From assembly GCA_014237915.1 (NCBI GenBank), contig JABACC010000001.1:1-38368 (forward strand): a stretch of 38,368 nucleotides of DNA, read 5' to 3'. The stretch is from Candidatus Paceibacter sp. Lineage in GTDB: Bacteria; Patescibacteriota; Minisyncoccia; Phycocordibacterales; GCA-2747955. Every line of letters starts with the position of its first letter. Position 1 is the stretch's first letter. Position numbers and translations under genes: made by a program. Under the pieces are notes generated by a model, which was not told where the DNA came from, did not search any database, and saw only the letters and a program-made list of their open reading frames with translations. Positions 1-38,368 of this stretch are shown here, piece after piece.

Positions 1-1
1 T

Positions 2-1462
2 CTAGGAAACACTTCAATCACACAAACTCTACTTCAAGGAGACGTAGGAATAAACAACTCATCTCCCACATACGATCTAGATGTCACAGGAGACATAAAC
101 CTTACAGGAGATCTATACCAAAACGGATCCATCTTTTCCCAAGACACAAATTGTGACGAAGAAAACGAATGTGCAAACATATTATACGAAACAGAGCTAG
201 ACTCATTAGCAGAGTTTGCCACTCAAATAGGAACAACAGGAACAGCTGACTCAACAACATATTTAAGAGGAGACGGAGCATGGGCAGAATCTTCCGGAGT
301 AATATCTCTTTCAGGAACTTCATCTTTATACTCTTCCATCGCTTCAGATCCGGGATCTTCAAACATTGGAAACATTGCTCTTGGTTATCGGTCTGCAAGT
401 GCAAACACTTCAGGAGATTACAACAACTTTTTTGGTTATCAGGCAGGACTTTCAAATACTTCAGGAAATTACAATAATTTCATAGGGAGGAATACAGGAT
501 ATTCAAACACTTCAGGGTATTACAATAATTTCATAGGAAACCATGCAGGAAGTGATAATACAATAGGAGAGTACAACAATTTTATTGGAAGTGGATCAGG
601 GAGATCAAATACAACAGGAGATTATAACGTTACGTTAGGGCACAGTGCTGGAAGATACTTAGGTAGCGGAGGCAATAATATATCTCCAGACTACTCAATA
701 TATTTAGGAGCAGATACCGACTCCGGCGACTCTTCAGGAAACGCTCAAAACGAAATAGTCATCGGTTACAACGCCATCGGAGCAGGCTCAAACTCAGTAA
801 CTCTAGGAAACACTTCAATAACACAAACTCTACTTCAAGGAGACGTAGGAATAAACAACTCATCTCCCACATACGATCTAGATGTCACAGGAGACATAAA
901 CCTTACAGGAGATCTATACCAAAACGGATCAGTATTTAGTGGTGGAGGCGGAGAAATATCTCTTTCAGGAACTTCATCTTTATACTCTTCCATCGCTTCA
1001 GATCCGGGATCTTCAAACATTGGAAACATCGCTCTTGGTTACCAGTCTGCAAGTGCAAACACTTCAGGAGATTACAACAACTTTTTTGGTTATCGGGCAG
1101 GATATTCAAATACTTCAGGAAATTACAATAATTTCATAGGGAGGAATACAGGATATTCAAATACCTCAGGAGTTTATAATAATTTTCTGGGTAACGCAGC
1201 AGGATATTCAAATACCTCAGGAAGTAAAAATCATTTCATAGGTGGTGGTGCAGGAGGTGAAAACACAACAGGAAGTAAAAATATCGCCATAGGTGCTCAA
1301 TCAGGAAGATACCTAAACGGAATCCTCTATTCCGACAACATTTCTCCAGACTACTCAATATATTTAGGAGCAGATACCGACTCCGGCGACTCTTCAGGAA
1401 ACGCTCAAAACGAAATAGTCATCGGTTACAACGCCATCGGAGCAGGCTCAAACTCAGTAACT
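2..1462 (+). repeat. Two-copy internal module duplication in the S74 fibre gene (offset ~654-801 bp)
   Basis: 'ctaggaaacacttcaat...aaaacggatc' at 2-~130 recurs at 803-~930; 'aatatctctttcaggaacttcatcttta...' at 301 recurs at 955; 'ctactcaatatatttaggagcagataccgac...aactcagtaact' at 691 recurs at 1351. Confidence 0.9.
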
Positions 1463-1855
1463 ATTGGAAATACATCTATAACTACCACTACTTTACGAGG
1501 AGATGTTACAGCGGATTCTTTCTTATATTCTTCTGACGAAAGGTTAAAAACCAATATTTCAGAAATTGAAAATCCTCTTGATAAAATATTAAAAATTGAA
1601 GGAGTAAGTTTTTTCTGGGATCAAGAAAAATATCCAGAATATAATTTTTCTAATAGTTTACAATATGGATTTATCGCTCAAGATTTAGAAGAGATTTTTC
1701 CAGATCTTGTAAATACAAACAAAGAAGGGTATAAATCAGTAAAATATGCCAACTTAGTGGCTCCACTTATTGAAGCTTTTAAAGAGCAACAAGAAATTAT
1801 TGAAGATCAAGAAAAAAGAATAGAAAAATTAGAAGAAATTTTAAACATAAAATAA
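2..1855 (+). CDS. Surface/tail-fibre-like protein with YadA-head-like repeats and C-terminal peptidase S74 chaperone domain; 5' truncated by window edge
   Basis: Open reading frame from the left edge (codon start at 2) to TAA 1853-1855; absent from the ORF track because its start lies outside the window. Repeats such as NTSGYYNNFIGNHAG, then SSDERLKTNISEI...YGFIAQDLEEIFPDLV and a C-terminal coiled coil (EQQEIIEDQEKRIEKLEEI), typical of S74 domains. Confidence 0.9.
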   Translation, partial: LGNTSITQTLLQGDVGINNSSPTYDLDVTGDINLTGDLYQNGSIFSQDTNCDEENECANILYETELDSLAEFATQIGTTGTADSTTYLRGDGAWAESSGVISLSGTSSLYSSIASDPGSSNIGNIALGYRSASANTSGDYNNFFGYQAGLSNTSGNYNNFIGRNTGYSNTSGYYNNFIGNHAGSDNTIGEYNNFIGSGSGRSNTTGDYNVTLGHSAGRYLGSGGNNISPDYSIYLGADTDSGDSSGNAQNEIVIGYNAIGAGSNSVTLGNTSITQTLLQGDVGINNSSPTYDLDVTGDINLTGDLYQNGSVFSGGGGEISLSGTSSLYSSIASDPGSSNIGNIALGYQSASANTSGDYNNFFGYRAGYSNTSGNYNNFIGRNTGYSNTSGVYNNFLGNAAGYSNTSGSKNHFIGGGAGGENTTGSKNIAIGAQSGRYLNGILYSDNISPDYSIYLGADTDSGDSSGNAQNEIVIGYNAIGAGSNSVTIGNTSITTTTLRGDVTADSFLYSSDERLKTNISEIENPLDKILKIEGVSFFWDQEKYPEYNFSNSLQYGFIAQDLEEIFPDLVNTNKEGYKSVKYANLVAPLIEAFKEQQEIIEDQEKRIEKLEEILNIK

Positions 1856-1922
1856 TTTAAGAGAAAGGTTTTTCTATAGAAAAAAATTCTAAAATTTTTT
1901 AAAATTATATTATAATAATATT

Positions 1923-4232
1923 ATGTTTTTTATAAAAAATAAAAAAAATTTATTTTACTTTTTGTTCCTTTTTTTATTTATTTTTTCTGGCCTTGTTTTT
2001 TCTTTAACAGAAAAAGATTTTTTAAATATTAAAAATATAGGATTAAGATCTAACAAAAACGAAACATTAAAAGTTCGTAATCTAGATCATGAATCTGGCA
2101 GCCCAACTTATGAAATAATAAATCAATCAACAACTGACTATTTTATACCAACAAAAACTTCACCAGAGTGGGAGTCTTTTAAAACCTTTGCAGGTACAAG
2201 ATCAGATTTGAGCATTACTTTAGTAGTAGAGTCAGGTGAAGAAATATTTGATACTCCAGGAATTAACTACTTTGTGGTTCCAGAAGGGGTAAGCCAAGTT
2301 CATGCAGTTTGCGTTGGAGGAGGTGGAGGAGCTAACTCAAACGATGGAGGAGCTGGAGGAGCCTTAGCTTGGAGAAATAATATTCCCGTAACCTCAGGGA
2401 GCAGCTTAGAGGTAGTAGTTGGATCTGGAGGAGATGGTTCAATTAGGAGTTCCCAAGGGAATTATGGAATTGGTGGAAGTTTTAGTTCTTTTGAAGGTAT
2501 GATTGCGGGTGGAGGAGAAGGAGGACAGCCTGAAGGCGGAGGTATCGCAGCAAGTGGAGGAAATCCAAGTGGAAATTATGATGGTGGTGGAGCTGGAGGT
2601 GATGCAGACACTCATCACGGAACCAGTGATGCTGGAGGAGGAGGAGCAGGAGGATATAGTGGGGCTGGAGGAACAAGCGATGCAAACAATAATGGAGGAG
2701 CTGGTAATGGAGGAGCTGGTGGAGCTGGCGGAGGAACAACTACAACCGCAGGTGGTGGTGGTGGTGTAGGGCTTTTTGGAGAAGGTACTTCCGGAGCCGG
2801 AGGAACAAGTAGAAACGGAGGAAGCGGAGGATCAGGTGGTAGTAATGGAGTTGCAGGAAATAATTCAAATACAGGTGGAGCCGGAGGTAGTTATGGAGGA
2901 GGAGGAGGAGGATCATCCTCCTCATCAGGGAGAGGAGGTGATGGAGGTGATGGAGCTTGTAGAATTATTTGGGGCGATTATAGTTTTCCAGATAATGTAG
3001 ATTTATCTGTATCAGCTCCTTCCCCTTCATACTCAAGCTGTACCGGCCCTGACGGATCATCAATATCTCACTCATCTTCAAAAACATATTACCAAAGCTC
3101 ATCTGTAGCTTACGGCTCAAGCTGTACTTCAGAAAGTAGAACATGTAACGACGGATCACTTTCAGGATCTTACACTAACGCTTCTTGTTCTGTGGCTGCC
3201 GCTTCAAGCTGTAGCTTAGACGGAGTAACAATTTCTCACGGATCTTCAAGAACATTTTATATCACAACATCATCCTCGAGCTGTTCTTCATATGATCAAA
3301 GTAGAACATGTAATAACGGAACACTTTCAGGATCAAGCTCTTATAAATATAAATCTTGTTCAGCTCCTTCTCCTTCATACTCAAGCTGTACCGGCCCTGA
3401 CGGATCATCAATATCTCACTCATCTTCAAAAACATACTACCAAAGCTCATCTGTAGCTTACGGCTCAACCTGTACTTCACAAACAAGATCATGTAACAAC
3501 GGATCACTTTCAGGATCTTACACTAACGCTTCTTGTTCTGTGGCAGCAGCTTCAAGCTGTACCGGCCCTGACGGAACATCAATATCTCACTCATCTTCAA
3601 AAACATACTACCAAAGCTCATATGTAGCTTACGGCTCAACCTGTACTTCACAAGCAAGATCATGTAACGATGGATCACTTTCAGGATCTTACACCCATGC
3701 TTCTTGTGATGTGGAGGATCCTCCTTTAAATGGAACCTGCGGAGTAAGACATGGAGAAGATTTTTACGATAGCTTACCAGCTGGATCTAGATGTAACTCA
3801 GTTGCTGGAGGAGGATCTGGACAACCAGCTACTTCCCCTGTTACAACTTCAGGCGGATGGACTTGGAATTGCCCAGGCTCAGATGGAGGTTCAACTGCTT
3901 CTTGTTCAGCAAATTTAAAGGTTGATGGAGTTTGTGGATCATCAACTAATTCATGTTCTGCGGGAAGCTATTCATCAGCACCAACTGATAGCTCAACTCA
4001 ATATTTATGGACTTGTGGAGGAATAAATAATGGATCTTCTGCTTCTTGTTCGGCAAGTAAGCCAGTAGTTAATGGAGTTTGCGGAACAAACACTTATACC
4101 TGTAGTTCCGGAAGTTATTCTTGGGTTAGCTATCCAGCACAAAGCAACGGATACTATGCTAGTTGGAAATGTAAAGGCTCTGGTGGAGGCCCAACTGCTT
4201 CTTGTTCTAAATATGACCCAAGCCAAAGATAG
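1923..4232 (+). CDS. Exported Gly-rich / Cys-rich repeat surface protein (putative adhesin)
   Basis: 769 aa; hydrophobic N-terminal signal; Gly-rich domain (FVVPEGVSQVHAVCVGGGGGAN...) resembling phage-tail-type Gly-rich domains; four ~55-aa Cys repeats (SSCTGPDGSSISHSSSKTYYQ...RTCNDGSLSGSYTNASC); C-terminal 'WxCxGxxGGxxASCSA' repeats. Confidence 0.85.
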   Translation: MFFIKNKKNLFYFLFLFLFIFSGLVFSLTEKDFLNIKNIGLRSNKNETLKVRNLDHESGSPTYEIINQSTTDYFIPTKTSPEWESFKTFAGTRSDLSITLVVESGEEIFDTPGINYFVVPEGVSQVHAVCVGGGGGANSNDGGAGGALAWRNNIPVTSGSSLEVVVGSGGDGSIRSSQGNYGIGGSFSSFEGMIAGGGEGGQPEGGGIAASGGNPSGNYDGGGAGGDADTHHGTSDAGGGGAGGYSGAGGTSDANNNGGAGNGGAGGAGGGTTTTAGGGGGVGLFGEGTSGAGGTSRNGGSGGSGGSNGVAGNNSNTGGAGGSYGGGGGGSSSSSGRGGDGGDGACRIIWGDYSFPDNVDLSVSAPSPSYSSCTGPDGSSISHSSSKTYYQSSSVAYGSSCTSESRTCNDGSLSGSYTNASCSVAAASSCSLDGVTISHGSSRTFYITTSSSSCSSYDQSRTCNNGTLSGSSSYKYKSCSAPSPSYSSCTGPDGSSISHSSSKTYYQSSSVAYGSTCTSQTRSCNNGSLSGSYTNASCSVAAASSCTGPDGTSISHSSSKTYYQSSYVAYGSTCTSQARSCNDGSLSGSYTHASCDVEDPPLNGTCGVRHGEDFYDSLPAGSRCNSVAGGGSGQPATSPVTTSGGWTWNCPGSDGGSTASCSANLKVDGVCGSSTNSCSAGSYSSAPTDSSTQYLWTCGGINNGSSASCSASKPVVNGVCGTNTYTCSSGSYSWVSYPAQSNGYYASWKCKGSGGGPTASCSKYDPSQR
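3020..3715 (+). repeat. Tandem Cys-repeat modules, three copies nearly identical at DNA level
   Basis: 'tcaagctgtaccggccctgacgga..catcaatatctcactcatcttcaaaaacat..accaaagctcat' at ~3031, ~3380 and ~3552; one more diverged copy between them. Confidence 0.85.
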
Positions 4233-4252
4233 TTTTTAAAATAAAATAAAAA

Positions 4253-4285
4253 CCATATTTTAAAAAATATGTTTTTTATTTTATT
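4253..4285 (+). terminator. Rho-independent terminator after the Gly-rich protein gene
   Basis: CATATTTT-AA-AAAATATG followed by TTTTTTATTTTATTT. Confidence 0.65.
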
Positions 4286-4395
4286 TAATTTTTATCTTTT
4301 ATTTTTAGAAAAATTTTCTTGTATTATTAAAAAATTAAAATTATATTTTTAATTAAGAATATAAAAAATGTAAATAGAAAATTAAAAAATAATTT

Positions 4396-6963
4396 TTAAT
4401 CTTTTATAAAAAATCTCACACTATTTTCATATCTACTACCAAACTTATCCTCAGCGACAGCTTTTAAAATATTTTCTTTTTGAACACCCTTTGTATTAAT
4501 TGGAAAAAAGGAAAAAGTATTTTCTTTTGATGAGCCAATAAATTCTCCGTTTACATAATAAAAAACTTTTTCTATATTATATTCGTTATCTCTGTCTTCT
4601 CGGATACGAACTAAAATTTTCTCAGATGAGAAAAATTCCTCTTCCTCTTCTGGGATTCTGAAAGTAAAAGCTGGTAAATAATTTTTCTCTTCGCTATCAT
4701 CAAAATTTAAATCAATATTTTCCAAAAGATCTTTTTCTCTGTTGTAATTTTGCTCTTCAAGCCATTTTTCAATTGAATATTCCCAGTTTTTGTATTGAGG
4801 ATCGGAATCAGGATTTTCAGGAACAGCACCCCTAGGATCTTTTTTGTCTATCCAGTGCAAAATAGAATGGTAGTCTGGCACAGAAACTTCAATTTTTAAA
4901 TTTTCCGGAGTTTGGTCTGTGGCAACTTTTCCAGAAATTGAATTTATAAAATATGTGAAATTTCCTTGCCACAATCCTCTTAAAATTGGTTTTATATTTT
5001 GATAATTTTCTTCTGTTTTTGGTTTTTCAAAGCGGGTTTTTGGTAAATCTTCTAAAGTAATATCCATCAAACTTCTCCAAAGTGGAGTTAAAATTCCTCC
5101 TGCCACACCGCCTTCAACTGGCTGATTGTCGTTGTTTCCTCCCCACAAAGATAATACAATTTGGGAGTCATAGCCCACAGTCCAAACATCTCGAAAATCA
5201 TTTGTTGTTCCTGTTTTTGAAGCCACATCCCTTTCGTAAAAATATAGATTTGAAGAAGTTCCGTAAGCTGGGATTTTTGCTTCTCTATCGGAAAGCATAT
5301 CGTTTATTTGAGCAGAAACATTTTCATCAAGAACCTTAACAGAGTTTTTTGTTTGAGAAAAAATTTCTTCTTTTTGAGAGTTTTCAATTTTTAAAATAGC
5401 CGTGGGGCTATTTTTATAACCACCATTTGCAAAAACAGAATAAACAGAACCCATTTCTAAAGGAGAAACTTCACCTCCTCCTAAAACAAGGTTTAAGCCG
5501 TAGTGCTGTGGAGATTTATCTAAACTTGTAATTCCCAAATCTTTAGCTTTTTGCAAAACTTCAGAAACTCCCACAAGGTATAAAATTTTTATAGCAGGAA
5601 TATTTATTGATTGCGCTAAAGCGTTTTTTAAAGAAACTGGGCCTGTAAATTCTCCATCATAATTTCCAGGACTGTAACAAGAAATTTCTTCTCTTTCTTC
5701 TGGGGTTAAATTTTTTAAATATTTCTCTCGTTCTTCTTCGTCTGGATTACAGGCAAAATCTGAAGAAAATTCTGTTTCTAAATTTAAAACTTTTGTTTCT
5801 GGTAAATATCCAAGCTCTAAAGCTTTTGTGTAGGCAATTGGTTTAAAGGTCGATCCGGGTTGTCTCAAAGATGTTGTAACATTAAATTTTCCATCAATTT
5901 CTTCATCAAAATAATCTCGAGATCCAACCATTGTTAAAATATCTCCATTTTTTACATCTAAAATAACAGCTGCTGCGTTGTCTGCTTTAAAACCTCTTTC
6001 TTGAGCAAAAACATATTCTGTTAATCTTTCTTGAATTTTTTCTTGAAGTTTATAATCTAGAGTTGTAATTATTTTATAACCAGCATTTCTTAATTCATTT
6101 GAATCATATTTTTTTTCAAGCTCTTCTAAAACATAAAAAACAAAATGAGGAGCTTTTATAAAAGAAGAATTTTCTTTTTGAGAAAATACAACTTCTTCGG
6201 TAATTGCGTTTTTATATTCTGAAGGAGAAATTAAATTTTGCTCAAGCATTAAATTTAAAACTAAATTTTTACGCGCTTCTAAAAGATTAAAATTTTCCCC
6301 ATAAGGAGAAAGGGTGGTGGGAGCTTTTGGTAGAGCCGCTAAATAAGCCGATTCGGCTAAAGTTAGGTCAGAGGGATTTTTTTCAAAAAAAGAAATTGAA
6401 GCTTCTTGAATTCCATAAATTGTGCCACCAAAAGCAATCTCATTTAAATAAATTCCTAAAATTTCTTCTTTTGTTAAAATATTTTCAAGTTTAAAAGACA
6501 TTAAAATTTCTCGAGCTTTTCTGCTGATTGTTTTGTCGGCTGTTAAAATTGTGTTTTTCACTACTTGCTGAGTAATAGTGGATGCTCCACGAACAAATTT
6601 TCCTGAGTTTAAATTATCCCAAGCTGATTTTAAAAATGATTTTAAAACAAAACCTTTGTGTTGGTAAAAATGTTTATCTTCGATAGCGATAAAAGCATTT
6701 TGGGCGTTTTTGGAAATATTTTCAAGTGGAACAATTGTTCTTTTTTCATCTCCGTGATAATCATAAAGAAGAATTTCTCCTGTGCGATCGTAGATTTTTG
6801 TTGATTGTAAAATTTGTCTTTCATGAATTGTTTCAATTGGGGGAATGTTTAAATTTGCAAACCAAAGAAAAAAAATTCCAGCGGTAAACATTGTAAAAAT
6901 AAAGCCCAGTAAAAAAGCGTATTTTATTAAAATAAAGAGGGCTTTTTTTTGTCTTTTTAACAT
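4396..6963 (-). CDS. Class A penicillin-binding protein (PBP1A family glycosyltransferase/transpeptidase)
   Basis: 855 aa; N-terminal TM; GT51 motifs EDKHFYQHKG and GASTITQQVVKN; transpeptidase motifs STFK, SQSIN and KTGTT. Confidence 0.95.
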   Translation of the reverse strand: MLKRQKKALFILIKYAFLLGFIFTMFTAGIFFLWFANLNIPPIETIHERQILQSTKIYDRTGEILLYDYHGDEKRTIVPLENISKNAQNAFIAIEDKHFYQHKGFVLKSFLKSAWDNLNSGKFVRGASTITQQVVKNTILTADKTISRKAREILMSFKLENILTKEEILGIYLNEIAFGGTIYGIQEASISFFEKNPSDLTLAESAYLAALPKAPTTLSPYGENFNLLEARKNLVLNLMLEQNLISPSEYKNAITEEVVFSQKENSSFIKAPHFVFYVLEELEKKYDSNELRNAGYKIITTLDYKLQEKIQERLTEYVFAQERGFKADNAAAVILDVKNGDILTMVGSRDYFDEEIDGKFNVTTSLRQPGSTFKPIAYTKALELGYLPETKVLNLETEFSSDFACNPDEEEREKYLKNLTPEEREEISCYSPGNYDGEFTGPVSLKNALAQSINIPAIKILYLVGVSEVLQKAKDLGITSLDKSPQHYGLNLVLGGGEVSPLEMGSVYSVFANGGYKNSPTAILKIENSQKEEIFSQTKNSVKVLDENVSAQINDMLSDREAKIPAYGTSSNLYFYERDVASKTGTTNDFRDVWTVGYDSQIVLSLWGGNNDNQPVEGGVAGGILTPLWRSLMDITLEDLPKTRFEKPKTEENYQNIKPILRGLWQGNFTYFINSISGKVATDQTPENLKIEVSVPDYHSILHWIDKKDPRGAVPENPDSDPQYKNWEYSIEKWLEEQNYNREKDLLENIDLNFDDSEEKNYLPAFTFRIPEEEEEFFSSEKILVRIREDRDNEYNIEKVFYYVNGEFIGSSKENTFSFFPINTKGVQKENILKAVAEDKFGSRYENSVRFFIKD

Positions 6964-7017
6964 TTGAAAATTTTAACACAATTTAAAAAAATATTTTTTA
7001 GAAAAAATTTTAAAATG

Positions 7018-7044
7018 GGCGGATTTTGCTTCGCAAAATCCGCC
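7018..7044. repeat. Intergenic hairpin GGCGGATTTTGC-TTC-GCAAAATCCGCC
   Basis: Perfect inverted repeat; same core recurs near 18849, 36737 and 38184. Confidence 0.85.
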
Positions 7045-7144
7045 TCTAAAAAACTTAAAGTTTTCAAAACTTAAAAAATTAAATTTTAAAATTAAGTATT
7101 TTTAAAAATCGTTTAAAAACTATTTTTGTAAAAATTTGATTTGA

Positions 7145-7175
7145 GGGTGCGCAAAGCCTCCGGCTTTGCGCACCC
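7145..7175. repeat. GC-rich hairpin GGGTGCGCAAAGCC-TCC-GGCTTTGCGCACCC
   Basis: Perfect 14-bp stem, intergenic. Confidence 0.85.
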
Positions 7176-7223
7176 TTAAACCAAATTTTTTCCACAGCTT
7201 ACCAAAAAAAGTCAAAGTTTTTC

Positions 7224-7251
7224 TTGACTTTAACAAAAAAATTAATATAAT
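7224..7251 (+). promoter_or_regulatory. Sigma70-like promoter for the lipoprotein operon
   Basis: TTGACT - 16 nt - TATAAT. Confidence 0.75.
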
Positions 7252-7342
7252 TAATCTCAGAAAAAAAGTTCTTATAAAATAAAAAATAAAAAATTTCCAA
7301 AACAAAAACCAACCGCCACAGAAGTGGCAGAAAGGAATTAAA

Positions 7343-7630
7343 ATGATTAAAAAAATTTTAATTTTAGTTGCTTTGAGCTCACTGCTCGCAGCATGCGCCA
7401 ATGGAGGATCTGCCGCGGATCACCGCGACAAACTAGTTACTACCATAACAGCCGTAAATCTGATTATAACAACGGCAGAAACTAAAGCCGCTATTGAAGC
7501 TGGAAGAGAGTTGGGAGTTATAGACCTTAAGACTGTAAAAGAAATGAATAAAGTGCTTAGAAACGCAATAAGAGTTTCTGTAAACAGCTCAGACTGGGCT
7601 GCAGGCAAAAAAAAAGGAAATGAAAAATGA
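7343..7630 (+). CDS. Small putative lipoprotein
   Basis: Signal peptide with lipobox LLAAC; SD AGAAAGGA 6 nt upstream of ATG; TGA overlaps the next gene (ATGA). Confidence 0.8.
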   Translation: MIKKILILVALSSLLAACANGGSAADHRDKLVTTITAVNLIITTAETKAAIEAGRELGVIDLKTVKEMNKVLRNAIRVSVNSSDWAAGKKKGNEK

Positions 7631-8337
7631 GAAACTTTATTTTTCTTTCTATTTTCTTTTTTTCAGCTTGGACTCAACAAGCCCAAGCTGAAAATCCAAC
7701 GTTATCTCGGGAATTCATAACATATCATGGAGAAAATATACCGATATGTATTCCCGACACAAGCCACAAAGGGAAAGAAAAACTTCCCGCTAGGCTTGTT
7801 ACTGCCAAAGAAGCAGGAGTTGATGAGGATAGGTATTTAATTATCCGTAATCAATTTCCGGTGGCAGCGAGGAATACTCCCGTTTGCGCCGTTAAGGCAA
7901 GCGAGGTTATGTACCTCCAAAATGTTTCTGGAGAATATTATCCAGCTTATGTAGAAGCCTGTGATAATCTTATACTAGAGGCAGAGTGGGTAGTATCTGT
8001 TGCTCCACCCTCACCACAACCAGTAGTTTCAGAAGATAAGACACCAGATATTTCTAAGTATCAAAAATATCTAGAAATATCTGGAAAAATTAATAATAAA
8101 GACATTAATATACCAGATCTTTCCAGAAACAGAATCGCTGAAGCTATACTTGGTGGTCTGGCAACTGGAGTCGGATTTGGCGTTGGTGGTGGAATTGTGT
8201 GCGGAATTTTAGGTTGTGGTGGAAATACTACAATTGATAGTTCTGGAAGTAATATTCCTGTTCAAAATGCTGACCAGTCTCCTGTTCCGACAGGACCTGT
8301 GCAAATTTTTGGTAGGCCTCTAACTGGAGGGTCTTGA
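7627..8337 (+). CDS. Exported protein of unknown function with Gly-zipper segment
   Basis: Signal peptide (MRNFIFLSIFFFSAWTQQAQA), Cys residues, GGLATGVGFGVGGGIVCGILGCGG segment; 4-bp overlap with the preceding ORF. Confidence 0.75.
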   Translation: MRNFIFLSIFFFSAWTQQAQAENPTLSREFITYHGENIPICIPDTSHKGKEKLPARLVTAKEAGVDEDRYLIIRNQFPVAARNTPVCAVKASEVMYLQNVSGEYYPAYVEACDNLILEAEWVVSVAPPSPQPVVSEDKTPDISKYQKYLEISGKINNKDINIPDLSRNRIAEAILGGLATGVGFGVGGGIVCGILGCGGNTTIDSSGSNIPVQNADQSPVPTGPVQIFGRPLTGGS

Positions 8338-8350
8338 GTTTAGAATTTTT

Positions 8351-8403
8351 TCCGAAGCGCCTTGGCGCTTCGGATTTGCTGGCACGAAGTGCCGGTTTTT
8401 TTT
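8351..8403 (+). terminator. Tandem hairpins and U-tract ending the lipoprotein operon
   Basis: TCCGAAGCGCC-TT-GGCGCTTCGGA (8351-8374), then CTGGCAC-GAA-GTGCCGG (8379-8395) followed by eight T. Confidence 0.8.
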
Positions 8404-8467
8404 ATTTTAATTTTTTGGGGCAAAAATTGCGGAGCAATTTTTGACCCAAAAAATTAAAATAAAAAAA
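8396..8467. repeat. ~70-bp near-perfect palindrome between convergent genes
   Basis: Arms ttttttttattttaattttttgggGcaaaaattgc / gcaatttttgAcccaaaaaattaaaataaaaaaa around GGA; one mismatch in ~35 bp. Confidence 0.9.
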
Positions 8468-8511
8468 CAGAGAAAATTTAAAAAATATTTTTTAAAATTT
8501 CTCTGTTTTTT
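8466..8511 (-). terminator. AT-rich palindrome, likely terminator of the M23 gene
   Basis: acagagaaaatttaaaaaat|attttttaaaatttctctgt with one internal mismatch pair, A/T flanks. Confidence 0.65.
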
Positions 8512-8518
8512 GTAAAAA

Positions 8519-9625
8519 CTAAAAAGGATTTGTTCCCCCGCGAACTTCAAAATGAAGATGAGTCCCTGTTGATTTTCCAGTTGAGCCCATATACCCAATA
8601 ACCTGCCCTTGAACAACATAAGACCCAGCCCAAACTAAATTTCTCGAAAGATGAGAATAAAGAGTTTGTGTTCCATTTGAATGTGCAATAACAATATAAT
8701 TTCCATAACCACCATTCCAACCACCAGAACGAGACAAAATAACAGAACCGGAAGCTACAGCCACAATGGGAGAGCCATGAGGAGAAGCAAAATCTATAGC
8801 ATTTTTTCCATGCATTCCTTGAGATCTCCATGATCCTGGAGCAGGGTTTATAAAAAACCCTGTTGTATCAGCTCGCACTTGTGTGTATGATTTTGGATCA
8901 GAAATAGCAACATGATCTATAACCATTTCTCCGTTTGGAATAACAAGCTCAGATCCAACCTCAAGAGCCTGTCCATCTAGAATTTCATTGAAACTTATGA
9001 TTTCATCTTCGTCTGCCTTATATTTTTTAGCGATCGATGAAAGAGTATCTCCTTTTTTTATAATATGAGTTAGGCCTTCAATTGGTAAAATAATTAGTTC
9101 TTGCCCTGGTTTAATATATCTTCCTTTTATATTGTTGGCCCATAAAATTGTATTTATAGAGACATCAAAAAGTTCTGCAATATCAGACAGAGTATCACCT
9201 TTTTTTATAACATAAATACTGATTCTATCTTTGTCTGCTCCAGAAAAATTAGCATCTTTGTAATCATCAGAAAGGTAAGAGTATGAAGCTGAGATAGAAT
9301 TTTCTTTAAATTTTACGTCATCTCCTCCAAAAGGAATATTTTTTAAATATTCATTATAAATTTTTTCTGGACTTAAATAAGAATTTTCTTGAACAAGAAA
9401 GTTTTCAAATTTTTCATCTACTGAATTTTTTTCAATTTCTAAAACATATTTTTTATTAAAAAAATCTGAAAAAGACGCAGCAAGAGAAAAAATAGGGAAA
9501 AGCATAATTAAGAAAAAAATCACCCTTTTTTCTTTTTTTAGAGTTTTTGTTTTATTTTTTAAAAAACTATAAAGTTTTTTAATGCTGTTTTTTCTATTTT
9601 TTATAAAAAAAATTTTAACAAACAA
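8519..9625 (-). CDS. LysM-domain M23 peptidoglycan endopeptidase
   Basis: Two LysM domains (IKKGDTLSDIAELF..., IKKGDTLSSIAKKY...) and M23 motifs (HGKNAIDFA, YSHLS, GTHLHFEVR). Listed start is TTG, so the true start is uncertain. Confidence 0.93.
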   Translation of the reverse strand: MFVKIFFIKNRKNSIKKLYSFLKNKTKTLKKEKRVIFFLIMLFPIFSLAASFSDFFNKKYVLEIEKNSVDEKFENFLVQENSYLSPEKIYNEYLKNIPFGGDDVKFKENSISASYSYLSDDYKDANFSGADKDRISIYVIKKGDTLSDIAELFDVSINTILWANNIKGRYIKPGQELIILPIEGLTHIIKKGDTLSSIAKKYKADEDEIISFNEILDGQALEVGSELVIPNGEMVIDHVAISDPKSYTQVRADTTGFFINPAPGSWRSQGMHGKNAIDFASPHGSPIVAVASGSVILSRSGGWNGGYGNYIVIAHSNGTQTLYSHLSRNLVWAGSYVVQGQVIGYMGSTGKSTGTHLHFEVRGGTNPF

Positions 9626-9750
9626 AAAGCCAGAGACTTTTGTAAGTATTTACTATATTTTAGTATATTAAAAAACTTCGTCAATACTCATTGTGGATAA
9701 AAAATAAAGTGGATTTTAGGACTATAAATTGATATATTTAAGAAATATTT

Positions 9751-11151
9751 ATGAATAATCTTTTTTTTAGTAAAAAAAATATTTTAATTTTCTTTTTTCT
9801 GACTATTTTTTTGTTATCTTTTTTAATAAATTTTTCGTATGGGGCTGAAAAAGACAGAATTAAAGGCTGGGCTTGGTCTGAAAATATTGGCTGGATAAGT
9901 TTAAATTGTTCAAATACTGATTATTGTAATGAAATTGATTATGGAGTGACTATTTTAAGCACTGGGTATTTAAGCGGTTACGCTTGGTCTGAAAATATTG
10001 GATGGATAGATTTTTCTTCATACGGAGACGCTTTTTTTAATTCAAACACCGGTGATTTATCTGGAAGCGTGAGAGTTGTTTCCGGCCTTGAAGACAGCGG
10101 AGATGATTTTGATGGAAGAATTTCTTTAAGTGGTTCAAATTATGGATTAAGTTTAGATTTAAATACTTACGAAATTGAAGGCTGGGCTTGGGGATCTGAG
10201 GTTTTAGGTTGGATAAGTTTTAATTGCAGTAACGAAAATAGTTGTTCCTCTTCCAATTACAGCAGTACCTACGATCCTTTTTATTTTGATTTTACAGCAA
10301 GCGCCGGACTTTCTTTAAACGATGAAGCGGATTATCAATCAGATGTTACTTTATCTTGGGAAACAGAAGAGTCTGTAACCTCGTGTCTTGCAACAGGAGG
10401 ATCCGGAACAGAGTGGACAGATGAGCAAGTTAAAACAACAGGTTATCCAACAATTTCAACTTTTACCATTTCTGAAATTGAAGAAGATAATAGTTTTTCT
10501 CTTGAATGTCAAAATGCTGCAGGTTTCAAAATTCAAAGGGATTTAGATATTTTTGTAAAACCACCAGCTCCGATCGTTTCAATTTCTTCAGATGATAATA
10601 ATATTAATTATGGTGGAAGTATAAAATTAACCTGGACAGCTCTACATGTTGGTTCTTGTGAAGCAAGCGGATCTTGGACAGGATCAAAAAGTATTGGAGA
10701 AAACATTACAGAGGACAAGAGTAACTTAACAAATTTTGAAAATTATTATCTTTTAACCTGTATTAGTTCCTACCCATCGTATTATCCAGATTCTGTTTCT
10801 GCTAGTGTTTTGGTAAATGTTGAAAAATTAGAGGTTGATTTTTATGCCGACAAAGAAATTATTCCATACAACGATCCAGTTATTTTAAATTGGAGAATTG
10901 ATTATGCCAACTCTTGTTCGATAAGTGGAGATTGGGATTTATTTGATTTTCCAACAGATCCATACGATCCTGATAATCCAACTTATGAATTTCCAATTTC
11001 CGCAGGAAATCATACTTTTGAAACAGGTATTAAAAACGTAGAGGGTGAAATATTTTCCTACACCCTAACTTGTTCTGGAACTAACGGGCAAACTTACGAA
11101 GAAACAATAAATGTTAAAGTTGGTGAGAATCCTATTTTTAGAGAAAATTAA
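9751..11151 (+). CDS. Exported surface protein with GWAWSENIGWIS repeats and Ig-like regions
   Basis: Signal peptide; repeats IKGWAWSENIGWISLNC, LSGYAWSENIGWIDFSS, IEGWAWGSEVLGWISFNC; later beta-rich segments with paired Cys. Confidence 0.8.
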   Translation: MNNLFFSKKNILIFFFLTIFLLSFLINFSYGAEKDRIKGWAWSENIGWISLNCSNTDYCNEIDYGVTILSTGYLSGYAWSENIGWIDFSSYGDAFFNSNTGDLSGSVRVVSGLEDSGDDFDGRISLSGSNYGLSLDLNTYEIEGWAWGSEVLGWISFNCSNENSCSSSNYSSTYDPFYFDFTASAGLSLNDEADYQSDVTLSWETEESVTSCLATGGSGTEWTDEQVKTTGYPTISTFTISEIEEDNSFSLECQNAAGFKIQRDLDIFVKPPAPIVSISSDDNNINYGGSIKLTWTALHVGSCEASGSWTGSKSIGENITEDKSNLTNFENYYLLTCISSYPSYYPDSVSASVLVNVEKLEVDFYADKEIIPYNDPVILNWRIDYANSCSISGDWDLFDFPTDPYDPDNPTYEFPISAGNHTFETGIKNVEGEIFSYTLTCSGTNGQTYEETINVKVGENPIFREN

Positions 11152-11206
11152 TTTGAAAAATTAAATTTTTAAATTTTAAAAATACAAAAATAAAAATCCT
11201 ATAAAA

Positions 11207-13174
11207 ATGGAGCAGTTAAACAAAAACCAAAAAAAAGCAGTTTTGAAAAAAGCTGGCCCAACCCTTGTTTTAGCAGGTGCTGGATCTGGAAAAACAAAAA
11301 CTCTCACAGAAAGAATAATAAATTTAATCGAGCAAAGAGAAGTTTTACCACAAAATATTTTAGCCCTAACTTTTACAAACAAAGCAGCAGCTGAAATGAA
11401 AAAAAGAATACAGGAAAAAATTTTAGAAAACCCAAAATTAAATTTTCCAGTTTTAGAAAATGGATTTTTTCCGCACGTTTCAACATTCCACTCTTTAGGA
11501 GTTTTTATTTTAAAAGATAATTATAAAAGCTTAGGAATTTCAAAATTTTTTTCTATTTATAACAAAGAAGATTCAAAAAAAACTTTGAAAGAAGCAATGA
11601 AAAATATGGAAATTGACATTAAAGAATTTGAGCCAAAAAAATTTTTATCTTTAATTTCTAAAAACAAAGGAGCAGGAATTTCTTTTGAAGATTTTTTAAA
11701 AAATTTTTCTGAAGAGAAAAATTTTTATAACCAAACCTTTATAAAAGCTTGGGGTGAATATGAAAAATTAAAAAAAGAAGATAAATCTTACGATTTTGAT
11801 GATCTTCTTTTGGAATCTTTAAAAATTTTAGAAATTCCAGAAAGAAGAGAACACTATTTAAAAAAATGGACTCATATTCATATCGATGAATATCAAGACA
11901 CAAACGAAGTTCAGCAAAAAATGCTTGAAGCTTTAACAAATCCTGAGAAAAAAAATATTTTTGCGGTGGGCGACCCAGATCAATTAATTTATTCTTGGAG
12001 AGGTTCAAAAATTGAAAATATTTTAAATTTTTCAAAAAAATTTCAAGAAACTGAAACTATTTTTTTAGAAGAAAATTATCGCTCGTCTGGAAATATTGTA
12101 GAAGCTTCAAATTTTGTTATTGAAAAAAATGAAAACAGGTTTCCCAAAAAATTAGTTTCTCAAAAGGAAATTGGCGAAAAAATTTCTCTTTATACGGCTT
12201 TTTCTGAAAAAGATGAAGCTTTGTTTGTGGTGGAAAAAATAAAAGATTTTTTAAAAAATAAAATAAATTTAAATGAAATTTCAGTTTTGTATAGAGCAAA
12301 TTTTCAATCAAGAGTTTTGGAGGAAGCTTTTTTAAAAGCGGGAATTTCATATCAAGTTTTAGGAACAAAATTTTTTGAAAGAGCCGAGGTTAAAGATATT
12401 ATTTCTTATTTAAAATCAGCTTTAAACAGAGATTCAAAAGCCGATTTAAAAAGAGTTTACACAAACCCAAAAAGAGGAATTGGTAAAACATCAATTTTAA
12501 GAATTTTTAATTCTGAAATAGAAAAACTTTCTCCAAAAATAAAAGACCAGTGGCAAAAAACGGAAGATTTTTTAGACGAGATAAAAAAACATACAGAGAA
12601 AAATAAAATATCAGAAACGATAAATTTTATAATTGAAGGCTCTGGAATTGAAAAATCTTTTCGCGAAAAAAAAGACGAAGATTCTTTGGAAAGACTTGCT
12701 AATTGTTATGAAATTTCTTCTTTTGCTTCAAAATATGATGAATTTTCTCCAGAAGAAGGTTTAGAAAAATTTTTAGAAGAAGTTTCTTTAATGTCTGACG
12801 TTGATTCAAAAAAAGAAAATAAACAAAATCCCGCTGTAAAATTAATGACAATTCACGCCGCCAAAGGCCTTGAATTTGAATATATTTTTTTGGTAGGAGC
12901 AGAAGAAGCACTTTTTTCAGCTCAAACAGAGCTTTCAAAAAAAGAAGAAAAAGAAAAAAACGAGGAAGAGAGAAGGCTTTTTTACGTTGCCATGACAAGA
13001 GCTAAAGAAAAACTTTTTATTTCGTGGGCTCAGTTTAGAAATATGTATGGATCTTTAGAAACAAATTTTATTTCTTCTTTTGTTTTAGATATTCCAGAAA
13101 AGTTTTTAGAAAAACAAGACGATGGAAAAAATTTATCAGGAGGCTATTTAGAAGAAGAAATTTATATTGATTAA
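11207..13174 (+). CDS. uvrD: UvrD/PcrA/Rep-family superfamily 1 DNA helicase
   Basis: Walker A AGAGSGKTKTLTERI, DEYQDTNEVQQ, VGDPDQLIYSWRGS, TIHAAKGLEFEYIF, VAMTRAKEKL. Confidence 0.93.
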   Translation: MEQLNKNQKKAVLKKAGPTLVLAGAGSGKTKTLTERIINLIEQREVLPQNILALTFTNKAAAEMKKRIQEKILENPKLNFPVLENGFFPHVSTFHSLGVFILKDNYKSLGISKFFSIYNKEDSKKTLKEAMKNMEIDIKEFEPKKFLSLISKNKGAGISFEDFLKNFSEEKNFYNQTFIKAWGEYEKLKKEDKSYDFDDLLLESLKILEIPERREHYLKKWTHIHIDEYQDTNEVQQKMLEALTNPEKKNIFAVGDPDQLIYSWRGSKIENILNFSKKFQETETIFLEENYRSSGNIVEASNFVIEKNENRFPKKLVSQKEIGEKISLYTAFSEKDEALFVVEKIKDFLKNKINLNEISVLYRANFQSRVLEEAFLKAGISYQVLGTKFFERAEVKDIISYLKSALNRDSKADLKRVYTNPKRGIGKTSILRIFNSEIEKLSPKIKDQWQKTEDFLDEIKKHTEKNKISETINFIIEGSGIEKSFREKKDEDSLERLANCYEISSFASKYDEFSPEEGLEKFLEEVSLMSDVDSKKENKQNPAVKLMTIHAAKGLEFEYIFLVGAEEALFSAQTELSKKEEKEKNEEERRLFYVAMTRAKEKLFISWAQFRNMYGSLETNFISSFVLDIPEKFLEKQDDGKNLSGGYLEEEIYID

Positions 13175-13216
13175 GTTTTAATGCTATAATTTTTAATTAT
13201 AGACTAAAAATACAAT

Positions 13217-13714
13217 ATGAATTTTTTACAAAGAATTTTAAAAACAAAAAAAGTTAAAAAAATAAAAGAAAATTTTTCTGAAGTTGATCAAAAAATTGGT
13301 TTTTCAGAAAAAATTGAAGATTTAAAAGATGGAACAGAAGAGGTTTTGGAAAAAGTGGCTGATAAAATTGAAAATAAATTAGACGGAAAAATTTCTTACG
13401 ACAAATTTCTATCTGTGGAAGTAAAACTTGGAGAAATTTTGGAAGTAGAAGAGGTTTCTGGGTCAGATAAACTTTTAAAATTAAAGGTGAATTTTGGAGA
13501 AGAAAAACTTAGGCAAATTATTTCTGGGATAAAAAATTATTTTGAAAACCCGCAGGATTTAGTTGGAAAACAATGTCCTTTTGTGACAAATTTAGAACCA
13601 AGAAAAATTTTTGGACTTGAATCAGACGGAATGATTTTTGCTGTTTCAGATGAAGAAAATTTTTCTATTTTAGAACCTTCAAAAAAAATTAAAAATGGAA
13701 CAAGACTTGAATAA
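13217..13714 (+). CDS. Stand-alone tRNA-binding-domain (EMAPII/MetG C-terminal-like) protein
   Basis: FLSVEVKLGEILEVEEVSGSDKLLKLKVNFGEE...RQIISGIKNYF...DGMIFAVSDEE matches the OB-fold tRNA_bind domain pattern. Confidence 0.85.
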   Translation: MNFLQRILKTKKVKKIKENFSEVDQKIGFSEKIEDLKDGTEEVLEKVADKIENKLDGKISYDKFLSVEVKLGEILEVEEVSGSDKLLKLKVNFGEEKLRQIISGIKNYFENPQDLVGKQCPFVTNLEPRKIFGLESDGMIFAVSDEENFSILEPSKKIKNGTRLE

Positions 13715-14372
13715 AAAAAATAAATTCTTCGATAAAACTAAAGAAAAAATTAAATCTAGCGGTAATTTTGAAGAACAATTTATTGAAGAGTTAAAAAAAA
13801 ATAAATTTTTTACTTTTTACAACAATTATTTTGAAGGCAAAAATTCTATTTATTTTATTTATCTTTTTTCTTTTTTGGATTGTATTTTGGTGGCTGTTCC
13901 TCTTGAAATTTTTTCTGCTTTTTATATTTTAAAAAATAGAGCAGTTAAAATAATTCCTTATACTTTAAAAATTGGAATTTTATCAACTTTGGGCGCGATT
14001 TTAATTTATTTTATAGGAATTTATTTTAATGAAGTTATTTTTAAATTTTTTCCGTCAATTCTTGAAAGCGAAGTTTATTTAAAATTTCTAAATGTTTCAG
14101 AGGCTGATAAATTTTTACTAATTTTTCTAACAACAGGATTTTCAGTATTTTTTTTAGGAGTTTTTCTTTCAGGTTTTTTTAAATTCGGATTTATCGCATT
14201 TGTTTTAGCAGTTTTTACTTCCAGAATGATTAGGTTTTTGGTTTTAAATTTTTTAATAAAAAAATATGGAACAGAAGCTTTTTCTGAAGATAGAAGAAAA
14301 TCATTTTTAATGATTTCATTTTTAATTTTTGTATTTTTTATTTATGTTTTATTTAAAATTTTAAGCCCTTAA
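13695..14372 (+). CDS. Polytopic membrane protein, possibly YqaA/VTT (SNARE-associated) like
   Basis: Multiple hydrophobic helices; LDCILVAVPLEIF region resembles YqaA-type VTT proteins; overlaps upstream ORF by 20 bp. Confidence 0.55.
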   Translation: MEQDLNKKNKFFDKTKEKIKSSGNFEEQFIEELKKNKFFTFYNNYFEGKNSIYFIYLFSFLDCILVAVPLEIFSAFYILKNRAVKIIPYTLKIGILSTLGAILIYFIGIYFNEVIFKFFPSILESEVYLKFLNVSEADKFLLIFLTTGFSVFFLGVFLSGFFKFGFIAFVLAVFTSRMIRFLVLNFLIKKYGTEAFSEDRRKSFLMISFLIFVFFIYVLFKILSP

Positions 14373-14374
14373 GT

Positions 14375-14389
14375 TATAATAAAAGTATG
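14375..14389 (+). promoter_or_regulatory. -10 element TATAAT 6 nt upstream of ATG (predicted leaderless start)
   Basis: TATAAT-aaaagt-ATG. Confidence 0.6.
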
Positions 14390-15334
14390 AAAAATAGATG
14401 GCAAAAAATAAAAAAAAGTTGGAAAAAATTATTTTCTAAAAAGTATATTACAACTTTTATTGTAAAAGAAAATTCTTTTAGAATCTTAGAATTTAAAAAA
14501 ACAAAAAAAGGGCTTTTGCCAGTTTATGAAAAAACAGGAAATTTTGATAAAGAAATTTTTTTAATTGAAGAAAATATTTTTAGAAAGGATAATTTTTTAA
14601 AATTTTTTAAAAAAACAAAAAAAGATTTAGGTTCTGATTTAATTATTTTTAATAAAATAGAAAATAAAAAATTGGAAAATAGTTTGAAAGATTGTTTTAC
14701 TTTTTCTGGTTTTTCAAATGTTTTTTCTTTTGATTTAGAAAAATCTTTAAATTTTATTTTTTCAGAAAAAGATAAAGAAAAATATTTTACATATTTTAAA
14801 ACACAAAATTCAGGAATTTTTTTTAATAATAATAAAAATAAAATTTTAGATTTTAAAAATCTCGATGATCTTGAAAATTTTCTAAAAAATAAAAACTTTC
14901 AATCTGATGATATTTGTTTTTCTGGGAATATTGAAGATGTTGATTTCATAAAAACGTTTTTTAAAAAATATTTTTTTCACGTAGAGCCTTTAAATGTTTG
15001 GCAAAATCTTTTTTCTTTTGATAAATTTATTCCAGAAAATATTTTATTTGAAGACTCTTTTTTTTATACTGAAAACATAGCTTTTGCTTTAAAATTTTTT
15101 AATGAAAAAGGAAGAAAATTTGAAAAAAAAGAAAATACACCAGAATCAAAAAATAAAAAAAATATTTCCAAAGATTTAAAACTTAAAAAAAATAAAAAAA
15201 ATACAGAGAAAACAATTTCAGAAAAAAATACAGAGAAAACAATTTCAGAAAAAGATTTTAGTCAGAAAAAGACAAACTATTCTTCTTTAGATTTTTCCAA
15301 ACTTACATCGTTTTCAAATTCTTCAGAAAAATAA
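14387..15334 (+). CDS. Lys-rich protein of unknown function
   Basis: 315 aa ORF with its own -10 box; contains a 27-bp (NTEKTISEK) tandem duplication near the C-terminus. Confidence 0.65.
   Translation: MKNRWQKIKKSWKKLFSKKYITTFIVKENSFRILEFKKTKKGLLPVYEKTGNFDKEIFLIEENIFRKDNFLKFFKKTKKDLGSDLIIFNKIENKKLENSLKDCFTFSGFSNVFSFDLEKSLNFIFSEKDKEKYFTYFKTQNSGIFFNNNKNKILDFKNLDDLENFLKNKNFQSDDICFSGNIEDVDFIKTFFKKYFFHVEPLNVWQNLFSFDKFIPENILFEDSFFYTENIAFALKFFNEKGRKFEKKENTPESKNKKNISKDLKLKKNKKNTEKTISEKNTEKTISEKDFSQKKTNYSSLDFSKLTSFSNSSEK
15200..15253 (+). repeat. 27-bp exact tandem duplication
   Basis: (aatacagagaaaacaatttcagaaaaa) x2. Confidence 0.85.
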
Positions 15335-15427
15335 ATATTTGTTAAAAATTATTTTTTAACTCAGCCAAAACCAAAAGAATATAGTGGAAAAATTGTTGAT
15401 AAAAAATTTTAAAAATATATTTATTTA

Positions 15428-15456
15428 TTGACTATGAATTTTTGTTTTGATAAAAT
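15428..15456 (+). promoter_or_regulatory. Sigma70-like promoter for tuf
   Basis: TTGACT - 17 nt - TAAAAT with an extended TG (TGaTAAAAT); about 95 nt upstream of ATG. Confidence 0.75.
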
Positions 15457-15551
15457 TCCCACTACATATTTTTGCTTTTTTCTTTTTTCTTTTGTAAACT
15501 AAAAAGAAGAAAATAAATATTATTAGATTAAAATTAATTATATAAATTACT

Positions 15552-16745
15552 ATGGCAGAAGCATTTGATAGATCAAAACCACATATTAATGTGGGAACAA
15601 TTGGACACGTTGATCACGGAAAAACAACACTTACAGCCGCTATTTTAAATTCACTTAATTTAGCTGGAAATTACGTAAAAATGAAGGCAATCGATGAAAT
15701 CGATAATGCCCCAGAAGAAAAAGAAAGAGGAATTACAATTGCTCTTTCTCACAATGAATACGAAACAGCAAACAGACATTACGCTCATATTGATGCACCA
15801 GGTCACGCCGACTACATTAAAAACATGATTACGGGAGCTGCACAAATGGACGGAGCTATTTTAGTAGTTGCTGCATCTGACGGATTAATGCCTCAAACCA
15901 GAGAACACATTTTGCTTGCAAAACAAGTTGGAGTTCCAAAAATTATTGTATTTTTAAATAAATGCGATGTGGTAGACGACGAAGAAATGATTATGCTTGT
16001 TGAAGAAGAAATTAGAGAAACTCTAACTCAATACGGATTTGACGGAGAAAAAACACCTTTTGTTAAAGGATCAGCCTTAAAAGCATCAGAAGCAACAGAT
16101 GTTAATGACGAATGGGTACAAAAAGTTATTGAACTTGCAAATCAAATGGATACTTATTTTGAAGTTCCAGAAAGAGACGAAGCTGGAGCATTTTTAATGC
16201 CTATTGAAGACGTTTTTTCAATCGAAGGTAGAGGAACTGTTGTTACAGGAAAAATCGAAAGAGGAATTGTAAAAGTAAACGAAGAAGTTGAAATCGTTGG
16301 AATTAAAGACACAGAAAAAACAATTGTTACAGGAATTGAAATGTTTAACAGACAACTAGATGAAGGTAGAGCAGGGGACAATGCAGGAGTTTTACTAAGA
16401 GGTGTTAAAAAAGAAGATATTCACAGAGGACAAGTTCTTGCAAAAATAGGATCTGTTACTCCACACACAGAATTTGAATCAGAAGTTTATATTCTTAAAA
16501 AAGAAGAAGGTGGAAGACACACTCCATTTTTTACAGGGTACAAACCACAATTCTATGTTAGAACAACAGACGTTACAGGAGAAGTAACACTTGCAGAAGG
16601 AACAGAAATGGTTATGCCGGGAGATACTGTTACTTTCAAAGTAAAACTACACACACCAGTGGCTATGGAAGATAAAATGAGATTTGCTGTTAGAGAAGGA
16701 GGAAAAACAGTTGGTGCGGGAGTTGTAACAAAAATTGTTGCCTAA
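15552..16745 (+). CDS. tuf: Elongation factor Tu
   Basis: [44 protein letters not shown]; 397 aa. Confidence 0.99.
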
Positions 16746-16785
16746 TAAAAATTAACAAATTGCTAATTTTTAGCAAAAACAAAAA

Positions 16786-17127
16786 ATGACAACACAAGAA
16801 AAAAAAGCAAAAAATACAAGCGGAGAGAAAATGAGAATCAAAGTTTCAGCTTATGATACAAAGGTTTTAGACAATTCTGTTTCTGAAATAGTGGATAACG
16901 CTATTCGTTTTGAAGCTGCTATCAGGGGACCAGTTCCAATGCCAACAAAAGCTAAGAAATACACAGTTAACAGGGCAACTTTTGTGCACAAAGATTCTCG
17001 CGAACAATTTGAGATGAAAATCCACACTCGGGTTATTGATATTTTAAACCCAACATCTAAAATTGTTGAAGCGCTTTCAAACTTATCATTACCATCAGGG
17101 GTGAATGCAGATATAAAAATTATTTAA
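16786..17127 (+). CDS. rpsJ: 30S ribosomal protein S10
   Basis: MRIKVSAYDTKVLDNSVSEIV...GPVPMPTKAKKYTVNRATFVHKDSREQFEMKIHTRVIDI. Confidence 0.97.
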   Translation: MTTQEKKAKNTSGEKMRIKVSAYDTKVLDNSVSEIVDNAIRFEAAIRGPVPMPTKAKKYTVNRATFVHKDSREQFEMKIHTRVIDILNPTSKIVEALSNLSLPSGVNADIKII

Positions 17128-17184
17128 ATTAAAGTTTATTTTAATTTAAAAATTTTGTCTGCCTCTGGCTAATTAAAAAGAAAA

Positions 17185-17796
17185 ATGAAAAAATTTATTT
17201 TAGGACTAAAAGGTCCAATGACGCAGATTTTTAACGAACAAGGAGAAGCAGTTCCTGTAACCGTTGTTTCTGTTGAACCAAATTTTGTAACAGCTATTAG
17301 AAATCTTGAAAAAGATGGCTATGACTCTGTCGCAATTTCTTTTGGAGAACAAAAAGAAAGCAGAATTTCAAAAGCTCTTTTAGGGCATTTGAAAAAACCT
17401 TTCAGATACACCAGAGAATTTCGTTTGGAAAAACCAGCGGAATTTAAAGTAGGGGACGAAATTAATTTAGAGATTTTTGAAAAAGGGGAAAAAATTGAAG
17501 TATCTTCAATTTCAAAAGGAAAAGGGTTTCAAGGAGCTGTGAAAAGATGGAATTTTGCAGGAGGAAGAAGGTCACACGGAAACAAACACGCAGAAAGAGA
17601 AGTGGGATCAATTGGTGCTGGAACAACTCCCGGAAGAGTTTGGAAAGGAAAAAAAATGCCAGGAAGAATGGGTTCTGACAGAATAACTTTTAAAAATTTA
17701 AAAGTGGCAGGTCTTGATGCAGAAAATAACAGAATTTTTATCAAAGGATCTTTTGCTGGAAAAAAAGGTCAGTTGGTGGAGATTAAGATAAAATAA
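17185..17796 (+). CDS. rplC: 50S ribosomal protein L3
   Basis: GLKGPMTQIFNEQGEAVPVTVV...GKGFQGAVKRWNFAGGRRSHGN...PGRVWKGKKMPGRMGSDRIT. Confidence 0.98.
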   Translation: MKKFILGLKGPMTQIFNEQGEAVPVTVVSVEPNFVTAIRNLEKDGYDSVAISFGEQKESRISKALLGHLKKPFRYTREFRLEKPAEFKVGDEINLEIFEKGEKIEVSSISKGKGFQGAVKRWNFAGGRRSHGNKHAEREVGSIGAGTTPGRVWKGKKMPGRMGSDRITFKNLKVAGLDAENNRIFIKGSFAGKKGQLVEIKIK

Positions 17797-17835
17797 TTTT
17801 AAAAAAAATTTAAAATTAGAAAATATAAATAAAAA

Positions 17836-17870
17836 CAGGCACGCCTTCGGCGCGCCTGTTTTTTGTTTTT
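17836..17870 (+). terminator. Terminator after rplC
   Basis: CAGGC(A)CGCC-TTCG-GCGCGCCTG-like stem followed by TTTTTTG TTTTTT. Confidence 0.8.
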
Positions 17871-17939
17871 TATATTTATAAAATTTTGGAATAAAATTGT
17901 TTATTGGAAAAAATAATTATTGAAAATAGATAGTTTGAT

Positions 17940-17974
17940 GGGCGGGCCTCCGAAGGAGGCCCGCTTTGTTTTTT
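17940..17974 (+). terminator. Hairpin, copy 1 (GCGGGCCTCC-GAA-GGAGGCCCGC + TTTGTTTTTT)
   Basis: Perfect stem plus T-tract; identical 33-nt core at ~18566. Confidence 0.85.
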
Positions 17975-18075
17975 CGAAAACTTACTTATTTAGATGATTA
18001 AGATTTTCTTACTCTTTCATATTTAAAGTGTTAAAAAATTTGTTTTTTTTTTTTTTTTTTTGATAATATTTCATC

Positions 18076-18546
18076 ATGCAAATAAATATAATAGAAAAGA
18101 AAAATATATTAATTTTTTCAAAAAACTTATATTTAAGATCTCTGGTCGCATTAATTTATAATTCAATAGGATCTTTATTTATAATATGTACCTTAGGTAT
18201 TTTCCCTCTTATGTTATTAATAATTGATATAAATAAAAAACAAAAAGAAAATTGGCTAACTTCTGACAGCTTTTGGAGAAGACTTTTTTCTTTTAATTTC
18301 CACTCGTTAATCGGGTACATCTTCACCAGTATTACATTCTTTATTTTCCCTTTAGTTTATTGGTTGCTCAACAGAGAAAAAGAATCAAAAAATGATTTAG
18401 AATATAATGATTGGCTTAAATCAGATAGTTTTTTAAAAAAATCCTTTGCCACATATTTTCATTCCATCCTCCTATTATTCATTATTGGTTTTATCGCAGT
18501 TATTACAGGTATCGTTGTTACTGCTCTAGATTTATCTTCTGTTTAA
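18076..18546 (+). CDS. Polytopic membrane protein with duplicated WLxSDSFxx(R/K) motif
   Basis: NWLTSDSFWRRLFSFNFHSL... and DWLKSDSFLKKSFATYFHSI... within one ORF; hydrophobic helices. Confidence 0.75.
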   Translation: MQINIIEKKNILIFSKNLYLRSLVALIYNSIGSLFIICTLGIFPLMLLIIDINKKQKENWLTSDSFWRRLFSFNFHSLIGYIFTSITFFIFPLVYWLLNREKESKNDLEYNDWLKSDSFLKKSFATYFHSILLLFIIGFIAVITGIVVTALDLSSV

Positions 18547-18559
18547 TTAATTTTTTAAA

Positions 18560-18597
18560 AAACAAAGCGGGCCTCCGAAGGAGGCCCGCTTTGTTTT
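18560..18597 (+). terminator. Hairpin, copy 2 (AAAAAACAAAGCGGGCCTCC-GAA-GGAGGCCCGCTTTGTTTTTT)
   Basis: 20-bp stem; same core as the hairpin at 17942. Confidence 0.88.
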
Positions 18598-18623
18598 TTG
18601 AAAAATTTTATTATAATTAAAGT

Positions 18624-18821
18624 ATGAAAAATTTATTTGGGTTAAACAATGAAGAAGATAATTATAAATACAAAGGTTGGCTAAATTCAGACTTTCTTTT
18701 AAAAAGAGTTTTAGCTTTTTTTGGATATTCTGTTTTATCCACCTTGCTTGTTTGGGTTGTTATTCTATTGTTTCTTATATTTTTAGCAGCACTAACTTTT
18801 TTAATTAATTTAGTTTTCTAA
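18624..18821 (+). CDS. Small membrane protein paralogous to 18076..18546
   Basis: YKGWLNSDFLLKRVLAFFGYSVLSTLLVWVV shares the W-L-x-S-D-x-x-x-(K/R) motif; TATAAT-taaagt-ATG upstream. Confidence 0.7.
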   Translation: MKNLFGLNNEEDNYKYKGWLNSDFLLKRVLAFFGYSVLSTLLVWVVILLFLIFLAALTFLINLVF

Positions 18822-18848
18822 TATTTAAAAAATTAAGAAAGGTACAAG

Positions 18849-18882
18849 AGCGGATTTTGCGAAGCAAAATCCGCTTTTTCTT
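18849..18882 (+). terminator. Terminator AGCGGATTTTGC-GAA-GCAAAATCCGCT + TTTTCTTTTT
   Basis: 12-bp stem and T-tract; member of the GGATTTTGC hairpin family. Confidence 0.85.
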
Positions 18883-18896
18883 TTTAAGAAAAAAAT

Positions 18897-18923
18897 TTGT
18901 TTTTTTTATTATTGTGATATAAT
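18897..18923 (+). promoter_or_regulatory. Promoter for rplD-rplW-rplB (extended -10 TGATATAAT)
   Basis: TATAAT at 18918-18923 preceded by TGa; weak -35 TTGTTT. Confidence 0.6.
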
Positions 18924-18943
18924 TTTGGAACTTAAAAGTTTTT

Positions 18944-18993
18944 GGTCTTTCTTTAAAAAAGATCGTGGAGAAATCCATATTATTAAAAAGACT
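18944..18993 (+). promoter_or_regulatory. Structured rplD 5' leader
   Basis: Outer stem GGUCUUU (18944-18950) / AAAGACU (18987-18993) enclosing GUGGA-GAAA-UCCAU (18965-18978), a stem with a GNRA tetraloop. Confidence 0.5.
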
Positions 18994-19029
18994 GAAAAAA
19001 AAATTTAGTAAGTCGATAATTAAAATTTT

Positions 19030-19686
19030 ATGAAAGCAGTAGTATATAATTTTTCAGGAAAAAAATCAGGGGATGTAGAATTACCAGATGAAATTTTTTC
19101 TGTTCCTTTTAAAAATGACTTAGTTCACGAAGTTGTAGTTTCTTCAAATTCAAACAAAAGACAAGTTATTGCACATACAAAAGGAAGAGGAGAAGTAAGA
19201 GGAGGAGGTAAAAAACCTTGGAAACAAAAAGGAACAGGTAGGGCAAGACACGGATCTTCAAGATCACCAATTTGGAAAGGCGGAGGAGTTACTTTTGGGC
19301 CAACAAATGAAAAAAACTTTTCAAAAAAAATAAACAAAAAAGCCAAAAGAGCTGCTTTGTATTCAGTTTTAGCTCAAAAAAACAGAGATGGGGAAATTTT
19401 ATTTATTGAAAATTTTTCTTTAAAAGAGCCAAAAACAAAAGAGGCTTTAAATATTTTAGAAAATTTTTCAAAAATAGATGGATTTTCTGATATTTTAACA
19501 AAAAAGAAAAATTCAGCTTTAATCACAAACACAGAAATTAATCCAAATAATTTAAAATCTTTTTCTAATATTTCAGCTACTCAGCTTGATGAGTTTAGAA
19601 AGTTAAATATTTTAGATCTTTTGAAATACAAATATCTTGTTATTATTAGCCCAAAAGAGAGCATAGATTTTCTTTTATCTAAATAA
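19030..19686 (+). CDS. rplD: 50S ribosomal protein L4
   Basis: RQVIAHTKGRGEVRGGGKKPWKQKGTGRARHGSSRSPIWKGGGVTFGP. Confidence 0.98.
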   Translation: MKAVVYNFSGKKSGDVELPDEIFSVPFKNDLVHEVVVSSNSNKRQVIAHTKGRGEVRGGGKKPWKQKGTGRARHGSSRSPIWKGGGVTFGPTNEKNFSKKINKKAKRAALYSVLAQKNRDGEILFIENFSLKEPKTKEALNILENFSKIDGFSDILTKKKNSALITNTEINPNNLKSFSNISATQLDEFRKLNILDLLKYKYLVIISPKESIDFLLSK

Positions 19687-19697
19687 ATTTTAAGCTT

Positions 19698-19982
19698 ATG
19701 AATTTAAACACCAAAAAAATAGTAATCAAAAAACCTATGGTAACTGAAAAAACTGCAGGCCTTTCTGATAAAAATATTTATACTTTTGAAGTTACTCCCG
19801 AAGCCACTAAATCAGAAATAAAAAAAGAAATTTTTGAAATATACAAAGTAAAGCCAGTTAGAGTAAATATTGCAAAAAAACCAAATAAAAAAACTTTCAT
19901 TAGAGGTAGAGTTGGAGAAAAAACAGGTTTTAAAAAAGCTTATGTTTATCTTAAAAAAGGAGATACTATAAAAGTAGTATAA
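19698..19982 (+). CDS. rplW: 50S ribosomal protein L23
   Basis: IKKPMVTEKTAGLSDKNIYTFEVTPEATKSEIKKEIFEIYKVKPVRVNI. Confidence 0.96.
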   Translation: MNLNTKKIVIKKPMVTEKTAGLSDKNIYTFEVTPEATKSEIKKEIFEIYKVKPVRVNIAKKPNKKTFIRGRVGEKTGFKKAYVYLKKGDTIKVV

Positions 19983-20039
19983 AAAATTATTAATCATTAT
20001 TAAAATATCTAGAAAAAACTAGGAAAATAAATAAATATT

Positions 20040-20882
20040 ATGAAAAGAATTAAACCAAACACACCGGGGCAAAGAGGAATGACTTTTGTTTCTTACAAAA
20101 AAACTTTAACTAAAACAAAGCCACACAAAGCACTTACTAAAGGTAGAAAAAATAATTCATCAAGAAATAGCGATGGAAGAATTACAATTAGATTTAGAGG
20201 AGGGGGAGTAAAAAGAAGTTACAGAGACGTTGATTTTAAATATGATAAAAAAGATATTCCTGCAAAAATTGAAACAGTGGAATATGACCCTTTCAGATCT
20301 GCTTTTATCTCACTTGTTTGTTATAACGACGGAGAGAGAAGATATATAGTCTCTCCAAAAGGAATCAAGGTTGGAGACAATATTATTGTTTCAGAAAAAG
20401 CTGAAGTAAAAACAGGAAATAGAATGATGTTAAAAAATATCCCTTCAGGAATTTTTGTACACAATGTGGAAATAAAACCAAACGGAGGTGCAAAAATGGC
20501 ACGTTCAGCAGGATCTGGACTTGAAGTTTTAGGTGTTGATGGAGACAAAGTTCAAATTAAAATGCCTTCAGGAGAAATTAGAATTGTTTTAGCTGATTGC
20601 TACGCTTCAGTTGGAAATGTTTCAAACGATGAACATAAACTTGTAAATATTGGAAAAGCCGGAAGAGCAAGAAAAATGGGAAGAAGGCCGAGAGTTAGAG
20701 GTTCAGCCATGAACGCAGTAGACCATCCATACGGAGGAGGAGAAGGAAAAGCGGGAATAGGAAGAAGAAGACTTGTTACAAAATGGGGAAAACCCGCAGG
20801 AAAAGGTCAAAAAACTAGAAAACCTAAAAAATATTCAAACGCTCTTATTGTCAAAAGAAGAAAGGTTGGAAAGAGGAAGTAA
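20040..20882 (+). CDS. rplB: 50S ribosomal protein L2
   Basis: NSDGRITIRFRGGGVKRSYR...VRGSAMNAVDHPYGGGEGKAGIGRR. Confidence 0.99.
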   Translation: MKRIKPNTPGQRGMTFVSYKKTLTKTKPHKALTKGRKNNSSRNSDGRITIRFRGGGVKRSYRDVDFKYDKKDIPAKIETVEYDPFRSAFISLVCYNDGERRYIVSPKGIKVGDNIIVSEKAEVKTGNRMMLKNIPSGIFVHNVEIKPNGGAKMARSAGSGLEVLGVDGDKVQIKMPSGEIRIVLADCYASVGNVSNDEHKLVNIGKAGRARKMGRRPRVRGSAMNAVDHPYGGGEGKAGIGRRRLVTKWGKPAGKGQKTRKPKKYSNALIVKRRKVGKRK

Positions 20883-20904
20883 AATAATAATTTAAAAATT
20901 GTAG

Positions 20905-20936
20905 AAAAAAAAGTGGCTGATAAGCCACTTTTTTTC
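20905..20936 (+). terminator. Terminator after rplB
   Basis: AAAAAAAGTGGCT-GATA-AGCCACTTTTTTT. Confidence 0.88.
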
Positions 20937-20947
20937 CTGCAATTTTT
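20930..20947. repeat. 18-bp direct repeat, left copy
   Basis: TTTTTTCCTGCAATTTTT, identical to 21711-21728. Confidence 0.9.
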
Positions 20948-20955
20948 GAGCCTCT

Positions 20956-21258
20956 CTATGAATTATAAGTAACCACTCCTTCTAAATGTTCCATTTCCAC
21001 GGATTCGATATCTATCATATTCATCCACCTTTCTCCACCCTCAAAAATTTCAAAAGATTTTATTGCATTTTTTGCTTTTTCCATATCTTCCCACTCGACT
21101 AGATCAAAACAATATTCGTTATTTGAGAATGCTGTTTTTCTCGAAATAAAACCATCTTGCTTTTTTAAAAACAAATCGTGAATCGCTCTAGTTTCTTTTA
21201 AGAAGTCTTCTTTTTTTGTGTCTTTTTTTAACTTAAATTTAACAAATTCTAAAATCAT
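20956..21258 (-). CDS. Dimeric alpha/beta-barrel (ABM/Dabb-like) small protein
   Basis: MILEFVKFKLKKDTKKEDFLKETRAIHDLFLKKQDGFISRKTAF...DLVEWEDMEKAKNA pattern; divergent from the HxlR regulator. Confidence 0.65.
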   Translation of the reverse strand: MILEFVKFKLKKDTKKEDFLKETRAIHDLFLKKQDGFISRKTAFSNNEYCFDLVEWEDMEKAKNAIKSFEIFEGGERWMNMIDIESVEMEHLEGVVTYNS

Positions 21259-21319
21259 TATAGTTTAAACATTATTATTTTTTTAATAAACCCTTTATCA
21301 GAGTTGTTTTATATTGTAA

Positions 21320-21360
21320 TACTAAGTAACTTTTAGTACAATACTTACCAAAAAGTAAGT
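21320..21360. promoter_or_regulatory. Candidate HxlR operator: two inverted repeats
   Basis: TACTAA-gtaactt-TTAGTA (21320-21338) and ACTTAC-caaaaa-GTAAGT (21343-21360) in the divergent intergenic region. Confidence 0.65.
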
Positions 21361-21368
21361 AATAAAAA

Positions 21369-21710
21369 ATGTTTAGAAGAGGAAATAAAAAATATTCTTG
21401 TCCATTAGAGGTAACTTTAGATATTTTAGGTGGATCAAGAAAGTGTTTAATATTGTGGTTCTTACATGAAAATAAAAAACAGAGATACGGTGAGATTAAA
21501 AGGTTTATTAATAATAATTCTATTAAAAATGTATCTGATAAAATGCTTATACATTCCTTAAATCAATTAATTGAGGATAAAATAGTTTCAAAAAAAATAT
21601 ACCCAGTAATGCCACCCAAAACAGAATACTCTCTAACAAGAATTGGACTAAAATCCAAAAAACTAATTAATTCTTTAGAAAATTTTGGTACAAATTTTTT
21701 AGATAAATAA
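21369..21710 (+). CDS. HxlR-family winged-helix regulator
   Basis: CPLEVTLDILGGSRKCLILWFLHENKKQRYGEIKR...VSDKMLIHSLNQLIEDKIVSKKIYPVMPPKTEYSLTRIG. Confidence 0.9.
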   Translation: MFRRGNKKYSCPLEVTLDILGGSRKCLILWFLHENKKQRYGEIKRFINNNSIKNVSDKMLIHSLNQLIEDKIVSKKIYPVMPPKTEYSLTRIGLKSKKLINSLENFGTNFLDK

Positions 21711-21728
21711 TTTTTTCCTGCAATTTTT
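21711..21728. repeat. 18-bp direct repeat, right copy
   Basis: TTTTTTCCTGCAATTTTT, directly after the HxlR stop codon. Confidence 0.9.
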
Positions 21729-21778
21729 TAAAGTTTGATATAATGTTAAATATTATTAAATTAATTTTTTAAAATATT

Positions 21779-22309
21779 ATGTTAAAAGAAGGAGATAAAG
21801 TTCCAGAAGTTATTTTTAAAACAAGGGTAAGAGATGAATCTTTAGGAGGAGAAAACCCTTTTAAATGGGTGGATCTTTCAACCAATGAGGTTTTTTCTGG
21901 AAAGAAAGTTGTAGTTTTTTCTCTACCGGGGGCATTTACACCAACTTGTTCATCAAGTCATCTACCAGGATTTGATGAAAAATATGAAGAATTTAAAGCT
22001 TTGGGTGTTGATGAAATTATTTGCGTGTCAGTAAATGACGCTTTTGTTATGTATAAATGGGGGCAAGATCAGGGAAATAAAAACATTTTCTTACTTCCTG
22101 ATGGAAACGCTGAATTTACAGACAAAATGGGAATGCTTGTAAAAAAAGAAAATCTTGGTTTTGGTTCAAGATCTTGGAGATACTCAATGTTTGTTGAAGA
22201 TGGAGAAATAAAAAAAATGTTTACCGAAGACGGAATTTGTGATAATTTTGGAGCAGATCCTTTCGAAGTTTCAGACGCACAAACAATGATGGATTATTTA
22301 AAAAGTTAG
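21779..22309 (+). CDS. Peroxiredoxin-5 family thiol peroxidase
   Basis: FSLPGAFTPTCSSSHLPGFDEKYEEFKALGVDEIICVSVNDAFVM...DKMGMLVKKENLGFGSRSWRYSMFV. Confidence 0.95.
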   Translation: MLKEGDKVPEVIFKTRVRDESLGGENPFKWVDLSTNEVFSGKKVVVFSLPGAFTPTCSSSHLPGFDEKYEEFKALGVDEIICVSVNDAFVMYKWGQDQGNKNIFLLPDGNAEFTDKMGMLVKKENLGFGSRSWRYSMFVEDGEIKKMFTEDGICDNFGADPFEVSDAQTMMDYLKS

Positions 22310-22336
22310 AATCTTATTTTTTATTTTTTAAATAAA

Positions 22337-22374
22337 ATTTTGCGGGCCCCCTTCGGGGGCCCGCAAAATTTTAT
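22337..22374 (+). terminator. Terminator hairpin between prx and grx
   Basis: AAATAAAATTTTGCGGGCCCCC-TTC-GGGGGCCCGCAAAATTTTAT, long perfect stem. Confidence 0.8.
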
Positions 22375-22378
22375 ATGA

Positions 22379-22393
22379 TATAATAGAAAAATG
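22379..22393 (+). promoter_or_regulatory. -10 element TATAAT 6 nt upstream of ATG (predicted leaderless)
   Basis: TGATATAAT-agaaaa-ATG. Confidence 0.6.
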
Positions 22394-22627
22394 TTAATTT
22401 TGTATTCAAAAAAAGAGTGTCCTCACTGCGACAAAGTTAAAGATTTTTTTAAAGAAAATAAAATTTTATTTGAGGAAAAAAAGGTAGATCAAAATCCAGA
22501 TTTTAGAGAAGAGCTTTTGAAAAAAGGTAAAAAAGCCCAAGTCCCTTTTTTAGTAGACAATGTAAACTCCGTTTCTATGTATGAGTCTGGTAAAATTATT
22601 TTACACGTTGAAGAAAATTTTTTATAA
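22391..22627 (+). CDS. Glutaredoxin-like protein (CPHC)
   Basis: MLILYSKKECPHCDKVKDFFKENKILFEEKKVDQNPDFREELLKKGKKAQVPFLVD. Confidence 0.88.
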   Translation: MLILYSKKECPHCDKVKDFFKENKILFEEKKVDQNPDFREELLKKGKKAQVPFLVDNVNSVSMYESGKIILHVEENFL

Positions 22628-22632
22628 AAAAT

Positions 22633-23451
22633 ATGTTTATTTTAAAAAGATTAAAAATGTGGATTTTGTCGGGAGCTATACTTTTTTTTCTTTCGGTTTA
22701 TTATCCGCCACAAAGCGACAAACTTTGGGCAGAAGACCACGAAACTTTAGCAGAGATAGAAATTAATGGAGATGAAATTTATATAGAAAACGTAAGAGAT
22801 TTTTCTTATATTCTAAAAATGAAAGAAGATTATTATAACGAAAGTTACAATTTAAATTCTTTGGAAGAAGTAAATTATATTTTAACTCATTTTAAAAATC
22901 CTGCATTTGCACACGCATTTTTATCTTTTAATTTTGGAAATAAAAAATTAATTATCTCGGTGGAGGCCAGAAGAGAAGAAAACGAAGAATTTTCAATTTT
23001 AAAAGGTGCGTTTAGAGGGTATGAGCTAATATTTGTGTTGTCTTCAGAAGAAGACAGTCTTGGAAGAAGAATTTTTACAGACAAAGACGAAACTTATTTC
23101 TATACTTTAGATTTAACAGAAAAAGAGAAAAAAGATTTATTTTTAGGCTTTATGGAATTTGGAAAAGATCTTGAAAAAAATCCTCAATGGTATAACACTC
23201 TAACTTCGTCTTCCACTATTTTATTTTTTGATATTTTAAACAAAAACAGAGAAAGAGATGAAAAAATTTTTAAAGGTTTTGAGGTTTTTCTTCCAGCCTA
23301 TTCTGCAAAATATTTTTATGAAAATGAAATTTTAAAAGAAAACCCAAAAAATATAAATTCTTTAAATAAATGTTTAAACGATGTTTATGAAAATTCGGAA
23401 AACTTAAATAATTTTTCAAATAATTTAAGAGTTTGCGCTTCTAAATCTTAA
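22633..23451 (+). CDS. Exported DUF4105/Lnb-N-like protein
   Basis: N-terminal signal; HAFLSFNFGNKKLIISVEARREENEEFSILKGAFRGYELIFVLSSEEDSLGRRI. Confidence 0.7.
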   Translation: MFILKRLKMWILSGAILFFLSVYYPPQSDKLWAEDHETLAEIEINGDEIYIENVRDFSYILKMKEDYYNESYNLNSLEEVNYILTHFKNPAFAHAFLSFNFGNKKLIISVEARREENEEFSILKGAFRGYELIFVLSSEEDSLGRRIFTDKDETYFYTLDLTEKEKKDLFLGFMEFGKDLEKNPQWYNTLTSSSTILFFDILNKNRERDEKIFKGFEVFLPAYSAKYFYENEILKENPKNINSLNKCLNDVYENSENLNNFSNNLRVCASKS

Positions 23452-23827
23452 ATTTTTTGTGAATTTTTTTTTCCCACTCATTCATTTTTTTTCCGTGATC
23501 AAAGCCTAAAAGATGAACACACCCATGAGCAAACAAAAGTTCTAAAAAATTATTTTCTTTTCTGGAAAAATTTTCAGCATTTTTATAAGCTTTTTCTTTG
23601 TTTATAAAAATTTCTCCTAAATTTTTATTTATAGAAAAAGACAAAATATCGGTGGATTTATTTTTTTTTCTATATTGAAAATTTAATTTTTTTGATTTTT
23701 TTTCTCCAATCCACACAAGAGAGAGTTCGTAATTTTTTCCTAAAACAAAATCTTTTATTTCTACAAACTTTTTTTTATTTATTTTTGGAATATTTTCTTT
23801 TTTTATCGTTGAGTGTATTTCAAGCAT
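23441..23827 (-). CDS. ybeY: Endoribonuclease YbeY
   Basis: STDILSFSINKNLGEIFIN...LFAHGCVHLLGFDHGKKMNEWEKKI (HGxxHLxGxDH motif); overlaps the infC 3' end. Confidence 0.92.
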   Translation of the reverse strand: MLEIHSTIKKENIPKINKKKFVEIKDFVLGKNYELSLVWIGEKKSKKLNFQYRKKNKSTDILSFSINKNLGEIFINKEKAYKNAENFSRKENNFLELLFAHGCVHLLGFDHGKKMNEWEKKIHKKFKI

Positions 23828-24416
23828 TTTTATCTTTGCTTTTTTTTGTAGGTTTTTTATTGTCTTCCGATGAAAGACTTTTCTTGTTTGATTTTTCTAA
23901 AATCATGGTCATTCCTTTTGGAGATTTTTTTGGCCCATCAGCAATTTTGTAGTTTTCTGTTACTAAAAGTAAAATTCTGTTTAATCTTTGTTTTAAAAAA
24001 TTTTCTTCCATATATTTTGATCTTCCTCTTAAAAAAAGATCGAGCTTAACTCTGTTTCCTTCTTTTAGCCAAGTTGAAATATTTTTAGCTTTTAAAGATA
24101 AATCTCCGTCTCCAGTTCCGGGTTTTATTTGAATTGTTTTTGTTTCTGTTAATTTAGTTTTAGCTTTTATATCTCTATCTTTTTTCTTTTTTTCGTATTT
24201 AAATTTTCCGTAATCAGTAATTTTAACAATAGGAGGTTTTGAGTTACCCGATATTTCCACAAGATCAAAATTTAAAGAATTTGCTTTTTTTAGAGCGTCG
24301 TACGAGCTCATAACCCCAAGCATTGAACCATCATCGTTTAAAACTTTTACTTCAGGATAGCGGATTTGTTCATTTATTCTAAGCTGTTCTTCTCTTTTTT
24401 TTCTTTTTTTCATCAA
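23820..24416 (-). CDS. infC: Translation initiation factor IF-3
   Basis: LRINEQIRYPEVKVLNDDGSMLGVMSSYDALKKANSLNFDLVEISGNSKPPIVKITDYGKFKYEKKKK. Confidence 0.96.
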   Translation of the reverse strand: MMKKRKKREEQLRINEQIRYPEVKVLNDDGSMLGVMSSYDALKKANSLNFDLVEISGNSKPPIVKITDYGKFKYEKKKKDRDIKAKTKLTETKTIQIKPGTGDGDLSLKAKNISTWLKEGNRVKLDLFLRGRSKYMEENFLKQRLNRILLLVTENYKIADGPKKSPKGMTMILEKSNKKSLSSEDNKKPTKKSKDKNA

Positions 24417-24525
24417 TTTATTTTTTTTAGATTATTTTTGTATAGGGAATTATAGCATAGAAAAATATGAAAAATTTTAGAGAAAAATTTGTATTTTTTT
24501 AATTTTCTGATAAAATTTTTAAATT

Positions 24526-24840
24526 ATGAAATTTGCTGTAATAGAAACAGGAGGTAAACAATATAAAGTTTTAGAAGGAGATTCTATAAAAATAGAAAAA
24601 CTTTCAGGTGAAAACAAAGAAGGTTCAAAAATTACTTTTGACCAAGTTGTTTTATTTGATGACGGTTCTAAAACCGAGCTTGGAGCCCCCTATGTTTCTG
24701 GAAAAAAAGTTGAAGGAAAATTTTTAAAAGAAGAGAGAGATAAAAAGATAAGAATTCAAAAATTTAAGTCAAAGTCTAATTACGATAAAATAATAGGACA
24801 CAGACAAACACATAGTTTTGTAGAAATTACAAAAATATAA
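24526..24840 (+). CDS. rplU: 50S ribosomal protein L21
   Basis: MKFAVIETGGKQYKVLEGDSIKIEKL...KKIRIQKFKSKSNYDKIIGHRQTHSFVEI. Confidence 0.97.
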   Translation: MKFAVIETGGKQYKVLEGDSIKIEKLSGENKEGSKITFDQVVLFDDGSKTELGAPYVSGKKVEGKFLKEERDKKIRIQKFKSKSNYDKIIGHRQTHSFVEITKI

Positions 24841-24860
24841 AATTTTTCTTAAAATAAAAA

Positions 24861-24910
24861 ATATAAAAAGCAGTGTAAAATTTAATTTTACACTGCTTTT
24901 TATATTTTTT
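24861..24910. terminator. Perfect 22-bp-arm palindromic terminator after rplU
   Basis: atataaaaagcagtgtaaaatt-t-aattttacactgctttttatat + tttttt. Confidence 0.88.
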
Positions 24911-24912
24911 GT

Positions 24913-24927
24913 TATAATTTAAAAATG
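24913..24927 (+). promoter_or_regulatory. -10 element TATAAT 6 nt upstream of the argS ATG (predicted leaderless)
   Basis: TATAAT-ttaaaa-ATG. Confidence 0.6.
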
Positions 24928-26598
24928 AAAAAAATAGAAAATATAATTTTAGACTTACTTAAAAATTCTTTAAAGGAAAATAATTTTCAGATAGAAATAG
25001 ATTTAGAAAATTTGGAACATCCAAAAAATTTAGAAATGGGAGATTTTTCTTCAAATATTGCAATGGTTTTAGCTAAAGAAAGTGGAAAAAATCTGCGTGA
25101 ATTTGCGGAGCAAATTCACGCTAAAATAAAACCTCACATATATATAAAAAAAATAGAAACAGCAGGAGCAGGATTTTTAAACTTTTTTCTTTCTAATAAA
25201 TTTTTTTCTGATTTTTTAAAAAATGAAAAAAATTTAAAAATACAAAAAAAACTTTCAGGAGAAAAAATACTTTTAGAGCATTCCAGCCCAAATCTTTTCA
25301 AACCTCTTCATGTGGGGCATTTGGTCAATAATTCCATCGGAGAGTCGCTAGGAAGAGTTTTTTCTTATTCTGGGGCAGATTTAACACAAGTTTCCTTTCC
25401 ATCAGATGTTTCTCCAGGAATTGCTAAAACAGTTTGGGCTTTAAAAAAAGAAGGAAAAAATAAAAATTTCTCCCTCTCGGATATAGCAGAAGCTTATGTC
25501 TATGGAACAAAAAAATATCAAGAAGATGAAAATATAAAAAAAGAAGTAAGACAAATAAATAAAGAAATTTATGAAAAAACAGAAGGGGAAAATTTAAAAA
25601 TTTACGAATATGGGAAAAATCTTTCTTTAGAGCATTTTAAAGAAATAACTTCAAAATTAGGATCTTCCTTTGATGGTTTTATTTTTGAATCAGAGTCGGA
25701 GGAGCTTGGAAAAAAATTAGTAAAAGAAAATATTGGAAAAATTTTTAAAGGCTCAGATGGAGCAATAATTTTTGAAGGTTCAAAATTTGGTCTTTTTGAT
25801 AATGTTTTTATAAACTCTGATGATTTTGGAACATATTTAGCTAAAGATTTTGGATTAATTAATATAAAAAATGAAAAATATAATTTTGATAAATCTTTTA
25901 CAATTGCTGATGTGGAGCAAAAAGATCATTTTAAATTGGTAAAAAAATCTTATGAAATTTTTGATAAAAAAGTTTCAGATAAATTTATTTTTCTTTCTCA
26001 TGGAAGAATGAGTTTTTCAGGGCAAGAAAAAATTTCTTCAAGATATGGAAATGTTCCGTTGGTTTTTGATCTTTTAGAAAAATCTTCCGAAAAAGTGAAA
26101 GAAAAAAATCCTGAACTTTCAGATGAGGAAGTAGAAAAAATTTCTATAGCGTGTTTGAAATATGCAATTTTGAAAGTTTCATCTGGAAAAAATATTGTTT
26201 TTGATTTTGAAAAAGCTTTAGATTTTTCTGGAGACTCTGGCGCTTACCTTTTATATTCACTTGTTAGAGCAAAATCTATTTTAAAAAAAGCTGGTGATTT
26301 TGAAAAAAATTCTCAAGTTTCAGATTTTGAAAAAAATTCTCAAGTTTCAGATTTTGAAAAAATTTTATACAGGTTTGAAGAACAAGTGGAAAAATCCCTG
26401 CGGGATTTTTCCCCCCACCACATAGCAAATTATTTATACGATTTAGCTCAAGAATTTTCTTCTTTTTATGAAAAAACAAAAATTTTGGATTCAGAAAATT
26501 CAGATTATTTGTATAATTTAAAACTTGTAGAAAAATTTTCAAAAACTTTAGAAAAAGGTTTGGAACTTTTAGCTATAGAAAAAGTTGAAAAAATGTAA
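24925..26598 (+). CDS. argS: Arginyl-tRNA synthetase
   Basis: EHSSPNLFKPLHVGHLVNNSIGESLGRV (HVGH), ...FLSHGRMSFSGQEKISSRYGNVP; C-terminal DALR region. Confidence 0.95.
   Translation: MKKIENIILDLLKNSLKENNFQIEIDLENLEHPKNLEMGDFSSNIAMVLAKESGKNLREFAEQIHAKIKPHIYIKKIETAGAGFLNFFLSNKFFSDFLKNEKNLKIQKKLSGEKILLEHSSPNLFKPLHVGHLVNNSIGESLGRVFSYSGADLTQVSFPSDVSPGIAKTVWALKKEGKNKNFSLSDIAEAYVYGTKKYQEDENIKKEVRQINKEIYEKTEGENLKIYEYGKNLSLEHFKEITSKLGSSFDGFIFESESEELGKKLVKENIGKIFKGSDGAIIFEGSKFGLFDNVFINSDDFGTYLAKDFGLINIKNEKYNFDKSFTIADVEQKDHFKLVKKSYEIFDKKVSDKFIFLSHGRMSFSGQEKISSRYGNVPLVFDLLEKSSEKVKEKNPELSDEEVEKISIACLKYAILKVSSGKNIVFDFEKALDFSGDSGAYLLYSLVRAKSILKKAGDFEKNSQVSDFEKNSQVSDFEKILYRFEEQVEKSLRDFSPHHIANYLYDLAQEFSSFYEKTKILDSENSDYLYNLKLVEKFSKTLEKGLELLAIEKVEKM
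26296..26361 (+). repeat. 27-bp tandem repeat (DFEKNSQVS, 2.4 copies) inside argS
   Basis: gattttgaaaaaaattctcaagtttca x2 then gattttgaaaaa. Confidence 0.9.
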
Positions 26599-27003
26599 GA
26601 AAAATAAATTTAAGTAAAAAACCTCCTCTTTTTTTGGCCAGCCTGCATCAAATCCTGCTGTGCAGGAATGAGGAATTTTAGTAGGAATACCCCCGCCCAT
26701 TTTGGTAATTGCCGCTTCGCTTACTATTTCGACGCAGGTTTTGCGCGTCTCACTTTTAAGCAAGGCCGCTACCAAATGGCAGGGTTTCGGCAGGCTTGGG
26801 AATGATCGCTCCTCATCAATGATAAGGCTTTTGCAAACCACCATGGTTGCATGGTTTGCTGCATGATTTTTAGAATCCTCCACAGCCAGAGGCCCATAAT
26901 AAACATATTTCATTGTGAGAGAAAGAGATATTATTCCAATTGTCATAAAAAAACAAACAAAGAACAAAACGAAACACAGTTCGTCTGAGTCTTCTTTTTT
27001 CAT
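26569..27003 (-). CDS. Membrane-anchored Cys-containing protein of unknown function; compositional outlier
   Basis: N-terminal TM (LCFVLFFVCFFMTIGIISLSL), SD AGAAAGGA upstream, TTGACT promoter; clearly more GC-rich than flanks. Confidence 0.65.
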   Translation of the reverse strand: MKKEDSDELCFVLFFVCFFMTIGIISLSLTMKYVYYGPLAVEDSKNHAANHATMVVCKSLIIDEERSFPSLPKPCHLVAALLKSETRKTCVEIVSEAAITKMGGGIPTKIPHSCTAGFDAGWPKKEEVFYLNLFFLHFFNFFYS

Positions 27004-27039
27004 TTTTTTTCCTTTCTTTTTTAACTCAACCCCAAAATA

Positions 27040-27068
27040 AGTTTATCATTTATTTACCAGAAAGTCAA
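27040..27068 (-). promoter_or_regulatory. Sigma70-like promoter for the 26569..27003 gene
   Basis: Minus strand TTGACT - 17 nt - TAAACT with TGa extension. Confidence 0.65.
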
Positions 27069-27075
27069 ATTTTTT

Positions 27076-29436
27076 CTATGCCGAACAAGATTCACAAATC
27101 TCTTCATCTTCCGCCGCCGCCAAAGCTTGTTTAACCCTAGCTGAAGAATTTTTTTCTATTTTTTTTGTGTCTTTTTCAACTGTGAATTTAATGGCATCTC
27201 TGGCTGATTTTGTTCGCATATAGTACATTCCAGTTTTTAAACCTGCTTTCCAACCATAAAAATGCATTGAAGTTATTTTTGCCAAAGAAGCACCTTCCAT
27301 AAAAATATTCATAGATTGAGACTGATCTACAAAAGCGCCTCTATCTTTTGCCATTTCAAGAATATCTTTTTGAGGAATTTCCCAAACAGTTTTGTATATT
27401 TCTTTTATGTATTTTGGAATTTCTTCAATATTTTGAATAGAGCCATTTTCTGCCATTAATCTATTTTTCATATTTTCGTCCCAAAGATCTAATTTTATTA
27501 AGTCTCTTAAAAGATGTTTGTTAACCACCATAAATTCTCCACCCAAAACTCTTCTTGTGTATAAATTTGAAGTGAAAGGCTCAAACGACTCGTTGTTTCC
27601 TAAAATTTGTGAAGTCGAAGCTGTGGGCATTAAGGCAATTAAAAGAGAATTTCTTAAACCATTTTTTTTAATTTCTTTTTTTAGGCTTTGCCAATCGTAT
27701 CTTTTGTTTGTGGGATCAACATTCCACATATCAAATTGCAAAATTCCTTTTGAAGCGGGAGAGTTTTTAAAAGTTTTGTAAGAACCTTTTTTCTTTGAAA
27801 GCTCCATTGAAGTTTTTAGTGCAGCATAATAAATAGTTTCAAAAATTTCTTTGTTTAAAGTTCGGGCTCTGTCTGAAGAAAATGGAATTTTTAATTTTGC
27901 AAAAGTATCTGCAAGACCTTGAACTCCAATTCCCATCGGCCTGTTTCTTAAATTAGAATATTTACCCTCTTCGATGGGGTAGAAAGACTCATCAATTATT
28001 TTATCGATATTTTTTGCAATAACAGAAACTACTTTTTCTAATTTTTCAAAATTATAAACGCCTTCATCGTCAATAAATTTTGGTAATGAAATTGAAGCTA
28101 AATTACAAACAGCAATTTCTTTGGAAGATGAATATTCAATAATTTCAGCACACAAATTTGAAGATCTTATTGTTCCAAGATTTTTTTGGTTTGATTTTTC
28201 GTTGCAAGAATCTTTGTAAAGCATATAAGGCATCCCAGTTTCTATTTGAGATTCTACTATTTTATTCCACAACTCTCTTGCTTTTACTTGTTTTACAAAC
28301 ATACCTTTTTTTTCGTATTCTTCGTAAAGTTTTTCAAAATCTTTTCCGTAAACATCAAAAAGCTTTTTTGAAACAGCAGGATCCATTAAAGACCAAATCT
28401 CGTCAGCCTCAACTCTTTTCATAAATAAATCTGGAACCCAAAGAGCATAAAAAAGATCTCGAGCTCTCATTTCATCTTTTCCTGTATTTTTTTTAAGATC
28501 TAAAAAATCAAAAACATCTGAATGCCAAGGCTCTAAATACATAGCAAAAGAGCCTTTTCTTTTTCCACCACCTTGGTCAACATAAGAAGCCGTTTCATTA
28601 AAATTTTTTAACATTGGAACAATTCCGGTTGAAGAACCACCAGTTCCTTTTATATAAGATCCTCGGGATCTTATATTTGAAATAGAAACACCAATTCCAC
28701 CAGCATATTGAGAAATTTTTGCACAAGATTTTAACGTATCATAAATTCCTTCAATGGAGTCCTTTTTCATGGCAAGTAGAAAACAAGAAGAAAGTTGGGG
28801 TCTGACCGTTCCTGCATTGAAAAGAGTTGGGGTAGCGTGAGTGAAGAATTTTTCAGACATAAGCTCGTAAGTTTCAATGGCTGAGTTAATATCTTTTTTA
28901 TGAATTCCAAGAGCTACTCGCAAAAGCATTTGTTGGGGAGTTTCTGATATTTCCCCGTTTCTTTTTAAAAGATAGGCTCTTTCAAGTGTTTTTATACCAA
29001 AAAAATCATAAGTAAAATCACGATCATGTAAAACAGCAGCATCAAGCTCGTCACTATTTTTCATTACAATTGAGTGAATTTCTTTTGTAATAAGTGGAGC
29101 TTTTTCTCCAGTTTTTTCGTCTATATTGTTATAAAGTAAATCAATATTTTTAGAAAAAGATTTTTCAACATTTTTGTGAATATTTGAAACAGCAATTCTT
29201 GAAGCAAAAAGTGAATAATCAGGGTGTTTTATTGTTAGCGATGCTGCAATTTCTGAAGAAAGATTATCAAGCTCTGTTGTTGCAACTTCATCATAAATTC
29301 CTTCTATGGTTTTTTTTGCAACCTCTGCGTGATCCACATATTTAGTATCTAAACCATAAGATAATTTTTCTAACCTAAGCAAAACCTTATCAAACTTTAC
29401 TTTTTCTTTTTTTCCACTTCTTTTTACGACTTTCAT
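27076..29436 (-). CDS. nrdA: Class I ribonucleotide reductase alpha subunit, eukaryote-like subclass
   Basis: ATP-cone N-terminus MKVVKRSGKKEKVKFDKV; THATPTLFNAGTVRPQLSSCFL, SAGGIGV-like QYAGGIGVSIS, NLCAEI, PMPTASTSQILGNNES, QSQSMNI, C-terminal CESC. Confidence 0.97.
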   Translation of the reverse strand: MKVVKRSGKKEKVKFDKVLLRLEKLSYGLDTKYVDHAEVAKKTIEGIYDEVATTELDNLSSEIAASLTIKHPDYSLFASRIAVSNIHKNVEKSFSKNIDLLYNNIDEKTGEKAPLITKEIHSIVMKNSDELDAAVLHDRDFTYDFFGIKTLERAYLLKRNGEISETPQQMLLRVALGIHKKDINSAIETYELMSEKFFTHATPTLFNAGTVRPQLSSCFLLAMKKDSIEGIYDTLKSCAKISQYAGGIGVSISNIRSRGSYIKGTGGSSTGIVPMLKNFNETASYVDQGGGKRKGSFAMYLEPWHSDVFDFLDLKKNTGKDEMRARDLFYALWVPDLFMKRVEADEIWSLMDPAVSKKLFDVYGKDFEKLYEEYEKKGMFVKQVKARELWNKIVESQIETGMPYMLYKDSCNEKSNQKNLGTIRSSNLCAEIIEYSSSKEIAVCNLASISLPKFIDDEGVYNFEKLEKVVSVIAKNIDKIIDESFYPIEEGKYSNLRNRPMGIGVQGLADTFAKLKIPFSSDRARTLNKEIFETIYYAALKTSMELSKKKGSYKTFKNSPASKGILQFDMWNVDPTNKRYDWQSLKKEIKKNGLRNSLLIALMPTASTSQILGNNESFEPFTSNLYTRRVLGGEFMVVNKHLLRDLIKLDLWDENMKNRLMAENGSIQNIEEIPKYIKEIYKTVWEIPQKDILEMAKDRGAFVDQSQSMNIFMEGASLAKITSMHFYGWKAGLKTGMYYMRTKSARDAIKFTVEKDTKKIEKNSSARVKQALAAAEDEEICESCSA

Positions 29437-29466
29437 ATTTTTTTTTGTTACTTTTTATTAATAATT

Positions 29467-30468
29467 TTAAAATTCTGTATCAAGAGAAAATTTTGAACTT
29501 TCTTCGGAGTTAAAAGAATCTGAAACTCCAGCTTTTTGATATTCTGAAACTTTTTTTTCAAAGAAGTTTGTTTTTCCCTGAAGGGAAATCATATCCATAA
29601 AGTCAAAAGGGTTTTCTGCATTGTAGTTTTTGGAGCACCCAAGCTCTGTAAGGAGCCTATCAGCCACAAATTCAATATATTGACACATAGATTTTGCGTT
29701 CATCCCGATTAAAGAAACAGGAAGTGCTTCTGAGACAAATTCTTTTTCAAGCTCCACAGCTTCTTTTATTATTTTTAAAATAGTTTTTTCAGAAGATTTA
29801 TTTATAAGATGGTTATTGTGTAAAAGGCAAGCAAAATCGCAATGCATTCCTTCATCTCTTGAAATTAGCTCGTTTGAAAATGTTAACCCCGGCATTAAAC
29901 CTCTTTTTTTCAGCCAAAAAATTGAACAAAAAGCACCAGAGAAAAATATTCCTTCCACAGCAGCAAAAGCGATTAATCTTTCTTCAAAATTTTTAGATTT
30001 TATCCACCGCATTGACCATTCTGCTTTTTTCATGATCGTTGGAATTGTTTCAATGGCTTTAAATAATTTTTCTTTTTCTGAAGTTTTTTTTATATAAGTA
30101 TCAATTAAAAGAGAATAAGTTTCTGAATGAATATTTTCCATAGCAACTTGAAATCCATAAAAAAAGCGAGCTTCTGGGTATTGAACTTCATTTAAAAAAT
30201 TTTCAGCTAAATTTTCGTTTACAATTCCGTCACTGGCTGCAAAAAAAGCCAAAACATGAGAGATAAAATGTCTTTCATCTTTATTTAATTTTTCTTCCCA
30301 GTCTACTAAATCTGAAGAAAGATCAATCTCTTCTGCTGTCCAAAAAGAAGCTTCTGCGTGTTTGTACATTTGCCAAATATCGTGGTGTTTTATAGGAAAA
30401 ATTACAAACCTTTCTTTGTTTTCTTTTAAAATAGGTTCTATTTTTTTTGTAGTTTTTTTTGTTGCCAT
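29467..30468 (-). CDS. nrdB: Class I ribonucleotide reductase beta subunit, eukaryote-like
   Basis: [114 protein letters not shown]. Confidence 0.97.
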
Positions 30469-30690
30469 TTTTATTATTTTTAAATTATTTTTAATTTTTT
30501 GCTACATTTTATTTTAGCAGTTTTTCCAAAAAAAAATAAAATTTTTATCATTTTTTTTTAAAGCTTTTAAAATAAGGATTTTTATTTTTTTTCTCATTTT
30601 ATTTTTGTATTTTATCCCCAGATTTTTTATAAAAAAAGGAAAAATATAAAATTTATTTTTATTTTTGATAATAATGTTATAATTTTTTCA

Positions 30691-32766
30691 ATGAAAAAAA
30701 CAAATAATAAAATGAGAAAAAAAATAAAAAATCTTCTTTCTGAAAATCAAAAAACAAATAAAAAATCTGGAGGTAGGGGAAAAAGTAAAAAACCCCTTGA
30801 TAGATTTTTTAACCAATTAGCGATTGCTATTTTAATTTTTGTAGTTTTTTTAGGAATTTTTTCAAGCCTTGAAGAAAAAAAAAATATTGATGAAATTTCT
30901 TTGTCAGCACTCTCTATTTTTGTTTTAGAAAATAAAGTTGAAAAAATTGAAGTAGAAAGAGATGGAAATTTAGAAATTTTTTTAAAAAACGGGGAACAAA
31001 AAAAATCTAAAAAAGAAGCAGAAACATCATTAACAGAATCTTTGTTGAATTTTGGTCTTAACCAAGATAATTTAAAAAATGTCGAAATTGAGATTAAGAA
31101 ACCATCAGGAATTGGGTATGTTTTTGAAAAAGTTGCACCTTTTATTTTCCCAATTTTACTTTTAATTATTTTATTTTATTTTTTAACCAGAGGCTCAAAA
31201 GGCGGAGGAGGAGCGATGCAGGCTTTTACTTTTGGAAATTCAAGAGCAAAATTTATTGATCCAAAAGATGCTAAAAATAGAGTTACTTTTAAAAATGTTG
31301 CAGGAGCCAAAGAAGCAAAAGAAGAACTTGAGGAGGTTGTTGATTTTTTAAAAAATCCAAAAAAATTTTTAAAAATTGGAGCCACTATTCCAAAAGGAGT
31401 TTTAATGATGGGGCTTCCCGGAACTGGAAAAACTCTACTTGCAAGAGCGGTGGCTGGCGAAGCCGGAGTCCCTTTTTTTTCTGTTTCAGGTTCTGAATTT
31501 GTAGAAATGTTTGTGGGAGTTGGAGCGTCACGAGTGCGTGATTTATTTAATTTGGCTAAAAAATCTTCACCATCAATTATTTTTATAGATGAAATTGATG
31601 CTATCGGGAGAGTTAGAGGAGGCGGAACAGGAGGAGGAAACGACGAAAGAGAGCAAACCCTAAACCAAATTTTAGTGGAAATGGATGGGTTTGAAAATGA
31701 TCAAAAAGTTATTGTAATGGCAGCCACAAACAGGCCAGAAGTTTTAGATCCTGCACTTTTAAGACCCGGAAGATTTGACAGAAGAGTAACAATTGATTTG
31801 CCAGACAAAGAAGATAGATTGAAAATTTTGGAAGTTCACTCAGTAGGAAAACCTTTTTTCGGAGATGTTGATTTAGATGTTATCGCCTCAAGAACCCCAA
31901 GCTTTTCAGGAGCTGATTTACAATCTTTAATGAACGAAGGAGCTATTTTAGCCGCTAGAGAAAATAGAGATAAAATTTCGCAGTATGATCTTATAAGATC
32001 AATAGAAAAAGTTATTTTAGGTCCTGAAAGAAAATCTCATATTTTATCGGACAAAGATTTAATAAGAACAGTATATCATGAAGTAGGGCACGCTCTTGTT
32101 GGGAGTGTTTTGGAGCACGCTGATCCTGTCCACAAGATATCTATCATCTCAAGAGGAAGAGCTGCTGGATATACACTTAATTTGCCTTTTGAGGACAAAT
32201 CAATGAACACTAAAGAAGATTTTTTAGCAGATATTTCAGTGGCTCTTGCTGGTTATGCTGCAGAGCTTAAAATTTTCGGAGATGTAACAACTGGCCCCTC
32301 AAACGACCTTCAGGTTTCTACGGGTACTGCAAGAGCCATGGTAACAAAATATGGAATGAGTGAAAAAGTTGGAGTTTTAGCCCTTGATGAGCAAGGAGGA
32401 GGAATGGTGCCCGGAAGTGGAAGTGGTATTGAAAAAGCTTATTCAGAAAAAACTGGTGCAGTTGTTGACGAAGAAGTGGCAAGAATTATGGAAGAATGTA
32501 TGGAAATAACAAAAGCTGTTTTAGATGAGCACGAAGAAGCTCTTCATGACATTTCTGAAAAGTTAATTGAAATTGAAAATATGGAAAGAGAAGATTTTGA
32601 GAAACTTCTCGAAAAACATGGAATTAAAGTTAAAAAAGAAAAAGACAAAGAAACTAAATTTTTAAAAATAGACAAAAGGTTTGGAAAAATAAAAGATAAA
32701 GTTGTTGCTAAAAAAGAAGAAAAGAAAAAAAATAAAATTTCTAAAAAAACCAAAAAAAGAAAATAA
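30691..32766 (+). CDS. ftsH: ATP-dependent zinc metalloprotease FtsH
   Basis: [61 protein letters not shown] zinc site. Confidence 0.98.
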
Positions 32767-32782
32767 TTTATTTTTAGTAAAA

Positions 32783-34621
32783 TTAAATTACCAAAACAAG
32801 AGGCATTACCAGAGGTTTTTTGTTTGTTTTTTTTAAGAAAAATCTTTCTAAGGTTTTTCCAATTTCATATTTTATCTCATCAACATCAATTCTAGCGGTT
32901 TTTGTTTCTAATAATTTTTTCTCAACAATTTTTGAAACAAGAGACCTTGTTTGGCCCAAAAGATTTTGAGATTCACGAAGATAAACAAAACCTCTAGATA
33001 AAACATCAGGAGATTTTTGAAGTGTTTTTTTAGAAACATTTATCAAAATGACAACATTTATAAAACCATCCTTAGATAAAATTTTTCTATCAGAAATAAC
33101 AGCTTTTTGCATTTCTGAAACAGAAAATCCATCAACCATTAAAGGTGATGAAGGAATTTTTTCTTTTAAAACAGCAGCTTCTTTTTTATCTTTTATATCA
33201 ATAACAGATCCGTTGTCTGGAACAAAAATATTTTCTTTTGAAATTCCAGCTTCTATCGCTAACCTCTTATGTTCTTTAAGCATTGAGTGATAACCATATC
33301 CTGGAACAAAAAAAGTTGGATTAACTTTTTTAATTATCCATTTTAACTCTTCCGCGTTTCCGTGACCTGTAGAATGCACATCAGAAGTTTTGTAGTGAAT
33401 TATTTTTAAATCGTGTCTGGAAAGATTATCCAGTAAGAGTCTTACAGAAATTTCATTTCCCGGAATAACAGAAGAAGACAAAATAATGGTGTCTTTTTCA
33501 GATAATTTTATATATTTATGATCTCCACGAGACATTCTTGGAAGAGCTGCAAATTCTTCACCTTGGCCTCCAGTTGAAATTACAACAATTCTATTTGAAG
33601 GGTATTGATCTATTTTATCAGCTCCAATTATTGTGTCTTTTTTTGCTGTAAAATAACCAGAAGTTTTTGCAATATCCATATTTGTTTTTATAGACCTTCC
33701 TTCTAAAACAATTTTTTTACCAAGATTTTCAGCCGCTTTTACAAAAGCGATCATTCTTTCAAACTGGGAAGCAAAAGTTGCAATAATTATTCTGCCATCA
33801 ATATCTTTCATATATTTTTCAACATTTTCATGAATTGTTTTTTCTTGTATAGACCAACCGGGATTTTCACAATTAGTAGAATCTGAAATCATCAAGATAT
33901 TTTTTTCTTTTGAAAGTTTCCCCCAAGTTTCCTCTTCGTACTTTACAGGAACCCCGTTTTCGTGTCTAAGTTTTAAATCTCCAGTAACAATAATATTTCC
34001 GTGATCGGTTTTTATTGAAATTCCCATAGAATCAGGAATAGAGTGAGTTACTTCAAAAAAGTCCATTGAAGTTTCCCCAAGCTTTCTTGAATCTCCCGGT
34101 TCAACTAAAACAAAAGAGGGAGTTGGAGCTTCTGGAAATTCTTCCATCCTTTTTTTTATAAGAAGCATTGTCATGTTTCTTGTATAAATTTCGGGGTTTC
34201 CAAGCTCAGCCAACATGTAAGGAATACCCCCAATGTGGTCTAAATGACCATGAGTTATTATTAGAGCTTTTATTTTTTCTTTATTTTTTACCAAATACTT
34301 CGTGTTTGGTAGAGAAAAATCAATCCCCGGAGCGGTGTAATCTGAGGTAAATTCAAATCCTGCATCGAAAATAAAAATTTCATCTTTTTTTTCAATAGCA
34401 AGCATGTTTCTACCAACTTCTTCAAAACCTCCAATAGCCAAAACTCTAACATCTCCATCTTTAAGCTCAGGAACTTTTATTTCTTCAAGCCTTACCCCGG
34501 TTGTTTTCATATTTTCTCTTCTGTTTCCAGAAAAACCACGATTTGCAAATTTTGCAGGTTTTCTTCTGGCCCCAGCAAAAGAAGTAGTTCTTGGCTTTTT
34601 GTATAATTCTTTTTTTTCCAT
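32783..34621 (-). CDS. rnj: Ribonuclease J
   Basis: LIITHGHLDHIGGIPYML, VTGDLKLRHENG, HSTGHGNAEELKWIIKKVNPTFFVPGYGYHSMLKEHKRLA. Confidence 0.95.
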   Translation of the reverse strand: MEKKELYKKPRTTSFAGARRKPAKFANRGFSGNRRENMKTTGVRLEEIKVPELKDGDVRVLAIGGFEEVGRNMLAIEKKDEIFIFDAGFEFTSDYTAPGIDFSLPNTKYLVKNKEKIKALIITHGHLDHIGGIPYMLAELGNPEIYTRNMTMLLIKKRMEEFPEAPTPSFVLVEPGDSRKLGETSMDFFEVTHSIPDSMGISIKTDHGNIIVTGDLKLRHENGVPVKYEEETWGKLSKEKNILMISDSTNCENPGWSIQEKTIHENVEKYMKDIDGRIIIATFASQFERMIAFVKAAENLGKKIVLEGRSIKTNMDIAKTSGYFTAKKDTIIGADKIDQYPSNRIVVISTGGQGEEFAALPRMSRGDHKYIKLSEKDTIILSSSVIPGNEISVRLLLDNLSRHDLKIIHYKTSDVHSTGHGNAEELKWIIKKVNPTFFVPGYGYHSMLKEHKRLAIEAGISKENIFVPDNGSVIDIKDKKEAAVLKEKIPSSPLMVDGFSVSEMQKAVISDRKILSKDGFINVVILINVSKKTLQKSPDVLSRGFVYLRESQNLLGQTRSLVSKIVEKKLLETKTARIDVDEIKYEIGKTLERFFLKKTNKKPLVMPLVLVI

Positions 34622-34719
34622 TTTTAATTTTTAAATTTTAATAAATAGTTTTGCCTTTTTAGCAAAAATAAATTTTCAAAAATATTTAAAAATTTATTTT
34701 TTCTAAAAATAAAATTTTT

Positions 34720-36408
34720 TTAAAAAACTTTTTCGGTATAAAGATACCAGTTTTCTATATCAAAAAATCTTTCACTCCAATTATCTACTTTGTAAATATT
34801 TAAATTTTTTAAATTCTCATTATAAAAATAAGAATATTTATTTGAATAAAGGGGAATAAGAGAAAATTCTTCGTAAATATTTTTTTCAAGTTTTTCTAAA
34901 GTTTCAGCCCTGCCTTCTTTTTTTTCACGAAGCTTTTCAAGATTTTCATCAACCGAAGTTGATGTTACAGAGCTTATGTTTGCTCCGGGATCTGTTCTCT
35001 GTGAAGAGTGAAAAAAATAATAAAAATCAGGACGAACCCCAAGGTCTAAACCGAAAAGAATTGTCTCAAATTCTCGCCCTCTTATACTTTCGTTAATAAT
35101 AGAATTAGAATCTTTTTTCAATATCTTAACAGATATTCCGGATTTTTCCAAATAGTTTTTTAGATTTTTTACTAAAGTTTCAAATTTTTTTTCGTCCACA
35201 TATTCTAGAGTTATTGAAGCCTTTAAGGTTTGATCATTTTTCTTTTTTTCATAAATTCCAACCTCATTTTTTTGCCAACCATTTTTTTCTAAAATTTCCT
35301 TAGGGCTTGAATCATCACTTTCACTATTATTTAAATTTTCAAAATTATTTTCTTTTTTTATATTAAAAATATTTTCTGAAAGTTTTACAAAATCTTCTTG
35401 AAAACTTACCCCCATAAGATTTTTCTTAAAACCCTCTATTTCTTTTATTAAAAATTCTCTAAAATCAGAATCTCTTAATAAATCATTTTTATCTAAATTT
35501 ATAAAAAATGTTATTAAATTATTTCTTTCTAATTCTTTGCTTGAAAATTCTTTTTCAAGAATTGGAAAAAGTTCGTTTGAAAGAAAAATATTTTGAATTA
35601 AAGAAGAGTCTTTAAAAGTTAAAGAGTTTTTATAATCTTCTAAATTTTCAAAAAACAAAAAGTTTATGTTTTCCAGATAAATATTTTTCCAAAAATAGGA
35701 ATTTTTTTCTAAAGAAATTTTTTCATAAAAGCCACTAGAATTTTTTTTGGAAGATGTAATTTTGTAAGGCCCTGAACCAATAGGTTCAAAATTTGCTTGA
35801 GCTAAGGCAAATCCGGTAGAGTCAAAATTTTCCCAAATATGTTTTGGCATAATTTGTAAAGTTAGATTTTCTTCAAAATAAGAATAAGGTTTTTTTAAAA
35901 TTAAATTTAAAGAATGTGAGCTGGTTTTTTCTAACCCAACATCTTTCCAGATTGAAAGGTACGGGCTTCTAATTAAAGGATCTTGGATTTTTTCGATTGT
36001 AAAAATTACGTCGTCGGCATCTAAATTTTTTCCATCACTCCAAAAAATATCTTTTCTTAATTTTAAAGAATATATTTTTTTTGAATCTGACAGAGAAAAA
36101 GAAGCAATATTTTCTTTTAATTTGCCGAATTCATTTTTTTCCAAGAGACTTTCGTAAATTATTTCAGATAAGTCTTTGTCAATTGAAGAGGTAGCTAAAA
36201 CTGGGTTTATAAAACGGGGTTGTTTTGAAATAATAATTTCAGAAAAAGATCCGCCATTTTTTGGAATTTCCTTTAAATAAAATTTTGATGAAATTAAAAT
36301 TATTATGTAAAAAATTATTAAAAGTAAAACAAAAAAAGTATTTTTTCTTTGTGAGAAAAAAACCATCTTTTTCATTTTTTTTTGTACTATTTTTGAAATA
36401 TTAGCCAT
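34720..36408 (-). CDS. ABC-type peptide transport substrate-binding protein (SBP_bac_5)
   Basis: PRFINPVLATSSIDKDLSEIIYESLLE...YSLKLRKDIFWSDGKNLDADDVIFTIEKIQDP...GSGPYKITS. Confidence 0.9.
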   Translation of the reverse strand: MANISKIVQKKMKKMVFFSQRKNTFFVLLLIIFYIIILISSKFYLKEIPKNGGSFSEIIISKQPRFINPVLATSSIDKDLSEIIYESLLEKNEFGKLKENIASFSLSDSKKIYSLKLRKDIFWSDGKNLDADDVIFTIEKIQDPLIRSPYLSIWKDVGLEKTSSHSLNLILKKPYSYFEENLTLQIMPKHIWENFDSTGFALAQANFEPIGSGPYKITSSKKNSSGFYEKISLEKNSYFWKNIYLENINFLFFENLEDYKNSLTFKDSSLIQNIFLSNELFPILEKEFSSKELERNNLITFFINLDKNDLLRDSDFREFLIKEIEGFKKNLMGVSFQEDFVKLSENIFNIKKENNFENLNNSESDDSSPKEILEKNGWQKNEVGIYEKKKNDQTLKASITLEYVDEKKFETLVKNLKNYLEKSGISVKILKKDSNSIINESIRGREFETILFGLDLGVRPDFYYFFHSSQRTDPGANISSVTSTSVDENLEKLREKKEGRAETLEKLEKNIYEEFSLIPLYSNKYSYFYNENLKNLNIYKVDNWSERFFDIENWYLYTEKVF

Positions 36409-36446
36409 TTAATTTTATAGTTTTCACCATAAAGCTTTTTTAATAT

Positions 36447-36680
36447 TTAAATTAAAAAAGCGTAAAATGAAGATGCAACAAACAAAAAAGCAACAATTAA
36501 AGTAAATTTTAATAGAGTTTTTTCAAAACCTCTTCTTGTTGTATTTGTTGATGAATCTGAATCGTCTCCACCAAAACCAGCCCCAAGAGAGCTTCCTGAT
36601 TGCTGAAGTAAAACTGCAATTATTAAAATTATCGATAAAACAATTTGAATAATTGGTAAATATGTGTGAAATGTTTCCAT
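36447..36680 (-). CDS. secG: Preprotein translocase subunit SecG
   Basis: METFHTYLPIIQIVLSIILIIAVLLQQSGSSLGAGFGGDDS...FEKTLLKFTLIVAFLFVASSFYAFLI; start reset to internal ATG at 36680. Confidence 0.9.
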   Translation of the reverse strand: METFHTYLPIIQIVLSIILIIAVLLQQSGSSLGAGFGGDDSDSSTNTTRRGFEKTLLKFTLIVAFLFVASSFYAFLI

Positions 36681-36736
36681 TGGCAGATATTTTAGCAAAT
36701 TGAAAAATAAACACAAATTTGAAATTTTTTGAAAGA

Positions 36737-36763
36737 GTGGATTTTGCCTTCGGCAAAATCCAC
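36737..36763. repeat. Hairpin GTGGATTTTGCC-TTC-GGCAAAATCCAC (hairpin family member)
   Basis: Perfect inverted repeat between hisS and secG; minus-strand side followed by TCTTTC. Confidence 0.8.
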
Positions 36764-36800
36764 CCATAAATATTTAAAATAAAAAATTTTTTTTTGAAAA

Positions 36801-38081
36801 TTACACTTTGAGTTTTTCTAAAAGATTTTCAAAATTTAAACCCCTTTCTTCTTTTTGAGTTTTTAGGTTTTTAATATTATAAATTTCATTATTTTTTTCT
36901 GATTCTCCGAAAATTAAAATATTTTCCACACCTTTTTTTTCAGCTGAGTTTATTTGTCTAAAAATTTTTCTGAAAGTAAAATCAATTTCTGTGTTTATTT
37001 GCTGGTCTCTTAATTTTTTAGCTAAAAAATTGGCATCTTCTAAAAACTTCTCTTCCAAAACGGCGATTAAAATTTTTGTTTTTGATAAATCTTCTGGAAT
37101 TAAATTTCTGGAAATTAAAAATTCTCTCATTGTGACATCACCCATTCCAAAACCAACAGCAGGAATTTTTTCTTGCCCAAAAATATCTAAAAGATCATCA
37201 TATCTTCCGCCGCCAGCCATTGAACGATTATTTTCTGGATCTGTATCAAAAATTTCAAAAACAAAATCTGTGTAGTAGTCGAAACCTCTTGTGAGAGAAA
37301 AATCAAAAACAATATTTTCGATACCATTTTTTTTGCAAGATTCAATTATTTTTTCAAGTTTTTCAAAATCTTCTTTGTAGTTTTCTCTTAAATAATTATT
37401 ATCTTTTTTTGAAAAAAAATTATTCAATTCAATTATTTGCTCGTCTTTTAAAAATTTTTCAAGACTTTCTTCAAATTTTTCTTTTCCAATTTTTTCTTTC
37501 TTATCAATAATTTTTGAAATTTCATAAACTTTTTCTTGAGTTAAAGAAAATTTTTGAAAAAAAGAATTTAAAATTTTTCTGTTATTGATTTTAATAACAT
37601 AATCTTCTTTTTTTGCTCCGAAATTTTTCATTATTTTGTCTACCAAAAATAAAATTTCAATTTCAGCTTCAATTCCGGAAGTTCCAAAAATATCTGCGTT
37701 TAGTTGATAATGTTCTCGCAGTCTGCCTTTTTGTGGTTTTTCGTATCTAAATAAATTTGGAATAGAAAAAAACCTTATTGGCATTTGAAGATCTGTTTTT
37801 TTTCCAGCGATGAGCCTTGCAAGAGTTGGTGTCATTTCTGGCCTCAAGGTTATTTCTCGATCAGCCCTGTCTTTTAAATTATAAGTTTCATTTTGAATAA
37901 TTTCGCTTCCAGATTTTGCTAAAAAAAGTTCTGTAGGCTCTAAAGGACTTGCGTTGTATTCGAGGTAGCCGAAAAGCTCACAAGCTTGTGACATTTTTTG
38001 GAAAATATATTTTTGGATCATCCAATCTTTTGGATAAAAATCTCTAACTCCTTTGTAAGATTCGGTTGATATTTTTTTCAT
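36801..38081 (-). CDS. hisS: Histidyl-tRNA synthetase
   Basis: GVRDFYPKDW, TLRPEMTPTLARLIA, RFFSIPNLFRYEKPQKGRLREHYQLNADIFG, FDFSLTRGFDYYTDFVFEI, AGGGRYDDL. Confidence 0.97.
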   Translation of the reverse strand: MKKISTESYKGVRDFYPKDWMIQKYIFQKMSQACELFGYLEYNASPLEPTELFLAKSGSEIIQNETYNLKDRADREITLRPEMTPTLARLIAGKKTDLQMPIRFFSIPNLFRYEKPQKGRLREHYQLNADIFGTSGIEAEIEILFLVDKIMKNFGAKKEDYVIKINNRKILNSFFQKFSLTQEKVYEISKIIDKKEKIGKEKFEESLEKFLKDEQIIELNNFFSKKDNNYLRENYKEDFEKLEKIIESCKKNGIENIVFDFSLTRGFDYYTDFVFEIFDTDPENNRSMAGGGRYDDLLDIFGQEKIPAVGFGMGDVTMREFLISRNLIPEDLSKTKILIAVLEEKFLEDANFLAKKLRDQQINTEIDFTFRKIFRQINSAEKKGVENILIFGESEKNNEIYNIKNLKTQKEERGLNFENLLEKLKV

Positions 38082-38183
38082 TGAAATAATTTTAACATTA
38101 AATTTTGAAAATATAAAAAGGGAAGTAATGATAATATTTTTTATGAAGGAAAATTAGAAAATTTTTATTTTTTTTTTTTTTTT

Positions 38184-38212
38184 GGCGGATTTTGCCTTCG
38201 GCAAAATCCGCC
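38184..38212. repeat. Hairpin GGCGGATTTTGCC-TTC-GGCAAAATCCGCC (hairpin family member)
   Basis: Perfect inverted repeat, flanked 5' by a T-run and 3' by an A-run that extend the stem. Confidence 0.85.
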
Positions 38213-38279
38213 AAAAAAGAAAAAAATTAAAAAACTGAAAATAAATTTCCAGTTTTTTAATTTTTGTGCGGAAATTATA

Positions 38280-38367
38280 TCATTTGCTCGAACTTTTTTC
38301 GAGAAACAATCGTGTAGCGATTGCAACTAAGAAAGCGGAACGCTCCGCGTACTTTTCACCGCCCACC
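38280..38367 (-). CDS. Possible C-terminal end of a CDS entering from the right edge
   Basis: Minus-strand stop-free stretch VGGEKYAERSAFLVAIATRLFLEKSSSK*; only 29 codons, composition more GC-rich. Confidence 0.25.
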   Translation of the reverse strand, partial: VGGEKYAERSAFLVAIATRLFLEKSSSK

Positions 38368-38368
38368 A

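Follow-up and report, generated by a model that had tools for sequence, protein, structure and literature searches.

How does an operon whose signals are written for a Shine-Dalgarno (SD) reading ribosome and a lipoprotein pathway come to lie in a bacterium with neither an anti-SD sequence nor lipoprotein enzymes, and can such an operon be put to use there? The question is raised by a two-gene operon in the window, that is, the whole stretch of 38,368 nucleotides analysed, which is contig C12 of a metagenome-type draft genome (G000; 567 kb, 15 contigs, 96% complete, 28% GC) consistent with the Candidate Phyla Radiation (CPR). Our best reading is that the operon is one of many imported cassettes, and that the class of genes which it exposes is the more interesting part.

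The operon, its control signals and its products

The initial annotation had described a TTGACT-N16-TATAAT promoter, a leader of about 85 nt with a hairpin touching the SD, two ORFs coupled through ATGA that encode a lipobox protein and a secreted Gly-zipper protein with several Cys, and terminators downstream of the second ORF; all of these elements were found in the sequence (Table 1). The ATG of ORF1 lies 91 nt after the leadered promoter, and promoter matches of this quality occur by chance in the genome at about 0.003 per 100 nt. Compared with shuffled versions of itself, the leader has the more stable fold (z = -2.8; 2 of 200 shuffles equally good), helped by the GCCAC-AGAA-GTGGC stem, and an Rfam search with the leader and the terminators returned 77 sub-threshold matches, chiefly AT-rich hairpins, which were disregarded. 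Beyond the operon terminators lies a 34-bp inverted repeat (8397-8467).

Table 1. Features of the operon and its upstream border, in window positions.
Feature	Position	Strand	Basis or remark
Stem-loop with a 19-bp stem, between the operon and the upstream neighbour gene	7140-7180	+	sequence
Sigma70-type promoter, TTGACT-N16-TATAAT	7224-7251	+	11/12 match; TTGACT 7224-7229, 16-nt spacer, TATAAT 7246-7251, read directly in the sequence
A-rich 5' leader, about 85 nt	7258-7342	+	start point inferred from the -10 box
Hairpin GCCAC (7315-7319)-AGAA-GTGGC (7324-7328), abutting the SD	7315-7328	+	sequence, fold
SD of ORF1, AGAAAGGA	7329-7336	+	sequence; own 16S rRNA without anti-SD
ORF1, 95-aa lipobox protein	7343-7630	+	sequence, translation; ATG at 7343
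SD of ORF2, AAGGA, within ORF1	7614-7618	+	sequence
ORF2, 236-aa exported protein	7627-8337	+	sequence, translation
Gly-zipper segment of ORF2, GGLATGVGFGVGGGIVCGILGCGG	8152-8223	+	translation
First hairpin 3' of ORF2, CCGAAGCGCC-TTGG-CGCTTCGG region	8352-8373	+	sequence
Intrinsic terminator, stem and T-run	8378-8404	+	sequence

ORF1 is a helical orphan protein whose signal sequence ends in SSLLAAC, with a lipobox (LAAC) that matches a PROSITE-like lipoprotein pattern, and ORF2 carries a signal peptide ending in QAQA/E, five Cys and the Gly-zipper segment. That no family could be recognised was borne out by Pfam, PHROGs, NCBIfam and PDB searches with both proteins, which gave only chance-level matches; the PDB match of ORF2, a designed Gly-rich propeller, is not meaningful. 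Neither protein was found among the phages, plasmids, viral contigs or genome contigs searched, and the AlphaFold single-sequence models (pLDDT 58 for ORF1 and 36 for ORF2) were too poor for a fold search. A two-component spanin pair (Rz/Rz1) was considered and rejected. The operon resembles such a pair in placing a short lipoprotein next to an exported partner and, weakly, in a match of ORF1 to phrog_1275 (E 0.007), but this match spans residues 1-47, mainly the signal peptide, and no lysis genes adjoin the operon. An i-spanin has an N-terminal anchor and a coiled coil; for ORF2, whose model is too poor to be used, the sequence points instead to a cleavable signal and a C-terminally placed Gly-zipper.

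The codon composition had been called less A/T-biased than that of the flanks, and the two ORFs indeed depart from the genome average, with a GC of 0.396 and 0.401 (98th percentile) where the ORFs of the genome average 0.285 (sd 0.044), although their GC3 is less extreme (0.30 and 0.23, 95th and 89th percentile of genome ORFs) and high GC is not confined to the operon, a Gly-rich ORF at 1923-4232 of the window having a GC of 0.43. The flanking genes, which encode a penicillin-binding protein and an M23/LysM peptidase, are taken as native, and the same contig carries ribosomal-protein genes. These flanking genes are non-adjacent in two relatives (G003 and G011), so no empty insertion site could be demonstrated by synteny, and the direct repeats at the operon boundaries were AT-rich chance repeats only. 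Elsewhere in the window, two small orphan membrane-type ORFs (18076-18821, +) lie between the L3 and L4 ribosomal-protein genes, which are adjacent in G011; a protein with an Lnb N-terminal periplasmic domain (PF13387, E 8e-28), possibly exported, is encoded at 22633-23451 (+); and the sequence at about 100-480 resembles the start of contig C11 of the same genome (about 400-1020), being probably a repeat at which the assembly broke.

Missing anti-SD sequence and lipoprotein enzymes

The 16S rRNA of the organism is full length (RF00177 match; contig C4, about position 16989, minus strand). Its 3' end reads GTGGATTATTTC, devoid of CCTCC, where other bacteria have GGATCACCTCCTT. CCTCC was likewise found at the 16S 3' end of none of 30 relatives, nor at that of G003 or G011. 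Of 145 genomes sampled from the phylum, 65 carry GGATCACCTCC; these include one of six taken from elsewhere in the class and none of the three from the order, so that the loss of the anti-SD falls within this part of the class. Loss of CCUCC has already been published for some CPR bacteria, among them Ca. Campbellbacteria and Ca. Wolfebacteria (PMC10783764, category iv), and the present organism resembles those described as devoid of a CCUCC anti-SD (PMC10783764; PMC6107228) both in its 16S tail and in that most of its genes have no SD; the passages on these organisms describe no SD-bearing orphan minority as imports. The neighbours of the operon had been regarded as leaderless, and in fact 64% of conserved genes resemble leaderless genes in having a TATAAT-like box 9-18 nt upstream of their start codon, which accords with the missing anti-SD.

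Lipoprotein processing is affected in a similar manner. Searches for Lgt (PF01790) and LspA (PF01252, Peptidase_A8) found neither in the organism's own genome, in G003 or in G011, and the positive controls worked; ORF1 possesses the lipobox of a lipoprotein in a genome where the enzymes that process it are absent. With no anti-SD in the 16S rRNA the SD sites of the operon have no pairing partner, and with no Lgt or LspA its lipobox has no processing enzymes. The signals of the operon mismatch the machinery of the organism, whose ribosome and lipoprotein apparatus appear unable to use them.

SD-bearing orphan genes and the genetic code of a relative

The operon is not alone in this respect. ORFs were called mechanically in three genomes, namely its own, that of G003, which belongs to the same family, and that of G011, a complete single contig from the same order, and were classed as conserved or orphan according to whether a homolog is encoded in other genomes, a strong SD being scored when located 4-12 nt before the start codon. 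A strong SD precedes none of 357 conserved ORFs vs 22 of 194 orphans in the organism's own genome (p 5e-11), 0/327 vs 40/223 in G003 (p 2e-17) and 5/378 vs 48/661 in G011 (p 7e-6), and in the analysed part of the genome of G005, of the same family and labelled as the same genus as G003, 1/180 vs 19/113 (p 7e-8). When any early start codon was allowed, 10 conserved genes with an SD were counted vs 33 expected from internal codons, and therefore the split is not due to wrong start calls. Other attributes follow the SD. Leadered promoters matching at least 10 of 12 positions precede 50% of SD genes vs 5% of conserved genes in the organism's own genome and 57% vs 9% in G003, with a weak excess in G011. 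Lipoboxes occur in one of 22 SD orphans vs none of 529 other genes in G000 and in five of 40 vs none of 510 in G003, a split that was not seen in G011. The GC3 of SD orphans exceeds that of conserved genes in all three genomes (0.295 vs 0.170 in G000, 0.257 vs 0.208 in G003 and 0.543 vs 0.279 in G011).

The operon belongs to this class, since both of its ORFs have strong SDs (AGAAAGGA and AAGGA), a search of 97 further genomes from its family and order found no homolog of either, and it shows the leadered promoter and the offset in GC and GC3. It contributes two of the 22 SD genes of its genome and the single lipobox protein among them; another of the 22, at C4:5919, is doubtful, its "SD" being the 3' end of a tRNA gene. 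SD genes are spread over eight of the 15 contigs. Within one genome, SD genes that are paralogs at 33-56% protein identity have retained their SDs, which is as compatible with several imports, or with selection acting on the SD, as with a single recent import. The hairpin at the ribosome-binding site was also considered as a class-wide regulatory element and set aside, the enrichment of stems abutting the SD being mild at most: four vs 1.1 expected in G000, one of the four being a tRNA arm, four vs 0.9 in G003 and six vs 6.6 in G011.

Several further members of the class may be mentioned. A third SD orphan in the window (26569-27003, -) has the SD AGAAAGGA, a TTGACT promoter and a GC3 of 0.39, encodes a Cys-rich protein of 144 aa and overlaps the end of the gene at 24925-26598. 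In the same genome, the SD orphan C10:21039-21665 has a signal peptide and no family match in Pfam; read by eye, it looks like an outer-membrane beta-barrel ending in Phe, which would be unexpected in a CPR cell, where an outer membrane is lacking. Related promoter or leader sequences occur in two pairs of SD orphans (C2:62906-63214 and 63350-63829; C2:58086 and 65249; all on the minus strand), and the products of the first pair we take, by eye, to resemble PQ-loop membrane proteins.

A further label is provided by the genetic code of G005. Of its 532 in-frame TGA codons, 304 are aligned with a Trp of its relatives, vs two stops in 241 control alignments, and reading through TGA lifts the coding fraction from 0.73 to 0.88. 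Judged from these alignments, UGA appears to be reassigned to Trp in G005, while G003 uses the standard code; the recoding familiar from CPR bacteria is UGA to Gly, and no tRNA-Trp(UCA) was seen in the analysed part of G005. In its conserved genes Trp is written TGA:TGG at 456:127, vs 2:48 in its SD orphans, where the two TGA sit at 0.86 and 0.98 of the frame and may be the original stops. Two contigs of G005 that may be co-binned foreign DNA, C9 and C12, were then set aside. C12 (17412 bp) holds four SD genes and none that is conserved, and writes nearly all Trp as TGG; it is probably a phage, a plasmid or another foreign contig that was co-binned. Without them the counts are 453:127 in conserved genes vs 1:22 in SD orphans (p 2e-13), and the orphans without an SD are native-like (133:43). 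Several SD genes of G005 sit between core genes, in one case genes which, from their sequences, we take to be rplU and rpoB. The Trp usage of these SD genes, close to TGG only, implies that they were written for the code of another cell.

Origin of the operon

The operon had been proposed to be either horizontally acquired or lineage-specific. Of these, horizontal acquisition is strongly supported, since the SDs and the lipobox fit a cell with an anti-SD, Lgt and LspA and the lineage has none of these, while a native innovation is disfavoured; this mismatch is a stronger ground for acquisition than composition. The further proposal of an envelope or host-interaction module is a conjecture drawn from the signal peptides. 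We consider it likely that the operon was imported as a self-contained expression cassette from an SD-using, lipoprotein-making bacterium of standard code, or from its phage. Against import it can be said that neither protein has a donor homolog in the collections searched, that the standard-code test concerns G005 and not the organism's own genome, and that the GC3 of ORF2 reaches the 89th percentile only.

The donor, the time of import and the function of the operon are matters on which we infer rather than observe. The signals of the operon would most likely place the donor among Gram-negative bacteria or their phages. Phages of Gram-negative bacteria are also indicated by several SD genes in relatives, which match phage families (phrog_200 lipoprotein, phrog_938 endolysin, phrog_94 head protease and phrog_9500 CsrA); the band-7 lipoprotein of phrog_200 is found in 126 phage records, mostly gammaproteobacterial (Vibrio, Pseudomonas, Aeromonas). 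The operon itself is similar to phage morons, or lysogenic-conversion genes, in having an independent promoter and terminator as well as a distinct composition and small envelope or lipoprotein products. It differs from them in that it lies outside a prophage, inserted singly between chromosomal genes, in that the recipient ribosome has no anti-SD, and in that phage searches found no homolog of ORF1 or ORF2.

We hypothesize that promoter, leader, SD, the two coupled genes and terminator were brought in as one unit and inserted between the penicillin-binding protein and M23/LysM peptidase genes of the ultrasmall CPR-like bacterium. In the donor, the pair would have formed an envelope lipoprotein and an exported, membrane-inserting Gly-zipper partner, and our best guess at its original function, held with considerable doubt, is a role of moron type, for example in excluding phages or modifying the envelope. 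In its current setting the promoter is probably readable by the native RNA polymerase, and translation may bypass the SD through weak initiation at an AUG that is accessible within the A-rich leader. Should ORF1 be made, it would stay unlipidated, either tethered by its uncleaved signal or released, and ORF2 would be exported.

That both ORFs have intact frames and signal peptides would be compatible with a use by the present cell as well. Accordingly, a native, lineage-specific envelope module, in which a strong promoter, SD and RBS hairpin serve high or regulated expression, could account for these frames and signal peptides, the promoter, the terminators and the neat hairpin at the SD. Nevertheless, such a module would rely on an SD without an anti-SD partner and on a lipobox without Lgt or LspA, in a genome where no conserved gene uses an SD and with a relative that reads UGA as Trp and yet holds SD genes in the standard code, and we regard it as unlikely. 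Another explanation is that the cassettes are kept with the promoter, SD, lipobox and code of a host bacterium, their products being made or acting in that host once DNA or RNA has been transferred, in which case the operon (7224-8404) would be an envelope gene pair meant for the host. The class recurs in four genomes as intact units, its SD, lipobox and code all fit a foreign translation system, its GC3 differs per lineage as if matched to different partners, and the retention of SDs by paralogs leaves room for selection on the SD. Recent import, however, needs fewer assumptions to account for these data, the majority of the products are without recognisable function and we know of no delivery mechanism for such cassettes in CPR bacteria, which makes this explanation very unlikely. 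Finally, an artefact of assembly or binning that joined foreign sequence to a CPR contig, suggested by the draft state of the genome in 15 contigs and by the possibly co-binned 17-kb contig of G005, is extremely improbable for an operon flanked by native genes on a contig of 38 kb that also carries ribosomal-protein genes, and for SD genes spread over eight of 15 contigs here and found in the complete one-contig G011.

Taken as an imported cassette, the operon indicates that where the anti-SD is lost an intact SD labels imported genes, and this label agrees with independent ones, namely orphan status, promoter type, lipoboxes in the absence of Lgt and LspA, and the standard code in a relative with UGA as Trp. 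The SD would thus offer a simple route to listing the foreign genes in ultrasmall bacteria that live as parasites or symbionts, whether these genes are recent arrivals or are retained in the language of a host becomes testable, and their composition and homologs may perhaps reveal the partners of these bacteria.
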